A stretch of DNA of 64,000 bases from Flavobacterium saliperosum (GTDB taxonomy: Bacteria; Bacteroidota; Bacteroidia; Flavobacteriales; Flavobacteriaceae). Below are positions 1-64,000 of the stretch, one piece after another. Below the pieces are notes generated by a model that was given only the letters and a program-made list of their open reading frames with translations, made no database searches and was not told where the DNA came from. Position numbers and translations under genes: made by a program. The stretch lies in NCBI RefSeq assembly GCF_900100625.1, contig NZ_FMTY01000001.1, forward strand, positions 1 through 64,000, given 5' to 3'. Every line of letters starts with the position of its first letter. Within the stretch, counting starts at the first letter, position 1.

Positions 1-75
1 ATCCCGGCTTTGGGAGATTGCAGCGCAAGCTCGCAAGGACGGATTGTAACGGAAAGCGGGAATATGGTCCGAAAA
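1..75. repeat. Dispersed intergenic repeat, copy 1 (partial)
   Basis: Noncoding DNA at the window edge. It shares with 8650-8755 (read on the minus strand) the blocks GCTCGCAA(G/T)GAC and GATTG(T/G)AACGGAAAGCGGGAA, in the same order and spacing. The left part of the unit lies outside the window. I recall similar blocks recurring between genes in Flavobacterium genomes, but that is memory and not a search. No open frame with a plausible start covers it. Confidence 0.55.
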
Positions 76-148
76 AAAGCCCGGAACTTTCGCTCTTAAC
101 ACTTGTTTTCTATAAAAAAACAGTAAATTGCAGTAAAACCAATTGGAA

Positions 149-790
149 ATGCTATTAGGATTCGCCATCAGCCTCATTGGCTTGTTTTTATTATTACGCA
201 ATGTCCTGCTTTTTGCATTGGGACTAAAAGAGAAAAACAAAAAGGAACAGCTAATTACTGTTTATCTCACCCTATTATTTGTAGTCGAATTGTTTTGTCA
301 TATTATAGGATGGACAAATCCCGGTAACAATTTATTTCTTTCTCATTATTATTTCAATTCGCAATTTATCATCCTTAGCGTAGTTTTCTACCAATTACTC
401 GAAAACAAAATTTTTAGAAAAATCATACTTTTCAATCTTTTCGCAATTTCCGGCGCAGTCCTATATAGTTATATTGAAGATCCAAGTCTTTACTACAGGT
501 TCAACATAATTGAAGTCTCACTGACATCAGCTGCCTTATCATTATATTCCATACTGTACCTAATAAAAACGTTACGTCAGTCGGAGTCATTTTATTATTT
601 CAACACAGGTCTTCTTTTATACCTTACCAATAGCTTGTTTATCTTCTTAAGCGGAAATACGGAAACGGTTTTCATTGAAGATCCTTATATCGATATCTGG
701 ATTTTCAATTCTCTTTTTTACATCCTATATCAGGCATTTATTTACAAAAACTGGAAGCTTATTAAAGATTCGAAAAAAGCCAACTTGTAA
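149..790 (+). CDS. Hypothetical integral membrane protein
   Basis: A protein of about 213 residues made almost entirely of hydrophobic segments, roughly seven, separated by short polar loops (for example KEKNKKEQ near residue 30 and KTLRQSE near 140). It has a short basic C-terminal tail. I recognise no catalytic motif. The layout resembles the membrane sensor halves of some Bacteroidetes signalling proteins, but no output domain follows. ATG at 149 is preferred; an in-frame TTG at 143 would add two residues. It stands alone, about 100 bases before the promoter of thrS on the same strand. Confidence 0.6.
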   Translation: MLLGFAISLIGLFLLLRNVLLFALGLKEKNKKEQLITVYLTLLFVVELFCHIIGWTNPGNNLFLSHYYFNSQFIILSVVFYQLLENKIFRKIILFNLFAISGAVLYSYIEDPSLYYRFNIIEVSLTSAALSLYSILYLIKTLRQSESFYYFNTGLLLYLTNSLFIFLSGNTETVFIEDPYIDIWIFNSLFYILYQAFIYKNWKLIKDSKKANL

Positions 791-837
791 ATACTTCAAC
801 ACAAAAGCACAAAAGAGTTAACTTTCTCTGCTGTTTC

Positions 838-871
838 TTTGCTAAACAGTTTTTCAAATGTTATATATTTG
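838..871 (+). promoter_or_regulatory. Promoter of thrS (-33/-7 Bacteroidetes type)
   Basis: TTTG at 838-841 and TATATTTG at 864-871 are 22 bases apart. They match the TTG / TAnnTTTG pattern of the Bacteroidetes primary sigma factor. Transcription would start near 878, leaving a leader of about a dozen bases before the ATG at 891. No T-box-like leader would fit in that space. Confidence 0.6.
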
Positions 872-890
872 CATCTTATAATTTATAAAT

Positions 891-2831
891 ATGATAAAGA
901 TTACTTTACCGGACGGTTCGGTTAAGGAGTTTGCACAAGGTGTGACTCCTATGGATGTTGCGAAAAGCATCAGTGAGGGTTTGGCCAGAAATGTTATTTC
1001 GGCATCTTTTAATGGGACAACCATTGAAACGACCACCACGTTAACCACGGACGGCGCTCTTATATTATATACCTGGAACGATGCAGATGGCAAAAAAGCG
1101 TTCTGGCACTCGACTTCGCACGTGATGGCGCAAGCCCTGGAGGAAATGTATCCGGGAATTAAACTGACTATTGGTCCGGCGATTGATAACGGATTTTATT
1201 ATGACGTTGATTTCGGAGATAAAAAAATCACCGATGCCGATTTCAAAGCCATAGAAGACCGCGTATTAGAAATCGCCAGAGAGAAACACGAATTCAAAAT
1301 GCGTTCGGCTACCAAAGCGGAAGCCTTGGAACTATATAAAGGTAACGAATACAAAACGGAACTCATCCAGAACCTGGAAGACGGAACGATTACTTTCTGT
1401 GACCATGCCACTTTTACCGATTTATGCCGCGGTGGCCACATTCCGAATACCGGAATCATTAAAGCGATGAAAATCTTATCGGTAGCCGGAGCGTATTGGA
1501 GAGGTGACGAAAATAACAAACAGCTAACCCGTGTGTACGGAATCTCGTTCCCGAAACAAAAAGACTTAACGGATTACCTTGAATTACTGGAAGAAGCAAA
1601 ACGACGCGACCACCGAAAACTGGGCAAGGAATTGGATTTGTTCCATTTCTCACAAAAAGTCGGACAAGGTTTACCATTATGGTTACCAAAAGGCGCTGCT
1701 TTACGTGATCGTTTGGAGCAGTTTCTAAAAAAAGCACAAAAGAAAGCCGGTTACGAGCAAGTGGTTACACCACACATCGGACAAAAAGAATTATACGTGA
1801 CTTCCGGTCACTACGCAAAATACGGAGCAGACAGTTTCCAACCGATTAAAACGCCGGCAGAAGGCGAAGAGTTTTTATTAAAACCGATGAACTGCCCTCA
1901 CCACTGTGAGATTTACAATGCAAGACCTTGGAGTTATAAAGACTTACCGAAGCGTTATGCGGAATTCGGAACTGTTTACCGTTATGAGCAATCAGGTGAA
2001 CTACACGGTTTAACACGTGTAAGAGGATTTACTCAGGATGATGCACACATTTTCTGTACACCGGATCAATTGGATGCAGAATTTAAAAATGTAATCGACC
2101 TGGTATTATACGTATTCGGTTCGTTAGGATTTGAAAACTTCACGGCTCAGGTTTCTGTACGTGATTTGAACAATCCTGACAAATACATCGGATCGGTTGA
2201 AAACTGGGAGAAAGCAGAGCAAGCGATTATCAGCGCGGCAAAAGACAAAGGTCTGAACTATGTAATCGAAGCCGGAGAAGCCGCATTTTACGGTCCGAAA
2301 CTGGATTTCATGGTAAAAGACGCTTTGGGTAGAAGTTGGCAGTTGGGAACGATTCAGGTAGATTACAACTTACCGGAGCGTTTTGAATTGTCGTACAAAG
2401 GTTCTGATAACGAATTACACCGTCCGGTAATGATTCACCGTGCGCCTTTCGGTTCGATGGAGCGCTTTATCGCTATCTTACTGGAACATACAGGCGGAAA
2501 CTTCCCACTTTGGCTGATGCCGGAGCAGGCTATTATCCTGTCTTTGAGCGAGAAATATGAAAATTATGCCAAAAAAGTTTCAGAATTGCTGGAAATTCAC
2601 GAAATTCGCGCCCTAATTGACAACCGAAACGAGACGATTGGTAAAAAAATCAGGGAGGCTGAAGTACAAAAACTCCCATTTATGCTGATTGTTGGTGAGG
2701 AAGAAGAAAAGAACGGAACGATTTCGGTTCGCCGTCACGGTGATGCCGGAAAGTCCAACGAAACGATGTCAGTTGAGCAATTCGCTTCTTTAGTGAAAGA
2801 AGAAATCAATAAAACATTAAAACAATTCTAA
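891..2831 (+). CDS. thrS: Threonine--tRNA ligase
   Basis: Charges tRNA-Thr with threonine in the cytoplasm. At 646 residues it has the full bacterial length. The order is a TGS domain (about 1-62), an editing domain with HSTSH at 73-77 and the C..GGH segment near 180, then a class II catalytic core. The core shows the zinc-site cysteine in [10 protein letters not shown] near 337, motif 2 in [20 protein letters not shown] near 370 and motif 3 [10 protein letters not shown] near 525. The anticodon-binding domain fills the last 100 residues. It heads the conserved thrS-infC-rpmI-rplT block; infC starts only 23 bases after its stop, so read-through transcription is likely. Confidence 0.97.
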
Positions 2832-2854
2832 GTTTAACTTAAAATTTTAAAGCC

Positions 2855-3409
2855 ATAGCAATAAGAAACAACAGAGGTTACCAGCCTCGAGTAGAAAAAA
2901 AAGATGCACACAGAATAAACAATCTTATTCGTGTACCTGAAGTACGTCTTGTGGGCGACAATGTAGAGCCGGGAGTTTTTAAAACTGCGGATGCTTTACG
3001 GTTAGCCGATCAATTGGAATTGGATTTGGTTGAAATTTCGCCAAATGCAGAACCACCGGTTTGTAAGATCATGGACTATAAAAAGTTCCTGTACGAGCAA
3101 AAAAGACGTGAAAAAGAGCTAAAAGCGAAATCGACACAGATTACCATTAAAGAAATTCGTTTCGGACCTCAAACCGATGAGCACGATTATGAATTCAAAA
3201 AGAAAAATGCGGAAAAATTCCTGAAGGAAGGTTCCAAATTAAAAGCTTTCGTATTCTTTAAAGGACGTTCGATTATTTATAAAGAACAAGGACAAATCTT
3301 GTTGCTTCGTTTAGCACAGGATTTGGAAGATTACGGTAAAGTGGAAGCGATGCCGGTATTGGAAGGTAAACGTATGATTATGTTTATCGCTCCGAAGAAG
3401 AAAAAATAA
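2855..3409 (+). CDS. infC: Translation initiation factor IF-3 (ATA start)
   Basis: IF-3 binds the 30S subunit and rejects wrong start codons and initiator tRNAs. The protein has the N-terminal domain ([20 protein letters not shown]), the linker rich in Lys/Arg and the C-terminal domain ending in [18 protein letters not shown] at 2951 would remove about 32 conserved residues. Going upstream in frame, the sequence reads [12 protein letters not shown], the usual Bacteroidetes IF-3 N-terminus. No ATG, GTG, TTG or ATT occurs there before a TAA at 2840, so ATA at 2855 is the likely start (184 residues). Rare starts in infC are known to serve autoregulation, because IF-3 discriminates against them. 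Confidence 0.9.
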
Positions 3410-3489
3410 GCGCAAAGCTGACAGCTATTAGCTAACAGCAGAAAGCTTCAAAAATAGTAAGTAAGATAAATCTAATACCTAGGAAGAAA

Positions 3490-3687
3490 ATGCCTAAAAT
3501 GAAAACTAAATCTAGTGCCAAGAAACGTTTTAAAGTTACTGGTTCTGGAAAAATCAAAAGAAAGCACGCTTTTAAAAGTCACATTTTGACTAAAAAATCT
3601 AAAAAGCGTAAATTAGCTTTAACTCACTCAACTTTGGTTCACCCAACAGATGAGAAGAGTATCAAACAACAATTAAGACTTATCTAA
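3490..3687 (+). CDS. rpmI: 50S ribosomal protein L35
   Basis: A small, strongly basic ribosomal protein of 65 residues with the family signature [20 protein letters not shown] at the N-terminus and a Lys-rich middle. Its length is normal for the family. It lies 80 bases after infC and before rplT, the usual order. The start has a purine-rich stretch (AGGAAGAAA) directly upstream. Confidence 0.97.
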
Positions 3688-3869
3688 TCGGTAATTTTTA
3701 ATTACCAATTAATCATTAATCGACAATTTTCAATTGTCAATTATTCCTTAATCGTTGTCGGTTAAAACAATTTAATAACCCTGGAGTGGGCCTTTTTAAA
3801 TTCAGAAATTAGAATTTAGAAATTAGAAGTACTGAAAAGTCGCCTTACTGCAAAAAACAATTTAAAATT
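3688..3869 (+). promoter_or_regulatory. rpmI-rplT spacer with inverted repeats, possible L20 leader
   Basis: This 182-base spacer is unusually long for a gene pair that is normally close. It holds two perfect short hairpins, GGTAATT/AATTACC at 3690-3706 and GACAATT/AATTGTC at 3722-3738. A GC-rich block (CCTGGAGTGGGCC) follows near 3780, then a direct repeat of TTAGAA units at 3800-3830. In several phyla L20 represses its own operon through a structured leader. Whether this spacer does that cannot be told from sequence alone. Confidence 0.35.
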
Positions 3870-4214
3870 ATGCCAAGATCGGTAAATTCAGTTGCTAAAA
3901 GAGCAAGAAGAAAAAGAGTATTAAAACAAGCCAAAGGTTTCTTTGGAAGACGTAAAAACGTTTGGACAGTAGCGAAAAACGCGGTAGAAAAAGCAATGCA
4001 ATATGCTTACCGTGGAAGAAAGCAAAAAAAGAGAAACTTCCGTGCCTTATGGATCATGCGTATCAACGCTGGTGCACGTCTACACGGAATGAGTTATTCT
4101 CAATTCATGGGTAAAATAAAAGCTAACAATATCGAATTGAACCGTAAAGTTCTTGCCGATTTAGCAATGAACCACCCTGCAGCTTTCACAGCTATCGTGA
4201 ATAAAGTGAAATAA
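3870..4214 (+). CDS. rplT: 50S ribosomal protein L20
   Basis: Binds 23S rRNA early in 50S assembly. At 114 residues it has the normal length. The N-terminal extension is basic ([21 protein letters not shown]), and the globular domain has the family's [20 protein letters not shown] segment. It is the last gene of the thrS block and is followed by an intrinsic terminator at 4255-4283. Confidence 0.97.
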
Positions 4215-4254
4215 GAAAAACGTTTGTTAAACACATATTTATCTTACTTACTAC

Positions 4255-4283
4255 AAAACCCATTCGCAAGAGTGGGTTTTTTA
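4255..4283 (+). terminator. Intrinsic terminator after rplT
   Basis: The stem AAAACCCA / TGGGTTTT (4255-4262 with 4273-4280) has a ten-base loop and is followed by a T run. It closes the thrS-infC-rpmI-rplT transcription unit. Confidence 0.8.
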
Positions 4284-4314
4284 TTTCAAAAAAACTTTAT
4301 ATATTTCATAAAAA

Positions 4315-4887
4315 ATGAAACACCTGATTACCTTATTGTTCTTCACCGGAATCGTTCAGGCGCAAGACATCATAAAAACAACATACAAAGCCAACTTAAA
4401 CGTAAAAGTGCTTGCTGTTGACCAAACCATCGCCTATAAAACGGATGTAAATTCAGCAACAATATATTACATTGCAAAGAGTGAAGTGGATGAAATCCTT
4501 TACGAGAATGGTACATCTACAAAAATTGACCATCCGGTACTAACACTTGAAGAGGCAAAAAACAATTTGATAACACTGATTAATGCCTACGCCTACAGCA
4601 CCGACTCACGGGATAAATTATCCGCAACCTTTGAAGAGAACAAACTTAAATTATCATCGAAGTCCGGCGCCAATGCTCGCTACAATATTGCCGTGGTAAC
4701 ACGATTTGATCAAATATCTTATAGAAAGGACAACCTTGCTTTTGTCAATTTTTGGACTGTCAAAGATAACAGGGGCAATTGGGAGAAGACAAAACTGATA
4801 CTTAAAACACAAAATTTCGAACAGGCAACACTTCTTTTAGATGCTTTTATCCAATTAAATAAAGCATTCCGACGTGAAAAAAGCTAA
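4315..4887 (+). CDS. Hypothetical secreted protein
   Basis: A 190-residue protein with a clear signal peptide (MKHLITLLFFTGIVQAQ, cleavage probably after AQA or nearby). The mature part is mixed alpha/beta with no cysteines and no motif I know. A conserved-looking stretch, DNRGNWEKTKLILKTQNFEQ, lies near residue 150. It stands alone between rplT and rlmF on the same strand. The periplasm or outer membrane surface is likely from the signal peptide; the function is unknown. Confidence 0.6.
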   Translation: MKHLITLLFFTGIVQAQDIIKTTYKANLNVKVLAVDQTIAYKTDVNSATIYYIAKSEVDEILYENGTSTKIDHPVLTLEEAKNNLITLINAYAYSTDSRDKLSATFEENKLKLSSKSGANARYNIAVVTRFDQISYRKDNLAFVNFWTVKDNRGNWEKTKLILKTQNFEQATLLLDAFIQLNKAFRREKS

Positions 4888-5022
4888 TCTTTTTTTGCAC
4901 TAATACAATATTTCTTGACAGTGAATTGTTCGGAAAACATTTTGAAAGTCCTTTTTACAATCCCGAGTTTCCAAGTCTTTCAAGTATCCTTTCCAAACTG
5001 TCATTAAATCAATTCCAACTCC

Positions 5023-5937
5023 ATGAAAAATATAAAAAACGATACGCCTCAAAAGAGCCTGCATCCGCGAAACAAACACAACGGCAATTACGATTTCAAA
5101 ACATTAATCGAGACTTTACCCGAGTTGAAACCATTCGTAGGTCCAAACAAATTCGGAAACGAAAGTATCGATTTTGCCAATCCGGATGCTGTTCGTGCTT
5201 TGAACAAAGCCTTACTGAAACAGTTCTACAACATCAGTTATTGGGAATTACCCAAAACCAACCTCTGTCCACCCATTCCCGGACGTGCGGATTATATTCA
5301 CTACATCGCCGATATACTGGCCGAAAACAATAATGGTGAAATCCCAACAGGAAAAAATGTTCGTATTCTCGATATAGGTGTCGGTGCGAATTGTATTTAT
5401 CCCATCATCGGACATCAGGAATACGGTTGGGAATTCGTAGGAACCGAAGTGGACAAACCCGCAAAACATACTGCAGAAACCATCATCAGTAAAAATCCGG
5501 AACTGAACGGAGCGATTACTGTTCGTCTTCAACAAAGCAAACGCCAAATTTTCAAAGGCATCATCCAACCCGAAGAGCAATTTGATTTTACCATTTGCAA
5601 TCCGCCGTTTCACAACTCCAAAGAAGAAGCCACAAAAGGAACCAATCGAAAACTGAAAAATTTAGGAAAAGCGGTGGAAAGAAAACCAATTCTGAACTTC
5701 AGCGGACAAAATAACGAACTCTGGTACGAAGGCGGCGAATTGGCTTTTATCACCAATATGATTTACGAAAGTGTGCATTTCAAAACACAATGCAAATGGT
5801 TTTCTTCCTTGGTTTCCAAAAAGGAGAATCTGAAACCGTTCTATACCATCTTAAAAAAGGTAAATGCCAAAGAGGTAAAAACGATTGAAATGGAACAAGG
5901 CAATAAAGTAAGTCGGATTCTGGTTTGGCGTTTTTAA
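5023..5937 (+). CDS. rlmF: 23S rRNA (adenine-1618-N6)-methyltransferase
   Basis: Methylates N6 of A1618 in 23S rRNA with S-adenosylmethionine. The 304-residue protein has the family's N-terminal region (LHPRNKHNGNYDF), SAM motif I ILDIGVGANCIYP near 115-128 and the N6-adenine methyltransferase signature NPPF in CNPPFHNSKEEA near 190. The end shows SRILVWRF. Its stop codon touches the stop of the convergent glsA with no spacer, so the two messages must overlap at the 3' end or terminate inside the neighbour. Confidence 0.92.
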   Translation: MKNIKNDTPQKSLHPRNKHNGNYDFKTLIETLPELKPFVGPNKFGNESIDFANPDAVRALNKALLKQFYNISYWELPKTNLCPPIPGRADYIHYIADILAENNNGEIPTGKNVRILDIGVGANCIYPIIGHQEYGWEFVGTEVDKPAKHTAETIISKNPELNGAITVRLQQSKRQIFKGIIQPEEQFDFTICNPPFHNSKEEATKGTNRKLKNLGKAVERKPILNFSGQNNELWYEGGELAFITNMIYESVHFKTQCKWFSSLVSKKENLKPFYTILKKVNAKEVKTIEMEQGNKVSRILVWRF

Positions 5938-6849
5938 TTAAAAAATCGACATTCCGGTTTTGGTGGTCAGTTGTTCCAACGCATACATTCCCATTTCGGA
6001 ATTTCCTTTTTCGTTCAAACGCGGACTCCACGTAGCCACCGAAAAATGCTGCGGAAACAAAGCACCGATACCACCACCGATACCACTTTTTCCGGGCAAT
6101 CCCACCTTATACGTAAACTCGCCCGATTCATCATAAAACCCGCAAGTTTGCATTAAAGCGTTGAGTCGCTTTACTTGACTTCGGGTTAAAATCTGTTGGC
6201 CGCTTTTGGTTTTTCCTTCATTGGCAAAAAAGAAAAAGGAATGTGCCAGTTCCTTACAGGTCATTTCCAATGAGCATTGGTGGAAATAAAAATCCAAAAC
6301 AACCTCCACATCATTCTCAATATTGCCGAACGACTTTAAAAAATTAGCCAAAGCCGCATTCCGGAATCCGGTATCTTTTTCCGATTGTGCCACTTTCAGG
6401 TTATAGGTAATGGTATCACAACCTGAAATCGTTCGGATAAAATCTAAAAAATCTTCTTTGGGATGTTCTAAATGGGTTACCAGCATGTCGGCAATCACCA
6501 ATGCGCCGGCATTAATAAACGGATTGCGCGGAATCCCTTTTTCGTATTCCAACTGCACCAACGAATTAAAAGGATTTCCTGAAGGCTCCACACCTACCCG
6601 TTCCCAGACTTTTTCCCCTAAAAAAGAAAAAGCCAAGGTAACTGTCAGGGCTTTGGAAACCGATTGTATGGAAAATTTTTCGTTACTGTCACCAATCCCG
6701 AAATCCTGTCCGTCAATTGTCGTAAGGTGCATTCCGAATTTATTGGAATCAACATTCGCTAATTCCGGAATCGTCGAAGCCACATTTCCGATAACCGGAA
6801 GTGCTTTGGTCTCCTGATGGATTTCCTGTAAAATAGCGTTGTAATTCAT
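5938..6849 (-). CDS. glsA: Glutaminase
   Basis: Hydrolyses glutamine to glutamate and ammonia. The 303 residues match the serine-dependent GlsA family, with the catalytic SxxK motif in FSIQSVSKALT near 64-67 and the family segments NPFINAGAL and GLPGKSGIGGGI. It is the third gene of a minus-strand run after cyanophycinase and isoaspartyl peptidase (15-base gap to the latter). That context suggests amino-acid nitrogen release rather than acid resistance; this is inference. Confidence 0.93.
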   Translation of the reverse strand: MNYNAILQEIHQETKALPVIGNVASTIPELANVDSNKFGMHLTTIDGQDFGIGDSNEKFSIQSVSKALTVTLAFSFLGEKVWERVGVEPSGNPFNSLVQLEYEKGIPRNPFINAGALVIADMLVTHLEHPKEDFLDFIRTISGCDTITYNLKVAQSEKDTGFRNAALANFLKSFGNIENDVEVVLDFYFHQCSLEMTCKELAHSFFFFANEGKTKSGQQILTRSQVKRLNALMQTCGFYDESGEFTYKVGLPGKSGIGGGIGALFPQHFSVATWSPRLNEKGNSEMGMYALEQLTTKTGMSIF

Positions 6850-6864
6850 CTTGAAAATTTTATT

Positions 6865-7707
6865 CTAATTGAAAACTTCTTCGTTTTCACCATCAAAACT
6901 GGCAAAAACCATACTTGGATGCGAATCCTGATGGAACATATTTCCGTCCTTATCAATCGCAATCGCTCCGGCAAAACCATCATACGGTTGCAATTCGCTG
7001 AACGTTTTCGCAAAAGCTTCCTGTAAGGAAAAACCATCGGTAACGCGGGTTACAATTTTGGCGGCGGTGGCATTACTCACAATATCTTCGCCTACGCCGG
7101 TTAAACTCACCCCGCAAAATGCATTAGCATAATTTCCGGCCACGGTAGCCGAATCCGAAATACGCCCCGGAATCTCAAATCCTTTTCCTCCGGTGGAAGT
7201 GGCTACCGCTATTTTTCCGTTGGTATCCAAAGCCACACAACCTACGGTTCCAGTGCCAAGGGATTTTACTTTCGCTTCATACTCGGCTCTTCGTTGCGGA
7301 ATTTCAGTTGAAAACGGTTTGAAACCGTGCTTTCTTGCGAAATTCGTGGCGCCGCTTCCGCCTAAAATTCGGTCATCCACTTGCATCAAAACCTGAGCCA
7401 CCTGAATCGGGTTTTTGGTTTCTTCAATATTGATAACACCACTCATCTTCTGTGTTTCACCATCCATTAAAGACGCACTCATTCTTATTTTTCCGTCACT
7501 CTGAATCTGCGATCCGATTCCGGCATTGAACAATTCGTCGTCTTCCAACTGCGAAACGGCAAAAACCACCGTTTCCAAAGCCGAATGTGTTTTCAGATAA
7601 TCATACGAATCTTTTACAATGCGCAACAATGCCTGCTGTTTGGCTATTTTCGTTTCATTATTGGTTGATGATTCCGAAAAAAATCCACCGTGAATAATTA
7701 CCTTCAT
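6865..7707 (-). CDS. Isoaspartyl peptidase / L-asparaginase
   Basis: An Ntn-hydrolase of the plant-type asparaginase family (280 residues). Such enzymes self-cleave before a threonine and then hydrolyse beta-aspartyl dipeptides and asparagine. The cleavage site is visible as G-T-G/T-V-G at 151-156, so Thr154 would be the nucleophile. The substrate-site block NAGIGSQIQSDGKIRMSASL is at 61-80. It lies one base after the cyanophycinase stop, so the pair is almost certainly cotranscribed. Beta-Asp-Arg released from cyanophycin is the fitting substrate. Confidence 0.93.
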   Translation of the reverse strand: MKVIIHGGFFSESSTNNETKIAKQQALLRIVKDSYDYLKTHSALETVVFAVSQLEDDELFNAGIGSQIQSDGKIRMSASLMDGETQKMSGVINIEETKNPIQVAQVLMQVDDRILGGSGATNFARKHGFKPFSTEIPQRRAEYEAKVKSLGTGTVGCVALDTNGKIAVATSTGGKGFEIPGRISDSATVAGNYANAFCGVSLTGVGEDIVSNATAAKIVTRVTDGFSLQEAFAKTFSELQPYDGFAGAIAIDKDGNMFHQDSHPSMVFASFDGENEEVFN

Positions 7708-7708
7708 C

Positions 7709-8581
7709 TTAAACGTATTGCGAATCGTGAATGCTCATTTTATGGGTGTGCAAATCAAATTTATCAAACTGACTCATCACGTGGGTTACCAAATGGCTGA
7801 TAGAAATCGGTTGCCCTATTTCCACCTGAGTTAAATTGGTATCTTTTATTTCTCTTCCGTCAACGATAATCACCAATCCGGAGCCAATTGCTTCCATGTT
7901 CGTATTGTTCGTGATCAGCAAACCGGTATCTTCACCCAGTCCGATTCCCAATACTTTCGGATTCCCCACAACTGCCTGAAACAAACGTCCGATGCGCCCG
8001 CGCTGAACAAAGTGGGTATCGATAACCACATCATCAATCAGTCCTAAACCGGAAGTGATTTTCACCTCACCCTTCAGCAACGCTTCGTGACTGCTTCCCT
8101 GATAAATCATGTTATTGGAAGCGGCCGCTGCACCTGCCGAGGTTCCCGCATAAATAAAATCTTCGTTACGGTATTTGTCGAGTAAAATATCATGAAATGG
8201 TGTTCCTCCTAAAATAGACGTCAATCGCAACTGATCGCCACCGGTAAACATAACAATATCCGCAGCACGCAAACGGTCTAAAACTTCCTGTTCCATCGCC
8301 TGCTCGCGCTTTTCAAGATACAATACGTCTACATTTTTAGCATTCAGGTATTCGAACGCTCTGGCATATTCCGGTCCCACTTCACGCGGAATCTTAGACG
8401 CCGTCGTAATAATTTCAATTCTTGAATTCTCTTTATGTTTTGATTCGGTTATGATGCGTTTTAAAATCCCTTTCTCAAAAAAATTCAGATTATTTTCCAC
8501 TTTTGCATCAAAACTGTTTTCTGTAAAACTCCCTTTATCAACAGCTCCTCCTATAATAACTAATTTTCCGTGTATTTTCAT
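7709..8581 (-). CDS. cphB: Cyanophycinase
   Basis: A serine exopeptidase of family S51 that cuts cyanophycin into beta-Asp-Arg dipeptides. The 290-residue protein has GGDQ at 114-117 and the nucleophile elbow GTSAGAAA with Ser148. A longer reading frame runs upstream to 8707, but that extension (YKLAMTDWNGKRE...) is encoded by the dispersed repeat and is not protein-like. MKIHGKLVIIGG at 8581 is therefore the start. TACTTTTA (minus strand, 8593-8586) with TTG 19 bases above resembles a promoter. It ends only four bases before the ATG, which would imply an almost leaderless message. Confidence 0.92.
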   Translation of the reverse strand: MKIHGKLVIIGGAVDKGSFTENSFDAKVENNLNFFEKGILKRIITESKHKENSRIEIITTASKIPREVGPEYARAFEYLNAKNVDVLYLEKREQAMEQEVLDRLRAADIVMFTGGDQLRLTSILGGTPFHDILLDKYRNEDFIYAGTSAGAAAASNNMIYQGSSHEALLKGEVKITSGLGLIDDVVIDTHFVQRGRIGRLFQAVVGNPKVLGIGLGEDTGLLITNNTNMEAIGSGLVIIVDGREIKDTNLTQVEIGQPISISHLVTHVMSQFDKFDLHTHKMSIHDSQYV

Positions 8582-8629
8582 GTCGTAAAAGTAGCAAAAA
8601 GATAAAAAAAACCAAGTTATTTTCTGTTT

Positions 8630-8765
8630 TTGAAGCGAAGGGACAGTGATTATTTGGTCACCCTGTTCCCGCTTTCCGTTCCAATCTGTCATTGCGAGCT
8701 TGTACACAAGCTCACAAAGTCAGGATTTCCTCTACAATCGGGGCTAAAGAGGAAGGCCATACCTT
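8630..8765. repeat. Dispersed intergenic repeat, copy 2
   Basis: On the minus strand the unit reads AGCCCCGATTGTAGAGGAAATCC, then a hairpin with arms GAGCTTGT and ACAAGCTC (8692-8709), then GCAATGACAGATTGGAACGG and AAGCGGGAA. It shares its right half with 1-75. It sits between the divergent cyanophycinase and cyanophycin synthetase genes. The rest of this 338-base gap, up to 8919, is AT-rich and holds only presumed promoter DNA for cphA. Confidence 0.6.
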
Positions 8766-8919
8766 TTTGAAAGTTCAGTAAAAATTTGAAAATCAGCACA
8801 AAAAATAATAGAAACACTACAATTTAAAAGGCTTTTATTATTTCTCTTAAAAAAATTGCGGCTATAAAATAAATATTGCTATTTTTAACAAAATCAGTAG
8901 AACCTTTTCAAAGAATAAA

Positions 8920-11544
8920 ATGAAAATATTAAAAATCCAAGCCTTACGCGGCCCAAACATTTGGAGTGTACAACGAAAGAAATTAATCCAAATGCGATTG
9001 GACCTTGAAGAAATGGAACAATTCCCCACCAATAAAATAGAAGGATTCCGTGAACGTATCGAAGCCATGTTTCCTACGATGATAGAACACCGCTGTTCCG
9101 AAGGCACCCGTGGCGGCTTCTTTTCCCGCATTGAACGCGGCACCTGGATGGGACACGTTATCGAACACATTGCCTTGGAGATACAAACTTTGGCCGGCAT
9201 GGAAACCGGTTTCGGAAGAACCCGTGAGACCAAAACCCCCGGAACCTACAACGTGGTTTTCAGCTATACGGAAGAAAACGTAGGTCTTTTTGCGGCCGAA
9301 AGTGCCGTAGCCATAGCCGAAGCTTTAATCGCCGGAACACCTTATGATGTCGATGCCGATATCCAGAAAATGCGTGAAATCCGAGAGCGCGTTCGTCTTG
9401 GTCCTTCCACCGGAAGTATTGTGGATGAAGCCGTTGCCCGCGATATTCCGTGGATTCGCTTAGGCACCAATTCCTTAGTACAGTTAGGGTACGGAGTAAA
9501 TCAGATGCGTTTTCAGGCGACCATTACCTGTAAAACGAGTAACATCGCCGTTGATATTGCCTGTAACAAAGAAGAAACCAAACGAATGCTGGACTTAGCG
9601 TCCATCCCAGTGGCCAGTGGCAGTATTTGTGTGGATGAAGACGATTTGCAAAGCACCATCAAAAAAATCGGGTATCCTATCGTTTTAAAACCATTGGACG
9701 GTAACCACGGAAAAGGGGCTTCTATTAATGTAACCAATTATGAGGATGCTGTCGCCGGATTGGCCTACGCCCAAAAATACAGCCGAAGAGTCATCGTGGA
9801 AAAATTCATTACCGGTTATGATTTTCGAGTACTGGTAATCGACAATAAACTGGTGGCTGCCGCAAAACGCGAACCCGCACATGTGAAAGGTGATGGCAAA
9901 CAAACCATCCAACAACTAATTGACGAAACGAATAAAGATCCGCGTCGTGGATACGGACATGAAAATGTATTAACGCAAATCGATGTCGACAGAGATACCA
10001 CGGATTTACTGGATAAATTAGGTTACACTTTGGAAACGGTTCCGAAAGAAGACGAAATTGTTTATTTAAAATCGACGGCAAACCTTAGCACCGGCGGGAC
10101 TTCAATAGATGTTACCGACATGATGCACCCCGAAAATATTTTCCTTTGCGAACGAATTTCACGCGTCATCGGATTGGATGTTTGCGGAGTCGATATCATG
10201 GCCGAAAACCTGACACAACCCTTAAAAGAAAACGGCGGTTGTATTCTGGAAGTGAATGCGGCTCCCGGTTTCCGTATGCACTTGGCTCCTTCTGAAGGTT
10301 TACCAAGAAACGTTGCAGCGCCGGTAATCGATATGTTGTATCCTCCGGGAAAACCAAGCCGTATTCCTATAATCGCGGTTACAGGAACCAACGGAAAAAC
10401 CACCACGACCCGACTTTTAGCACATATCGTAAAAAATAACGGATTCAAAGTTGGTTTCACAACCTCAGACGGGATTTATGTTCAGAACCACATGATGGAA
10501 AAAGGCGACACGACCGGACCCATTTCTGCAGAATACATTTTAAAAGATCCAACTGTGGAATTTGCGGTTCTGGAAACAGCTCGTGGCGGAATTCTTCGCG
10601 CTGGCTTGGGTTTCAGTCGTTGTGATATCGCGGTGGTGACCAACATTCAGGAGGACCATTTGGGCTTAAACGATATTGACACGCTGGATGATTTAGCGCG
10701 TGTAAAAAGTACGGTGGCCCGAAGTGTGAAAAAAGACGGTTGGGTTATCCTTAATGCCGAAGACGAATACTGTCTGAAAATCGCAAAAGAAGTCAACTGC
10801 AACATTGCCTATTTCAGCATGACAGAAGACAATCCGACGATTCAGCAATTTGCGAAAGAAGGAAAAATTGTGGCGGTTTACGAAAACGGTTTCATCACCA
10901 TCAAAAAAGGAGAATGGAAAATCCGCATCGAAAGAGCCACACACGTTCCTTTAACCTTGGGTGGAAAAGCGAAATTCATGATTGCAAACGTTTTGGCAGC
11001 TACCTTAGCGAGTTACCTTTGGGGTTTCAAAACAGAAGACATCAGTTTGTCGTTGCAGACATTCATTCCGAGTGCCGCGCAAACTCCGGGGCGTATGAAC
11101 ATTTTTGAATTCAAAAAATTCAAGGTATTGATTGATTTTGCGCACAATCCATCCGGATATAAAGGTGTGGAAGAATATTTGAGCAGTGTGGAAGCCACCA
11201 AAAAAATCGGAATTATTGCCGGTGTGGGTGACCGACGTGATGAAGACATCCGGGAATGCGCCACGATTGCCGCCCGAATGTTCGATCATATTATCATTCG
11301 TCAGGAAAAACATCTGAGAGGCAGAACCGAAGAGGAAATCATTGGTTTGATTCTGGAAGGTATTGCGGCATCGGGCAGAAACGTGACGCACGAAATCATA
11401 ACCAAAGAAGTCGAAGCCATCAAACATGCTATCAACAGCGCGGAAGAAGGCAGTTTCATTACCGCTTTAAGTGACGTTATCACCAATGCGATTGACATAG
11501 TTCAGGAATATCTGGACAAGGAAAATGAAGAAAATCTGATTTAA
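8920..11544 (+). CDS. cphA: Cyanophycin synthetase
   Basis: Makes multi-L-arginyl-poly-L-aspartate from Asp and Arg with ATP, without ribosomes. At 874 residues it has the usual CphA length. The N-terminal domain (to about 200) is followed by an ATP-grasp domain (about 210-475, with KPLDGNHGKGASINV and ILEVNAAPGFRMH). A Mur-ligase-like domain completes it, with the P-loop GTNGKTTTTRLL near 488, ETARGGILRAGLG, and DFAHNPSGYKGVEEY near 745. It is divergent from cphB and ends at a bidirectional terminator. Annotation transfer is strong, but polymer production in this organism is not shown by sequence. Confidence 0.95.
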   Translation: MKILKIQALRGPNIWSVQRKKLIQMRLDLEEMEQFPTNKIEGFRERIEAMFPTMIEHRCSEGTRGGFFSRIERGTWMGHVIEHIALEIQTLAGMETGFGRTRETKTPGTYNVVFSYTEENVGLFAAESAVAIAEALIAGTPYDVDADIQKMREIRERVRLGPSTGSIVDEAVARDIPWIRLGTNSLVQLGYGVNQMRFQATITCKTSNIAVDIACNKEETKRMLDLASIPVASGSICVDEDDLQSTIKKIGYPIVLKPLDGNHGKGASINVTNYEDAVAGLAYAQKYSRRVIVEKFITGYDFRVLVIDNKLVAAAKREPAHVKGDGKQTIQQLIDETNKDPRRGYGHENVLTQIDVDRDTTDLLDKLGYTLETVPKEDEIVYLKSTANLSTGGTSIDVTDMMHPENIFLCERISRVIGLDVCGVDIMAENLTQPLKENGGCILEVNAAPGFRMHLAPSEGLPRNVAAPVIDMLYPPGKPSRIPIIAVTGTNGKTTTTRLLAHIVKNNGFKVGFTTSDGIYVQNHMMEKGDTTGPISAEYILKDPTVEFAVLETARGGILRAGLGFSRCDIAVVTNIQEDHLGLNDIDTLDDLARVKSTVARSVKKDGWVILNAEDEYCLKIAKEVNCNIAYFSMTEDNPTIQQFAKEGKIVAVYENGFITIKKGEWKIRIERATHVPLTLGGKAKFMIANVLAATLASYLWGFKTEDISLSLQTFIPSAAQTPGRMNIFEFKKFKVLIDFAHNPSGYKGVEEYLSSVEATKKIGIIAGVGDRRDEDIRECATIAARMFDHIIIRQEKHLRGRTEEEIIGLILEGIAASGRNVTHEIITKEVEAIKHAINSAEEGSFITALSDVITNAIDIVQEYLDKENEENLI

Positions 11545-11563
11545 AATCTCAGAATTAAAACTA

Positions 11564-11599
11564 AAAAAAGACGAAAGCAAATTCACTTTCGTCTTTTTT
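11564..11599. terminator. Bidirectional terminator between cphA and the convergent gene
   Basis: A 14-base stem AAAAAAGACGAAAG / CTTTCGTCTTTTTT with an eight-base loop and A/T runs on both sides. It can therefore terminate both the plus-strand cphA message and the minus-strand message from 12868. Confidence 0.85.
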
Positions 11600-11605
11600 A
11601 TTGTA

Positions 11606-12868
11606 TTATGTTTTCAGTTTTTTCTTTCTGGCTGCCGGGAACAAGACGTTGTTTAAGATCAATCGGTAGCCCGGTGAATTTGGGTGCAGATCCAAAACGG
11701 TTGGCGCATCGCCCACTTTATGCTGATAATCTTCGGGATCGTGACCGCCGTAATAAGTGAACATTCCTTTTCCTTTGGTACCGTGAATGTAACGTGCTTC
11801 TCCGTTTTGCTTGTTTTCGCCCATTACCAAAATGTTTGATTTAATTAACTCCGCATTGAAAGCCGTAGTCTGTCCCATAAAACCTTTTATCAATTGTGTA
11901 TGATTCTGGCATAACATGGTCGGAATCGGATCCCATTTTGCCGAATATTCCATCAGGGTAAAATAATCCACATCCGGTAAAACTCTTCTTGTATTGGTTA
12001 CATCAATATTGGAAAACTCATACGCCATCGGATTGCGTTCCAGAATATAATCCTTAAATGCAAAAGTATTGTTGTAATCTATTTTGGTTTGGTAATTCGC
12101 ATCGCTTTCATCGCCGTCAAACATCGGTTCACAAATATCCACCCCTTCTGCCGAAAGTGCAATATCGAAACTGTCGGTTGCGGAACACATGGCAAACATG
12201 AAGCCGCCTCCTATAACAAAGTTTCGGATTTTAGTCGCTACTGCCAACTTTTCCTCAGACACTTTACTGTATCCTAATTTTGCAGCTAAAGCTTCCGCTT
12301 CTTTTTTCTGTTCGATATACCAAGGGGCATTTCTGTAAGCGCCAAAGAATTTTCCGTATTGTCCGGTAAAATCCTCATGGTGTAAATGCAGCCAATCGTA
12401 TAACAATAGGGCATCGTTCAAAACTTCCTCATCGTAAATCGGCGTAAACGGAATCTCCGCGTAGGTTAATACCAAGGTCACCGCGTCATCCCAAGGCTGT
12501 TTTCCTTTCGGAGTATAGACTGCTATCTTGGGGGCTTTTTCCAACACTACCGTTTCCATGTTTTGTGAAGGCGAACTGATTTCGTCCAAAATTCCGTTAG
12601 CGGCACCATCGGATAGCACTTCGAAACTCACCCCGCGAATCTGACATTCCTTACGGATTTCGGGAGCATCGGGCAATAAAAAGGAACCGCCACGATAATT
12701 CAGCAACCAACTTACTTTGTATTGTTTGTCCAAAGCCCAATACGTGATTCCGTATGCTTTTAAGTGATTTTGCTGTGTTTCGGGATCCATTGGTAATAAT
12801 ACAAACGAAGCTTTTGCCGATAGCGATATCAGAAACAGAACGATATATAGTGTCTTTTTGAGTTGCAT
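11606..12868 (-). CDS. Secreted protein of unknown function, GATase-like elbow, next to cphA
   Basis: A 420-residue protein with a signal peptide (MQLKKTLYIVLFLISLSAKA). I recall database entries labelling such proteins asparagine synthetase B, but no AsnB domain or N-terminal Cys is seen, so that name looks wrong. The segment GGGFMFAMCSATDSFDIAL near 215-235 looks like a nucleophile elbow with a cysteine. YGGHDPEDYQHKVGD near 375 could supply a histidine, recalling glutamine-amidotransferase-like or ThuA-like folds. Start: the frame is open to 12967, but TATCTTTG (minus, 12893-12886) is a -7 box inside that extension, so ATG at 12868 is chosen. It converges on cphA. Confidence 0.7.
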   Translation of the reverse strand: MQLKKTLYIVLFLISLSAKASFVLLPMDPETQQNHLKAYGITYWALDKQYKVSWLLNYRGGSFLLPDAPEIRKECQIRGVSFEVLSDGAANGILDEISSPSQNMETVVLEKAPKIAVYTPKGKQPWDDAVTLVLTYAEIPFTPIYDEEVLNDALLLYDWLHLHHEDFTGQYGKFFGAYRNAPWYIEQKKEAEALAAKLGYSKVSEEKLAVATKIRNFVIGGGFMFAMCSATDSFDIALSAEGVDICEPMFDGDESDANYQTKIDYNNTFAFKDYILERNPMAYEFSNIDVTNTRRVLPDVDYFTLMEYSAKWDPIPTMLCQNHTQLIKGFMGQTTAFNAELIKSNILVMGENKQNGEARYIHGTKGKGMFTYYGGHDPEDYQHKVGDAPTVLDLHPNSPGYRLILNNVLFPAARKKKLKT

Positions 12869-13174
12869 TCCGAAAAATTTATTCTCAAAGATAAGTGATT
12901 TTAATGTGAAGATAATGATAAAAAAACAGGTAAAAAGCCTCGGTATCCAGAGTATATTGAATTCCAAATACGCCTAACCAAAAAACCAATAACCAGTCAA
13001 AGTGCTTTCCCTTGATAGATACTCATTCAGAGATTCAAATAAAAAGCGCAACAAAGCAAATTTAAGTATAAAATAAAATGAGACAGGAATAAATTATTGA
13101 AAGTCAATACCACATAAAACGTACTTCAATTTGAATCCAAAAAATTGGTAATCAAATAAATAACAGTCAGAAAT
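12869..13174. other. Intergenic, no gene seen
   Basis: About 300 AT-rich bases with no supported open frame. The first 30 bases hold the -7 box for the gene ending at 11606. The rest shows nothing I can assign. Confidence 0.5.
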
Positions 13175-13207
13175 CAAAAAGCTTTTCCTTTTTGGAAAAG
13201 CTTTTTG
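13175..13207 (-). terminator. Intrinsic terminator of the 13286-14026 lipoprotein gene
   Basis: A perfect 14-base stem (CAAAAAGCTTTTCC with GGAAAAGCTTTTTG) closes on a five-base loop. It lies about 80 bases beyond the minus-strand stop at 13286. Confidence 0.7.
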
Positions 13208-13285
13208 AAAACAATATCATATTAAGTAATAAATTAAACAACCTAAGTCTGAATATCACTAATAACAATTTTACAAAGTTTAAAA

Positions 13286-14026
13286 TCAATCATAACAATT
13301 TTTTGGGCATGGAACTGTATGATCAAAAATAGATGGCGAATTAACACCTTCATTGGCAGAAAAAATAATACTTCTGTTTTCATTTAACCCCAACATTACA
13401 GTAGTTAGTTTTCCTTCAGGATTAACACCTAAAACAACACCTAAATATTTAAAATTAGGCAAATGACTCAGGTTATCCATTACTTCTCTTTCAATACTGA
13501 AATGATTGATCCTCATATTGTCATAGGAAATAACATCGTTTAAATCTCCATTTCCGGCCAATATTATATTCCACTTATTAATATAAGCATAGGCAGTTTC
13601 CGGATTTAAGATATGTTTACTGATAATTTCATCGTCACTCCTAAATTGTATTGCTGACGATGACAAACTATTAATTTGACTGTCGAAATTTTCATCCTCA
13701 ATAATTGTCGAATTAATCATTCCAAGTTGCATTCCGTCACCATTAACTCCGACAGTTCTTAAATCCAATCTACTTTCAGTAAACCCTAAAACAAATCGAA
13801 ACTTGTTCAATTGCTCATTTTCCAACAACTGAACCAATTCTTCCTTTGCAAACAGGTAACAAACTGTATTCTTATCGGATTTACTTATAACGGAATCCAA
13901 TTTGGAATTTAACCACTCATTTTTAAAAGACGTTAAATTTGCAGCAGCATTTTTATCACCACCTTCTTCCTTCTGACAAGAAATCAGGACCAGCGCCATT
14001 AAAATTGTAAAAATTTTTTGTTTCAT
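13286..14026 (-). CDS. Hypothetical lipoprotein
   Basis: A 246-residue protein with a lipoprotein signal peptide (MKQKIFTILMALVLISCQKEEGG, lipidated Cys about residue 17). The mature part is rich in Asn, Glu and Asp with no known motif. Two cysteines appear at the very end (PCPKNCYD). It is monocistronic, flanked by a terminator and long AT-rich spacers. It is probably tethered to a membrane facing the periplasm or the surface. It is not clearly related to anything I know. Confidence 0.6.
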   Translation of the reverse strand: MKQKIFTILMALVLISCQKEEGGDKNAAANLTSFKNEWLNSKLDSVISKSDKNTVCYLFAKEELVQLLENEQLNKFRFVLGFTESRLDLRTVGVNGDGMQLGMINSTIIEDENFDSQINSLSSSAIQFRSDDEIISKHILNPETAYAYINKWNIILAGNGDLNDVISYDNMRINHFSIEREVMDNLSHLPNFKYLGVVLGVNPEGKLTTVMLGLNENRSIIFSANEGVNSPSIFDHTVPCPKNCYD

Positions 14027-14321
14027 AATATAAATATAAAGGGTTTTTAGTTTTTAATGTTACCTAAATTTTCTTATAGCAAAAGTATCATATTTTTAAA
14101 ATTTAACAAAAAAAATACTAATTATTTGATTTAAAAATAATAAATCAGAAATGTATCTCCTTAAAAAAACAAACCATTACACAATAATCACCTCTTAACA
14201 CTAAAACTTCAATTTAAAAAAATGGCATTTACACTTATAAAAATGATAAAAACGGTTTTTAAACTTAAAACATTCAAATCGAGAACCAAAGTGGTATTTT
14301 ATTAACCTTAAATTATACATC
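14027..14321. other. Intergenic, no gene seen
   Basis: A very AT-rich spacer with homopolymer A/T runs. I see no open frame, no stem-loop of note and no clear promoter beyond scattered TA-rich stretches upstream of the minus-strand lipoprotein gene. Confidence 0.5.
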
Positions 14322-14623
14322 ATGACGGAATCAAATTTACTAAATGAGGTTACAACAGCTCAATCTGTTCCTTTTCGAGCAACTTTCTCATTAGTCTTAA
14401 ATCATTTGTAAAAGGGAACTCAACCGTTTATTCCTAATGCCAATTGTGTATTTTACTATTCCTGGAAATTCGGGGACAATTAGATTTTATATCTGATGCG
14501 TCTCCAACACCAGTAGTAATAGACGGACAAAGAGTGGTGTTAAACCGCATTATCTTAAACATTGAATTCGTCAACAACAAGAACAGCGGTGGTATCAAGT
14601 TCAATAAAACGTTAGCTACATAA
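14322..14623 (+). pseudogene. Decayed gene remnant, family unknown
   Basis: ATG at 14322 opens a protein-like frame (M-T-E-S-N-L-L-N-E-V-T-T-A-Q-S) that meets TAA at 14409. The same frame continues sensibly past the stop (KGTQPFIPNANCVFYYSW) to about 14460. After that another frame carries a protein-like C-terminus (DASPTPVVIDGQRVVLNRII at 14495 onward, ending at TAA 14621). One nonsense and one frameshift would rejoin a protein of about 100 residues. It could instead be noncoding DNA that looks coding by chance. Confidence 0.45.
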
Positions 14624-14686
14624 AAACGACGGACAATTTTAATAATGAAAAGGCTTAGTTCTAATTACTTTGCTTTACTATTAAAT

Positions 14687-14716
14687 AAAAAAAGCCTACA
14701 AAATGCAGGCTTAAAA
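14687..14716 (-). terminator. Intrinsic terminator after dnaB
   Basis: On the minus strand the stem AAGCCT / AGGCTT is followed by seven T residues. It lies just beyond the dnaB stop at 14725. Confidence 0.75.
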
Positions 14717-14724
14717 GATTCTGA

Positions 14725-16269
14725 TTAGAACGGAACATCGCTGTCGTCGTCAAAACTGTTCATATTACTTCCGAAAGCTTCGTTGGCAGAGGGAAGATTT
14801 TTGGTGATAAACGGATTATCATCCCTGTTCATACTGGAAGGCATTGCTTCAAATGGCGAATGGTGATCGTCTAAGTTATCAAATTTACCCAGATTACCGA
14901 TGAATTTCAATCGGATGTTGTCCAAGCCACCGTTACGGTGTTTCGCTACGATAAATTCGGCCTGACCTTGCGTTGGTGAACGCTCTTCGTCATCCCATTC
15001 GTCAATTTTATAGTATTCCGGACGGTAGATGAACGATACAATATCGGCATCCTGCTCGATTGCACCCGATTCACGTAAGTCGGATAACAACGGACGCTTG
15101 CTCGCACCTCGCGTTTCCACGGCACGCGACAACTGCGACAGTGCAATAACCGGAACACCCAATTCTTTTGCTAAGGCTTTTAAATTTCGGGAAATCGTTG
15201 AAATCTCCTGCTCACGGTTTCCGCCACCTTTTCCGTTTCCTCCGGCGGTCATCAGCTGAAGGTAGTCGATTACAATCATCTTGATGCCGTACTGCGAGGC
15301 CAAACGACGGGCTTTCGCACGCAAATCGAAAATCGAAAGCGACGGGGTGTCGTCAATATATAACGGCGCTTTTTCTAAGTCTTTTACTTTAATGGAAAGT
15401 TGTTCCCATTCGTGTTTTTCCAGTTTTCCGGTACGCAGTTTTTCCGAAGACAAACCGGTTTCCGAAGAAATCAAACGGGTAATTAGCTGTACCGAAGACA
15501 TCTCCAGAGAGAACAAGGCTACCGGAGCACCCGCATCAATAGCCATGTTTCGGGCCATCGACAATACGAAGGCGGTTTTACCCATACCCGGACGCGCTGC
15601 AATAATAATCAAATCCGAAGGCTGCCAACCCGAGGTTAGTTTGTCCAAATCGTGAAACCCGGTTGGGATTCCGCTCAGACCTTCTTTATTGGCAATTTCT
15701 TCAATTCGTTTTTTCGCCTGAATTACCAAACTTTGTGCTGTTTCCGAACTACGTTTGATATTTCCCTGCGTCACTTCATATAATTTGGATTCGGCTTTGT
15801 CAAGCAAATCGAAAACATCCGTCGTTTCATCATAGGATTCTTCAATAATTTCAGAAGAAATCCGGATCAGACTGCGTTGAATGTATTTCTGAAGAATAAT
15901 GCGGGAGTGAAATTCGATATGTGCCGAAGACGATATCTTTTGCGTAAGCTGAATCAGATAAAAATCCCCTCCGGACAAGTCTAATTTCGCGTTCTTCTTT
16001 AGTTGGGCCGAAACTGTTAATAAGTCAATCGGCTGGGTATCATTGAATAGCTGAACGATTGCTTCGAAGATGTATTTGTGGGCATCCTTGTAAAAAGCTT
16101 CAGGGCTCAATATATCGATAACCTCATCAACACCTTTTTTGTCAATCATCATGGCGCCAAGCACCGCCTCTTCCAGGTCCAGCGCCTGTGGTGGCAGCTT
16201 CCCTTTTTCGAGATTGATGATAGCGGTTTTATCCACTTTGTAAGGGTTTATATTTTTAAGGTTTTCCAT
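14725..16269 (-). CDS. dnaB: Replicative DNA helicase DnaB
   Basis: The hexameric helicase that unwinds DNA at the replication fork. The 514 residues have the N-terminal DnaB domain (PPQALDLEEAVLGAMMIDKKG near 22) and the RecA-like C-terminal domain. That domain has Walker A ARPGMGKTAF near 221-230, Walker B IKMIVIDYLQLM near 325 and the SRAVETRG...LSDLRESGAIEQDAD block. No intein is present. The tail (MNSFDDDSDVPF) is acidic and resembles SSB-type tails, which is common in this family. It is monocistronic. Confidence 0.96.
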   Translation of the reverse strand: MENLKNINPYKVDKTAIINLEKGKLPPQALDLEEAVLGAMMIDKKGVDEVIDILSPEAFYKDAHKYIFEAIVQLFNDTQPIDLLTVSAQLKKNAKLDLSGGDFYLIQLTQKISSSAHIEFHSRIILQKYIQRSLIRISSEIIEESYDETTDVFDLLDKAESKLYEVTQGNIKRSSETAQSLVIQAKKRIEEIANKEGLSGIPTGFHDLDKLTSGWQPSDLIIIAARPGMGKTAFVLSMARNMAIDAGAPVALFSLEMSSVQLITRLISSETGLSSEKLRTGKLEKHEWEQLSIKVKDLEKAPLYIDDTPSLSIFDLRAKARRLASQYGIKMIVIDYLQLMTAGGNGKGGGNREQEISTISRNLKALAKELGVPVIALSQLSRAVETRGASKRPLLSDLRESGAIEQDADIVSFIYRPEYYKIDEWDDEERSPTQGQAEFIVAKHRNGGLDNIRLKFIGNLGKFDNLDDHHSPFEAMPSSMNRDDNPFITKNLPSANEAFGSNMNSFDDDSDVPF

Positions 16270-16357
16270 GTTGCTAAGGTAACCAATTTTTAGAAAAAAT
16301 AATTTCGAGTTGTTAATAAGACCGTGTTAATAACTCGGCTTTCAATGTTAATAAGTC

Positions 16358-16389
16358 AAAAAAAATCCGAAGCGGTAAGGCCTCGGATG
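16358..16389 (-). terminator. Intrinsic terminator after accA
   Basis: On the minus strand ATCCGA / TCGGAT arms flank a GC-rich loop and are followed by a run of T. It lies about 25 bases beyond the accA stop. Confidence 0.65.
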
Positions 16390-16412
16390 ATTTATTCTGC
16401 GAACAAGTGAAT

Positions 16413-17366
16413 TTACTCTTTAAATTCACCCATTTTACTGTATTTATCCATTCTCTGAGCCACTAATTCCTCTGTTGATAAGTCTTTCAGTTCATTAAAA
16501 GCTTTCATTACATATTTTTCAACGTTTTTGAAAGTCGTTTCTCTGTCATAGTGTGCGCCACCAAGTGGTTCAGGAATAATGTCGTCTACTAATTTCTGTT
16601 TTTTCATGTCGGCAGACGTCAGTTTCAATGCTTCGGCAGCCTGTTCTTTGTATTCCCAGCTTTTCCAAAGGATGGACGAACAGGATTCCGGTGAAATTAC
16701 GGAGTACCAGGTGTTTTCCATCATTAATACACGGTCACCCACACCTATTCCCAATGCGCCACCTGAAGCTCCTTCACCTACAATTACGGAGATGATAGGC
16801 ACTTTTAAACGGATCATTTCAAAGATATTACGGGCAATTGCTTCCCCTTGTCCTCTTTCTTCTGCTTCCAATCCCGGATAGGCTCCCGGAGTGTCGATTA
16901 AAGTAAGAACCGGAATTCCGAATTTCTCTGCCATTTTCATTAAACGAAGCGCTTTACGGTATCCTTCCGGGTTGGCCATTCCGAAATTACGGAACTGACG
17001 TGTTTTGGTATTGTACCCTTTTTGCTGCCCCACAATCATGAACGATTGTCCGTCGATTTTTCCAAGACCACCAATCATCGCTTTATCATCTTTTACGCCT
17101 CTGTCTCCAAAAAGCTCTAAGAAGGTTTCGCCGCACAATGCTCTCACGTGATCCATCGTATAAGGACGGTTTGGATGCCTTGAAAGCTGCACACGTTGCC
17201 ATGCCGTAAGGTTCTTATATATATCTTTCTTGGTCTCTTCTAATTTTTTCTCGATTTGCTTGCAGGTATTGGAAACATCTACATCCGACTCCTGTCCAAT
17301 AATCTGGCATTTATCCAATTGATCTTCAAGCTCTTTAATCGGAAGTTCAAAATCTAAGTATTCCAT
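16413..17366 (-). CDS. accA: Acetyl-CoA carboxylase carboxyltransferase subunit alpha
   Basis: The alpha half of the carboxyltransferase that moves carboxybiotin's CO2 onto acetyl-CoA in fatty acid synthesis. The 317-residue protein begins [17 protein letters not shown] and shows the family blocks [20 protein letters not shown] and [15 protein letters not shown]. The reading frame extends 17 codons upstream. TATCTTTG (minus strand, 17407-17400) inside that extension is a good -7 box, so the start at 17366 is preferred. accD is not in the window. Confidence 0.95.
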
Positions 17367-17443
17367 TTTGTTTGTTTCTTTTGATTTTAGTTTGGACGAC
17401 AAAGATAAAATTTTCATTTTACAATGCAGAAACTATTTAATAA

Positions 17444-18328
17444 TTAGTTTTTAACTTTCTTATAATTCTTAATTACCCCGTTTAAAATTACGGTTAACAC
17501 TATAATCGAGGCGCCGATATAAAACTCAGGGCTCATTTTTTCACTTTCGCTGAATACCAAAATACCCAATATGATTCCGTAAATCGGTTCCAGATTAATG
17601 GTCAGCATTACCGTGTAGGGCGTTAAATATTTCATCACTTTTACTGAGGCCAGAAAAGCATAAGCCGTACAAACAGATCCCAGAACAAACAACCAAAGTA
17701 AATCATTGGTTGAAATCCGGAAAAAATCTTCGGTAAAACTTCCGGAGAACAGCAAGTAGATGGAAAAGAATCCAACACCGCCTAAAAGCTCGTAAAAAGT
17801 AATAACCGCGGCATCATTGTATTGGGCAAATTTTCCGTTGATAACCGAAAACATCGCTGATAAGAACGCGGAAGTCAGGGCTAACAGAATCCCTTCGATA
17901 TAATTCCCTTCCACATTGAATATGATTCCCAATCCGAAAACCACAAACAATCCGAAAAGGACTTCGTAGAATACGATTTTTTTACCATAGAAAATAGGTT
18001 CCAGAATGGAGGCAAATAAAGCTCCGGTCGACAAGCAAGCTAAGGTTACCGATATATTTGAAACCTTAATCGCCTGAAAAAAAGTAAACCAGTGCATGGC
18101 AATAACCAATCCGGAAAATAAAAACCCGAACATCAGCCGCTTGGAAACGACCAAAGGAATCTTGCTGACTTTAATATAAAGGAAAATAATGGAAACCGCA
18201 ATTAACATCCGGTACCAAACCAACGGGAGTGCGTCAAGAGAAATCAGTTTTCCCAATACGGCAGTGAATCCCCATATGAAAACGATAAAATGGAGATGGA
18301 AGTAACTTTTCAGTTTATCGCTTGGCAT
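17444..18328 (-). CDS. EamA/DMT family transporter
   Basis: An inner-membrane protein of 294 residues with about ten hydrophobic helices forming two EamA repeats (about 10-140 and 150-285). It is a drug/metabolite-type exporter whose substrate cannot be read from sequence. Its start lies inside the end of the lptG gene (14-base overlap, 18315-18328), so the pair is translationally coupled. Confidence 0.85.
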   Translation of the reverse strand: MPSDKLKSYFHLHFIVFIWGFTAVLGKLISLDALPLVWYRMLIAVSIIFLYIKVSKIPLVVSKRLMFGFLFSGLVIAMHWFTFFQAIKVSNISVTLACLSTGALFASILEPIFYGKKIVFYEVLFGLFVVFGLGIIFNVEGNYIEGILLALTSAFLSAMFSVINGKFAQYNDAAVITFYELLGGVGFFSIYLLFSGSFTEDFFRISTNDLLWLFVLGSVCTAYAFLASVKVMKYLTPYTVMLTINLEPIYGIILGILVFSESEKMSPEFYIGASIIVLTVILNGVIKNYKKVKN

Positions 18329-19391
18329 TTCTGAGTAAATAAATTGCTAAAATTCCAAAGATAAAGTTTGGAAACCAAACCGCTACAAAAGGGGGGATAC
18401 TGGAAGCCTCCGCCAAAACTCCGAAAATCTTTTCGAAGAAAATAAAGGTAAACGCAAGGGCAATTCCAAGCGCCAGGTTGACTCCCATTCCTCCTCTACG
18501 CTTCATCGCCGATACTGCCACAGCGATAATCGTTAATATGAACGCGGAAACCGGCAAACTGAATTTTCGGTATTTCACTACCATATAGGTATTAATATTC
18601 GAGGATCCTCTGGCTTTTTCTTTTTCGATAAACTTGTTTAACTCGCCTAAAGTCATGGTCTCGGCAATATACACCACCGGCGTCAAATCGTCTATATCGA
18701 AATCCAATTTCATTTTTCGTTGTTCTGCTGCAATCAACTGATCGTCAAGCTCGCCAACGGTTCTTTTTTTGAACCCGTATAAGGTATAGGTACTGTCGGC
18801 TTCGTTCCATTTGATACGATTGGCAATTATCTTATAATCCAGTTTGTCGCCTTTAAATTTCTCCAATGAAAAATTAAAGCCCATTTTAGACATGTAATTA
18901 AAATTGCTCACATAGATGAATTCGTCCTTACTGATTTGTCTGTATACATCCTGATTTTCACGAACTTTAGGATTGTTTTTCAGATAGGTGTATCTGAAAT
19001 CATTATACCCTTTACTTGCGTTGGGCACTAAAACAAAAGCCATCAGCAGGGCAAACAAAGAAACCAAAGTGGCTCCAATGATATAAGGCCGAAGAAAACG
19101 GGTGAATGAAATTCCGGAACTTAAAATGGCGATAATCTCGGTATTGTTAGCCAGTTTGGAAGTGAACCAGATGACCGATAAGAATAAGAATATCGGAAAA
19201 AGCATGTTGGCGAAATAAATCGTAAAATCAAGATAATATTTGGCAATTTCAACAAAAGGAACTTTGTTTTCGATCATTTTATTGACCTTCTCGGACACGT
19301 CGACTACAATCCCAATAGGAATAAACAACAGTAACATCACCGAAAAAGTTCCCAGATATCGCTTTAAAATGTATTTATCGATTATTTTCAT
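18315..19391 (-). CDS. LptF/LptG family lipopolysaccharide export permease
   Basis: A 358-residue YjgP/YjgQ-type permease. LptF and LptG form the inner-membrane part of the Lpt bridge that moves LPS to the outer membrane. N-terminal helices (about 12-115) include the family's LAILSSGISFTRFLRPYI-like coupling segment. A periplasmic beta domain (about 120-270) and three C-terminal helices follow. Which of LptF or LptG it is cannot be settled here; the position after tgt is common in Flavobacteriaceae. It overlaps the following EamA gene. Confidence 0.88.
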   Translation of the reverse strand: MKIIDKYILKRYLGTFSVMLLLFIPIGIVVDVSEKVNKMIENKVPFVEIAKYYLDFTIYFANMLFPIFLFLSVIWFTSKLANNTEIIAILSSGISFTRFLRPYIIGATLVSLFALLMAFVLVPNASKGYNDFRYTYLKNNPKVRENQDVYRQISKDEFIYVSNFNYMSKMGFNFSLEKFKGDKLDYKIIANRIKWNEADSTYTLYGFKKRTVGELDDQLIAAEQRKMKLDFDIDDLTPVVYIAETMTLGELNKFIEKEKARGSSNINTYMVVKYRKFSLPVSAFILTIIAVAVSAMKRRGGMGVNLALGIALAFTFIFFEKIFGVLAEASSIPPFVAVWFPNFIFGILAIYLLRNAKR

Positions 19392-19464
19392 TTATTGAAT
19401 TTAGAGTTTAGAACTTAGAATTTAGAACAGAAAAACTTCTTATCTCAAATTTCTAATTTCACAA

Positions 19465-20595
19465 TTACAATCTCTGACTCATGTTTTTTACCATCATCTC
19501 TTTCCATTCGCGGAAATCTCCCGCTAAGATATGTTTTCTTGCTTCACGAACCAACCACATGTAAAACCCTAAATTGTGAATCGTCGCAATTTGTTTCCCA
19601 AGGTATTCGTTGGCGGCAAAGAGGTGACGTAAATAGGCTTTGGTATATTCGGTATCCACAAAAGTGTGTCCCATCTCATCAATCGGGGAAAAATCAGCTT
19701 CCCATTTTTTATTTTTGATGTTGATGGTGCCGTTTGCGGTGAACAGCATTCCGTTTCGTGCATTACGCGTAGGCATAACACAATCGAACATGTCAATGCC
19801 CAATGCGATATTTTCAAGAATGTTGATTGGTGTTCCGACACCCATTAAATAACGGGGTTTGTCTTCCGGTAAGATGGCCGTAACCACTTCGGTCATGGCG
19901 TACATCTCCTCCGCCGGCTCCCCTACTGACAATCCGCCGATAGCGTTACCCTGCGCACCGGCATTGGCGATATATTCCGCCGATTGCTCACGCAAATCCT
20001 TATAGGTACTTCCCTGAACAATAGGGAAAAACGTTTGTTCGTAACCGTATTTGAAAGGCAGTTTTTCCAGATGATTGATACAACGATCCAACCAACGGTG
20101 TGTCATTTTCATCGATTTTTGCGCATAACGGTAATCGCATGGATAGGGCGTACATTCGTCGAAAGCCATGATGATATCGGCACCGATTGTACGTTGGATT
20201 TCCATAACGTTTTCGGGAGAAAAGAAATGGTACGATCCGTCAATATGCGATTTAAATTTAACCCCTTCTTCTTTGATTTTTCTATTGGAAGAAAGCGAAT
20301 ACACCTGATAACCACCCGAATCGGTCAGGATATTTCTGTCCCAGTTCATGAATTTATGCAATCCTCCGGCTTTTTCAAGAATCTCCGTCTGCGGACGAAG
20401 GTATAAATGATAGGTATTCCCTAAAATAATATCCGGATTGATATCGTCTTTTAACTCTCTTTGGTGTACTCCTTTAACGGAAGCAACGGTTCCAACGGGC
20501 ATAAAAATAGGGGTTTCAATTACGCCGTGATCGGTAGTAATGGATCCTGCTCTGGCCTTGGTTTGTGGGTCTTTAAGTAATAAATCGAACTTCAT
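19465..20595 (-). CDS. tgt: Queuine tRNA-ribosyltransferase
   Basis: Exchanges guanine 34 for preQ1 in tRNAs for Tyr, His, Asn and Asp, the entry step to queuosine. At 376 residues it has the full length. Visible are the substrate-pocket block LTDSGGYQVYSL near 90-101, GNAIGGLSVGEP near 215 and DCVMPTRNARNG near 265 with the catalytic Asp. The zinc site looks degenerate: the usual CxCxxC...H near the C-terminus reads as KWEADFSPIDEMGHTFV without cysteines. Many Bacteroidetes Tgt proteins may share this, and I am not certain. It lies 73 bases upstream of lptG. Confidence 0.93.
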   Translation of the reverse strand: MKFDLLLKDPQTKARAGSITTDHGVIETPIFMPVGTVASVKGVHQRELKDDINPDIILGNTYHLYLRPQTEILEKAGGLHKFMNWDRNILTDSGGYQVYSLSSNRKIKEEGVKFKSHIDGSYHFFSPENVMEIQRTIGADIIMAFDECTPYPCDYRYAQKSMKMTHRWLDRCINHLEKLPFKYGYEQTFFPIVQGSTYKDLREQSAEYIANAGAQGNAIGGLSVGEPAEEMYAMTEVVTAILPEDKPRYLMGVGTPINILENIALGIDMFDCVMPTRNARNGMLFTANGTINIKNKKWEADFSPIDEMGHTFVDTEYTKAYLRHLFAANEYLGKQIATIHNLGFYMWLVREARKHILAGDFREWKEMMVKNMSQRL

Positions 20596-20760
20596 ATATA
20601 CATTTTACAATCGGCAAAGATAAAAGAATTGTGAGTTATGAATTATGAATTATGGATTTAATTAACATCCGCTAAACATTTCTAAAAATCCGATAATCTA
20701 ATCTTCTGAAAAATCCAATTATCTGATTATCTTTGCGGCAGTTTAACTTTTACATATAAA

Positions 20761-21612
20761 ATGAAGCGTAACACACAACAATTAAGCAATTTAACGATTC
20801 AGGTAAGAAGAGACATTCTTCGTATGGTACACGCTGTAAATTCTGGTCACCCGGGAGGTTCTTTGGGTTGTACCGAATTTTTAGTGGTTTTATACCAAAA
20901 CATCATGGAACGCAAACCCGGTTTTGACATGAACGGTATCGGAGAAGACCTTTTCTTCTTATCGAACGGACATATTTCTCCGGTTTTCTACAGCGTTCTG
21001 GCCAGAAGCGGCTACTTCCCGGTTTCAGAATTGGCTACTTTCAGAAAATTAAATTCGAGATTACAAGGACATCCAACCACTCACGAAGGTTTACCGGGTG
21101 TGAGAATGGCTTCCGGCTCCTTAGGACAGGGGTTATCAGTTGCCATCGGAGCGGCTCAGGCTAAAAAACTGAACAACGACAATCATACTGTATATGCTTT
21201 ATTGGGTGACGGAGAACTTCAGGAAGGTCAAAACTGGGAAGCTATCATGTATGCTTCTGCAAAAAAAGTGGACAACCTGATTGCTACTATCGATTTAAAC
21301 GGAAAGCAAATTGACGGAACTACGGATGAAGTTTTAAACATGGGAAGTGTGAAAGCTAAGTTTGTAGCGTTCGACTGGGATGTTGTTGAAATCAAAGAAG
21401 GAAACAACATTGAAGATATTATCGCAGGTTTGAATCACGCCAAATCACTTTCAGGAAAAGGAAAACCGGTTTGTATCTTGTTACATACTGAGATGGGACA
21501 TGGTGTTGATTTCATGATGCATACCCATGCTTGGCACGGAAAAGCACCAAACGATGAACAATTGGCAACTGCTTTAGCCCAAAATTATTCTGAAGACGAA
21601 GTGGATTATTAA
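20761..21612 (+). CDS. Transketolase, N-terminal (thiamine diphosphate) subunit
   Basis: One half of a two-gene transketolase of the non-oxidative pentose phosphate pathway. The 283 residues carry the ThDP/Mg domain, with HPGGSLGCTEFL near 30, GHPTTHEGLPGVRMASGSLG near 105-124, and GDGELQEGQNWEA as the GDG...N metal/ThDP signature near 150. The pyrimidine and C-terminal domains are in the next gene, 95 bases downstream. A clear start at ATG 20761 follows ACATATAAA. Confidence 0.92.
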   Translation: MKRNTQQLSNLTIQVRRDILRMVHAVNSGHPGGSLGCTEFLVVLYQNIMERKPGFDMNGIGEDLFFLSNGHISPVFYSVLARSGYFPVSELATFRKLNSRLQGHPTTHEGLPGVRMASGSLGQGLSVAIGAAQAKKLNNDNHTVYALLGDGELQEGQNWEAIMYASAKKVDNLIATIDLNGKQIDGTTDEVLNMGSVKAKFVAFDWDVVEIKEGNNIEDIIAGLNHAKSLSGKGKPVCILLHTEMGHGVDFMMHTHAWHGKAPNDEQLATALAQNYSEDEVDY

Positions 21613-21707
21613 TTTAGTGATCCTTCGCAGCATTCAGCGAATTCGATTACTGATTTTAAAACCTTAGCGCCTTTGGCCATAGTAGCTCTAAACCTTAAAA
21701 GAAAACA

Positions 21708-22661
21708 ATGAAAAAATATACAAATACAGGAAGTAAAGATACCCGTTCGGGCTTTGGAGCGGGAATGACCGAATTGGGTCAGAAAAACGAAAATGTGGTA
21801 GCCCTTTGTGCGGACTTAATCGGATCGTTAAAATTTGACGATTTCAAAAAGAACCACCCGGAGCGTTTCTTCCAAATCGGAATTGCTGAGGCAAACATGA
21901 TTGGAATTGCAGCCGGCTTAACTGTTGGCGGAAAAATTCCTTTTACAGGAACTTTTGCTAACTTTTCAACCGGTCGTGTTTACGATCAGATTCGTCAGTC
22001 GGTTGCTTATTCTGACAAGAACGTAAAAATATGTGCTTCACACGCAGGATTAACCCTTGGTGAAGACGGTGCCACCCACCAGATTTTAGAAGATATCGGT
22101 TTGATGAAAATGTTACCCGGAATGACGGTTATCAACACGTGTGATTACAACCAGACCAAAGCGGCTACGTTAGCGCTAGCGGATCACCATGGACCGGCTT
22201 ATTTGCGTTTCGGACGCCCCGTAGTGCCTAACTTCACTCCGGCAGACGAACCATTCGTAATCGGAAAAGCGATCATGCTAAACGAAGGAACCGATGTTAC
22301 GATTATCGCTACAGGTCACTTGGTTTGGGAAGCGTTGGTTGCTGCGGAAGCTTTGGAAGCGAAAGGCATTTCTGCGGAAGTCATCAACATTCACACGATT
22401 AAACCTTTGGATGAAGAAGCGATTTTAAAATCGGTTGCCAAAACAGGTTGTGTGGTTACCGCTGAGGAACATAACATCTTAGGAGGTTTGGGAGAAAGCG
22501 TGGCGAGAACACTGGCTTTAAACAACCCGAAACCACAGGAATTTGTTGCGGTTCAGGACAGTTTTGGAGAATCCGGAACCCCAGAGCAATTGATGGAAAA
22601 ATACAAGTTAAACAATCAGGCGATTGTGGAAGCTGTTGAAAGAGTGATTAAAAGAAAATAA
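21708..22661 (+). CDS. Transketolase, C-terminal subunit
   Basis: The second half of the split transketolase, 317 residues with the pyrimidine-binding domain (FFQIGIAEANMIGIAAGLTV near 53-72, supplying the ThDP-activating Glu) and the C-terminal domain (TAEEHNILGGLGESVA near 250). Similar two-gene transketolases occur in archaea and several bacterial phyla. It ends before a strong bidirectional terminator. Confidence 0.92.
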   Translation: MKKYTNTGSKDTRSGFGAGMTELGQKNENVVALCADLIGSLKFDDFKKNHPERFFQIGIAEANMIGIAAGLTVGGKIPFTGTFANFSTGRVYDQIRQSVAYSDKNVKICASHAGLTLGEDGATHQILEDIGLMKMLPGMTVINTCDYNQTKAATLALADHHGPAYLRFGRPVVPNFTPADEPFVIGKAIMLNEGTDVTIIATGHLVWEALVAAEALEAKGISAEVINIHTIKPLDEEAILKSVAKTGCVVTAEEHNILGGLGESVARTLALNNPKPQEFVAVQDSFGESGTPEQLMEKYKLNNQAIVEAVERVIKRK

Positions 22662-22678
22662 TCTTTCATTTTACATAT

Positions 22679-22712
22679 AAAAAAATCCCGCTCAATGAGC
22701 GGGATTTTTTTG
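22679..22712. terminator. Bidirectional terminator after the transketolase genes
   Basis: The stem AAATCCCGCTC / GAGCGGGATTT has a three-base loop, with A and T runs on its two sides. It serves the transketolase message and the convergent lipoprotein gene at 22724. Confidence 0.9.
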
Positions 22713-22723
22713 TTTTTATTTCA

Positions 22724-23779
22724 TTAGTAATCCGTATACGGAGGTTTTGCCGTACGGTCAAGATGTCTTCTCAAACGGGTTGTTGTTGTTCCGTCTCCGG
22801 AAGCATCAGGAATTCCCTTAGGTTCTGTTTCATCCACATCAACTGTAGCCGGATCATCAACCATAGGATTAAAAGGGTAGAATGCACTGGTTCCCTGACC
22901 TGCCAATATAGGTGTAGGCTTCTTAATCTCGTCTTTTGTCAAATACCCATCATTATCGTCATCAGCATCAAATACATTCGGAATCCCATCGCCATCCGTA
23001 TCCAATAATGTTCCATCAGCATTTAAAATATATTCATAACGGGATGGAATTTTATCATTATCCAAGTCAGTATAAGTAACCGCATGAAGATTGAATGTAA
23101 AGATTAATGGTGCATACTGCGGAATATTTCCGAAAGATTGATTGTAATACCCTAACCCGGAAGGTAAAAACATCACTCCCGAACCGTAATTTTCAGAATT
23201 TAATGTCCCGTCACCATTTAAAGGATCCAAATAACCAGCTCTAAATTCCGGAAAAATATATTCCCACCCCTTAGTGGCCACATCCGCCAATCCGATCTGA
23301 GTAGGGTTAGGTGCATAATCAAATTGTTGCGTCGCCAAATCATACTGATTTGTAATCGCATTAAAGGTACGTGTCAATGAAATCCCTCTGTAGCTCGTTA
23401 AAACAACATCAACACCACAAGGTTTATCTCCATCAGCATCCGTATCTCCTTTGCCATCAAACTTCAGATAATAAACTTTAAAATCAACGCCAAATCGTTT
23501 AACAATCTTATACAACAAAGGATATTCTGTCTGATCCCAAATCGAAACGGTATGGGTAGCGTCAAGCGGATTCATAACCACACTAGTCACATCACCATCT
23601 ACATCTTTGGTAACTTCAACATAATATTTATGCAAATAATCCTCAATCTTAACTAAATCTTCCGGGTACACTTCAGGATGTGGTCTTGCCTCAACGGGTC
23701 CGACACCATCATCTTTCTGACAGTTAGCAAACAGTACCGCTATGGCGAAAACACTAAATATCTTAAAAATTCTATTCAT
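22724..23779 (-). CDS. Lipoprotein with FKBP-like peptidyl-prolyl isomerase domain and Asp-rich calcium-type repeats
   Basis: A 351-residue lipoprotein (lipobox VLFANCQKDD, Cys about residue 20). The middle (about 120-235) reads like an FKBP fold: VDVVLTSYRGISL at the front, and YGSGVMFLPSGLGYYN followed by IPQYAPLIFTFNLHAV at the back. GldI-type PPIase lipoproteins of Flavobacteria share this layout. From about 250 it has D-x-D-x-D-G repeats (DTDGDGIPNVFDADDDNDGY) like thrombospondin type 3 calcium sites, then a Pro/Thr-rich tail. It probably assists folding of exported proteins in the periplasm. Whether it is active is uncertain. Confidence 0.75.
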   Translation of the reverse strand: MNRIFKIFSVFAIAVLFANCQKDDGVGPVEARPHPEVYPEDLVKIEDYLHKYYVEVTKDVDGDVTSVVMNPLDATHTVSIWDQTEYPLLYKIVKRFGVDFKVYYLKFDGKGDTDADGDKPCGVDVVLTSYRGISLTRTFNAITNQYDLATQQFDYAPNPTQIGLADVATKGWEYIFPEFRAGYLDPLNGDGTLNSENYGSGVMFLPSGLGYYNQSFGNIPQYAPLIFTFNLHAVTYTDLDNDKIPSRYEYILNADGTLLDTDGDGIPNVFDADDDNDGYLTKDEIKKPTPILAGQGTSAFYPFNPMVDDPATVDVDETEPKGIPDASGDGTTTTRLRRHLDRTAKPPYTDY

Positions 23780-23860
23780 TATTCGTACATTTTAATGGCC
23801 GCAAGATACAATTTTCATTTATTTTTGTACTCCTATTAACAATGATTTTAACGAATTCGT

Positions 23861-24253
23861 ATGAGAATCGATAAATATTTGTGGTGTGTTCGTTATTACA
23901 AAACCCGAAGTATCGCCACTGAAGCCTGTAAAAAAGGACAGATTACCGTAAACGGACAGGACGCAAAGCCTTCCCGCGAAGTATTTCCTACCGATAAAAT
24001 CACGCTTCGAAAAGACCAGATTAGGTATGTTTTGACCGTATTGGACATTCCCGCAAATCGTGTCGGACCGAAATTGGTGGATATTTACCGGAAAGACGAA
24101 ACGCCGGCCGAAGCATTCGAACATCTGGAATTGTTGAAATTATCCAAAGAGCATTATCGCACCAAAGGACAAGGCCGACCAACCAAAAAGGACCGAAGAG
24201 ACATTGACGATTACACCATAGAGCCGGAAGAAGATGAAAAAACAACTGAATAA
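23861..24253 (+). CDS. RNA-binding S4 domain protein (Hsp15-like)
   Basis: A 130-residue protein with an S4 RNA-binding domain in its first 60 residues (MRIDKYLWCVRYYKTRSIAT...GQITVNGQDAKPSREV) and a charged tail. Its length and architecture match Hsp15/HslR, which rescues stalled 50S subunits carrying nascent chains. The tail ends in a Glu/Asp-rich stretch that overlaps the next gene by 20 bases, so the methyltransferase gene is coupled to it. Confidence 0.85.
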   Translation: MRIDKYLWCVRYYKTRSIATEACKKGQITVNGQDAKPSREVFPTDKITLRKDQIRYVLTVLDIPANRVGPKLVDIYRKDETPAEAFEHLELLKLSKEHYRTKGQGRPTKKDRRDIDDYTIEPEEDEKTTE

Positions 24254-24821
24254 AGACTATTGGGAAAACCGCTACGAAGCAAACGAAACCGGTTGGGATG
24301 TTGGTGAAATCACCACACCACTGAAAGAATACATCGATCAGATTGAAAACAAAAATCTCAAAATACTGATTCCGGGTGCCGGAAACGGTTATGAGTTGGA
24401 TTATCTCCTATCCAAGGGATTCAAAAACGTTTTTGTTGTCGATTTAGCAGAAGCACCATTGCAAAACATCAAAAAAAGGATTCCGGAATTCCCTGAAAAT
24501 CAACTCATAAAAAGCGATTTCTTCGAGCTCGAAGGAAACTACGATTTGATATTGGAACAAACGTTCTTTTGCGCTTTAACTCCGGAATTGCGCGAGAAAT
24601 ACGTTTCCAAAATGCATTCCTTACTTTCCGGAAACGGCAAACTGTTCGGACTGCTGTTTGATTTCCCGTTAACCGAAGAAGGCCCTCCCTTCGGAGGCAG
24701 TAAAGCGGAATACCTAAATCTGTTTTCAGAAAAATTCAACATTAAAACATTGGAAACCGCTTATAATTCTATCAAACCGAGAGCCGAAAGAGAGTTATTC
24801 TTTATATTTCTTCCTAAATGA
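24234..24821 (+). CDS. SAM-dependent methyltransferase (TPMT-like)
   Basis: A 195-residue class I methyltransferase. WENRYEANETGWDVGE near 10-25 is the thiopurine-methyltransferase-type N-terminus. Motif I appears as ILIPGAGNGYELDYLLS near 43-59, with FVVDLAEAP next and GNYDLILEQTFFCAL near 101-115. The substrate is unknown; small thiol or halide acceptors are known for the family. It overlaps the S4-domain gene by 20 bases and presumably shares its message. Confidence 0.82.
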   Translation: MKKQLNKDYWENRYEANETGWDVGEITTPLKEYIDQIENKNLKILIPGAGNGYELDYLLSKGFKNVFVVDLAEAPLQNIKKRIPEFPENQLIKSDFFELEGNYDLILEQTFFCALTPELREKYVSKMHSLLSGNGKLFGLLFDFPLTEEGPPFGGSKAEYLNLFSEKFNIKTLETAYNSIKPRAERELFFIFLPK

Positions 24822-24929
24822 TAATTAGAACCTAAGGAAGAAGTGACCTTATTAAAAATTCATTATTTTTGGTTGCATTTTAAACAATGCCTTTTTAAGA
24901 CGTTTTGAAGCAAAACAACAACACAACAA

Positions 24930-25424
24930 ATGAAAAATATTATTTTAACACAAAGCCAAATTCAACATAAAACCAAACGTATCGCCTATCAGATTTACGA
25001 AACTTTTGTGGATGAAAACGAAGTGGTTTTAGCCGGAATTGCAAACAGCGGTTACATTTTCGCCCAAAAAATCGCAGCCGAACTGGAAAAAATATCCGAT
25101 TTGAAGGTGATACTGTGTGAAGTGAAAATCAACAAGAACAATCCCCAGGATCAAATAACCACTTCCTTAAAAACGGAAGACTATGAAAATAAAGGATTAG
25201 TTCTGGTTGATGACGTTCTGAATTCGGGCACGACCTTAATTTATGGCGTGAAGTATTTTTTAGATGTTCCCCTGAAGAAATTCAAAACGGCGGTGCTGGT
25301 TGACCGTAATCATAAAAAATATCCCGTAAAAGCTGATTTTAAAGGCATTTCACTTTCCACGTCGTTATTAGAACACATACAAGTGGTTTTTGAGGAAAAT
25401 GACGAATACGCCTATTTAAGTTAA
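24930..25424 (+). CDS. Phosphoribosyltransferase family protein (PyrR-like)
   Basis: A 164-residue type I phosphoribosyltransferase with the PRPP signature LVLVDDVLNSGTTL near 90-103 and the flexible-loop region before it. The N-terminus (ILTQSQIQHKTKRIAYQIYE) resembles PyrR proteins. Regulation of pyrimidine genes is unlikely to be readable here because no pyr gene is near. It converges on aroK with a nine-base overlap of the coding ends (25416-25424). Confidence 0.82.
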   Translation: MKNIILTQSQIQHKTKRIAYQIYETFVDENEVVLAGIANSGYIFAQKIAAELEKISDLKVILCEVKINKNNPQDQITTSLKTEDYENKGLVLVDDVLNSGTTLIYGVKYFLDVPLKKFKTAVLVDRNHKKYPVKADFKGISLSTSLLEHIQVVFEENDEYAYLS

Positions 25425-25934
25425 AAGCGTATTTATCTCCTGAACAATCTCGTCTGGCGTTTTAGCGTCAACCGAAACCACATGCTTGGCCTGATTGTAA
25501 AAGTAACTTCTCTCGAACAGGTGTTTGGCAATGAATTCCTGAAATTCGTCACCTTCCTTCGAAGCCAGTAAAGGACGGTGCGCTTTTTCAGCTGACAATC
25601 GTTTGATCAATTCCGGTAAGGATGCTTTTAAATAAACCGATGTTATGCCTTCTTTTTGCAGTTGCAGATGATTATTTGCATAACAAGGCGTACCTCCTCC
25701 CAAACTGAGAATGAAATCGATTTGTGTTGCCAAAAAGTGATTCAGTGTTTCGTGTTCCAATTTTCGGAATCTGATTTCTCCCAGTTCCAAAAACAATTCC
25801 GAAATGGTTTTTTGCATATTTTTTTCGATGATTTCATCCAGATCAAAAAAAGGAATTCCTGTTTTTTCAGACATTATTTTCCCCACCGTGGTCTTTCCGG
25901 AACCCATATAGCCCAATAAAACGATTTTCTTCAT
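25416..25934 (-). CDS. aroK: Shikimate kinase
   Basis: Phosphorylates shikimate at O3 in aromatic amino acid synthesis. The 172 residues have the P-loop GYMGSGKTTVGK at 8-19, the shikimate-binding DLDEIIE near 32-38, R57-type residue in GEIRFRKLE, and SLGGGTPC near 77-84. The C-terminal lid (HRPLLAS...) follows. Its length is normal for the family. It is convergent with the phosphoribosyltransferase gene. Confidence 0.95.
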   Translation of the reverse strand: MKKIVLLGYMGSGKTTVGKIMSEKTGIPFFDLDEIIEKNMQKTISELFLELGEIRFRKLEHETLNHFLATQIDFILSLGGGTPCYANNHLQLQKEGITSVYLKASLPELIKRLSAEKAHRPLLASKEGDEFQEFIAKHLFERSYFYNQAKHVVSVDAKTPDEIVQEINTLLT

Positions 25935-26007
25935 ACCAATAAAACCTTATAAACTAAGCGCTTAAGAAAGCAGATTAAAAAAAAGTCAAATTTATAATAA
26001 ATTTCCC

Positions 26008-26037
26008 TTGGAAAATAAATAATACGCCTTATATTTG
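26008..26037 (+). promoter_or_regulatory. Promoter of the tRNA-Lys/Lys/Leu operon
   Basis: TTG at 26008-26010 and TATATTTG at 26030-26037 are separated by 19 bases, close to the ideal Bacteroidetes promoter. It lies about 25 bases before the first tRNA-Lys. Confidence 0.75.
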
Positions 26038-26062
26038 CACCCGCAATCAGGAAATGATTACA

Positions 26063-26135
26063 GACTCGGTAGCTCAGCTGGTAGAGCACATCACTTTTAA
26101 TGATGGGGTCCTGGGTTCGAATCCCAGCCGGGTCA
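26063..26135 (+). tRNA. tRNA-Lys (TTT anticodon), copy 1
   Basis: A 73-base cloverleaf. The acceptor GACTCGG pairs with CCGGGTC (one G-T pair). The D arm contains AGCTCAGCTGGTAGAGCA, the anticodon stem is CATCA/TGATG with loop CTTTTAA (anticodon TTT, 26096-26098), and the T arm is CTGGGTTCGAATCCCAG. CCA is not encoded. It is identical to the second copy. Confidence 0.97.
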
Positions 26136-26168
26136 CAAAAATGACCAAATTCATTTCCTGAAAGCAAC

Positions 26169-26241
26169 GACTCGGTAGCTCAGCTGGTAGAGCACATCAC
26201 TTTTAATGATGGGGTCCTGGGTTCGAATCCCAGCCGGGTCA
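26169..26241 (+). tRNA. tRNA-Lys (TTT anticodon), copy 2
   Basis: Same 73 bases as the copy at 26063, about 33 bases downstream, so both very likely come from one precursor. The anticodon is TTT and no CCA is encoded. Confidence 0.97.
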
Positions 26242-26284
26242 CGAAAAGTTAAGCACATTGCTTAACTTTTTTTGTTTACAGCAA

Positions 26285-26366
26285 GGCCACGTGGAGAAAT
26301 TGGTAGACTCGCCATCTTGAGGGGGTGGTGCTGCAAGGCGTATGGGTTCGAATCCCATCGTGGTCA
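26285..26366 (+). tRNA. tRNA-Leu (GAG anticodon)
   Basis: An 82-base class II tRNA. The acceptor GGCCACG pairs with CGTGGTC. The anticodon stem CCATC/GGTGG holds the loop TTGAGGG (anticodon GAG). A long variable arm (TGCTGCAAGGCGTA) and the T arm GGGTTCGAATCCC follow. CCA is not encoded. It is third in the tRNA operon. A 16-base copy of its 3' end lies 120 bases downstream. Confidence 0.96.
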
Positions 26367-26373
26367 CGAATAA

Positions 26374-26438
26374 ACAGAAAGAGTAAAATTCAAATAGTAA
26401 AGCTCGCTTTAAAAATTTGATTTTTACTCTTTCTGCTT
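26374..26438 (+). terminator. Imperfect inverted repeat after tRNA-Leu, possible terminator
   Basis: CAGAAAGAGTAAAATTCAAAT (from about 26375) faces ATTTGATTTTTACTCTTTCTG (ending about 26438) around an AGCTCGCTTT loop. It is a long hairpin just after the tRNA-Leu gene, possibly the tRNA operon's end or part of an inserted unit. Confidence 0.45.
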
Positions 26439-26470
26439 TCAAAGCGTAGCTTTGTTGGGAAAGTAAAATC

Positions 26471-26486
26471 AATCCCATCGCGGTCA
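26471..26486 (+). repeat. Echo of the tRNA-Leu 3' end (possible att scar)
   Basis: AATCCCATCGCGGTCA repeats the last 16 bases of the tRNA-Leu gene (26351-26366) with one mismatch (C for T). Partial tRNA 3'-end copies of this kind commonly mark integration sites. Here only about 100 bases lie between the two, so any element is gone. Confidence 0.5.
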
Positions 26487-26490
26487 AAAA

Positions 26491-26536
26491 ATGAAAAATC
26501 CGAATAACAGACAATTTCGTTATTCGGATTTTTCAT
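26491..26536. terminator. Bidirectional terminator between the tRNA operon and crtY
   Basis: A perfect 18-base inverted repeat (ATGAAAAATCCGAATAAC at 26491-26508 with its complement at 26519-26536) around a ten-base loop. It lies 30 bases beyond the minus-strand crtY stop. Confidence 0.75.
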
Positions 26537-26565
26537 ATCGGTTTCTTTCGCTTTCTAAACAGGTT

Positions 26566-27714
26566 TTAAACCCCAAACACTTTTCTGATTAATGCTTTTA
26601 TAAAAGGAAGCTTCGGACAGCTTAAAATCACCTTTACATCTTCCGTGAACGCGGTATCCTCATCCAAAAACCTAAAAACCGTTTCGGGTTTTACCTTAGA
26701 AAACATGCTGCCGAACAAATGGTACCCCAAATGATTCTCCCGAAACAAAACATCCACAAACAAACTGTCATAAAAAGTAAAACGATTTGACTTATACAAT
26801 GGAGAGAAATCCGTTGCGTTTCTCTTCAAATGCGCGACAACTTTTTTAGACAGTTTAACCGAATTTTTAAATGTATACCCGGTACTGGCCTTCGTCCATC
26901 CTCCCGCCGAACCGATATTAAGCACTCGTTTCGAATTTTTTTTCCAAAAAGGATAGGCTGTCATCGGAATAACGCCTTTCTCTTTTCGGAGGATTTCATA
27001 ATCAGCGATATCCTTTTGTTTCAGATATTCCACAATGGCATTTTCATACGCTTCGTTTTCGAGTATTTCCGCAGAAAACAAGGTATATTCCACCAAAGCC
27101 TCCGTAGTCGAAATCGGCAACACATACATAAATCGCGTATTCCCTTTTTGCTCCACCGAGAAATCCATAAAAGTAGCACTGTTCAAATCAAAAACAGGAA
27201 CAGGGGTTTTCACAAACCAACCCTGAAAATGCTGCAACAATAAAGGGTACTTTTTGTGATTTCGTAACTGGTTCAAATCTAAAACACTGTTCAAGATCAC
27301 TTCTCCATGATACGATGTCACATCCGTGGTAACCACAACTTCCGACGGACGCTCAACATAGTGCATCACCCGCTCTTTTTTCCAAACCAAGTTGGGATAC
27401 GCCTTTAATTCACTTAACACTTTCCTATAAAACAACGACGACTCAATCATTTTGTATTTCATTCCGGAGCTGAAACACTCGATTGTCTTTTCATTGTTGA
27501 TAAAAAAGCCACTCTTCCATTCTTTCGTAACTACCGCATCCCATTCACCTTCCCCGTGTTCCCAGAAACACCAGGTACGGTCATTGTGTTCTTTTTCGGA
27601 GGGTTCCAACAACAAAATCTTCTTGCTTTTCAATACATCAGCCACCATCATTTCATGCAAAACCATCAAGCCTGCCAAGCCTACTCCCGCGAAAATATAA
27701 TCGTATCGGATCAT
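26566..27714 (-). CDS. crtY: Lycopene beta-cyclase
   Basis: Closes both ends of lycopene to give beta-carotene. The 382-residue flavoprotein starts with the dinucleotide-binding motif YDYIFAGVGLAGLMVLHEM and has the cyclase blocks RTWCFWE near 47-53 and GSAGGWTKASTGYTF near 275-290. It lies alone on the minus strand, divergent from the regulator gene. Its promoter region carries TACATTTGTTAAA (27739-27727), the same 13 bases found before crtI. Confidence 0.93.
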   Translation of the reverse strand: MIRYDYIFAGVGLAGLMVLHEMMVADVLKSKKILLLEPSEKEHNDRTWCFWEHGEGEWDAVVTKEWKSGFFINNEKTIECFSSGMKYKMIESSLFYRKVLSELKAYPNLVWKKERVMHYVERPSEVVVTTDVTSYHGEVILNSVLDLNQLRNHKKYPLLLQHFQGWFVKTPVPVFDLNSATFMDFSVEQKGNTRFMYVLPISTTEALVEYTLFSAEILENEAYENAIVEYLKQKDIADYEILRKEKGVIPMTAYPFWKKNSKRVLNIGSAGGWTKASTGYTFKNSVKLSKKVVAHLKRNATDFSPLYKSNRFTFYDSLFVDVLFRENHLGYHLFGSMFSKVKPETVFRFLDEDTAFTEDVKVILSCPKLPFIKALIRKVFGV

Positions 27715-27726
27715 TTATGAAATATT

Positions 27727-27775
27727 TTTAACAAATGTAACCATTCGGAATAAATAAACCCGTAATTTTGTTTAA
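27727..27775. promoter_or_regulatory. Divergent crtY / carH-like promoter region with shared element
   Basis: On the minus strand TACATTTGTTAAA (27739-27727) includes a -7 box for crtY, 17 bases from its ATG. On the plus strand TAATTTTG (27763-27770) is a -7 box for the regulator, overlapping TTTTGTTTAA (27766-27775). Both sequence blocks recur at the crtI promoter. This suggests one protein, probably the adjacent regulator, acts at all three. Confidence 0.55.
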
Positions 27776-27791
27776 CGAAATCAAGAAAAAG

Positions 27792-28697
27792 ATGAACGTA
27801 GTAAAAAGTGTTTTCAGCATAAAAGATCTGGAAAATCTCTCCGGCATTAAAGCGCACACCATTCGTATTTGGGAAAAAAGATATAACATTCTGGAACCAA
27901 TGCGAACCGACACCAATATCAGAAGTTACGACCTGACAAACCTTCAGAAGCTCCTGAATATTTGCCTGCTGATTCAACACGGGTATAAAATATCAAGAAT
28001 CTCCACGTTTTCCAATGAAAAGATTGCCGGAATGGTTAATGAGATTTCCTCAGAGAAAAACACAAAAAGTCATGCCATCAGCGCTTTTAAAATAGCCATG
28101 ATGAATTTTGATCAAACTGCTTTTCTTAAAACCTATGACGAATTACTCAACGAGAAAAAATTCAGCACCGTTTTTTACGATGTGTTCATCCCTCTCTTGG
28201 AAGAATTGGGATTGTTATGGCAAACAGCCACTATCAGTCCGGCACACGAACATTTCATCAGCCATCTGATCAAACAGAAATTATTAATCAACATTGAAAA
28301 GCTGCAACGTACCAATTCTGAAAAATCAGACCGTGTTTTTGTACTTTACCTACCCTCAAATGAAATTCACGAGTTGGGACTGCTTTACCTCAACTATGAA
28401 ATTCTGCACAACGGTTATAAAACCATTTTTCTTGGATCCAGTATTCCGACCGAATGCCTTTTGGATGTGAAAAAATACTTCAATAACATCACTTTTGTAA
28501 CCTACATAACGGTAGAACCGAACCCGGAACATGTAAACGACTACATACAAACCGTAAACGATACCGTGTTAAATGACTCCGATTCCAAGTTGTATGTATT
28601 GGGCAGAATGACCGAATTCGTTGACAATCATCGCCTTTCAGAAAAGACACGTGTCTTCCAAACCATTGGAGAGCTTTCCAAAGAATTAAAAATATAA
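27792..28697 (+). CDS. MerR-family regulator with cobalamin-binding-type domain (CarH-like)
   Basis: About 301 residues: a MerR helix-turn-helix (FSIKDLENLSGIKAHTIRIW at 8-27), a helical bundle, and a B12-type domain. The bundle shows W143-x9-E153-H154, the signature of AdoCbl photoreceptors of the CarH type. E191-I-H193-E-L-G196 matches the HxxG that places the lower axial histidine. Two points differ: the residue after the Trp is Gln144, where Thermus CarH has the His that ligates cobalt after light, and the usual C-terminal GG reads LGRM. A light- or B12-responsive repressor of crt genes is inferred. ATG 27792 is chosen over 27768, which would overlap the -7 box. Confidence 0.85.
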   Translation: MNVVKSVFSIKDLENLSGIKAHTIRIWEKRYNILEPMRTDTNIRSYDLTNLQKLLNICLLIQHGYKISRISTFSNEKIAGMVNEISSEKNTKSHAISAFKIAMMNFDQTAFLKTYDELLNEKKFSTVFYDVFIPLLEELGLLWQTATISPAHEHFISHLIKQKLLINIEKLQRTNSEKSDRVFVLYLPSNEIHELGLLYLNYEILHNGYKTIFLGSSIPTECLLDVKKYFNNITFVTYITVEPNPEHVNDYIQTVNDTVLNDSDSKLYVLGRMTEFVDNHRLSEKTRVFQTIGELSKELKI

Positions 28698-28707
28698 AAA
28701 AGAGTAT

Positions 28708-28748
28708 TTGTTTTTTGTTTAATTTTTCAATACATTTGTTAAACAAAA
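28708..28748 (+). promoter_or_regulatory. crtI promoter with palindromic operator candidate
   Basis: TTG at 28708-28710 and TACATTTG at 28731-28738 are 20 bases apart, a good -33/-7 pair. TTTTGTTTAA (28713-28722) and its complement TTAAACAAAA (28739-28748) bracket the -7 box as a perfect 10-base inverted repeat. A protein bound there would block the promoter. The ATG at 28750 follows 11 bases after the -7 box, so the leader is only a few bases long. Confidence 0.6.
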
Positions 28749-28749
28749 T

Positions 28750-30231
28750 ATGAAAACAACTATCCAAATTATCGGTTCCGGCTTTTCTTCCTTAGCTGCC
28801 GCCTGTTACCTTGCCAAAGAAGGTAACAATGTCTGCGTTTACGAAAAAAACAACACCATCGGAGGGCGTGCGAGACAATTAAAAAAGGAAGGCTTCACAT
28901 TTGACATTGGTCCGACCTGGTATTGGATGCCCGATGTCTTTGAACGTTTCTTTTCCGATTTCAGCAAAAAACCTTCCGACTATTACGAACTCATTAAACT
29001 GAGTCCGGCGTATCAGGTGTATTTTGACACCAATGACTTCGTAACTATTGCCGATAATTTGGACGAAATAATCGCCACTTTTGAAAGCATCGAAGAGGGA
29101 AGCGGAAAAAAACTGGCCGCCTTCATGAAAGAAGCGCAAAGCAACTACAACATTGCGATTAAGGATTTAGTGTATCGTCCGGGAGAATCTCCATTGGAAT
29201 TGGTTACGCCGGAAACGGCTTTGAAAGTCGGACAATTCTTCAGTAACATTTCAAGAGACATCCGAAAACAGTTTAAAAATAAAAGGTTGGTTCAGATTCT
29301 GGAATTTCCGGTATTGTTCTTGGGTGCTAAACCGTCAGACACGCCGTCATTTTACAGTTTCATGAATTTTGCCGATTTTGGTCTCGGTACCTGGCATCCG
29401 AAAAACGGCATGTACAGTGTTATTCTGGCCATGGAAAGCCTAGCACGGGAACTCGGCGTGGAAATTCATACCGATGCTGCTGTGGAAAAGATCATAGTGG
29501 AAAACGGAAAAGCAATAGGAATACAAGTTAATGGCAAGAAAATCTATGCCGACATTGTTTTAAGCGGTGCCGATTATCATCACTCCGAAACCTTATTGGA
29601 TGAAAAACACCGCATGTATTCTGAAAACTATTGGGACAAGAAGACCTTTGCGCCTTCTTCTCTACTGTTTTATGTCGGTTTCGATAAAAAAATTCAGAAC
29701 ACAGAACACCATTCATTGTTTTTTGATGTGGATTTTGATACGCATGCCGCGGACATATACGACAATCCGAAATGGCCGGAAAACCCGCTTTTCTATGCCA
29801 GTTTCCCATCCAAAACCGATAGCAATTCGGCACCGGACGGAAAAGAAGCCGGTATTTTTCTGATTCCGTTGGCACCCGGAATTGAAGACACACCGGAATT
29901 GCGGGAACGCTACTTCGACAAAATCATTACCCGATTGGAGAAACTAACGAATCAGTCGGTAAAAGAGAACATCCTTTTCAAGGAGTCGTTTTGTGTGAAC
30001 GATTTCATAAAAGATTACAATTCATACAAAGGGAATGCATACGGCATGGCCAACACGCTGCTGCAAACCGCTTTTTTACGCCCCAAACTGAAAAGCAAAA
30101 AGGTGAAAAACCTTTACTTTACAGGACAACTTACCGTTCCCGGCCCCGGTGTTCCGCCATCATTGATTTCAGGGAAATTAGTATCCGATTTGATTAAAAA
30201 GCACTACAAACCCGAAAAACAACTCCTATGA
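28750..30231 (+). CDS. crtI: Phytoene desaturase (lycopene-forming)
   Basis: Converts phytoene to lycopene with a bound flavin. The 493 residues have the N-terminal Rossmann motif IIGSGFSSLAAACYLAKEG near 7-25, IGGRARQLKKEGFTFDIGPT near 38-57, and the C-terminal FAD block LYFTGQLTVPGPGVPPSLIS near 456-475. Its length is normal for bacterial CrtI. It is the first gene of crtI-crtB-crtZ; its stop overlaps the crtB start by four bases (ATGA). Confidence 0.95.
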   Translation: MKTTIQIIGSGFSSLAAACYLAKEGNNVCVYEKNNTIGGRARQLKKEGFTFDIGPTWYWMPDVFERFFSDFSKKPSDYYELIKLSPAYQVYFDTNDFVTIADNLDEIIATFESIEEGSGKKLAAFMKEAQSNYNIAIKDLVYRPGESPLELVTPETALKVGQFFSNISRDIRKQFKNKRLVQILEFPVLFLGAKPSDTPSFYSFMNFADFGLGTWHPKNGMYSVILAMESLARELGVEIHTDAAVEKIIVENGKAIGIQVNGKKIYADIVLSGADYHHSETLLDEKHRMYSENYWDKKTFAPSSLLFYVGFDKKIQNTEHHSLFFDVDFDTHAADIYDNPKWPENPLFYASFPSKTDSNSAPDGKEAGIFLIPLAPGIEDTPELRERYFDKIITRLEKLTNQSVKENILFKESFCVNDFIKDYNSYKGNAYGMANTLLQTAFLRPKLKSKKVKNLYFTGQLTVPGPGVPPSLISGKLVSDLIKKHYKPEKQLL

Positions 30232-31067
30232 AAGCACTTTTTGACCAAGTTTCGTTTGAATGCAGTAAGAATGTGACCAAAGCGTACAGTACGTCGTTTT
30301 CGAGTGCCGTAAAAATGCTGGCGCCCTCTATCCGACAGGACATCTATAACATATATGGTTTTGTTCGCTTTGCCGATGAGATTGTAGACACGTTTCATGA
30401 GTATGATAAAGAACAACTTTTCCTGCTTTTTGAGGAAGATTTGGAAAAGGCATTGGAAAATAAAATCAGCCTGAATCCGGTATTGAACTCCTTTCAGCAT
30501 ACGGTTAACAAATATGCTATCCCAAAAGAACTGATTACAGCTTTCATGAAAAGTATGAAATTGGATTTGTACAAAAACGAATACACCACTTTCGATGAAT
30601 ACAACGAATACATTTACGGGTCGGCCGATGTGGTGGGATTAATGTGCTTAAAGGTTTTTGTGAACGGAAACGATGTAAAATACGAGGAATTGAAAGAAGG
30701 CGCCATGCGATTAGGTTCGGCGTTTCAGAAAGTGAATTTTTTGAGGGATCTGAAGGCCGATCATGACGATTTGAACCGAACCTATTTCCCTAATACGGAT
30801 TTGTCACGTTTGGATGAAGCTTCAAAACAACAGATTATCCAGGAAATCGAAACCGATTTTGAAGCGGGATTTCAGGGCATCATCAAGCTGCCGTTGGAAG
30901 CAAAATTCGGAGTATATACGGCTTATGTGTATTACAAAAAATTGCTTTCCAAACTTAAAAAGACACCTTCTTTGGAAATTAAAAACACGCGAATTCGGGT
31001 ACCCGATTATGAAAAAGTAGGGCTTTTAGCCAAATGTTATCTGAATTATCGCTTAAATTTAATCTAA
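30228..31067 (+). CDS. crtB: Phytoene synthase
   Basis: Joins two geranylgeranyl diphosphates to phytoene. The 279 residues contain both Asp-rich metal sites, FADEIVDTFHE near 47-57 and LRDLKADHDDLNRTYFP near 168-184, typical of squalene/phytoene synthases. It is translationally coupled to crtI by an ATGA overlap and followed by crtZ after 12 bases. No geranylgeranyl diphosphate synthase gene is in this window. Confidence 0.95.
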   Translation: MKALFDQVSFECSKNVTKAYSTSFSSAVKMLAPSIRQDIYNIYGFVRFADEIVDTFHEYDKEQLFLLFEEDLEKALENKISLNPVLNSFQHTVNKYAIPKELITAFMKSMKLDLYKNEYTTFDEYNEYIYGSADVVGLMCLKVFVNGNDVKYEELKEGAMRLGSAFQKVNFLRDLKADHDDLNRTYFPNTDLSRLDEASKQQIIQEIETDFEAGFQGIIKLPLEAKFGVYTAYVYYKKLLSKLKKTPSLEIKNTRIRVPDYEKVGLLAKCYLNYRLNLI

Positions 31068-31079
31068 AAAACAAACACC

Positions 31080-31523
31080 ATGTGGTTACATATTTTAGTT
31101 TTTGTACTTACTTTCTGTTTTATGGAATTCATGGCTTGGTTTAGTCACAAGTACATAATGCACGGTTTTTTGTGGTCGCTACATGCCGATCATCATAAAA
31201 AAGATCACGATTCGTGGTTTGAAAGAAACGATGCCTTCTTTATATTTTATGCTGTAATCAGTATTGGTTTCTTTTTACTTTGGAAAAATGATATTCTGGA
31301 AATAGGATTGGCTATCGGGTTGGGTATATTCGCTTATGGTTTGGCCTATTTCATGGTTCATGATATTTTCATTCACCAACGTTTCAAATGGTTTCGCAAT
31401 GCCAACGGCCGTTATGCCAAAGCAGTTCGCAGAGCCCATAAAATGCATCACAAACACATTGGAAAAGAAGACGGCGAATGTTTCGGCATGTTACTGTTCC
31501 CTAAAAAATATTTCAAACAATAA
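31080..31523 (+). CDS. crtZ: Beta-carotene hydroxylase
   Basis: A di-iron membrane hydroxylase adding 3-OH groups to beta-carotene rings to give zeaxanthin. The 147 residues carry the full histidine set: HKYIMHG near 23, HADHHKKDHDSW near 35, HDIFIHQRF near 97 and HKMHHKHIG near 120. They also have about four membrane helices. It is the last gene of the crt operon and ends at a bidirectional terminator. Confidence 0.94.
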   Translation: MWLHILVFVLTFCFMEFMAWFSHKYIMHGFLWSLHADHHKKDHDSWFERNDAFFIFYAVISIGFFLLWKNDILEIGLAIGLGIFAYGLAYFMVHDIFIHQRFKWFRNANGRYAKAVRRAHKMHHKHIGKEDGECFGMLLFPKKYFKQ

Positions 31524-31553
31524 AAAAGCCCCGATGTGTATCGGGACTTTTTT
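31522..31553. terminator. Bidirectional terminator between crtZ and the DUF4252 gene
   Basis: The stem AAAAAAG(C)CCCGAT / ATCGGGACTTTTTT has a four-base loop and flanking A and T runs. It lies directly after the crtZ stop and two bases before the convergent stop at 31555. Confidence 0.85.
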
Positions 31554-31554
31554 A

Positions 31555-32091
31555 TTAAGGTTGCATCAACGCCTGTAACGGTTTGAGTTGTTCCATATCG
31601 ACATTTGCTTTCTGCATCAGACTCATCAGGTTCATCACGTGAGTCGGATTCATATCCTCACCCAAAACCCTAACGACGGCAAAACCATTTTCTTTTTTAT
31701 TGGCAAACAGCACAAACTCTTCGATGTGTTCGTCTTCCCCAACAAAATAGATCGCACCGCCTTCTTTTCCGGATCCCACTTTCATCAGTTCCTGATAGCT
31801 TTTGTCTTTCAGAATAGTGCTGATCTTCGTACGTTCGGCATCAAACTCTTTCTGATTGGTCGAATCGGCTTTAAAGGCCAGCACATTGATTTTTTTGAAA
31901 GATTCCAGTGCGGCTTTTTCTTCTCCGGTTAAAGTCACCTTGTCCACATTGATAAAGCTTGGCGCGATATCTACAGCGACGAATTCCTTATTTTCGGTGT
32001 TCTCTACAAAATATTTCTGCAGCGACGGTTTTTGTTCGCAGCCTGCAAGAAGCAATGCGGAAACAAGTCCTATGAATAGATAGCGCTTCAT
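31555..32091 (-). CDS. DUF4252 lipoprotein
   Basis: A 178-residue lipoprotein (lipobox LLLAGCEQK). The body matches the DUF4252 pattern seen in Bacteroidetes: an alpha/beta domain with the block LMKVGSGKEGGAIYFVGEDE near 112-131 and EEFVLFANKKENGFAVVRVLG after it. Function is unknown. It is the fourth gene of an ECF sigma operon and a paralogue of the gene just upstream, separated by two bases. Confidence 0.82.
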   Translation of the reverse strand: MKRYLFIGLVSALLLAGCEQKPSLQKYFVENTENKEFVAVDIAPSFINVDKVTLTGEEKAALESFKKINVLAFKADSTNQKEFDAERTKISTILKDKSYQELMKVGSGKEGGAIYFVGEDEHIEEFVLFANKKENGFAVVRVLGEDMNPTHVMNLMSLMQKANVDMEQLKPLQALMQP

Positions 32092-32093
32092 GA

Positions 32094-32618
32094 TTATTTT
32101 TTAGAGGCTTTTTTCAAAGAATCACCACCCGGTAATTTCATTTTTTCGGTCAAAGCGGAGATTTCATCCAAATCGAAGTTCCCGGTTAACGAAAGTAAAA
32201 CTGTTTCGTTTTTGGTATTGGCACCTTCAATGAACATTAAAAGTTCTTTTACCTGATTGCTGGTTGCTCCTGATTTTACATAAATTTTCACGTTTTTACC
32301 GCCATCGTTCACACGCATTAATTCGTCTAACGGATTGGATTTCAAATAACTGGTAACCGTTGATTTCATTTCCGAAGCCGGTTTCGCACTGTTTGTGGTA
32401 AACACCTTCAGGTTGTCTAATTTTTTTAGCAATCCCATGTAGGCCTGCGCCTGCTTATCGGAAGCATCCACTTTCACTTTGCTCATTAATTCGAACATTT
32501 TCTTGTTTACGATTACTGAGGTTACGCTTTCCTGACCGTCGAATTTGTCGAAAGCGGTCTGTGCGAATAAGGTTGTTGAAAATAGTGCTATTACTAATGT
32601 TAAAAATAATTTGTTCAT
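32094..32618 (-). CDS. DUF4252 secreted protein
   Basis: A 174-residue protein with an N-terminal signal peptide (MNKLFLTLVIALFSTTLFAQ) and no lipobox Cys. LMRVNDGGKNVKIYVKSGAT near 100-120 and VLLSLTGNFDLDEISALTEK near 141-160 align with the neighbour's DUF4252 blocks, so the two are tandem duplicates. A soluble periplasmic partner of the lipoprotein is a fair guess. It is the third gene of the operon. Confidence 0.82.
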   Translation of the reverse strand: MNKLFLTLVIALFSTTLFAQTAFDKFDGQESVTSVIVNKKMFELMSKVKVDASDKQAQAYMGLLKKLDNLKVFTTNSAKPASEMKSTVTSYLKSNPLDELMRVNDGGKNVKIYVKSGATSNQVKELLMFIEGANTKNETVLLSLTGNFDLDEISALTEKMKLPGGDSLKKASKK

Positions 32619-32625
32619 TTTTTGA

Positions 32626-33066
32626 TTATTTAAAGATTGTTTTTGTTGTTTGATTGTACTCGTTAACGTAGTCGATACTTTTTACGCCTTGATTCACATT
32701 TTCCGAAACCATTTCCAAGGCTTTCTGCGTTTCCTGGAAAGCCAATTCCGGGTTGTCAAAAGTACCTAAATCCTGAGGTTGCTCCGGTTTCTGATTAAAA
32801 ATGTAAAACGTACCTAACAAAACTGCCACACTTGCCGCAACGGAAATCCACGCTACATAACTGCGTTTTCTGGGTTGTAGTGGAACCGTTTTAGTGAATT
32901 GTTCTTGTTTTGCCTGACGGAAGTAACCAAAAACTGCACGGTATTGTTCCAAATGGGGCGCCACATCTGGAGATGAAAAGTAGCTTTTCAACTGCTTCTC
33001 TTCGGCAATACTGGTTTCTCCTGAAAAGTATTTTTCTACTAGTTTTTCAATTGTATGTAATTCCAT
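32626..33066 (-). CDS. Putative membrane anti-sigma factor
   Basis: A 146-residue single-span protein. A short cytoplasmic N-terminal part (EKLVEKYFSGETSIAEEKQLKSYF, the helical start of many Bacteroidetes anti-sigma proteins) is followed by a helix at about 70-88 (VAWISVAASVAVLLGTFYIF). The rest is an outside tail without motif. It overlaps the ECF sigma gene by 20 bases, which is the main reason for the call. No zinc HxxxCxxC motif is present. Confidence 0.7.
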   Translation of the reverse strand: MELHTIEKLVEKYFSGETSIAEEKQLKSYFSSPDVAPHLEQYRAVFGYFRQAKQEQFTKTVPLQPRKRSYVAWISVAASVAVLLGTFYIFNQKPEQPQDLGTFDNPELAFQETQKALEMVSENVNQGVKSIDYVNEYNQTTKTIFK

Positions 33067-33562
33067 AATTATGCTTTTTAACCAATTGTTCTCTTATTTC
33101 TTTTCTTGCTCTGGAAAGGGCGACTCTAACCGCCGTTTCACTCATTTCCATAATTTTTGCAATTTCTGCAAATTCATATTCTTCCACGTCCCGCATCTGA
33201 ATAATCAACCGTTGTTGTTCGGGTAAGGTTTCCATTATTTTTTCCACCCAGTCCCAACTGTCTTTGTCTTCAATTTGCCGTTGAACACTTGCGGTCCGGT
33301 CGGAATAATTACTGTGGACTATCTGCAAATTAGATGCCCTTTTCGATTTTAACTGATCGAGGCAGTAATTTTTGGTCATCGTCATCGCAAATGCTTCCAC
33401 ACTGGAATAATTTGAAAGAACATTATTATTTTTCCACAATTTCACCAAAACTTCCTGTGTTGCGTCTTCGGCTTCTTCGGTGCTCACGAGCAACCTTTTT
33501 GCCATCCGAAACAACTTGTCTTTAAAAGGAGAAATTAAATTTACAAACTCCTGTTGATTCAT
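33047..33562 (-). CDS. RNA polymerase ECF sigma factor
   Basis: A 171-residue sigma-70 family factor with only regions 2 and 4. Region 2 shows FRMAKRLLVSTEEAEDATQEVLVKLW near 18-43. Region 4 shows LPEQQRLIIQMRDVEEYEFAEIAKIM... with a helix-turn-helix near 115-160. It heads a four-gene operon with the presumed anti-sigma and two DUF4252 genes. Its target promoters cannot be read here. Confidence 0.9.
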   Translation of the reverse strand: MNQQEFVNLISPFKDKLFRMAKRLLVSTEEAEDATQEVLVKLWKNNNVLSNYSSVEAFAMTMTKNYCLDQLKSKRASNLQIVHSNYSDRTASVQRQIEDKDSWDWVEKIMETLPEQQRLIIQMRDVEEYEFAEIAKIMEMSETAVRVALSRARKEIREQLVKKHNYGITYN

Positions 33563-33655
33563 GATTTCATTGGTTTGGTGTTGGTTTATACAATCAAGAC
33601 GAACTACTCTTCTCTTTGTTACAAGGTACGATAAAAATTTTCAACCCTTTTTAAA

Positions 33656-33691
33656 AATAAAAACCCCGACTCTTTCGAATCAGGGTTTTAC
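33656..33691 (-). terminator. Intrinsic terminator after the TonB-dependent receptor gene
   Basis: On the minus strand AAAACCCTGATTC / GAGTCGGGGTTTT forms a stem around GAAA, followed by T residues. Confidence 0.7.
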
Positions 33692-33715
33692 ATACCTTAA
33701 AAAATATAATTACTA

Positions 33716-35668
33716 TTAAAAAAGTATGTTCAATCCTATTTTGAAGTTTCTTCCACGCGTACTGTAACCTACCGTTTCCACAAAATCTTCATTGAAAATA
33801 TTGGTAACTGCTCCGAAAACAGTCATTCTGTTTTTAATCAGTTCGTGTTTTACCGTGAAGTTTAACAATTGATAGGCGTCTAATTTTACCGGAACTGTCG
33901 CAAAGGTTCCGCCGTCAAAGTAAGCATCGCTTCGGTCACCGATATATTGGTAATTCAGATTTAAAAACAATCTTGCTGATGCCTGAAAATCAACGGAAGC
34001 GTTTCCTTTGTGTTTTGAAATTAGACGACTTAACTTTTCCTCGGGTTGTGTAAAGGTGTAATTGGCATTCAGTCTTACTTTATCGGTCACGGAATAACTC
34101 ACTGCCGATTCTACCCCTTTCACATTGTATTTTCCTTCCACATTAATATAGTACGATTCCCATGTCGCCATGTCGGTGAAGAACCCCATTGAATTTTTCT
34201 CTTCCCTATGAAAGGCCACGGCATTCAGGGTCACTTTTTTATTTAACAACGTGGTTTCAAAACCGGCTTCAACGGTAGCATTTTCTTCCGGGGTCAATTT
34301 TAAATTTCCGTAAGGCGAATACAATTGGTACAAACTTGGCGTAATATAAGCTGTACTGTAGGATGCCACAACTTTTAAAGGAAATCCGGAAAAATTGTAC
34401 GAGGGGTTAATATTGTAAACCAAATGACTGTCATAAACACTGTGCATGTTGTAACGCGCACCGGCATTGATATTCAATCCGAAGTTGGAATTGTAAACTG
34501 CTGTTAAATAAGGGTCAACCGTATTGAACTTGGCCGTTTCTTTTTCAATGACATCGTAAGGAGTTTCGGAATTCATTTCATGAAACTGAAACTGTCCTCC
34601 GGCTACTACAAAAAACTGATTAGTGATTGCATATTTATTGAACGCATCCACATTAACACTTCTGGATTTGTAATCGCTTTCGTCCATCCCTGAGGTCCAA
34701 CTGTTGAAGGTATTGTAATTTCGTTCTATGGTATTGAAAGCCGAATTCAGAACAAATTCTCCTTTATTGTATTTGTATTTCGGGGAAAATCCAAATCGGA
34801 ATTGCTCTGAAGTGGAAACGTTAAACGGCGAATCCGGATTGGAGAAATTATCAAAACTACCGTCAAATGTATTCTTCACTCTGTCGTAATTAGCAAAGAA
34901 GTCCAACGCCAGTTTTTGTGTTGGTGTAAAACCTAACTTAACCAAGGAATTCACTCTTGAAAAACGATCGTCTTCATATGTTGCCGACTGTGGAACTGCC
35001 GCTTCCGAAATCCCTTTGGTTTCCGTGCTGTTCAAAGACGCATAGTAATTGAATTTACGCAATGTTCCGTTCACGGCGAATCCCTGATTGAAATCCTGCG
35101 GATTGTATTTCACTTTATCGGCAGTCATTTGCGTTCCCATGCTCATATAGGCATTTCCTGCAATTTCCTTTTTAGCCGCTTTTTTAAGGGTGATATTGAT
35201 TACTCCTGTAGCCGCACCGGTTCCGTATAACGTACTGGAAGCGCCTTTCATGATTTCAATGCTTTCCACCTGTTCTACCGGAATCAATCGCAAATCGTAT
35301 TCCAAATTAATTCCGGAAGCATCGGTTACCGGAATTCCGTCAATCATAATTAACGTCTGGCGGTTACGTCCACCCCTGATGTAATACCCAAGGTTTTTAC
35401 CTGCCCCACTCTGGTTACCGTTAACCTCAACACCTGTTACACTGCTTAATACCGTGGCTACAGATTGTCCGGACTTTTTCTCTAACTCTTCTTTGGTGAT
35501 TTTTACAATCACTTTTCCGGATTTCTCTTTAGGTAAAGCAAATTTCGAATCGGAAATTACTACCTCATCCAATTGTTTTGATTTGGTAATACTGTCGTTT
35601 TCCTGCGCAAAAGCACAAATACTCCACAATAGGGATACTGCACCAAAGCGAACTGTTTTTTTGTTCAT
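33716..35668 (-). CDS. btuB: TonB-dependent outer membrane receptor, probably for cobalamin (BtuB-like)
   Basis: A 650-residue outer membrane receptor with a signal peptide (to about residue 21) and a plug domain (about 35-155, with KQLDEVVISDSKFALPKEKS as the TonB-box region). A 22-strand type barrel follows, ending in a Phe-like terminus (FKIGLNILF). Family evidence alone gives only TonB-dependent receptor. Cobalamin is assigned because a cobalamin riboswitch lies in its leader and because the BtuFCD-like genes are divergent next to it. Confidence 0.9.
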   Translation of the reverse strand: MNKKTVRFGAVSLLWSICAFAQENDSITKSKQLDEVVISDSKFALPKEKSGKVIVKITKEELEKKSGQSVATVLSSVTGVEVNGNQSGAGKNLGYYIRGGRNRQTLIMIDGIPVTDASGINLEYDLRLIPVEQVESIEIMKGASSTLYGTGAATGVINITLKKAAKKEIAGNAYMSMGTQMTADKVKYNPQDFNQGFAVNGTLRKFNYYASLNSTETKGISEAAVPQSATYEDDRFSRVNSLVKLGFTPTQKLALDFFANYDRVKNTFDGSFDNFSNPDSPFNVSTSEQFRFGFSPKYKYNKGEFVLNSAFNTIERNYNTFNSWTSGMDESDYKSRSVNVDAFNKYAITNQFFVVAGGQFQFHEMNSETPYDVIEKETAKFNTVDPYLTAVYNSNFGLNINAGARYNMHSVYDSHLVYNINPSYNFSGFPLKVVASYSTAYITPSLYQLYSPYGNLKLTPEENATVEAGFETTLLNKKVTLNAVAFHREEKNSMGFFTDMATWESYYINVEGKYNVKGVESAVSYSVTDKVRLNANYTFTQPEEKLSRLISKHKGNASVDFQASARLFLNLNYQYIGDRSDAYFDGGTFATVPVKLDAYQLLNFTVKHELIKNRMTVFGAVTNIFNEDFVETVGYSTRGRNFKIGLNILF

Positions 35669-35759
35669 TTTAGTTAAAAAATACTTTTAATAATGTGGGA
35701 GAAAAGCATAGAATTTACCCATACCCAAACCTTTTTTCCCGAAAGTTTGTTACTCGTTG

Positions 35760-35945
35760 TATTAGGCAGGTCTCCTGGCTTGCGTCCTGTTATCTCACCT
35801 TCCCATCGCGCTTTAGCGGACAGTGGCATGAAGAATAACAACAGGCTTTTTAGCTTACAGTTGCGGGTACAGCTTAGGTATTGCACCTAATTCCCTTTTA
35901 ATACGTCCCGATAAAATCGGGAGCATAACCTCAATACGGTGGCAA
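35760..35945 (-). ncRNA. Cobalamin riboswitch
   Basis: Read on the minus strand, the order is a P2/P3 region with GGGAATTAGGTGCAATACCT, the B12-box-like core AAGCTGTACCCGCAACTGTAA, CCACTGTCC...GATGGGAAGG, and AAGCCAGGAGACCTGCCT at the 3' side. These are the conserved blocks of the adenosylcobalamin riboswitch. It ends about 90 bases before the receptor start, so B12 binding should lower receptor expression by hiding its start or ending transcription. A short stem with GTCCCGA/TCGGGAC arms sits at its 5' edge (35908-35930). Confidence 0.93.
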
Positions 35946-36026
35946 ATATACTTCGAAGATTGAAATAATCTAATAAAATTTAAAGAAATAGTATTAATAC
36001 GTCATAAAAAACTGTAGAAATAAATT

Positions 36027-36034
36027 TAACTTTG
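36027..36034 (+). promoter_or_regulatory. -7 box of the btuFCD-like operon
   Basis: TAACTTTG lies 24 bases before the ATG at 36058 and matches TAnnTTTG. No good TTG is visible at the usual distance. The riboswitch is on the other strand, so this operon is not directly controlled by it. Confidence 0.4.
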
Positions 36035-36057
36035 CACTTTATTCAATAAGGCAAAAA

Positions 36058-37194
36058 ATGAAAAATCAGTTTTCTGTAGCGTTGCTATCCTTTATTTTCT
36101 TATTTCTTTCCTGTAAAAAAGAACAGCCACAAACAACTGTTGCCGAAAAAACCGAAAACAGCATCAGGCATGCAAAAGGATTGGAAATTTACAATTACAA
36201 CGGCTATTCGGTTGTAAAAGTGAAGCATCCGTGGCCCAAATCCGAAAACGGTTTTACTTACATCTTAAAAGAAAAAAACGGAATTGTCCCGGACAGTCTT
36301 CAAAAATATACCACCGTTTCCGTTCCGGTACAATCGATTATTGTGACTTCGACTACTCATATCCCTTCTCTGGAAATGTTGGGTGTCGAAAATACTTTGG
36401 TTGGATTTCCGCATACCGATTTCATTTCTTCCGAAAAAACCCGTGCGTTGATTGATGCCGGAAAAGTGAAAAACCTGGGACAGAATGAAAGCATCAATAC
36501 CGAAGTGGCCATTGATTTGTCTCCCGAAGTGATTGTGGGATTCAGTATCGACAGTAACAACAAAACGTTCAACAATCTGGAAAAAGCAGGAATGAAAATT
36601 CTTTATAATGGCGACTGGACCGAACAGACACCGCTGGGAAAATCCGAATGGATCAAATTTTTCGGTGCGCTGTACGGGAAAAACAAAGAAGCCGAGGAAG
36701 TTTTCAAAAAGATTGAAAAAGACTATACTGATGCTGTCGTTTTAGCACAAAAAGCAACGAACCGCCCTACGGCTTTAAGCGGCGGAATGTATCAGGATAC
36801 CTGGAATTTACCGCAAGGCGACAGTTGGGCTGCCTTATTTTTAAGAGATGCTAATATTCATTATTTATGGAAAGACACCAAAGGCATCGGGAGTTTGGCT
36901 TTGAGCTTTGAAAAGGTATTGGAAAAAGCACAAAATGCCGAGTACTGGTTTGGTCCCGGACAGTTTTCAACGTTGAAAGAGCTTTTGGATTCGAATCCGC
37001 ATTATGCTCAATTTAAAGCCTTTAAAAATAAAAACGTATATTCGTTTACAACCAAAACTGGTGCTAAAGGCGGCGTGATTTATTACGAACAGGCAGCCAA
37101 CCGTCCGGATTTGGTTTTAAAAGATCTGATTAAAATCACAAACCCCGAGGTCTTACCCGATTACCAATTGTATTTCTTTCAAAAACTGAAGTAA
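36058..37194 (+). CDS. ABC transporter substrate-binding lipoprotein (BtuF-like)
   Basis: A 378-residue lipoprotein (lipobox FLFLSCKKE) of the helical-backbone class used for B12 and iron chelates. Blocks typical of this class are IVTSTTHIPSLEMLGVENTLVGF near 95-117, LSPEVIVGFS near 155 and the long joining helix. It should hand cobalamin to the permease encoded next. B12 is inferred from the divergent riboswitch-controlled receptor; a siderophore remains possible. The permease start follows one base after its stop. Confidence 0.85.
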   Translation: MKNQFSVALLSFIFLFLSCKKEQPQTTVAEKTENSIRHAKGLEIYNYNGYSVVKVKHPWPKSENGFTYILKEKNGIVPDSLQKYTTVSVPVQSIIVTSTTHIPSLEMLGVENTLVGFPHTDFISSEKTRALIDAGKVKNLGQNESINTEVAIDLSPEVIVGFSIDSNNKTFNNLEKAGMKILYNGDWTEQTPLGKSEWIKFFGALYGKNKEAEEVFKKIEKDYTDAVVLAQKATNRPTALSGGMYQDTWNLPQGDSWAALFLRDANIHYLWKDTKGIGSLALSFEKVLEKAQNAEYWFGPGQFSTLKELLDSNPHYAQFKAFKNKNVYSFTTKTGAKGGVIYYEQAANRPDLVLKDLIKITNPEVLPDYQLYFFQKLK

Positions 37195-37195
37195 T

Positions 37196-38227
37196 TTGCC
37201 AAATACCAAACGAAATACGTTCCTTTTTGCGTCACTCTTCATTGGGTTGCTCTTGTTGTTTTTCATCAACATCAGCCTGGGTTCGGTAACCATTCCGTTT
37301 AAGCAGGTTTTCAACAGTTTAACCGGCGGAGAGGTTTCCAAACAGGCATGGGAATACATCATTATCAATTACCGTTTACCTAAAGCCCTTACCGCAATTT
37401 TAACCGGTATGGGCCTTGCAACCAGTGGTTTGTTAATGCAAACATTATTCCGAAATCCGCTTGCCGGTCCCGATGTTTTGGGATTGAGCTCGGGTGCCAG
37501 TTTAGGGGTGGCGTTTGTGATTTTGGGAGCGGGTTTTCTTCCTGCTTTTTTAAGTGACGTCGTACTGTCTTCTTACGGAATCGTATTGGCTTCGACATTG
37601 GGAAGTTTCGTGGTTTTATTACTGGTTTTACTGGTTTCACAACGATTACGGGATACCATTGCGATATTGATTGTCGGTCTGATGTTCGGAAGTTTTACCA
37701 GTGCGTTTGTGGGGATACTAACCTATTTCAGTACGGCGGAACAATTACAGAAATTCACCTTCTGGTCGTTGGGAAGTTTAGGCAATTTATCGTGGCCTTC
37801 CATCGGAATACTGTCGGTTTGCGTGGGATTGGGATTATTGATGAGTGTTTTCAGCATAAAACCACTGAATGCTTTGTTGCTGGGTGAAAATTACGCCCGA
37901 AGTATGGGAATGAATTTTCAGAAAACCCGACTGGTTATCATATTAGCCACCAGTATTTTAGCAGGTAGCATTACTGCCTTTGTGGGACCAATCGCATTCA
38001 TCGGAATTGCCGTTCCGCATATTGCTAAACTGCTGTTTCAAACGAGCAACCACGTAATTTTATATTGGAGTACGCTATTACTCGGTGCGGCGATCATGTT
38101 GTTTTGCGATGTGATTTCACAAATGCCGGGCGGAGATGTTACCTTACCCATCAATGCCATTACATCGATTATCGGGGCACCGGTAGTGATTTGGCTTTTG
38201 GTCCGAAAAAGAAAAATGATGAATTGA
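37196..38227 (+). CDS. FecCD-family ABC permease (BtuC-like, TTG start)
   Basis: A 343-residue permease with about ten helices and the FecCD/BtuC family blocks NYRLPKALTAILTGMGLATSG near 60-80, GLSSGASLGVAF near 98-109 and GPIAFIGIAVPHIAKLL near 265-281. The only start that keeps the first helix is TTG at 37196, one base after the previous stop. No ATG occurs in frame before about residue 72. Confidence 0.9.
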   Translation: MPNTKRNTFLFASLFIGLLLLFFINISLGSVTIPFKQVFNSLTGGEVSKQAWEYIIINYRLPKALTAILTGMGLATSGLLMQTLFRNPLAGPDVLGLSSGASLGVAFVILGAGFLPAFLSDVVLSSYGIVLASTLGSFVVLLLVLLVSQRLRDTIAILIVGLMFGSFTSAFVGILTYFSTAEQLQKFTFWSLGSLGNLSWPSIGILSVCVGLGLLMSVFSIKPLNALLLGENYARSMGMNFQKTRLVIILATSILAGSITAFVGPIAFIGIAVPHIAKLLFQTSNHVILYWSTLLLGAAIMLFCDVISQMPGGDVTLPINAITSIIGAPVVIWLLVRKRKMMN

Positions 38228-38295
38228 GAGAGTTCACAGTGTTCAGATTGCAGATTGCAGAAAACAGCATTTAGTATTCAGAATGATTTAATCCA

Positions 38296-39075
38296 ATGAC
38301 AAAAACAGTCTTACATACCGATAATCTTTCCATTGGCTATACCTCCAAAGCCGGAAAAACAGTCATTGCCAAAAATCTGAATCTGACATTAGCCGAAGGG
38401 AAACTGATTGCCTTAATCGGAGCCAACGGTATTGGAAAATCGACATTACTGCGAACCATTACCGGAATTCAGAAACCATTGGAAGGAAACGTTTTCCTAA
38501 ATGACAAAAAAACAACGGGTTACGAACCTTTGGAACTTGCCCAAAACCTCAGTGTAGTGCTGACCGACAAACTTCCTCCAAGCAATCTGACCGTTTTTGA
38601 ACTGGTGGCTTTGGGTCGTCAACCCTATACCAACTGGATCGGAACATTATCCGAAAATGATATAGAAAAAATACGGGAAGCCATTAACCTTACGCATATT
38701 AATCACCTTTCCGATAAAAAACATTACGAAATCAGTGACGGACAATTACAGAATGTTCTGGTAGCAAGGGCTTTAGCACAAGACACTCCGCTTATTATTC
38801 TGGATGAACCCACCACCCATTTGGATTTGGTACACAAAGTGGCACTTTTCAAACTGCTGAAAAAACTAACGCACGAAACCGGAAAATGCATTCTATTTTC
38901 CACACATGATGTTGATCTGGCCATTCAGCTGAGCGATGAAATGATTGTGATGACCTCTGAAAAAACGGTTCAAAACGATCCGTGTACTTTAATTTCGGAA
39001 GGTACCTTTAATACCTTATTTGAAGACGAACATATTTTCTTTGATGCCGAAAAAGGCAAATTTATCATTCGGTAA
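38296..39075 (+). CDS. ABC transporter ATP-binding protein (BtuD-like)
   Basis: A 259-residue ATPase. It has Walker A GANGIGKSTLL near 44-54, a Q-loop region, and the signature ISDGQLQNVLVARALAQ near 152-168 (ISDGQ in place of LSGGQ). Walker B LIILDEPTTHLD near 174-185 and the switch His in FSTHDVDLA follow. It lies 68 bases after the permease; the spacer holds CAGATTGCAGATTGCAG direct repeats. It would power cobalamin import with the two preceding proteins. Confidence 0.9.
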   Translation: MTKTVLHTDNLSIGYTSKAGKTVIAKNLNLTLAEGKLIALIGANGIGKSTLLRTITGIQKPLEGNVFLNDKKTTGYEPLELAQNLSVVLTDKLPPSNLTVFELVALGRQPYTNWIGTLSENDIEKIREAINLTHINHLSDKKHYEISDGQLQNVLVARALAQDTPLIILDEPTTHLDLVHKVALFKLLKKLTHETGKCILFSTHDVDLAIQLSDEMIVMTSEKTVQNDPCTLISEGTFNTLFEDEHIFFDAEKGKFIIR

Positions 39076-39127
39076 ACTCGTAATATACAGCAGTTCTTCG
39101 TAACTTTAGGCTTCAAAAATTCAAGTT

Positions 39128-39901
39128 ATGAAAACGAACTATTTTTTTGCAGTAATTGTTAGTAGCTTATCGATAATGACAGCACAATCGCAATTTAAAA
39201 CAGTACCTTATACTGACGGCAATCAGAAATTAGAAGGCCTTGCAGCAAATCCGAAAAAAGCAAATCCGAAAAAAGCAGGTGTTTTGATACTTCCTGCCTG
39301 GATGGGTATTGATGCACATTCCAAAGAAAGTGCTCAGGAACTTTCCAAGTTGGGTTATTATGTTTTCGTAGCCGATATCTATGGTGTTGGTAACAGACCG
39401 GTAAATACACAGGAAGCAGGACAAAAAGCAGGTTACTTTAAAAACAACTATAAAGAATATCAAAAACGGATTCAACTCGCTTTAGACCAACTAATAAAAT
39501 CGGGAGCCAACCCCAATGAGATTGCTGTGATTGGCTATTGTTTTGGTGGCAGTGGTGCTTTGGAAGCCGCCAGAGGTAATTTTAATGTTAAGGGTGTCGT
39601 CTCTTTTCACGGTGGTTTAGGACGGGATGCCGCAAGATCCATCGAACCAATAAAACCAAAAGTACTGGTGCTTCACGGTGCCGATGATTTTTATGTTCCG
39701 GAAACCGAAATAAAAGCCTTTCAGGAGGAAATGCGTACTTCCAAAGCGGATTGGCAAATGGTGTATTATGCCGATGCCGTTCATGCCTTCACCCATAAAG
39801 ATGCCGGAAATGATAAAAGTAAAGGCGTAGCCTATAACGAGAAAGCCGACAAACGTTCGTGGAGAGCCATGAAGGATTTTTTTAATGAACTTTTTAAATA
39901 A
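39128..39901 (+). CDS. Dienelactone hydrolase family protein, exported
   Basis: A 257-residue alpha/beta hydrolase with a signal peptide (MKTNYFFAVIVSSLSIMTAQS). The nucleophile elbow is GYCFGGSGAL near 138-147 with a cysteine, as in dienelactone hydrolases. Acid and base are likely the Asp of HGADDFYVPE near 181 and the His of DAVHAFTHKDAG near 220. The substrate is unknown. A 15-base tandem duplication at 39245-39274 repeats the codons for A-N-P-K-K, giving NPKKANPKKAG near residue 40. Confidence 0.87.
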   Translation: MKTNYFFAVIVSSLSIMTAQSQFKTVPYTDGNQKLEGLAANPKKANPKKAGVLILPAWMGIDAHSKESAQELSKLGYYVFVADIYGVGNRPVNTQEAGQKAGYFKNNYKEYQKRIQLALDQLIKSGANPNEIAVIGYCFGGSGALEAARGNFNVKGVVSFHGGLGRDAARSIEPIKPKVLVLHGADDFYVPETEIKAFQEEMRTSKADWQMVYYADAVHAFTHKDAGNDKSKGVAYNEKADKRSWRAMKDFFNELFK

Positions 39902-39902
39902 T

Positions 39903-39930
39903 AAAGACCCGAAGTATCGGGCCTTTTATC
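39903..39930. terminator. Terminator between the hydrolase gene and the convergent VOC gene
   Basis: GACCCGA / TCGGGCC arms around AGTA, followed by TTTT on the plus strand. It serves the hydrolase and probably also the gene ending at 39946. Confidence 0.65.
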
Positions 39931-39945
39931 GTATAATTGAAAAAT

Positions 39946-40371
39946 TTATTTTTGTTCGTAATCGTAATTGACCATCCAGTTGATTCCGAATTTATCCGTG
40001 AACATTCCAAACAAAGCACCCCAAAATGTTTTATCCAAAGGCATGGTGACTTTTCCGCCTGCTGAAAGTGCGTTAAAGATTCGCATGGCTTCCTCTTCAC
40101 TGTCGGTATTAATGGAAACCGAAAAATTATCCCCGATTTTCGGAATACCGCCAAAACCTTCGACCGCATCGCTCCCCATTAAAACAGTATTCCCGATGGG
40201 TAATGAAATGTGCATGATTTTGTTTTTCTCCGATTCAGCAATCGGGTATTCTGAAGGCATGTCGTTAAATTTTCCGGCATAAGGAAATTCGCCGCCAAAA
40301 ACGGATTTGTAAAAATTAAACGCCTCTTCACAAGTTCCATTGAACGTTAAATAAGGATGTACTGTTGCCAT
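39946..40371 (-). CDS. VOC family protein (PhnB-like)
   Basis: A 141-residue single-domain vicinal-oxygen-chelate protein of the PhnB-type. It begins HPYLTFNGTCEEAFNFYKSVFGGEF and ends WGALFGMFTDKFGINWMVNYD, both hallmark stretches. The usual metal His/Glu ligands are only partly present, so an enzyme role is not assured. It is monocistronic and convergent with the hydrolase gene. It is similar in type, but not adjacent, to the VOC genes at 44010 and 44433. Confidence 0.85.
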   Translation of the reverse strand: MATVHPYLTFNGTCEEAFNFYKSVFGGEFPYAGKFNDMPSEYPIAESEKNKIMHISLPIGNTVLMGSDAVEGFGGIPKIGDNFSVSINTDSEEEAMRIFNALSAGGKVTMPLDKTFWGALFGMFTDKFGINWMVNYDYEQK

Positions 40372-40566
40372 ATTTTTTTTATTGGTTAATAAACAAATAT
40401 AAACGAAAAAAGTAACAGCATGAATTATTATGCTTCATGAATTTTGATTTTATTATTTTTAACATCATTAAAATCAATTGATTACAATTAAAACGTAACT
40501 TTGTATACTAAAGTTTCCAAAAACATTTTTCCCCTTCCTACACCACTAATTTAATTATAAATGATT

Positions 40567-41394
40567 ATGAAAAAAAGTAACCTATTGGGAAAAATTCTCA
40601 TGGTCGGTCTTCTATTTATTTTTTTTTCATGTAATAAGGATGAATTTATAAATGATAATTCCGACAAAAGTATCCTTGTTTCGGATATTGGAGATGAAAA
40701 CAACAGGATAGCGACCTTCGTTGGTCCTAAAGTTGTAATGGGGAATGGATATGCTTTTTCCTGGATACGTATCATAGACGATAATACCCCTTTGGAAATA
40801 GGTATCGAAATGACTCCGGAAGTTCTTAACAATCTTCCAAAAGACTCGGGTTTCAAGGATCCGGTAATAATTCCTTTACCTGAAATTGCAACAGAAACCA
40901 CGCCGTTTTATCATATTGTCATCACTTGGAATCCGGAAGGCTTCTCAAACATTGAAAACTTCAAAGAAGCCCATTTCAATTTTTATTTTTATACCATTCC
41001 GCTAGGCGACAGGTTAACAATTCCTGCATGGTCTGAAGAAACAGATGTACATTTCAGTACCTATCCTCCAAAAAATTATATGCCGGCAGATTATTTCCCT
41101 ATGATAAAAGATATCGGATCATATGCTGAAACAGGAAGACATTGGCTTCTCGGGGATCCGAAAAACTATTCGCCTCTTTCACACACCTTGACTTATGGAA
41201 CTTACGAAGGTAAAATAGTTTTTATGAATCCGATAGCGACTTTCGCATTAGTAAAATCAGGGGTAGAAACAAAAAACAATATTTCACAACCTCTTTATTA
41301 CCAGGTAAATAAACCGTATCCGAAAGAATACACTATAACACTCAACAAAAATGACCAATATACCGTTTACTTAACAAATTTTATCCGTCGTTAA
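40567..41394 (+). CDS. Lipoprotein, possibly TTHB210-like (DUF5602)
   Basis: About 275 residues with a lipobox (FIFFSCNKDEF). The middle part (ITWNPEGFSNIENFKEAHFNFYFYTIP) has the layout of the TTHB210-like domain: a His and aromatic-rich strand after an NPEG-type turn. I am only moderately sure of that family name. Function is unknown. ATG at 40567 is preferred over the ATG two codons earlier because it opens a standard KKSNLLGK signal peptide. It is monocistronic with its own terminator. Confidence 0.65.
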   Translation: MKKSNLLGKILMVGLLFIFFSCNKDEFINDNSDKSILVSDIGDENNRIATFVGPKVVMGNGYAFSWIRIIDDNTPLEIGIEMTPEVLNNLPKDSGFKDPVIIPLPEIATETTPFYHIVITWNPEGFSNIENFKEAHFNFYFYTIPLGDRLTIPAWSEETDVHFSTYPPKNYMPADYFPMIKDIGSYAETGRHWLLGDPKNYSPLSHTLTYGTYEGKIVFMNPIATFALVKSGVETKNNISQPLYYQVNKPYPKEYTITLNKNDQYTVYLTNFIRR

Positions 41395-41398
41395 ACTG

Positions 41399-41440
41399 AA
41401 ATCCTGTGAAAGCCGCCCGCTCCTTTTACAGGATTTCTTA
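41399..41440 (+). terminator. Intrinsic terminator of the 40567 lipoprotein gene
   Basis: AAATCCTGT (41399-41407) pairs with ACAGGATTT (41428-41436) around a 20-base loop, followed by CTTATA. The loop is long, so the strength is uncertain. Confidence 0.55.
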
Positions 41441-41448
41441 TATCCTTT

Positions 41449-42417
41449 TCAGAAAAAATAAGGCAGTTTTTTGTTTATACGAGCTATAAGAAACCAAAAC
41501 AAAATGGCTAAAAAACATATCAAAACATACTTCAGCGCTATGAATTCCAGTGATCGTTGCGGTAAGTATTCGTAAACCAAACGAATGGCATAAGGATGAC
41601 ACAAATAAATTCCTAAAGAAAAAGTCGGACTGATTTGAAGTTCGGATTTCGATTGGCTTTCGGCAGCTAAAGCAAACAGTAGCATGCTAACAGGTATAAT
41701 CATGATGTAAAAATCCAAAGCGCCAATTTTTAAAGTGTAATAGCCGTAGGATTCCAAAAGCAAAAACGCCACAAAAGGCAACAGCAGAACACGGATTTTA
41801 GAAACGGTAGTTTTCCAATACTCGTATAAAGTACCGAGCAGCAAAAAAGGATACCCCATAAAAAGAAAATTGCGCGTGGTTCCCATGCCGTCATAAAGTA
41901 ATTTACTTGCCGGAAAATCATTTAAAATACCCGTTTTGTGTAAGAGTTGGTAAAAGTATCCGAGAAGGAATAAGAAACAAAACGATACAAATTTATTTCG
42001 GACGGAAATCGCTCTGAAACAATACAAAAGTACCACGGCACCTACTGTAGCCAAAAGGTACCACAAATGCCAATATCCGAAAATGAGTTTTAGAATCGCA
42101 TCTGAAGTGGTGAAGCGCCCCAAACGGTAAAACCGAATCAGATCCGGCAGATAAATCAGTTGCCATACGAAATACAGTACCAAAATACGTTTCGCATATT
42201 TCAGGAGATAGGTTGTATCCTCCAGTTTATTACGAAGAAAATAACCCGAAATGATGAAGAAAGTCGGCACCGCTATTCTAGTAATTCCGTTGGCGATTTC
42301 ATAGGATATGAGTCCCTGAAACCCCTTCATTCCCGAAACCGGAAAAATATGCAACGCCACAATCAGAAAGGCCAAACCTAGTTTTAATACATCGATGCCC
42401 GGATTGCGACTTGCCAT
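41449..42417 (-). CDS. Acyltransferase 3 family membrane protein
   Basis: A 322-residue polytopic protein with about ten helices and the acyltransferase-3 start: DVLKLGLAFLIVALHIFPVSG holds the conserved His near residue 22, and FFIISGYFLRNKL follows near 54. Such enzymes O-acylate sugars or other surface groups from the inner membrane. The acceptor is unknown. It is the last gene of a minus-strand run with trmL and the pseudouridine synthase (nine-base gap), though the functions look unrelated. Confidence 0.87.
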   Translation of the reverse strand: MASRNPGIDVLKLGLAFLIVALHIFPVSGMKGFQGLISYEIANGITRIAVPTFFIISGYFLRNKLEDTTYLLKYAKRILVLYFVWQLIYLPDLIRFYRLGRFTTSDAILKLIFGYWHLWYLLATVGAVVLLYCFRAISVRNKFVSFCFLFLLGYFYQLLHKTGILNDFPASKLLYDGMGTTRNFLFMGYPFLLLGTLYEYWKTTVSKIRVLLLPFVAFLLLESYGYYTLKIGALDFYIMIIPVSMLLFALAAESQSKSELQISPTFSLGIYLCHPYAIRLVYEYLPQRSLEFIALKYVLICFLAILFWFLIARINKKLPYFF

Positions 42418-42426
42418 ACAATATTC

Positions 42427-42882
42427 TTATTTTTTTAACCCGATTTGACGTTTCGCTTCACCGATTACAAAGGCAACGGAGTTGGCGATATTGTAACTTC
42501 TGATTTTATCCGACATTGGAATGGTAAGGTGATTTTCGAATTGACGCAACACGGCATCACTCAATCCTACACTTTCTTTTCCGAAAACCAGCCAGTCGCC
42601 GTCCTGAAAGTCGGTTTCAAGATACGACTTTTCGGCGTGGGAACTCATCAGAAAAACGCGTGATAAATCAGGTATCTGCGCTTTCCATTCGGCTACATTC
42701 TGATATTGATGCCAGTCCAGATGCACCCAATAATCCAGTCCGGAACGTTTCAGGTTCTTATCCGTAATTTCAAACCCAAAGGGATGAATCAGATGCAGAC
42801 GGCTTTCGGTTCCTACACACAAACGGCCAATATTTCCGGTATTATTTGGAATTTCCGGTTCCACTAAAACAATATTTAACAT
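42427..42882 (-). CDS. trmL: tRNA (cytidine/uridine-34-2'-O)-methyltransferase
   Basis: A SPOUT methyltransferase of 151 residues that 2'-O-methylates the wobble base of certain Leu tRNAs. Visible are NIVLVEPEIPNNTGNIGRLC at 3-22, the knot motifs LVFGKESVGLSD near 92-103 and IPMSDKIRSYNIANSVAFVI near 115-134. Its length is typical. It lies two bases after the pseudouridine synthase, so two RNA-modifying enzymes share a message. Confidence 0.94.
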   Translation of the reverse strand: MLNIVLVEPEIPNNTGNIGRLCVGTESRLHLIHPFGFEITDKNLKRSGLDYWVHLDWHQYQNVAEWKAQIPDLSRVFLMSSHAEKSYLETDFQDGDWLVFGKESVGLSDAVLRQFENHLTIPMSDKIRSYNIANSVAFVIGEAKRQIGLKK

Positions 42883-42884
42883 AT

Positions 42885-43487
42885 TTAGTATTCGGTTATC
42901 TGAAAATCAGGAACTTCTAAAACGTCCCCTGCTTTTAAATTCTGTAAATTAATCGTTCCCACCCTAACGCGAACAAGACGCAAAGTTGGCAGGCCCACCG
43001 CTGCAGTCATTTTGCGCACCTGACGAAATTTGCCTTCGGTTAACGTGACGGAAAGCCAACTCGTGGGACCATGCCGTTCATCGCGAATGCGTCTGCCCTC
43101 TCCGATGCAATCCGGCAACGTGGTAATCATTTTGGCTTCACATTTTTTTGTGGTGTATCGGATGCCTTTAAAACCAATCTCCACACCCTTTTTCAATTGA
43201 GCAATCGCTTCTTCCGTTACGATGCCGTCCACTTGGGCAAAATACTCTTTTTCCACCGTTTTGCTTCGGACGATTTCACTCATCATGCCATCCGTAGTGA
43301 GTAACAACAACCCTTCCGAATCCTCATCCAAACGTCCTATCGCCATAGTGTTTTCAGGAAAAGCATACAACTCTCCCAACAACTTCTTGTGCCGCTTCTT
43401 TTCATAAATGAACTGACTTAAATAACCATGCGGCTTGTGAAGTAAGAAATGACGATGCATTGGCTGCTTTTTTGTGTAAAAATACAT
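42885..43487 (-). CDS. Pseudouridine synthase, RluE/RsuA family
   Basis: A pseudouridine synthase of about 200 residues without an S4 domain. The catalytic motif is GRLDEDSEGLLLLT, with the Asp of RLD near residue 55. The C-terminal GKFRQVRKMTAAVGLPTLRL is diagnostic. It resembles RluE, which acts on 23S rRNA. The frame is open to a TTG at 43508, but TACTTTTG (minus, 43513-43506) is a clear -7 box covering that codon, so ATG 43487 is taken. ATG 43460 is a possible shorter start. Confidence 0.88.
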   Translation of the reverse strand: MYFYTKKQPMHRHFLLHKPHGYLSQFIYEKKRHKKLLGELYAFPENTMAIGRLDEDSEGLLLLTTDGMMSEIVRSKTVEKEYFAQVDGIVTEEAIAQLKKGVEIGFKGIRYTTKKCEAKMITTLPDCIGEGRRIRDERHGPTSWLSVTLTEGKFRQVRKMTAAVGLPTLRLVRVRVGTINLQNLKAGDVLEVPDFQITEY

Positions 43488-43505
43488 TTTTACTTTATCG
43501 CTTGG

Positions 43506-43530
43506 CAAAAGTATCGTAATTTTATGTTTG
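43506..43530. promoter_or_regulatory. Closely spaced divergent promoters (rluE-like / AHSA1 gene)
   Basis: TACTTTTG on the minus strand (43513-43506) and TATGTTTG on the plus strand (43523-43530) are -7 boxes placed nine bases apart and firing in opposite directions. Polymerase at one should hinder the other. Confidence 0.5.
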
Positions 43531-43566
43531 CACTTTTGGCAACTATTTAACTACAACAAAAAGAAA

Positions 43567-43992
43567 ATGACAACTACAACAAAAACACCCATTACCGTTA
43601 AAGCTACCATAAATGCCCCTTTGGATAAAGTGTGGAAATGCTGGACAAACCCCGAACACATCATCCATTGGAACTATGCCTCCGACGATTGGCATACTCC
43701 AAAAGCAATCAACGATTTACGACCGAACGGAAAATTCAATTACCGGATGGAAGCCAAAGACGGAAGTTTCGGATTTGATTTCGAAGGCACGTACACTACG
43801 GTTAAAAACAACGAATTGATCGAATATTTCCTTGACGATGGGAGAAAAGTAGAAATCCGTTTCGATGCAAATGACGATACAACTGTAGTAACCGAAACCT
43901 TTGATCCGGAAAACGAAAACTCCTTGGAATTACAACAAAATGGCTGGCAGGCGATACTGAACAACTTCAAAAAATATACGGAAACCGTTTAA
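43567..43992 (+). CDS. SRPBCC / AHSA1 family protein
   Basis: About 141 residues of the START-like fold: ITVKATINAPLDKVWKCWTNPEHIIHWNYA at the front and GWQAILNNFKKYTE at the end are standard for AHSA1-type proteins. These bind small hydrophobic ligands or act as stress proteins; the ligand is unknown. An in-frame TTG at 43528 lies inside the -7 box, so ATG 43567 is the start. It is the first of three consecutive genes with VOC proteins following (17- and 15-base gaps). Confidence 0.88.
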   Translation: MTTTTKTPITVKATINAPLDKVWKCWTNPEHIIHWNYASDDWHTPKAINDLRPNGKFNYRMEAKDGSFGFDFEGTYTTVKNNELIEYFLDDGRKVEIRFDANDDTTVVTETFDPENENSLELQQNGWQAILNNFKKYTETV

Positions 43993-44009
43993 CAACAAAT
44001 CCATTCGAT

Positions 44010-44417
44010 ATGAAATCACAAATTTTCATCAATCTTCCGGTAAAAGACCTTGCAAAAGCGATGGCTTTTTATGCCCACATCGGGTTTACCAACAATCCGC
44101 AGTTTACGGATGAAACCGCAGCCTGCATGATAATCAGTGACGAGATATTCGTAATGTTGCTTACACACGACAAGTTTAAACAGTTCATCACAAAACAAAT
44201 AGCCGACACTACCAAAACAACAGCTGTTATCAATTCCCTTTCGTTGGAAAGCGTTGCCAAAATGAACGAAATGATGACCAAAGTGCTTGCTGCCGGAGGT
44301 AACGAATATTCGGACGCCAAAGATTACGGTTTCATGCAGCAACGAAGTTTTGAGGATTTAGACGGACACTGTTGGGAAGTTTTTTATATGGACGTGAGCA
44401 AATTTCCGCAACAGTAA
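44010..44417 (+). CDS. VOC family (glyoxalase/bleomycin-resistance-like) protein
   Basis: A 135-residue single VOC module pair. IFINLPVKDLAKAMAFYAHIGF at the N-terminus and DLDGHCWEVFYMD at the end are the typical half-barrel signatures. The terminal Glu in HCWEVFYMD is a usual metal ligand. The substrate is unknown. It is cotranscribed with the AHSA1 gene upstream and the double VOC gene downstream. Confidence 0.87.
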   Translation: MKSQIFINLPVKDLAKAMAFYAHIGFTNNPQFTDETAACMIISDEIFVMLLTHDKFKQFITKQIADTTKTTAVINSLSLESVAKMNEMMTKVLAAGGNEYSDAKDYGFMQQRSFEDLDGHCWEVFYMDVSKFPQQ

Positions 44418-44432
44418 AAACAAAAAAGTCAC

Positions 44433-45272
44433 ATGAAAAATCCAATTTACCCGTGTCTTTGGTTTGACGGAAAAGCCAAAGAAGCTGCCGAATTTTACTG
44501 CTCCGTTTTCAAAGATTCGAAAATTACGACCGAGAACCCCATGGTGGTTACTTTCGCATCATCCGGGCAAAAATTCATGTGTCTGAATGGCGGCCCTCAA
44601 TTTCAGATGAATCCTTCCGCCTCCTTTTTTGTAGTTTGTGAAACCGAAGCGGAAATTGACGCGGCATGGGACATCCTTTCAAAAGAAGGTTCAATTTTAA
44701 TGGCGTTGGACAAATACGAATGGAGTGAAAAATACGGCTGGGTTCAGGATAAATATGGAGTAAACTGGCAATTATCGTTTGGCAAAATGACAGCTGTTGG
44801 GCAGAAATTCACCCCTACGCTGATGTTTACCGAAAACGTACACGGAAAAGCAGAAGAAGCCATCAGTTTCTATACATCGGTATTTAAAAATTCAGACATC
44901 GTGGGCATTTTGCGATATACCGAAGACGATCATGATGTGGCAGGAACGGTAAAACACGCACAGTTCCGTCTCAATAACAATGTATTTATGGCTATGGACA
45001 GCGGTCTTGCGAAAGGTTTTGGTTTTAATGAAGCCCTTTCCTTCGTAGTTGAATGTGAAAATCAACAGGAAATTGACTACTTCTGGGGCAAATTAACCGA
45101 CGGCGGAGAAGAAAGCAGGTGTGGCTGGCTTAAAGACAAATACGGTGTTTCCTGGCAGATTATTCCTGAAATCCTTACCGAATTAATGAACGATTCCGAA
45201 AAAGCACCACGAGTTGTTCAGGCCTTTATGCAAATGAAAAAGTTTAACATTGATACATTACTAAAGGCTTAA
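44433..45272 (+). CDS. Double-domain VOC protein (PhnB / 3-demethylubiquinone-methyltransferase-like)
   Basis: A 279-residue protein with two PhnB-type VOC domains in tandem, about 1-125 and 130-265. Each starts with an F-x-G/N-x-A-x-E-A-x-x-F-Y pattern (LWFDGKAKEAAEFYCSVF; MFTENVHGKAEEAISFYTSV), and both contain DKYGVxWQ. This is a duplicated form of the protein encoded at 39946. Despite the common database name, no methyltransferase motif is present. It is the third gene of the small operon. Confidence 0.87.
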   Translation: MKNPIYPCLWFDGKAKEAAEFYCSVFKDSKITTENPMVVTFASSGQKFMCLNGGPQFQMNPSASFFVVCETEAEIDAAWDILSKEGSILMALDKYEWSEKYGWVQDKYGVNWQLSFGKMTAVGQKFTPTLMFTENVHGKAEEAISFYTSVFKNSDIVGILRYTEDDHDVAGTVKHAQFRLNNNVFMAMDSGLAKGFGFNEALSFVVECENQQEIDYFWGKLTDGGEESRCGWLKDKYGVSWQIIPEILTELMNDSEKAPRVVQAFMQMKKFNIDTLLKA

Positions 45273-45390
45273 AAATCAATTGCAACCGTAAACAATCACA
45301 CCAAATCATAAAATTCCTACTTTGCTATTTCTTTTTAAAAAAAATCATTAACTTAGGAGAGTTATACTATCCACTTTTAATTGAAACAAT

Positions 45391-46815
45391 ATGAACAAGA
45401 GGGGAATTATTGAGAAATTAAAGTTGTCCAATGTTTTCGCTCTTTTACTTATCGTGTTATTATCATGTGCCTCTTTGATTGTAATAAATTACTATACGAT
45501 TAAAATTTTATCGGTAAACAGAGCCTACATTAACGGAGAATCCCATTATTCCAAAGGACAGAAAGAAGCTGTTCGCCACCTGACGGCCTATCTCTACACT
45601 CAGGATGAAAAACTTTGGGAATTGTTTCAGGAAGAATTGAAAATTCCGAAAGGAGATGGTATTGCAAGAGAGGCATTACTGAACAATGGTGATGAAACCA
45701 TCATAAAAGAAGGCTTACGAGCAGGTGGAAATAACGAAAAAGATCTGGATGGCATGATTTTGTTGTTCAAAAAATTTCATACGGTATCCTTTTTCAAAAA
45801 AGCGGTAGACGAATGGGAAAAAGGAGACAGACTAATCAACCAATTGGAAGTTATCGGAAATGAAGCCCATCAGAAAATTAAAACTTCGGGGTTAAATTCA
45901 CAGGAAAGAGAAATAATCCTTTCCCAAATCAGTCGTGTGAGTGATGTGCTTTCCAAAGTCCAAAGAAATTATTCCAACACCCTGAGCGATGGAACCCGAA
46001 AAATTGAGGCTTACCTCATCTACACCAATATTTTCTTTATCCTGATTATTATCAGTTCATTGACGTTTTATCATTCTGCAATGATTAAGAAACTCATGCT
46101 TTCCAAAAAAGAGGTTGAGGTTCATAATGAGAATCTGACCATCGCTAACAGTGAACTTGACAAATTTGTATACAGCGCTTCCCATGATTTACGGTCGCCC
46201 ATAACATCTTTGAAAGGTCTAATTGAAATCGCACAGGATGAAAATGATTTGGCCCAAATAAAAGAATACATGCGGCTGATGCATGAAAGTCTGACCAAAC
46301 AAGACCAATTCATAAGTGATATTATCGATTATTCAAGGAACAAAAGAAAACAATTGGTTGTTGAAATGGTTAGCCTGGATAAACTCATTGACGATGCCAT
46401 TAGCCAGCACCAACATCTTAAGGATGCCGACAATATCGTCATTAAAAAAAATATTGCCGTGAATGAGATTCACAGTGACAGTCTGCGATTGAAAATCATT
46501 TTAAACAACCTGATTTCCAATGCTATAAAATATTCCGACAATAAAAAGAAAGAAAAACACATTGTGATTAAAACCGATGAAGCAAACGGTTTTTATACGA
46601 TTGAAGTCAATGACAACGGTATCGGAATCAAAGACGAATTCAAAAATAAAATTTTCGAGATGTTTTTTGTCACCAATAATAATGTGGGTTCCGGATTAGG
46701 TCTTTACATTGCCAAAGAAGCGGCTGAAAACCTTAACGGCAGCATTTCGGTAAGCACAAAAATCAATGAAGGAAGCACGTTTACAGTAAACCTACCCAAA
46801 TTGTATGGAATTTAA
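45391..46815 (+). CDS. Membrane sensor histidine kinase
   Basis: A 474-residue kinase. One helix at about 15-38, an extracytoplasmic helical region (about 39-205), and a second helix (about 207-228) are followed by a short linker. HisKA follows with FVYSASHDLRSPITSLKGL, where phosphorylation is at the His near 267. HATPase has the N box ILNNLISNAIKYSDNKK, G1 DNGIGI and G2 GSGLGLYIAKEAA. The sensor part is family-specific with no known ligand. Its coding end overlaps the response regulator by 11 bases. Confidence 0.93.
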   Translation: MNKRGIIEKLKLSNVFALLLIVLLSCASLIVINYYTIKILSVNRAYINGESHYSKGQKEAVRHLTAYLYTQDEKLWELFQEELKIPKGDGIAREALLNNGDETIIKEGLRAGGNNEKDLDGMILLFKKFHTVSFFKKAVDEWEKGDRLINQLEVIGNEAHQKIKTSGLNSQEREIILSQISRVSDVLSKVQRNYSNTLSDGTRKIEAYLIYTNIFFILIIISSLTFYHSAMIKKLMLSKKEVEVHNENLTIANSELDKFVYSASHDLRSPITSLKGLIEIAQDENDLAQIKEYMRLMHESLTKQDQFISDIIDYSRNKRKQLVVEMVSLDKLIDDAISQHQHLKDADNIVIKKNIAVNEIHSDSLRLKIILNNLISNAIKYSDNKKKEKHIVIKTDEANGFYTIEVNDNGIGIKDEFKNKIFEMFFVTNNNVGSGLGLYIAKEAAENLNGSISVSTKINEGSTFTVNLPKLYGI

Positions 46816-47194
46816 TTTTTTACTAATCGAAGACAATGTGATTGATCAATTGGTCACCACGCAGCTATTGAAGAAAAATTTTGATTTGACCGAGATAATC
46901 ATTGCTAATAACGGTAAAGAAGGAATGCAATGGCTTCACGACCACGAAATTGGCCTCGACGATCCGTTAATTATTCTTTTGGACATACGAATGCCCGAAA
47001 TGGATGGCTTTGAATTCCTTTCCGAATATGAAAAACTACCGGATACATTCAAGAGAAAAACGCAAATCTTCATGCTTTCCTCCACCTTGGATTCCGAAGA
47101 TATTCAACGGGCCGAAAACAATACTTATGTGCAACGTCTATTAGGAAAACCATTCCCGGTTAAAGAATTTAAGAAAATTATTTTTCATGACTAA
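46805..47194 (+). CDS. Single-domain response regulator
   Basis: A 129-residue receiver domain with no output domain. The acidic pair is LIEDN near 7-11, the phosphoacceptor Asp sits in IILLDIRMPEMDGFEF near 57, and the Lys in GKPFPV near 114. It is translationally coupled to the histidine kinase upstream (11-base overlap), so it is the likely phosphorylation partner. It must pass the signal by protein contact. Confidence 0.93.
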   Translation: MEFNFLLIEDNVIDQLVTTQLLKKNFDLTEIIIANNGKEGMQWLHDHEIGLDDPLIILLDIRMPEMDGFEFLSEYEKLPDTFKRKTQIFMLSSTLDSEDIQRAENNTYVQRLLGKPFPVKEFKKIIFHD

Positions 47195-47243
47195 TTGAAT
47201 TTTAGAAGAAATATTAAAATCAATTTTCAAACAGTTATATCAT

Positions 47244-49430
47244 TTAATACTGAAAAGTGACTCCCGCTCCCCAAAGCATATCACTGTCGTAATGTGTGGA
47301 AAGGGCCCAATATTTCGTAAGGATGTATTTCGCTCCTACCGACCATTCCTTATCCGTATTCCACATCCCACGCAAACGCAGGCGTTCGGTTACCGGAATA
47401 TCATCACGGGAAAACAATACCCTGATTTTTCCATCGGTATCAACACGGGCATCGGTTACAACAAACCAAGGCAGCGTGTATTGCAATCCTAAGGAAAACA
47501 CACTTCGCTTGTCTTTGGTACTGGCCTGATTGAATAGATTGGTTTCGGCTTCTCCTCCCGGTCGGTATCGGAAATCCCAACCCACATAGGGCATCAAAAA
47601 TTGATTTTTACCTAGAAAACGTCCGGCACGAAGTTCGTTTTCATACCCATATTCTTTTTTAAATCCGGCATGCCATTCGCCTTGCAGCATCCATCGTGTA
47701 TTACTGTAACGGATTTCCCCATCACTGCTGTTGCTTTCGATTCCGATTTCGGCTCCTAAAAAGAAACGGCGGTCGTCGGCATATACTTTTTTCAATGCTT
47801 TTTTCGGATCACCCAATTCCGGGTTTACCGGAGAGTTTTCATAACTGAAAATTTTACCCATACCCGACATCATGTGGTACAGAATATGACAATGAAAATA
47901 CCAATCGCCATAATCTTCCGAAGCATGGAACTCGATTACATTGGTTTCCATTGGCATGATATCCATTACGTTTTTTAATGGCGAATAGTCGCCAAATTGG
48001 TTTACGATTCTGAAAAAATGACCGTGCAAGTGCATCGGATGGCGCATCATCGAATTGTTTTTCAGCACAATACGAATGTTTTCACCTTTCTTAATCAGGA
48101 TTTTATCGGTTTCGGATATGGTTTTGTTGTCCATCGTCCAAACGTAGCGGTTCATGTTTCCGGTTAATTCAAACGTAAATTCGCGAAAAGGCACATCCGG
48201 TAATGTTGATTTGGTTACCGATTGCAGCATATTGTAATTTAAAGTCACTTTTTCTTCATCTCCCATTTCCATATCACCATGATGCTGATGTTCTGAAGAA
48301 GCCTCTTTTTCCGGAGCTATTTCTGTCATTTCCGGATACATTACAGCATTCATGTCCATTTGTTGCAGACTCATGTTCATGCCCATATCGTTCATTTTTC
48401 CGCCAACGGTCATCATGTCGTTCATCATTTTCATGCCTTCGAAATACTTGAGACGTTCCATCGGCTGCATCGGTTTTTTATCTCCATTGCCTAGCCAAAG
48501 CGATACGGAACCAGTTCGGTCTTCGGAAGTGGCTGAAAATTCATAGCTTCCTTTTTCGGGTATCGTAATCAAAATATCATACGATTCGGAAACCCCTACT
48601 ATCAAACGGTCAACCGAAACTGGTTTTACATCGGCACCGTCACTGGCAACCACTTCCATTTTCCCACCGGAAAACTGCAACCAAAAATAGGTGGAGGCAC
48701 TGCCGTTAATGACCCGCAAGCGAATTTTCTCTCCGGGATTCAAATCGGAAACCGCATCGGAAAGTCGGCCGTTCATCAGGAACTTTTCGTAATAGACATC
48801 ACTAACATCCATCGCCATCATACGCTTCCATTCGTTTTCCAACTTGGTGGAAAAATGACCTTCTTTAATGGCCTGAACATAATTTTGAGTAGCGCCTTTT
48901 TTTATCGCATACCAATCGGTCGCCTGATGCAGGGAACGTTCAATCTGATTCGGATTTTCATCACTCCAGTCACTTAACAAAACGACTTTCTCTTTAACAA
49001 CAGAAGGTTCTTTTTTATGAATGATAAAAGCGCCGTACATTCCAATCTGTTCCTGCAACATCGTATGCGAATGGTACCAATACGTTCCGTTTTGCACTAT
49101 CGGAAACCGATACACTGCTTCCGAATGAGGCTTGATGGGCGCCGTTGTTAAATAAGGTACACCGTCCATTTCGTTGGGCAAAATCAGTCCGTGCCAATGC
49201 AACGACGTTTCATGATGCATGTGATTGTGCACGTGAATTTCGGCAATATCTCCTTCGGTAAATTCCAATGTAGGAGCGGGAATCTGACCGTTAATGGCTA
49301 TTCCGGGTTTCGTTTTTCCGGTGAAGTTTACCAACGTATCCTTGATGTGCAAATCGTAGCGTTTTACCGTTTGTCCGATTGCACTAAATGGAAAATACGC
49401 CAAAAACAGTAACAGAAATAACCTTTTCAT
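47244..49430 (-). CDS. Multicopper oxidase fused to a CopB-like C-terminal barrel domain
   Basis: A 728-residue exported protein (signal peptide to about 19). Residues about 25-540 form a CopA-type multicopper oxidase: HWHGLILPNEMDG, HSHTMLQEQIGMYGAF, HPMHLHGHFFRI and FHCHILYHMMSGMGKIF supply all copper sites. A Met/His-rich insert (about 345-400) recalls CopA copper-loading segments. From about 545, FLGAEIGIESNSSDGEIRYS through LWGAGVTFQY reads as a CopB outer-membrane beta barrel. CopA and CopB are usually separate proteins. It is the last gene of the copper operon, 11 bases after the DUF3347 gene. Confidence 0.9.
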   Translation of the reverse strand: MKRLFLLLFLAYFPFSAIGQTVKRYDLHIKDTLVNFTGKTKPGIAINGQIPAPTLEFTEGDIAEIHVHNHMHHETSLHWHGLILPNEMDGVPYLTTAPIKPHSEAVYRFPIVQNGTYWYHSHTMLQEQIGMYGAFIIHKKEPSVVKEKVVLLSDWSDENPNQIERSLHQATDWYAIKKGATQNYVQAIKEGHFSTKLENEWKRMMAMDVSDVYYEKFLMNGRLSDAVSDLNPGEKIRLRVINGSASTYFWLQFSGGKMEVVASDGADVKPVSVDRLIVGVSESYDILITIPEKGSYEFSATSEDRTGSVSLWLGNGDKKPMQPMERLKYFEGMKMMNDMMTVGGKMNDMGMNMSLQQMDMNAVMYPEMTEIAPEKEASSEHQHHGDMEMGDEEKVTLNYNMLQSVTKSTLPDVPFREFTFELTGNMNRYVWTMDNKTISETDKILIKKGENIRIVLKNNSMMRHPMHLHGHFFRIVNQFGDYSPLKNVMDIMPMETNVIEFHASEDYGDWYFHCHILYHMMSGMGKIFSYENSPVNPELGDPKKALKKVYADDRRFFLGAEIGIESNSSDGEIRYSNTRWMLQGEWHAGFKKEYGYENELRAGRFLGKNQFLMPYVGWDFRYRPGGEAETNLFNQASTKDKRSVFSLGLQYTLPWFVVTDARVDTDGKIRVLFSRDDIPVTERLRLRGMWNTDKEWSVGAKYILTKYWALSTHYDSDMLWGAGVTFQY

Positions 49431-49441
49431 GATTCTTCTTT

Positions 49442-49912
49442 TTAGTTAATCGTTTTCTTAACGCTTCCGCAAGTCAGCATCGCTTTGCCATAATAGGGAT
49501 TCTTAACGTCTTTGGTGTCGTCGAGCCAACTGGTTTTTTTCATTGGACAATACATAACATACAAGGCTTCGGCACCAAATACTTTCTGTTCCGCCAGAGC
49601 AATCATGGATCCGGATATTTTTTCAAATCGGGTTCTGATATCCTCCAAGGAAGTGGCTTTACCGGCTACCTCGAGATAAGCCGTCAAAAATTTCAACTCT
49701 TTTTGGTGCGCTTTACCCGCTGCGTCAGGCTGTAATTGTTTCACTTCCTTTTGCATTTTTGCTATGGCCTCTTTGGCTTCGTCTGGGTTTGAAGCTACCA
49801 AAGCATCTTCAAGTTTCAGATAATCGTTTAGCAATTGATTCCAATCTTTGTTTTGTGCCTGAGCCGACATCAGTCCGACCCAACTCAGCACTATTAAAAA
49901 AAATGTTTTCAT
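49442..49912 (-). CDS. DUF3347 secreted protein, copper locus
   Basis: A 156-residue protein with a signal peptide (to about AQA near 20), a helical body (LLNDYLKLEDALVASNPDEA near 28-47) and a Cys/Met C-terminus with MYCPMKK and MLTCGSVKK. This is the DUF3347 layout found beside copper and heavy-metal exporters, where metal binding is presumed. It is third in the order copA - HMA protein - this gene - multicopper oxidase. Confidence 0.85.
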   Translation of the reverse strand: MKTFFLIVLSWVGLMSAQAQNKDWNQLLNDYLKLEDALVASNPDEAKEAIAKMQKEVKQLQPDAAGKAHQKELKFLTAYLEVAGKATSLEDIRTRFEKISGSMIALAEQKVFGAEALYVMYCPMKKTSWLDDTKDVKNPYYGKAMLTCGSVKKTIN

Positions 49913-49915
49913 CGT

Positions 49916-50137
49916 TTATTGATTTTGCGTTAATGATTCGATTTTAAATCCGGCGCTTTTAACCTGTTCTACCAGTGATTTTTCATCCAGATTTTCTAAT
50001 GCAACGGTTAAAATTTTGTCTTTGTGAGTCGTATTGACTTCCCATTGATTTTCCCCTAACAACGGATTTAAAACAGGCGTTACTTTGGCCACACAGCCTG
50101 AACAGTTTATATTGGTTTTGAATTGCTTTGTTTTCAT
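49916..50137 (-). CDS. Heavy-metal-associated (CopZ-like) copper chaperone
   Basis: A 73-residue HMA domain with the metal site NCSGCVAKV near 12-20 and the usual beta-alpha-beta length. It probably carries Cu(I) to CopA. It lies 95 bases after copA with its own upstream inverted repeat (50218-50232). It may therefore have a separate promoter as well as read-through, and is three bases from the DUF3347 gene. Confidence 0.88.
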   Translation of the reverse strand: MKTKQFKTNINCSGCVAKVTPVLNPLLGENQWEVNTTHKDKILTVALENLDEKSLVEQVKSAGFKIESLTQNQ

Positions 50138-50217
50138 TGTCGTATGTTTTAATGATTATTGTTATACAAATTTCGGATTTCTTTGCAGCGTTGTTGTTAC
50201 ACTATTACATTCAGGTT

Positions 50218-50232
50218 TTGTAACATTTACAG
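50218..50232. promoter_or_regulatory. Copper operator candidate, site before the HMA gene
   Basis: TTGTAACATTTACAG contains the inverted repeat TGTAA-N3-TTACA and touches the copA stop codon, 81 bases above the HMA start. Nearly the same 15 bases occur before copA. Confidence 0.5.
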
Positions 50233-52647
50233 TTATTTTTTGAGCTTCAGACGCAAGCTGTTACCTACTACACTTACAGAACTCAATGCCATCGCTGCAC
50301 CGGCAATCATCGGACTCAGTAAAAATCCGTTAACGGGATACAGGATGCCGGCAGCAATCGGGATTCCGATGACATTATAAATGAATGCCCAGAACAAATT
50401 TTGTTTGATGGTCGCCACCGTTTGTTTGGAAAGCAGAATGGCCTGCGGTACTTTCATTAAATCCGACGAAATAATGGTCATGTGCGCCACATCCATCGCT
50501 ATATCTGATCCTTTCCCCATAGCTATACTCACATTAGCCTGAGCCAAAGCCGCGCTGTCATTGATTCCGTCACCAACCATCGCTACGATTTTCCCTTCCG
50601 ATTGCAAGGTTTTGATGAAAGCCAATTTATCTTCGGGTAACACACTTGCTTTGAATCGGTTCAATCCCACGGTTTTGGCTACCGAAGCGGCCGTTTCCTC
50701 ATTATCACCGGTAAGCATAATGACTTCAATACCTTGTTTTTGGAGTTCCGAAACTGCAGCAATCGACGTTTCCTTAATTTTATCGGCTACAGCCAATATC
50801 GCTAAAAGAGTATTTCCTTTGGCAAAATACAATAACGTGTGCGCCAATTCGGCGTGCTTCGCAATAAACTCGGCATAATGCGTGTCTATGGTAATAGTGT
50901 TCTCGTTTAATAAACGTTTATTGCCCACAAAATAAATTTCGCCGTCAATAGTGGCTTTCACCCCGAATCCGGTGATACTTTCAAAATCCGAAACCGGTTG
51001 CGGCATGGTTCCCGAATACTGAGCGACAACCGCTTCCGCCAATGGGTGTTCCGATTGCAATTCGATGGAATACAAAGCTGCGATATGATTGGGCTGCGCC
51101 TCTTTCCATAACGAAGCTACAACAGAAGGTTTTCCTTCGGTGATTGTTCCGGTTTTGTCAAAAATAACGGTGTCTACTTTTTTTGCAAGTTCGAGACTTT
51201 CGGCGTCTTTTATCAGAATTCCTTTTTCGGCACCTTTCCCTACTCCAACCATTATGGCGGTTGGTGTGGCCAATCCCAAAGCACACGGACAAGCGATTAC
51301 CAAAACCGTAACCATAGCCAGCAATCCGTGAGTTAAGCCGTTTTCGCCCCCAAAAATTACCCAAACCAATAACGTCAGGATTGAAATTACCAATACGATT
51401 GGCACAAAGATTCCGGCAATTTTATCGACCAGTTTCTGAACCGGCGCCTTACTGCCCTGCGCATTTTGAACCATGGTGATGATTTGGGCTAACAAGGTTT
51501 CCGAACCTATTTTTTGAGCCGTATACTGCAAACTTCCTTTCTGATTGATGGTTCCGGCAAAAACGGTATCGTTGGGGTTTTTGGCTACCGGAATGGGTTC
51601 ACCGGAAATCATGCTTTCATCTACAAAAGAACTTCCCGACAGTACCTTTCCGTCTACCGCGATTTTTTCACCGGGTTTCGCTAAAAGCACGTCGCCCAAA
51701 ATCACGGAACTGATTTTCACTTCTTCCTGTTGTCCGTCTTTCATTAATCGGATTACGGTTTTAGGTTGTAATCCCACCAGTTTTTTGATGGCCGATGCTG
51801 TATTTCCTTTGGCGCGTTCTTCCAATACTTTTCCGAGAAGGATAAAGGTAATTACCACCGTTGCCGCTTCAAAATACACGTGAGCATGCAATCCCCGGCT
51901 ATGCCAAAACTCAGGATTCAACGTATTGAATACACTGAAAAGATAGGCAATACCCGTACTTAGCGCCACTAGGGTATCCATATTGGCTTTGCGGTGTTTC
52001 AGCTGTTTACAGGCGTTGATGAAAAAACTTTTTCCGAACCAAAACAAAACCGGAGTGGAAAATACCCACATGATCCAATTTCCATAAGGCATGTCCATAA
52101 AAAACATTCCGATGACAAAAACCGGTAAGGTAAACACGGCTGCGGCAATGGTTCTTCTCTTTAAAGCGGTAAACTGTTCGTTGTGCCGTTCGGCGATTTC
52201 ATCCTCCTGGCTTTCCGATTCGGTAATAATTAAATCGTAACCGATACTTTGAATCGCTTTTTTGAAATTTTCAGGTTTGGCAATTCCGGGAACATATTCG
52301 ACTGTTGCGGTAGCGTTGGCATAATTTACTACCGAGGAAATAATCCCTTCTTCAAAAGAAAGAATGCTTTCCACACTCACGGCACAGGAAGCACAAGTCA
52401 TGCCTTCTACCGGAAAACTTTTTTTCACCGTCGTAATGTCATAACCCAAATCACGAATTGTACTGGTGAGTTGAGCTAATTTAAATTGTTTGGGATCTAC
52501 CTCTATTTTTGCCTGTTGGTTGTTGAGTTCCACCTTGTGTGTTACAACGCCATCGGTTTTGGCAAGAGTATCATCCACAATGAGCGCGCAATGTTCGCTA
52601 TGTACACCTTCGAGAGGGATGGTAAGTATTTTAGAATTCGTTTCCAT
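50233..52647 (-). CDS. copA: Copper-translocating P1B-type ATPase
   Basis: Exports Cu(I) across the inner membrane. The 804 residues have two N-terminal HMA domains. The first has lost its metal pair (SEHCALIV, one Cys); the second is intact (GMTCASCAVSV near 82). The core shows the transmembrane CPCALGLATPT near 455, the phosphorylation site DKTGTITEG near 500, SEHPLAEAV near 540 and GDGINDSAAL near 695. It is the first structural gene of the copper operon. An inverted repeat lies 74 bases upstream. Confidence 0.95.
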   Translation of the reverse strand: METNSKILTIPLEGVHSEHCALIVDDTLAKTDGVVTHKVELNNQQAKIEVDPKQFKLAQLTSTIRDLGYDITTVKKSFPVEGMTCASCAVSVESILSFEEGIISSVVNYANATATVEYVPGIAKPENFKKAIQSIGYDLIITESESQEDEIAERHNEQFTALKRRTIAAAVFTLPVFVIGMFFMDMPYGNWIMWVFSTPVLFWFGKSFFINACKQLKHRKANMDTLVALSTGIAYLFSVFNTLNPEFWHSRGLHAHVYFEAATVVITFILLGKVLEERAKGNTASAIKKLVGLQPKTVIRLMKDGQQEEVKISSVILGDVLLAKPGEKIAVDGKVLSGSSFVDESMISGEPIPVAKNPNDTVFAGTINQKGSLQYTAQKIGSETLLAQIITMVQNAQGSKAPVQKLVDKIAGIFVPIVLVISILTLLVWVIFGGENGLTHGLLAMVTVLVIACPCALGLATPTAIMVGVGKGAEKGILIKDAESLELAKKVDTVIFDKTGTITEGKPSVVASLWKEAQPNHIAALYSIELQSEHPLAEAVVAQYSGTMPQPVSDFESITGFGVKATIDGEIYFVGNKRLLNENTITIDTHYAEFIAKHAELAHTLLYFAKGNTLLAILAVADKIKETSIAAVSELQKQGIEVIMLTGDNEETAASVAKTVGLNRFKASVLPEDKLAFIKTLQSEGKIVAMVGDGINDSAALAQANVSIAMGKGSDIAMDVAHMTIISSDLMKVPQAILLSKQTVATIKQNLFWAFIYNVIGIPIAAGILYPVNGFLLSPMIAGAAMALSSVSVVGNSLRLKLKK

Positions 52648-52720
52648 AATCTCTTATTGTTTGATGATACAAAGTTCCGTCAGATAACAAGAGAAAATAT
52701 TACAGGATTCTCATTACGAG

Positions 52721-52735
52721 TTGTAACTTTTACAG
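52721..52735. promoter_or_regulatory. Copper operator candidate, site before copA
   Basis: TTGTAACTTTTACAG holds TGTAA-N3-TTACA and overlaps the stop codon of the AraC-type gene. It matches 50218-50232 in 14 of 15 bases and lies at a similar distance from the next start. Both sites are followed on the minus strand by a TTTGTAT stretch about 30 bases before the gene. Confidence 0.5.
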
Positions 52736-53290
52736 ATGATCCAGCGGTACCCGTTTTTGCTGCCCTATGGATTTGAAATGCGAAGGGGTCAGTCCGGTTA
52801 CTTTTTTAAACTGATTGCTCAGATAGGCCACACTACTGTACCCCAATTGATTGGCGATTTCTTTTAATGACAGTTCATCATATACAATCAGTTCTTTTAC
52901 TTTTTCGATTTTTTGCAAAATCACATACTTTTCGATGGTGGTTCCTTCGACTTCCGAAAATAAATTACTCAGATAATTGTATTCGTAACCCAATTCGGAG
53001 GCTAAAAAATCAGACAAATTCGTTTTTAGGAGTTCTTTATCGTGATGGATAAACTGCACGATATGATTTTTAATCCGTTCTATCAACTGATGTTTTTTAT
53101 CATCGATAAGTTCAAATCCGATTAGCTGCAGTTGTTCCGAAAGTTTTACCCTGTCTGCATCCTGCAATGGGTTTTGAAACTCGATTTCTCCCAAAGTAAT
53201 CGTTTTATAGCTCAGATTCAGCGTATTCAGGATAGTTTCCACAGCCAAAACACAGCGATGGCAAACCATATTTTTAATGTATAATTTCAT
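52730..53290 (-). CDS. AraC-family regulator with N-terminal CxxC (HMA-like) domain
   Basis: A 186-residue protein. Residues 1-65 begin MKLYIKNMVCHRCVLAV, where M-x-C-x-x-C is the metal site of HMA domains, and run on like a beta-alpha-beta-beta fold. Residues about 85-180 are an AraC/XylS DNA-binding domain (LSLKEIANQLGYSSVAYLSN). It lies directly before copA on the same strand, so a Cu(I)-sensing activator of the operon is likely. This is inference from the fusion and position. Confidence 0.87.
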   Translation of the reverse strand: MKLYIKNMVCHRCVLAVETILNTLNLSYKTITLGEIEFQNPLQDADRVKLSEQLQLIGFELIDDKKHQLIERIKNHIVQFIHHDKELLKTNLSDFLASELGYEYNYLSNLFSEVEGTTIEKYVILQKIEKVKELIVYDELSLKEIANQLGYSSVAYLSNQFKKVTGLTPSHFKSIGQQKRVPLDHL

Positions 53291-53379
53291 CGTAATTCGT
53301 ATTAGGTTAAAATTACGATTTTTATTGATACCATATCAAGGGAAGGAATTGTAATCGAACTATCAGAAAAAAATTGAAC

Positions 53380-53513
53380 AAAAAAAGAGGCCTTTTAACG
53401 GGCCTCTCTTACAGTATTCTGATTTACTATTGTCTATTACTATTCAAGCACATCGACATTCAAATACATTCTCTTTTCACGGAAGAATAAATTCAAATAA
53501 CAAATCAAAATCC
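53380..53513 (-). ncRNA. Putative small RNA, tandem family unit A
   Basis: About 134 bases. On the minus strand, TACATTTA (53527-53520) resembles a -7 box. The body has a closing stem GATTTGTTATT / AATAGTAAATC (11 pairs with G-T, 53506-53496 with 53431-53421), and the end is the terminator GAGGCC / GGCCTC plus T7. It is one of five head-to-tail relatives. No open frame covers it. It could be a 6S-like RNA or something new. Confidence 0.6.
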
Positions 53514-53573
53514 GTTTAGTAAATGTACAACTTATTTTGATACAAAGCATTGATATCCAAAATTTTAACTTTT

Positions 53574-53711
53574 AAAAAAAAGGAGGCCCGTTAGACCTCC
53601 CTATGTATGTTTTGATTCATTACGTTGAATTCATACCTCTATTTAGGCAGAACTTACGACTGAACATTCTTTTGTCGTTGGACTTGGATCTGTTCAATAA
53701 CCAATCAAAAC
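53574..53711 (-). ncRNA. Putative small RNA, tandem family unit X
   Basis: About 138 bases, diverged from unit A. It has TAAATTTG (53725-53718) as -7 box, closing stem GTTTTGATT / AATCAAAAC (53711-53703 with 53617-53609), and inner stem ACGAC / GTCGT around AAAAGAATGTTCA. The terminator is GGAGG / CCTCC plus T8. It shares the TTTTGATT-GTTATT-GAA start and AAAAGAATGT core with the A, B, C type. Confidence 0.55.
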
Positions 53712-53769
53712 CACATTCAAATTTACGTATTTTAAAATCACAAAACACTAACTACCAAAACTTTATCAC

Positions 53770-53904
53770 AAAAAAAGAGGCCTTTTAACGGGCCTCTCTT
53801 ACAGTATTCTGATTTACTATTGTCTTTTTACTATGAAAGTAAACCGACATTCAAATAAACTCTCTTTTCACGGAAGAATAAATTCAAATAACAAATCAAA
53901 AACC
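53770..53904 (-). ncRNA. Putative small RNA, tandem family unit B
   Basis: About 135 bases, nearly identical to unit A in the first 40 and last 60 bases. The upstream block ends TACATTTA (53918-53911). The closing stem and GAGGCC terminator are identical to A. The middle differs but keeps pairing (TTTACT / AGTAAA), where C has TTCCACTAT / ATAGTGAAA at the same place. Confidence 0.6.
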
Positions 53905-53972
53905 GTTCAGTAAATGTACAACTTATTTTAATACAACATACTATTAATCAATAATTTAACATTATAAAACAC

Positions 53973-54102
53973 TAAAAACCCTCTGACTCCTTTTTATCAT
54001 GTTTTGATCCATTACTTGAATCCTTCTATAGACAGGCCGAGCGAACGACTGAACATTCTTTTGTTCTTGTGTCCGGATTTGTTCAATAACCAATTAAAAC
54101 TA
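53973..54102 (-). ncRNA. Putative small RNA, tandem family unit Y (degenerate)
   Basis: A relative of unit X. The core AAAAGAATGTTCAGTCGTT and the arms TTTTAATT...GATCAAAA (54100-54001) are kept, and AUCC/GGAU pairs inside the stem. The terminator is broken (GGAGTCAGAGGG before T5) and no good -7 box is seen, so it may be a dying copy. Confidence 0.4.
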
Positions 54103-54156
54103 TAGTCCCATTCATGCAATTTTAAAAACATAAAATACTCATTATCAATTTTAAAC

Positions 54157-54292
54157 AAAAAAAGAGGCCTTTTAACAGGCCTCTCTTACAGTATTCTGAT
54201 TTACTATTATCCTTTCACTATAATAGTGGAAACGACTTTCGAATAGATTCTCTTTTCACGGAAGAATAAATTCAAATAACAAATCAAAAACC
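54157..54292 (-). ncRNA. Putative small RNA, tandem family unit C
   Basis: About 136 bases, first in the direction of transcription. The upstream block ends TATCTTTA (54306-54299). The closing stem is the same as A and B. The apical stem CACTAT-T-ATAGTG is perfect although its sequence differs from B, as expected if pairing is selected. The terminator is GAGGCC / GGCCTC plus T7, and its loop differs by one base. Confidence 0.6.
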
Positions 54293-54597
54293 GTTCAATA
54301 AAGATACGACTTATTTCGACAATTAATACTGAATATCAATATTTTAACACTTAAATACTATTAAGTCCTTAGCTTGAAAACTTGACAGATAATCCGCATC
54401 TTGTCTTATGATGAAAATATAACACAATTGCTCTTTAACAAACAATAATTCATGTTAAAATATTATTTAGTGAAAAATAATTACTTTTTTAATTAAATTA
54501 AAATAAAATTATTAAATTGTAAACGATTAAGGAAGTATGCCCCAAAAATACTGTTCGCAACACTTTTACAAAAATTTTAAACCAATAAATGCTGTAA
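54293..54597. other. Intergenic, AT-rich, no gene seen
   Basis: Holds the conserved upstream block of unit C (to about 54325). The rest is AT-rich DNA with no supported frame before the RCC1-repeat gene; its promoter is not obvious. Confidence 0.5.
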
Positions 54598-55965
54598 ATG
54601 AAAAAAACGTTACTTCTCGCTTCTGTATTCCTCTGCTCGAATACATTTGCAACAGCCCAGTGTTGGGAATCGATATCAGCAAAAAATGGTCAATCCGCTG
54701 CCATTAAAGAAGACGGCACCTTATGGACCTGGGGCTTTAATGGTCAGGGACAATTGGGTGACGGAACAACAGTAAGCCGAAATGTACCCGTATTGATTTC
54801 TTCGGACACCAATTGGAAAAAAGTATCTTCGGGTTACAATCATATGGTAGCGTTAAAATATGACAATACCATTTGGTCATGGGGCTCTAACAGCTCGGGA
54901 CAGTTGGGCAACGGAACCAATATTGACAACCATTTTCCAATGCAGTCCAACCCGGAAACCAATTGGAGCTCCATTGCCAGTGGCGCCAATCATACCTTGG
55001 CACTAAAATCAGATGGTACCTTATGGGCCTGGGGTAGTAATTCCTATGGTGCTTTAGGTAACGGCAGCACGATTAATCAAAGTTCACCGATACAAATCGG
55101 TTTCGATACCGATTGGCAATGGATCAGTGCAGGAGAAAACAATTCGTTTGCCATAAAAACAAACGGAACACTTTGGGCTTGGGGCGATAATGCCAATGGA
55201 AAATTAGGAAACGGAAACACGGCATACCGACTCACTCCCACTCAAATAGGCACCGATACGAATTGGGCAAAAATAAATGAAGGCTATTTACACACGGTTG
55301 CCATCAAACAAAACGGCACCTTATGGAGCTGGGGCTGGAATGCTTACGGACAATTAGGAGATAACACATTAACAGACAAATGGATACCTACCCAAATCGG
55401 TACCGATACTGATTGGCAAAACGTTAACGCTGGAGGTTATCATACTTTGGCTATAAAAACCAACGGCACTTTATGGGCTTGGGGATACAATACTTTTGGA
55501 CAATTGGGTATTGGTTCCAACAGTCATAAAATTTACCCAACGTTAGTCGGAACATCAAATAACTGGTCTGACATTGCCTTATCCTTTCAACATACCATTG
55601 GTGTAAACACCGGTTCCGAACTGTTTGCCTGGGGATTAAATTCCGATGGCAGATTGGGCATTGGCTCCAATTCAAATCGAAATTACCCAACTAGTGTGAT
55701 CTGTAGCAATTTAAACAACATAAATTTCAGTCAGATCAGTTCATTCATCCTTTATCCTAACCCTGCAACGGACATGATTTCAATCCAAAATACCGAAAAC
55801 AAGAATATAGAAACCGTTCTTTTGTATGATATCGTCGGAAAAAAAATCAAAGAGTTAACCGGTAATGTATCACAAATCGATGTTAAGGATTTGCAAAACG
55901 GGATGTATCTGGTACACATCAATGCCGACAAACAAAATCATACGTTAAAATTCATAAAACGCTAA
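54598..55965 (+). CDS. Secreted RCC1-repeat protein with T9SS sorting domain
   Basis: A 455-residue protein with a signal peptide (to about 21). Seven RCC1-like repeats of about 50 residues follow (each with xLWxWGxNxxGQLGxGT), predicting a seven-bladed propeller, about 25-370. Residues about 383-455 are a type A T9SS C-terminal domain (FILYPNPATDMISI...GMYLVHINAD...HTLKFIKR). It should therefore be exported through the outer membrane and anchored or released. The binding partner is unknown. Confidence 0.9.
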   Translation: MKKTLLLASVFLCSNTFATAQCWESISAKNGQSAAIKEDGTLWTWGFNGQGQLGDGTTVSRNVPVLISSDTNWKKVSSGYNHMVALKYDNTIWSWGSNSSGQLGNGTNIDNHFPMQSNPETNWSSIASGANHTLALKSDGTLWAWGSNSYGALGNGSTINQSSPIQIGFDTDWQWISAGENNSFAIKTNGTLWAWGDNANGKLGNGNTAYRLTPTQIGTDTNWAKINEGYLHTVAIKQNGTLWSWGWNAYGQLGDNTLTDKWIPTQIGTDTDWQNVNAGGYHTLAIKTNGTLWAWGYNTFGQLGIGSNSHKIYPTLVGTSNNWSDIALSFQHTIGVNTGSELFAWGLNSDGRLGIGSNSNRNYPTSVICSNLNNINFSQISSFILYPNPATDMISIQNTENKNIETVLLYDIVGKKIKELTGNVSQIDVKDLQNGMYLVHINADKQNHTLKFIKR

Positions 55966-55991
55966 ACGAAAAGCGGCGAAACACCTAAGGT

Positions 55992-57164
55992 TTGAAGTAC
56001 ATCACCCGAACAATCTGGATCTTATCCCTGGTTAGTCTGTTTACGGATACTGCGAGCGAAATGTTGTATCCGGTCATGCCAATCTACCTCAAATCGATTG
56101 GGTTTTCCATTGTACTGATCGGTATTCTGGAAGGGGTTGCAGAAGCTACAGCCGGGCTAAGTAAAGGGTATTTCGGCAAGCGCTCCGACATTTCAGGAAA
56201 AAGGGTTCCGTTTGTTCAGATAGGGTATGCATTAAGCACATTATCCCGACCCATGATGGCTGTTTTCACCTTTCCGGTTTGGATCTTTTTAGCGCGTACT
56301 CTTGATCGCTTCGGCAAAGGAATCCGAACGGGAGCCAGAGATGCCATACTTTCAGACGAAGCAACTCCGCAAACCAAGGGTAAAATTTTTGGGTTTCATC
56401 GATCCATGGACACTTTCGGCGCCGTTTTGGGCCCCGCACTGGCATTACTTTATTTGTTTTATTATCCGGAAGACTATAAAACACTCTTTTTTGTTGCTTT
56501 TCTGCCCGGATTGTGTGCCGTTTTAGCATCGTTACTACTGAAAGACAAAACCACGGCAATTGCTAAACAAAAATCGGCAACTCCTTTTTTTTCCTTTTTG
56601 AAATATTGGAAAGTCAGTCCGCCTGCCTATCGCAAATTGGTTTTCGGATTGCTTCTTTTTACCCTGTTTAACAGTTCCGATGTGTTCCTGCTACTGAAAG
56701 CCAAGGAAGTGGGTCTTGACGATACCCTGATTATCGGCGTATATATTTTTTACAACCTTATTTATGCGCTATTTGCGTTTCCAATAGGCATCCTTGCTGA
56801 TAAAATCGGACTGAAAACTATTTTTATTCTCGGACTGATTATATTTGCCACGGTGTATTTCGGAATGGCTTTAAATACCAACCGCTATCTTTTCTTCGGT
56901 CTTTTTGCTTTGTACGGAATCTATTCTGCCGCCACCGAAGGAATTTCAAAAGCCTGGATTTCAAACATCAGTGATAAAAAAGATACGGCAACTGCCATCG
57001 GAACCTTTTCCGGACTGCAAAGTATTTGTATGATGCTTGCCAGTTCTTTAACCGGGCTGGTTTGGTTTCGGTTTGGCTCTTCAGCAGCTTTCATCACTAC
57101 CGCAATTGTAACCACAATCGTAATTGTATATTTCCTGAGAATTCCCAAACCGATAACGAATTGA
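55992..57164 (+). CDS. MFS transporter (TTG start)
   Basis: A 390-residue major facilitator with twelve helices. Signature stretches are SLFTDTASEMLYPVMPIYLKSIG near 16-38, AEATAGLSKGYFGKRSD with the loop 2-3 motif near 50-66, and DRFGKGIRTGARDAILSD near 105-122. It resembles permeases of the YfkF/fosmidomycin-efflux sort; the substrate is unknown. The first helix requires TTG at 55992; the next in-frame ATG would cut it. It lies 26 bases after the RCC1 gene. Confidence 0.87.
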   Translation: MKYITRTIWILSLVSLFTDTASEMLYPVMPIYLKSIGFSIVLIGILEGVAEATAGLSKGYFGKRSDISGKRVPFVQIGYALSTLSRPMMAVFTFPVWIFLARTLDRFGKGIRTGARDAILSDEATPQTKGKIFGFHRSMDTFGAVLGPALALLYLFYYPEDYKTLFFVAFLPGLCAVLASLLLKDKTTAIAKQKSATPFFSFLKYWKVSPPAYRKLVFGLLLFTLFNSSDVFLLLKAKEVGLDDTLIIGVYIFYNLIYALFAFPIGILADKIGLKTIFILGLIIFATVYFGMALNTNRYLFFGLFALYGIYSAATEGISKAWISNISDKKDTATAIGTFSGLQSICMMLASSLTGLVWFRFGSSAAFITTAIVTTIVIVYFLRIPKPITN

Positions 57165-57229
57165 TTGCAACTTATGAAAATCGTTTTTGATTTTTCTCTA
57201 CTTTTACAGTTCTAATTAATCCTTAATCC

Positions 57230-58600
57230 ATGTCACAAACCGTAGTAGTATTAGCCGCATTCATCATTGCCTTAGGAATAGGCATTTTCATTGGAAAAAT
57301 CGTCTTTTCCGCCAAATCACAGTCCGAAAAATCAGGATTGGAAGAACGCATTAACGGTCTTTTATCACAAATGGAACAACTCAAACAGCAATTTCAGAAT
57401 GAGCGAATCCATTTCGAAAAGCAATTGCTTCAGGTAAATACCGAGAAAGAAACCATCCGTTCCGAAAAAGAAGCTTTGGCCATCCAGTTATCCAAAAAAG
57501 AAACCGATTTCGAAAACCTGTGGGAACGCAATAAAGAACAGAAAGAGGAAGTCAATCAGTTACAGGAGAAATTCACCAAAGAATTCGAAAACCTTGCCAA
57601 TAAAATCCTGGAAGAAAAAACGAGTAAGTTCACCGAGCAAAACAAGGAGAACCTTAAAAACATCCTGACACCTTTACAGGACAAAATTCATTTGTTTGAA
57701 AAGAAAGTCGAAGACACCCACAAGGAAAGTATCGACTACCATGCCGCCTTACGCCAACAGATTTTGGGCTTACGTGAAATGAACGAACAAATGAGCAAGG
57801 AAACCCTGAACCTGACCAAAGCACTGAAAGGAGACAGTAAAATGCAGGGGAATTGGGGTGAATTGATTTTGGAACGCGTTCTGGAAAAATCCGGATTGGA
57901 AAAAGGCCGCGAATATGAAGTACAGCAGAGTTTCGTTACCGAAGAAGGTTCCCGGGTACAACCCGATGTGGTGATTAACTTACCCGACGGAAAGAAAATG
58001 ATAGTCGATTCGAAAGTTTCGCTAACCGCCTACGAACGTTTCATTAATGAAGATGACGAAGAGGTCAAAATCTCGTTTTTAAAAGAACACGTCAATTCCA
58101 TTCGTCGTCACGTTGAGCAGTTAAGCAGCAAAAACTATCACGACTTGTATCAGATTGAAAGTCCGGATTTCGTATTGTTATTCATCCCGATGGAACCGGC
58201 ATTTGCCTTGGCTTTAAACGAAGACAACTCATTGTATAACAAAGCCTTTGAGAAGAACATCGTAATTGTTACACCTTCCACCCTTTTGGCTACTTTACGT
58301 ACGATTGACAGTATGTGGGCCAACCAAAAGCAACAGGAAAATGCCTATGAAATTGCGCGTCAGGCCGGAGCTTTGTATGACAAATTTGAAGGTTTTGTTT
58401 CAGATTTGGTAAAAATCGGAAAGAAAATGGACGAAGCCAAAAGCGAATACGGCAATGCGATGAACAAACTGGTGGACGGCAAAGGAAACCTCATTACCAG
58501 TGTGGAAAAACTGAAAAAAATGGGTGCCAAAGCCAAGAAGGCACTGCCCGAAAACATACTAAACCGCGCACTCGAAAAAGAACACAACACCGAAAATTAA
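57230..58600 (+). CDS. rmuC: DNA recombination protein RmuC
   Basis: A 456-residue protein with an N-terminal membrane helix (VVVLAAFIIALGIGIFIGKIV), a coiled coil (about 30-150) and the RmuC nuclease-like domain (about 180-420). That domain has MQGNWGELILERVLEKSGL, PDVVINLPDGKKMIVDSKVS and FVLLFIPMEPAFALAL. Family members limit inversions at short repeats and act against foreign DNA in some bacteria. It is followed six bases later by a small membrane protein and then a thioesterase. Confidence 0.94.
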   Translation: MSQTVVVLAAFIIALGIGIFIGKIVFSAKSQSEKSGLEERINGLLSQMEQLKQQFQNERIHFEKQLLQVNTEKETIRSEKEALAIQLSKKETDFENLWERNKEQKEEVNQLQEKFTKEFENLANKILEEKTSKFTEQNKENLKNILTPLQDKIHLFEKKVEDTHKESIDYHAALRQQILGLREMNEQMSKETLNLTKALKGDSKMQGNWGELILERVLEKSGLEKGREYEVQQSFVTEEGSRVQPDVVINLPDGKKMIVDSKVSLTAYERFINEDDEEVKISFLKEHVNSIRRHVEQLSSKNYHDLYQIESPDFVLLFIPMEPAFALALNEDNSLYNKAFEKNIVIVTPSTLLATLRTIDSMWANQKQQENAYEIARQAGALYDKFEGFVSDLVKIGKKMDEAKSEYGNAMNKLVDGKGNLITSVEKLKKMGAKAKKALPENILNRALEKEHNTEN

Positions 58601-58606
58601 AACACC

Positions 58607-58972
58607 ATGAGAAAATACCTTTTATTTGGCTTAGTCGCACTGCTACTGATGTTTGCAGGCTATTTTGCTTTCGTATACTACGTTCCTTACAGTGAAGGGG
58701 TTCGCGCCGGAGAATTAATCAAAGTAAGCAAGAAAGGCGTTGTAATGAAAACCTGGGAAGGCGAAATCAGTCAGGGTATTTCCGGTGCGCAGATCTTCAG
58801 TTTTTCGGTATTGGACAAAGACCAAAAAGTCATTGCCGATTTACAGACCTTTCAGGGGAAATATGTAAAGGTAACCTATGTGGAACGCTACAAGACCTTT
58901 CCATGGTGGGGTGATACCAACTATTTCGTAACCGAAGTACAATTGGAAAATTCACCTCATTTTAACAAATAA
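58607..58972 (+). CDS. Small membrane-anchored protein of unknown function
   Basis: A 121-residue protein with one N-terminal helix (YLLFGLVALLLMFAGYFAFVYY) and a beta-rich outside part containing AGELIKVSKKGVVMKTWEGE near 37-56 and WWGDTNYFVTEV near 103. I recall database entries for such proteins named 6-phosphogluconate dehydrogenase, which nothing here supports. It lies between rmuC and the thioesterase with gaps of six and five bases, so it belongs to that operon. Confidence 0.75.
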   Translation: MRKYLLFGLVALLLMFAGYFAFVYYVPYSEGVRAGELIKVSKKGVVMKTWEGEISQGISGAQIFSFSVLDKDQKVIADLQTFQGKYVKVTYVERYKTFPWWGDTNYFVTEVQLENSPHFNK

Positions 58973-58977
58973 AAGGT

Positions 58978-59520
58978 ATGGAAACATTTAAAAAAGTCAG
59001 CGCCTCAAAAATCACATTATCCGAGTTGATGCTGCCATCGCATTCTAATTTCAGTGGAAAAATTCATGGCGGTTACATCCTTTCGCTAATGGATCAGATT
59101 GCTTTTGCAGCAGCTTCCAAATATTCCGGAAAATACTGTGTGACCGCTTCTGTGGATACCGTTGATTTCCTTAACCCAATCGAAGTGGGCGAATTGGTTA
59201 CTTTAAAAGCCTGTGTAAATTATGTTGGAAAAACATCCATGATGGTTGGCATACGGGTAACTTCTGAAAACATTCAAACCGGGAAAGTGAAGCATTGCAA
59301 TTCCTCCTATTTTACGATGGTTGCCAAAGACGATAAAGGAAATTCGGTTGCTGTACCGACCTTAATTCTGTCCAATCTGGAAGAAGTGCGTCGTTTTTAC
59401 GAATCGGTTCGAAGAATCAACAGTAAAAAAGAATACAAAGCTATTGAGAACACTTTTGATTTTTCTTCGGTTGAAGCGCTGAAGAACCTGGAAGTATTCA
59501 ATGTGAAATTAGAATTATAA
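58978..59520 (+). CDS. Acyl-CoA thioesterase (hotdog fold)
   Basis: A 180-residue hotdog protein of the YciA/BFIT type. SHSNFSGKIHGGYILSLMDQIAFAAASKYSG near 20-50 carries the catalytic HGG-x-x-x-x-x-x-D pattern, and TVDFLNPIEVGELVTLKACV follows. It hydrolyses acyl-CoA thioesters of unknown chain length. It is the third gene after rmuC. The extra C-terminal 45 residues (KEYKAIENTFDFSSVEALKN) are helical and not needed for the fold. Confidence 0.9.
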   Translation: METFKKVSASKITLSELMLPSHSNFSGKIHGGYILSLMDQIAFAAASKYSGKYCVTASVDTVDFLNPIEVGELVTLKACVNYVGKTSMMVGIRVTSENIQTGKVKHCNSSYFTMVAKDDKGNSVAVPTLILSNLEEVRRFYESVRRINSKKEYKAIENTFDFSSVEALKNLEVFNVKLEL

Positions 59521-59616
59521 CATTTAGAAAAAATTTTATTAATAAACCGCAATTATTCATTAAAAAGATAAATTTATTATATATTTGAAAGTGTCAGTTC
59601 AAATTACATAATAAAT

Positions 59617-60729
59617 ATGCAACAAAATTACCTGCTTAAATTAACCGGATTACTGTCGTTACTGGCCATTTTAATACTTTTGGCCTGTAATTCTGATGAC
59701 GAACAAGAGGAATACACTCCTGTTTCCCCGGTAATCATGGACTTAACTCAAGTCCCATTCCCAAAACTTTCCGATTACAAATTCTTTCAAGGTGATTTAA
59801 AAAATCAGAATCCTTCGTATAAAGTACTGCCTTACGAACCTGCCAGTCAACTATTTACCGATTACGCCCATAAAAAAAGATTCGTATGGATGCCTGTTGG
59901 TTCCAAAGCAACCTATAACGGCGACGGAAAAGTGCTGAAATTTCCAATAGGAACAGCCTTAATCAAAACCTTTTACTACGAAAACGTGGAACCTTCAAAC
60001 ACCACACAAATCATTGAAACCCGTGTGATGATAAAGAAAGGTGTGGACGTGAACCAAAATGATGTATGGATTTTTGCCAATTATGTATGGAACAGTGAAC
60101 AAACCGAAGCCTTCCTTGACATGAACGGCAGCTACTTCCCAATTTCATGGAAGGACGAAAACAATGTTACAAAATCATCCAATTACCGGATTCCATCGGA
60201 AACGGAATGTTTGATGTGTCATAAATCAAATGAGTTGCCGATACCAATCGGGCCAAAACCCCAAAATTTAAATTACAATTTCACCTATACCAATGGCGCA
60301 AAAAACCAATTGGCAAAATGGGTGGAAGAAGGTTATCTGGAAAGCTATCCTACTAACATTGTCAGCGTTGTGAACTGGAAAGACACTTCCAAACCATTGG
60401 AAACAAGAGTCCGATCGTATATTGATGCCAATTGTGCCCATTGTCATGCCACAAACAGTCATTGCGATTACCGACCAATACGCTTTGCTTTCAGCGAAAC
60501 AGCCGATCCTACCAACTTAGGGGTTTGTGTGGCACCTCAGGAAAATATCGACAACTCCTTAACGCACATTGTTAACAAAGGAAACTCACAACGTTCCGTG
60601 ATGCACTTCAGAATGAACTCCGTAAATGAAGCTACCCGAATGCCGCTACTTGGCAGAACTATTGTTCACCAAGAAGGCGTTCAGCTTATTGAAGAATGGA
60701 TAAACACTTTAAACCCAGCCTGCAACTAA
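59617..60729 (+). CDS. Diheme c-type cytochrome lipoprotein (SO2930-like)
   Basis: A 370-residue lipoprotein (lipobox LILLACNSDD). It has two CxxCH haem sites, ECLMCHKSN near 198 and NCAHCHATN near 275. Met residues in MHFRMNSVNEATRMPLLGR near 330 could be axial ligands. The layout fits the family named after SO2930 that is found next to beta-propeller or repeat proteins. It is probably an electron carrier on the cell surface or periplasm. The next gene starts 19 bases later. Confidence 0.8.
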   Translation: MQQNYLLKLTGLLSLLAILILLACNSDDEQEEYTPVSPVIMDLTQVPFPKLSDYKFFQGDLKNQNPSYKVLPYEPASQLFTDYAHKKRFVWMPVGSKATYNGDGKVLKFPIGTALIKTFYYENVEPSNTTQIIETRVMIKKGVDVNQNDVWIFANYVWNSEQTEAFLDMNGSYFPISWKDENNVTKSSNYRIPSETECLMCHKSNELPIPIGPKPQNLNYNFTYTNGAKNQLAKWVEEGYLESYPTNIVSVVNWKDTSKPLETRVRSYIDANCAHCHATNSHCDYRPIRFAFSETADPTNLGVCVAPQENIDNSLTHIVNKGNSQRSVMHFRMNSVNEATRMPLLGRTIVHQEGVQLIEEWINTLNPACN

Positions 60730-60748
60730 TAAAAAAACGATTACGCCT

Positions 60749-62761
60749 ATGAAAAAAATTACTCTTTTACTTCTGGGAATGATTTCCTGGATGATTAATG
60801 CTCAAGACACCTGTGCCACAGCCGTTCCCATAACTGCCGGGAGCCACATTGTTAGTGTGATTGACGGCCCGACACCCATAACCATCTTATGTGGTCCAAA
60901 TACAACCAATGCAACTCTGAGTGAATGGTACACCTATACCCCGACAAACAATTATACGGTAACCATAACCACTGATTTAGCGATTAACTCCGGAAAAGAT
61001 ACCCGGTTTAATGTGTATACAGGAAATTGCACCAGTCTGAGTTGTTTTGCAGGTGATGACGACAGCGGTTCTATTGGCAATGGTTTTTTGTCGATATCCT
61101 CTTTCAATGTAACGGCGGGAACTACTTATTACATCGCCTTTGACAATCGATGGAATCCTTCCGGATTTACTTTTGATTTAATCGAGCAGCCAATTGTTGC
61201 TTCGGCACTTTCATTCTCCTCCCAGTCGGTTGCCTTAACCGGAGCCTACAACAATTGTGTTGTGGACATGAATGGCGATAATTTAGACGATATCGTTTCA
61301 GTAAGCGCCACACAACTTCAGATTCTACAAAAAAACTCCGGATCGGCCGGTTTCACAACAGTAACTATTCCTGTTACAAATGTAATAAATCAGCCTTCTT
61401 GGAGCATTGCAGCCGGAGATTACAATAAGGACGGATACAACGATTTAGTTCTGGGAGGCGGAAACGGCGCAACATTTATACAGACCGCAAACAACGGAAC
61501 CACATACAATTCGGTAAACTTTGCGCAATACATTTTCTGTCAGCGTTCAAATTTTACAGACATTAACAAAGACGGAAACCTGGATGCGTTTGTATGCCAT
61601 GACGTAGATCCGAATGTCTATTTCATGAACAACGGAAGCGGCGTTTTATCCTATATTCAGGGCGGATTGGGCGATCATGCCGAAGGCGGTAATTACGGAT
61701 CCATTTGGGTAGATTACGATAACGATGGTGATTCCGATCTTTTCATAGCCAAATGCCGAGGCGGCGCTACAACCGCAAATATTAATGAACTGCACCGAAA
61801 CAACGGAAATGGGACTTTTACTAATGTAAGTATAGCTGCAAATATGGCCGATCCGATCCAGACCTGGTCATCCGCTTGGGGTGATTTTGATAATGATGGC
61901 GATATGGATGCGCTTGTTGGAGCCAGTTCCAATGCGAATGGCATGCACAAATTGATGAGAAATAACGGCGACGGTACCTTCAGCGATGTAACGGCGGGTT
62001 CCGGTTATGACACATTTGCTTCCATGGGAGTTGAACATGTTGCCCATGACTTCAACAACGATGGCTTCGTGGATGTTTTCGGAGCCGGAAATAAAATCAT
62101 GCTCAACAACGGAAACATGACCTTTACTCCTCATTCTGTAACACCGACCAATGGACCTATCGGGGATTTAAACAATGATGGTTTCCTGGATGTGCAAAAC
62201 GGGAATGTTATCTATTACAACAATCCGAATGCCAACAACTGGATTAAAATCAATCTGAAAGGAATACAAAGTAACAGTAACGGAATTGGTGCACGTGTGG
62301 AAATCTATGGCGCATGGGGAAAACAAATCAGAGACGTAAGAAGTGGCGACGGTTTCCGAAACATGAGTACGCTGAACACTCATTTTGGCATTGGTACTGA
62401 AACACAAATTACTCAGGTAATTATCAAATGGCCATCCGGAGTTGTGGATATCATCGCAAACCCAACAACCAATCAGGCACTGACTGTTATTGAAGGCAGT
62501 ACGCTTGGCATTGCGGAAAACAACTTGGGTAACTTTACGATGTATCCGAATCCGACAAATGATTTTATTCGTTTCAATACGGTAAATGCAGACGAGAAAA
62601 TCAAATCGGTTACGATTTATGATGTTTCCGGAAAATTGGTTAAGAAAGACTCTGCTTCAAACAATTCGGTTTCCGTTCAGGAGCTGGAAAACGGAACGTA
62701 TGTAATCATTCTTGAAAACCATTTGGGTAAAAAACACTCGAGTAAGTTTATCAAAAACTAA
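60749..62761 (+). CDS. Secreted FG-GAP/VCBS and ASPIC/UnbV domain protein with T9SS sorting domain
   Basis: A 670-residue protein with a signal peptide. An N-terminal domain with DSG-type cysteines (about 20-140) precedes FG-GAP repeats with D-x-N-x-D-G calcium loops (about 160-480, for example DFDNDGDMDALVGA and DYNKDGYNDLVLGG). An ASPIC/UnbV segment follows (GIGARVEIYGAWGKQIRDVR near 512-531). A type A T9SS tail ends it (FTMYPNPTNDFIRF). A seven-bladed integrin-like propeller is expected. It shares a message with the cytochrome gene, so the two may act together at the surface. Confidence 0.9.
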   Translation: MKKITLLLLGMISWMINAQDTCATAVPITAGSHIVSVIDGPTPITILCGPNTTNATLSEWYTYTPTNNYTVTITTDLAINSGKDTRFNVYTGNCTSLSCFAGDDDSGSIGNGFLSISSFNVTAGTTYYIAFDNRWNPSGFTFDLIEQPIVASALSFSSQSVALTGAYNNCVVDMNGDNLDDIVSVSATQLQILQKNSGSAGFTTVTIPVTNVINQPSWSIAAGDYNKDGYNDLVLGGGNGATFIQTANNGTTYNSVNFAQYIFCQRSNFTDINKDGNLDAFVCHDVDPNVYFMNNGSGVLSYIQGGLGDHAEGGNYGSIWVDYDNDGDSDLFIAKCRGGATTANINELHRNNGNGTFTNVSIAANMADPIQTWSSAWGDFDNDGDMDALVGASSNANGMHKLMRNNGDGTFSDVTAGSGYDTFASMGVEHVAHDFNNDGFVDVFGAGNKIMLNNGNMTFTPHSVTPTNGPIGDLNNDGFLDVQNGNVIYYNNPNANNWIKINLKGIQSNSNGIGARVEIYGAWGKQIRDVRSGDGFRNMSTLNTHFGIGTETQITQVIIKWPSGVVDIIANPTTNQALTVIEGSTLGIAENNLGNFTMYPNPTNDFIRFNTVNADEKIKSVTIYDVSGKLVKKDSASNNSVSVQELENGTYVIILENHLGKKHSSKFIKN

Positions 62762-62795
62762 AAAAAGTCCCGATTCGCTCGGGACTTTTTTTTAC
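62759..62795. terminator. Bidirectional terminator between the ASPIC and DUF5777 genes
   Basis: AAAAAAGTCCCGA / TCGGGACTTTTTT with a five-base loop lies directly after the plus-strand stop. It is 11 bases before the minus-strand stop at 62806. Confidence 0.9.
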
Positions 62796-62805
62796 TGTCT
62801 TTTTT

Positions 62806-63684
62806 CTAGAAAACGCGAACCAGATTGAATCCGAAACAAATTTCACTTTTGCTCCAATCCCCCGAGGTTTGTCCGAGATAACCTGTTTCGTGCATGGCTC
62901 TGGAATTGGTGAAATGCATCTGAAAAACATGTCCGCCCGTTTCCAGGTCTACTCCTATGGAAAGTGGATTTTTATATCTGGATTCGGAAGCTCGGTTTAA
63001 ATGGGCCGCATAATCCATATTCACCGACCAGCGCTTGGTTATCTTATAGCGTCCGCCCATTCCAATGGCAAACTGACTGTTGTCCTGTGGATTCGGTAAA
63101 ATCGGATTACCGTTTGCATCGAAAACATCCCGAATCGTGTTTTCGTGGAAAAAAGTCGGCGCCAGTTGTAACGTAAGATTATCATTAAACTTACGGGAAG
63201 CCACTAGTTGTGTAACGTAACTCAATCGGTTCCCGAAATCCATATTCGGATAATCCTGTTCTTTCATTTCCGAATTCACGGCCACACTGCTGAAGCCCAC
63301 CAAAGTTAACGGAAACCCATCTTTTTGTTGCGTTTGCAGTCTGTACTTCACCGCCAAATCGTAGGTCTCCTGAAAACCGCTGCGGGAAACATGAACGGTA
63401 AGCCATTCCGTCACGCCGTAAAGGAATTTCAGTTGCGTATTGGCATTATCCAATCCGAAAAAATCATCAAATCCGTTTTTCAAATAATCGAAACGATGCG
63501 CGACTATGAAATAAAAATCGCCCTTGGCCGCTAATTTTGTCGATTCGATATTAACAATTTTCAGGGACTTAAACGCGGATTCTACCTTCGTATCCACCTT
63601 AACGGTATCAATTTCAGCCAATAAATCATCCTGTGAAAAAACACAAAGAGGAAAAAGGAATAGGGTTTGAAATAACTTCTTCAT
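62806..63684 (-). CDS. DUF5777 family beta-barrel outer membrane protein
   Basis: A 292-residue protein with a signal peptide (to about 17) and a long run of amphipathic strands. GDFYFIVAHRFDYLKNGFDD near 55-74 and QLKFLYGVTEWLTVHVSRSG near 84-103 are the DUF5777 front blocks. ICFGFNLVRVF gives the aromatic barrel end. Function is unknown. Relatives often sit by YceI-like proteins, cytochromes and T9SS proteins. It is four bases after the partial gene upstream on the minus strand. Confidence 0.85.
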   Translation of the reverse strand: MKKLFQTLFLFPLCVFSQDDLLAEIDTVKVDTKVESAFKSLKIVNIESTKLAAKGDFYFIVAHRFDYLKNGFDDFFGLDNANTQLKFLYGVTEWLTVHVSRSGFQETYDLAVKYRLQTQQKDGFPLTLVGFSSVAVNSEMKEQDYPNMDFGNRLSYVTQLVASRKFNDNLTLQLAPTFFHENTIRDVFDANGNPILPNPQDNSQFAIGMGGRYKITKRWSVNMDYAAHLNRASESRYKNPLSIGVDLETGGHVFQMHFTNSRAMHETGYLGQTSGDWSKSEICFGFNLVRVF

Positions 63685-63688
63685 ACGA

Positions 63689-64000
63689 TTAATTAATCAC
63701 TAGTGTTTTGGTTACTTCACCATCGGCAGTCTTAATGTTCATCATATAAAAACCACTTTCAAATCCGGACAAATCCACGTTGTAATTTTGGTTGGCCACT
63801 TTTGTTTCTTTAATTTTTTTACCCAGTACATCATAAATTACGATGTTTGCTTCGGAAACCAGCGGAGGCAATTCAATGTTGACAAAATTTCGCGTTGGGT
63901 TCGGGTACATTTTAAAACCGGCCAAATCGAAACCGTCTGTTCCTAAAGTAAAATTCACAACTGTGGTGCCGCAATTTCCGTTACCATGATATACGATGCT
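63689..64000 (-). CDS. C-terminal part of a T9SS-sorted protein (cut by window edge)
   Basis: At least 103 codons are open to the edge with no upstream stop, so the true start is outside. The end is a type A T9SS sorting domain (FKMYPNPTRNFVNIEL...NIVIYDVLGKKIKE...GFYMMNIKTADGEVTKTLVI). Before it lies YHGNGNCGTTVVNFTLGTD, a short Cys-containing linker after an unseen domain. It is cotranscribed with the DUF5777 gene (four-base gap). Confidence 0.88.
   Translation of the reverse strand, partial: SIVYHGNGNCGTTVVNFTLGTDGFDLAGFKMYPNPTRNFVNIELPPLVSEANIVIYDVLGKKIKETKVANQNYNVDLSGFESGFYMMNIKTADGEVTKTLVIN

What the first reader, a model, noticed from the sequence alone, without database searches (positions are those of the whole stretch)
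53380..54292. Five tandem, paralogous small RNA genes in one intergenic region
Seen: units A, B, C repeat every 388-389 bases, and units X and Y sit between them. All point to the minus strand. Four carry a strong GC hairpin with a T run at the 3' side, and the upstream ends have TAnnTTTA/G-like boxes. Each can form a long closing stem (GATTTGTTATT/AATAGTAAATC in A, B, C; GTTTTGATT/AATCAAAAC in X). In the apical arm the sequences differ while pairing is kept (TTTACT/AGTAAA in B, CACTAT/ATAGTG in C). X and the A type share the TTTTGATT-GTTATT start and the AAAAGA(G)AATGT core. No frame is conserved. Inference: an amplified family of structured RNAs, perhaps 6S-like, perhaps new.
Basis: partly seen in the sequence, partly recalled or inferred. 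Interest (0 to 1): 0.9.

Follow-up and report, generated by a model that had tools for sequence, protein, structure and literature searches.

The report
Tandem stress-linked small RNA gene family
Four predicted small-RNA genes in a row, with a fifth decayed copy, belong to a structured RNA family that recurs in related (likely Flavobacterium) genomes, often in tandem arrays, matched nothing in our searches of the Rfam catalogue, and is likely switched on by a stress-sensing two-component system.

Summary
On the minus strand lie units A, B and C (about 91% alike), X (a divergent relative) and Y (a decayed copy of X). A, B, C and X fold far better than shuffles and each has a promoter-like box and a terminator; Y does not. 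They belong to one structured RNA family: a covariance model found it in 84 of 299 genus genomes, 37 with two or more copies, up to seven; 396 other genomes sampled over the family gave only weak hits. In a fitted alignment 29 of 39 pairs change on both sides. No Rfam match; the genome's 6S RNA lies elsewhere, so "6S-like" is rejected. New link: 92 of 113 units carry GTTAAW-N5-GTTAAW repeats upstream. The same operator precedes degP (29 of 29 orthologues) and an RprXY-like two-component operon (30 of 30), but 0 of 304 background genes. Likely reading: a multicopy stress sRNA family, comparable to Listeria LhrC. Weak points: in the window itself A, B and C keep one good half-site and X none; expression and targets are untested; identity with the published sRNA Rfp18 could not be tested.

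The parts
54157..54295 (-). Unit C, predicted sRNA gene with terminator
   Evidence: CM 129.9 bits (in the model seed); fold z -5.7
53770..53907 (-). Unit B, predicted sRNA gene with terminator
   Evidence: CM 118.7 bits (in the model seed); fold z -5.4
53380..53516 (-). Unit A, predicted sRNA gene with terminator
   Evidence: CM 114.6 bits (in the model seed); fold z -5.1
53576..53716 (-). Unit X, divergent member, predicted sRNA gene with terminator
   Evidence: CM 84.8 bits (in the model seed); fold z -5.4
53973..54105 (-). Unit Y, decayed copy of X without clear terminator or -7 box
   Evidence: CM 18.5-19.1 bits; fold z +0.5; 76% identity to X over 53999-54130
54299..54306 (-). -7 box of C, TATCTTTA
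   Evidence: sequence; such a box precedes 111 of 113 units
53911..53918 (-). -7 box of B, TACATTTA
   Evidence: sequence
53718..53725 (-). -7 box of X, TAAATTTG
   Evidence: sequence
53520..53527 (-). -7 box of A, TACATTTA
   Evidence: sequence
54343..54348 (-). retained operator half-site GTTAAA upstream of C
   Evidence: 53 nt before the unit, near the usual place of the proximal half-site of the family operator
53955..53960 (-). retained operator half-site GTTAAA upstream of B
53564..53569 (-). retained operator half-site GTTAAA upstream of A

Best explanation
The locus is a tandem array of four intact predicted small-RNA genes and one decayed copy, members of a structured RNA family found in many genomes of the genus with no match in our Rfam searches, which likely act as trans-acting regulatory RNAs switched on by an RprXY-like two-component stress system. 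Shown by calls: the family, its tandem arrays, its paired structure (a long closing stem P1 of about 17 bp, two arms P2 and P3 at a three-way junction, then a GC terminator), a Bacteroidota-type -7 box in front of 111 of 113 units, and in most relatives examined a direct-repeat operator that also precedes degP and the rprXY-like operon. Inferred: each unit is transcribed alone as an RNA of about 135 nt; the repeats bind the RprY-like OmpR-family regulator; this regulator activates (the sites lie upstream of the expected -33 region); the RNAs then adjust envelope or stress mRNAs by base pairing, with P1 and terminator as shared scaffold and the faster-changing P2/P3 arms as the likely target-specific part. 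In the window's own lineage the operator is eroded, so control by this system may be weakened or changed here.
For: Family and tandem state: 84 of 299 genus genomes at E<=0.01; 37 of those 84 with two or more matches, up to 7 (G007, G223) (10 places scored per genome). In 50 sources chosen among the hits, 113 units; 27 of 50 sources hold 2-7 units, in all 27 on one strand, median spacing 332 nt. Structure: 92.1% of cells paired against 85.4% in shuffles, 280 double-changed cells against 79, 29 of 39 pairs with both-sided change; slid controls 36-53% paired (alignment fitted to the structure); RNAalifold on an alignment not fitted to the model recovers P1 and the terminator. Promoter: TAnnTTT(G/A) in 111 of 113, TAnnTTTG in 96 of 113, 86 of these 96 at exactly -9. 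Operator: 92 of 113 units match at least 11 of 12 positions, 89 of these 92 starting at -61 to -64 with 11-bp period, against 57 of 2260 shuffled stretches. Shared regulon: degP orthologues, one in each of the 29 genomes that had a match, 29 of 29 score 16.0-17.2 (maximum 17.2), the 8 other degP-like genes 2.8-7.4; background genes 0 of 304 at 14 or more, best 13.3; rprX-rprY-like operons 30 of 30 at 14.8, 28 of them at -57; pstS-like 0 of 20 (best 9.4), phoB-like gene 5.2 and 8.6. The regulator's best NCBIfam model is RprY, 282 bits against 164 for the next. The Trans_reg_C search found 3 such regulators in the own genome and 2 in G036; two are shared.
Against: No expression data. In the window the operator is degenerate: A 9, B 10, C 10, X 9 of 12, the level of shuffled DNA, although A, B and C each keep a perfect GTTAAA at -53. 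Over whole genomes the two-half-site pattern is not enriched over its reversed control (31 against 33 in four genomes), and for 4 of the 23 matches outside arrays that I annotated no downstream gene was found (one of the four lies inside an ORF). The RprY call is below the curated cut-off (282 against 370 bits). The degP and rprX promoters compared are related by descent, and all 30 genomes were chosen because they carry the family; genomes without it were not tested. P2 and P3 were not recovered by the unfitted RNAalifold run. No targets were predicted. 7 of 50 sources, the window among them, have no unit with 11 or more operator matches.
Confidence: 0.55

Rival explanations
1. The family is the already published sRNA Rfp18 (or another Rfp RNA) of F. 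psychrophilum; Rfp18 is needed for precise expression of metalloproteases and is predicted to pair through its third stem-loop.
For: PMC9723704 (abstract, passages and section 20 read): Rfp18 is conserved in the genus, strongly folded, and its predicted pairing region is the third stem-loop; in this family the third stem-loop would be the terminator hairpin. The function would be compatible with the present reading.
Against: The parts read give no sequence or coordinates of Rfp18, and supplements could not be opened. They do not mention tandem copies of it. Rfp11 is unlikely because its promoter is listed as SM6 type.
Confidence: 0.35
2. 6S-like RNAs that bind RNA polymerase by mimicking an open promoter.
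For: Length and a long closing stem; multi-copy 6S exists in some bacteria (recalled).
Against: A separate 6S-Flavo gene lies at C19:95116-95222 (85.3 bits); no 6S match for any unit at E<=10; three-way junction with two arms instead of one bulged hairpin.
Confidence: 0.03
3. A mobile or selfish repeat (MITE-like) that happens to fold.
For: Copy number varies; dispersed copies exist (L152, L157, L185), one beside integrase-like genes (L163).
Against: 29 of 41 examined loci sit beside rdgB and 7 at an rmuC site; all units of an array share one strand (27 of 27); promoter, terminator and mostly operator are kept at fixed places; only 27 of 90 units in multi-unit sources have their nearest relative in the same source, so many paralogues are old. 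No match in phage records (173-nt window query) or plasmid records (138-nt relative query).
Confidence: 0.05
4. Structured sRNAs controlled by a regulator other than the RprY-like protein, or acting by titrating a protein rather than by pairing with mRNA.
For: Little unpaired sequence; the most conserved sequence lies in P1 and the terminator rather than in loops, which suits protein recognition. Regulator identity rests on operator sharing only.
Against: The operator precedes the rprX-rprY-like operon itself in 30 of 30 genomes, as expected for autoregulation; the phoB-like gene lacks it in both genomes looked at. Other regulator classes were not tested.
Confidence: 0.3

Closest known systems
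LhrC family of Listeria monocytogenes (PMC7602753, passages read)
   Different: Other phylum, no sequence relation known; here a three-way-junction scaffold, arrays up to seven, an RprY-like rather than LisR operator; targets unknown here
FopS, 14-member paralogous sRNA family of Bacteroides thetaiotaomicron (PMC11697453, passages read)
   Same: Multicopy sRNA family in Bacteroidota from canonical sigma-A-type promoters, possibly enhanced by an unknown regulator under membrane stress
   Different: FopS has a single-stranded 5' stretch with the seed followed by a terminator, and its genes are intergenic, antisense or 3'-UTR-derived; here both ends are closed by P1 and genes are tandem
Rfp18 sRNA of Flavobacterium psychrophilum (PMC9723704, abstract, passages and section 20 read)
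   Same: Genus-conserved, strongly folded Flavobacterium sRNA
   Different: Identity not testable here; no tandem copies of it mentioned in the parts read
MicA, RybB, CpxQ (envelope-stress sRNAs of enterobacteria; PMC7602753, passages read)
   Same: Noncoding arm of a stress regulon; CpxR is, like the inferred regulator, an OmpR-family protein, with GTAAA direct repeats (recalled)
   Different: Single genes, exposed seeds (recalled); MicA and RybB Hfq-dependent; no sequence relation known
6S-Flavo RNA (RF01685)
   Same: Bacteroidota RNA of similar length
   Different: No model match; present separately in the same genome

Membership tests
6S-Flavo (RF01685) | Match to the Rfam covariance model | tested here: not met
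   No unit reaches gathering score or E<=10; the genome's one match is elsewhere
Any Rfam 15 family | Match at gathering score or a strong E-value | tested here: not met
   Window array best 33.2 bits for a streptococcal sRNA, gathering 60; 16 relative loci at E<=1: four matches, none inside the array units (three Flavo-1, one miRNA model)
Rfp18 | Sequence or locus identity with the F. psychrophilum RNA | not testable with these tools
   No sequence in the parts read; supplements could not be opened; one search did not identify the species
FopS | Single-stranded 5' seed region followed by terminator | tested here: not met
   The 5' end pairs with the 3' strand of P1 in the consensus
Multicopy stress sRNA (LhrC-like way of working) | Several paralogous copies in one genome | tested here: met
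Multicopy stress sRNA (LhrC-like way of working) | Promoter controlled by a stress-sensing two-component system | tested here: inconclusive
   Operator shared with rprXY-like operon and degP in relatives; eroded in the window; no binding or expression test
Multicopy stress sRNA (LhrC-like way of working) | Base-pairing repression of surface-protein mRNAs | not tested
RprY response regulators | NCBIfam RprY equivalog model above curated cut-off | tested here: not met
   Best model but 282 bits against cut-off 370; hence 'RprY-like'

The most novel reading that the evidence does not exclude
An undescribed tandem sRNA family of the genus forms the noncoding arm of an RprXY-like envelope-stress regulon in Flavobacterium, with degP as the protease arm: one conserved closed three-way-junction scaffold multiplied into up to seven genes whose arms have diverged to address different mRNAs.
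Probability: 0.4. Interest if true: 0.78.

Novelty: new member of a known kind. Interest (0 to 1): 0.62.

Why it matters
Bacteroides is reported to lack obvious Hfq and ProQ homologues (PMC7366714, passage read), and the control of flavobacterial sRNAs is little known. A multicopy family with a readable operator gives a direct handle: it names a candidate regulator (RprY-like), a co-regulated protease (degP) and a scaffold with variable arms, so that the question of how these bacteria run a noncoding stress response can be tested in a tractable laboratory strain.

Tried and rejected
6S-like RNA: rejected. Peptide genes: at most 4 of 113 units have any one frame open over the first 110 nt; median longest start-to-stop ORF 13 codons. 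Homologues outside the genus: 397 genomes sampled over the family gave the own genome plus 12 weak matches, E 4e-4 to 1e-2. 8 of these 12 loci were searched again and alignments of 7 of the 8 printed: they score mainly on the terminator, with poor or missing P1 and arms. I count none; L193, from another genus of the family, has a P3-like helix (36.9 bits) and stays doubtful. 80 loci around relatives of the neighbouring AraC gene gave 3 weak matches, E 0.018-0.49. Phosphate control (11-bp repeats recall a Pho box): not supported, pstS-like 0 of 20 upstreams read, of 25 matches. Copper control through the neighbouring copA/AraC genes: not supported, because 29 of 41 loci lie at rdgB without them. 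Flavo-1: separate elements. Literature: ten searches, whose listings showed no title or abstract describing this family; in PMC3646045 the words motif, consensus, binding site, htrA, DegP and GTTAA do not occur.

Corrected on re-reading: one search counted one degP orthologue (G138) as a paralogue because the start codon was set too early, and read 30 of 37 matches; one search read all 37 and gives 29 orthologues and 8 others. Its split rests on the first 38 matched residues; one gene (G141, second match) was printed as orthologue on a weak score (45 against 22) but has a different N-terminus, and I count it among the 8.

Dropped before counts: 2 of 24 regex finds as spurious when the seed was made; 2 of 113 units without a -7 box from the operator matrix; the window from the 304 background genes, which come from loci around the arrays (ORFs of 150 aa or more), not from a random genome sample.

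Full report
What was checked. The intergenic stretch 53291-54597 lies between an AraC-type regulator (52730-53290, minus; Pfam) and a predicted secreted protein with RCC1-like repeats (54598-55965, plus; name recalled from its repeats). On the minus strand it holds, in the direction of transcription, C, Y, B, X and A. A, B and C have a mean column identity of 91% and repeat at 387-391 nt. X and Y repeat in the same register and are 75-76% alike over their shared part, so the duplicated block held one A-type and one X-type unit (inference). A, B, C and X fold 5.1 to 5.7 standard deviations below shuffles; Y does not.

It is one family. A covariance model (R1) was built from 22 units: A, B, C, X and 18 units in loci found by DNA search of 150 genus genomes (7 and 12 of 150 with hits, the own genome included; seed). 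In the window it scores C, B, A and X at 129.9, 118.7, 114.6 and 84.8 bits, which they do by construction; the next matches are at 23.5 bits or less, and Y scores 18.5. In 299 genus genomes 84 have matches at E<=0.01 (77 of 253 good assemblies), 37 of the 84 with two or more, up to seven. Ten places per genome were scored with strict filters, so counts are lower bounds. A second model (R2, 113 units) in 397 genomes spread over the family found the own genome and 12 weak hits, which I judge to be mostly terminator matches (one doubtful, see Tried and rejected). At this sensitivity the family is restricted to the genus.

Structure. The 113 units share P1 (17 modelled pairs, UUUUGAUU with AAUCAAAA strongly conserved), arms P2 and P3 on a three-way junction, and a GGAGG-CCUCC terminator with a T run. 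Of 39 pairs, 29 show changes on both sides; 92.1% of cells pair against 85.4% in shuffles and 36-53% with slid partners; no shuffle of 500 reaches any of the five measures. That alignment was fitted to the structure. On a MAFFT alignment of 50 units, one per source, RNAalifold recovers P1 and the terminator but not P2 and P3, so the arms are less certain. Single-sequence folding of A, B and C nevertheless draws two arms on P1.

Genomic setting. In 41 loci (40 regions from 36 genomes chosen among the positives, plus the window) the array lies beside, or within one short ORF of, rdgB (Ham1 family) in 29; a DEAD-box helicase gene (26 loci) and an NYN/OST-HTH gene (28 loci) are frequent neighbours. 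Seven loci, the window included, sit at another site near rmuC, three of them also beside the AraC/copA genes; 4 are elsewhere and 1 is cut by a contig end. All units of a source share a strand in 27 of 27 multi-unit sources; median spacing 332 nt. Mean identity is 68% within sources and 61% between; within sources it is 77-82% for P1 and terminator but 55-58% for the arms (between: 75% and 46-50%). Only 27 of 90 units in multi-unit sources have their closest relative in the same source. Many paralogues are therefore old; close relatedness of some sampled genomes adds to this number.

Promoter and operator. TAnnTTT(G/A), the Bacteroidota -7 box (TAnnTTTG consensus as given in PMC9723704, passages read), lies just upstream in 111 of 113 units, and TAnnTTTG at exactly -9 in 86. 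Further upstream, GTTAAW-N5-GTTAAA direct repeats with 11-bp period lie at -53 and -42 from the -7 box, with a weaker third element near -31. 92 of 113 units match at least 11 of 12 positions, against 57 of 2260 shuffled stretches. 30 genomes that carry the family were then examined. 29 of them have degP-like genes at E<=1e-60, 37 in all. The matrix from the sRNA promoters scores the 29 orthologues, one per genome, at 16.0 or 17.2 (maximum 17.2) and the 8 other degP-like genes at 2.8-7.4 (which corrects). No background gene of 304 reaches 14. A search for OmpR-family DNA-binding domains found three genes in the own genome and two in G036, of which two are shared. One, an RprY-like protein with its kinase gene upstream, has the repeat GTTAAT-N5-GTTAAT in front of the kinase gene in 30 of 30 genomes; the other, PhoB-like, does not in the two genomes read, nor do 20 pstS-like genes. 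NCBIfam ranks RprY first, below its cut-off. In P. gingivalis RprY is tied to oxidative and sodium stress (PMC5706477, passages read). The inference is an RprXY-like, self-regulated stress regulon that includes degP and, in most relatives that carry it, the sRNA arrays.

What speaks against it. In the window's own units the operator is not better than in shuffled DNA when both half-sites are scored (A 9, B 10, C 10, X 9 of 12), although A, B and C keep a perfect GTTAAA at -53 and the own degP and rprX-like promoters are intact. L173 and L186, at the same site, are eroded too (10, 9 and 9 of 12). The simple pattern is not enriched genome-wide (31 matches against 33 reversed in four genomes). 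Genomes without the family were not examined. Expression, binding and targets are untested.

Comparison. The nearest ways of working are Listeria LhrC (multicopy, LisRK, envelope stress; PMC7602753, passages) and Bacteroides FopS (14 paralogues; PMC11697453, passages). By anatomy it does not fit FopS: here the 5' end is closed in P1 and genes are tandem; LhrC sequences were not compared beyond the Rfam search. Rfp18 of F. psychrophilum (PMC9723704) is genus-conserved and folded and may be the same RNA; this could not be tested. The listings of the ten literature searches named under Tried and rejected showed no description of tandem sRNA arrays or of this operator in Flavobacterium; subscription journals and supplements were out of reach.

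Verdict. A real, widespread, structured RNA family with a tandem habit; likely a stress-controlled regulatory sRNA; not 6S. Confidence is high for the RNA family (about 0.95), moderate for the regulator across the genus (about 0.6), lower for the window's own control and for the pairing mechanism.

Noticed in passing
35748-35949 (minus): Cobalamin riboswitch, 98.8 bits.
   Followed up: no
8661-8749 (minus): Flavo-1 RNA, 58.9 bits; Flavo-1 matches also lie in three relative loci that hold array units (L094, L104, L095), apart from the units.
   Followed up: partly
26063-26367 (plus): Two tRNA-Lys(TTT) genes and a tRNA-Leu(GAG) in a row.
   Followed up: no
49916-53290 (minus): Short metal-binding-like protein, copper-type P-type ATPase (names recalled from sequence) and an AraC-type regulator downstream of the array; their homologues also lie beside the units in L173 and L186.
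   Followed up: partly
L163 (unit at 6013-6151): A dispersed unit (107 bits, 12 of 12 operator positions) lies among integrase-like and element-like genes (names recalled from sequence), so units may travel on mobile islands.
   Followed up: no
L152 and L157: Two genomes carry dispersed units beside what looks like the same 169-aa gene, a third recurring site.
   Followed up: no
L208, L213, L214; L215, L220; L209, L229: Exact operator pairs recur upstream of an aldo/keto reductase-like gene (3 genomes), a small membrane-protein-like gene (2 genomes) and a TetR-like gene (2 genomes); possible further regulon members (names recalled from sequence).
   Followed up: no
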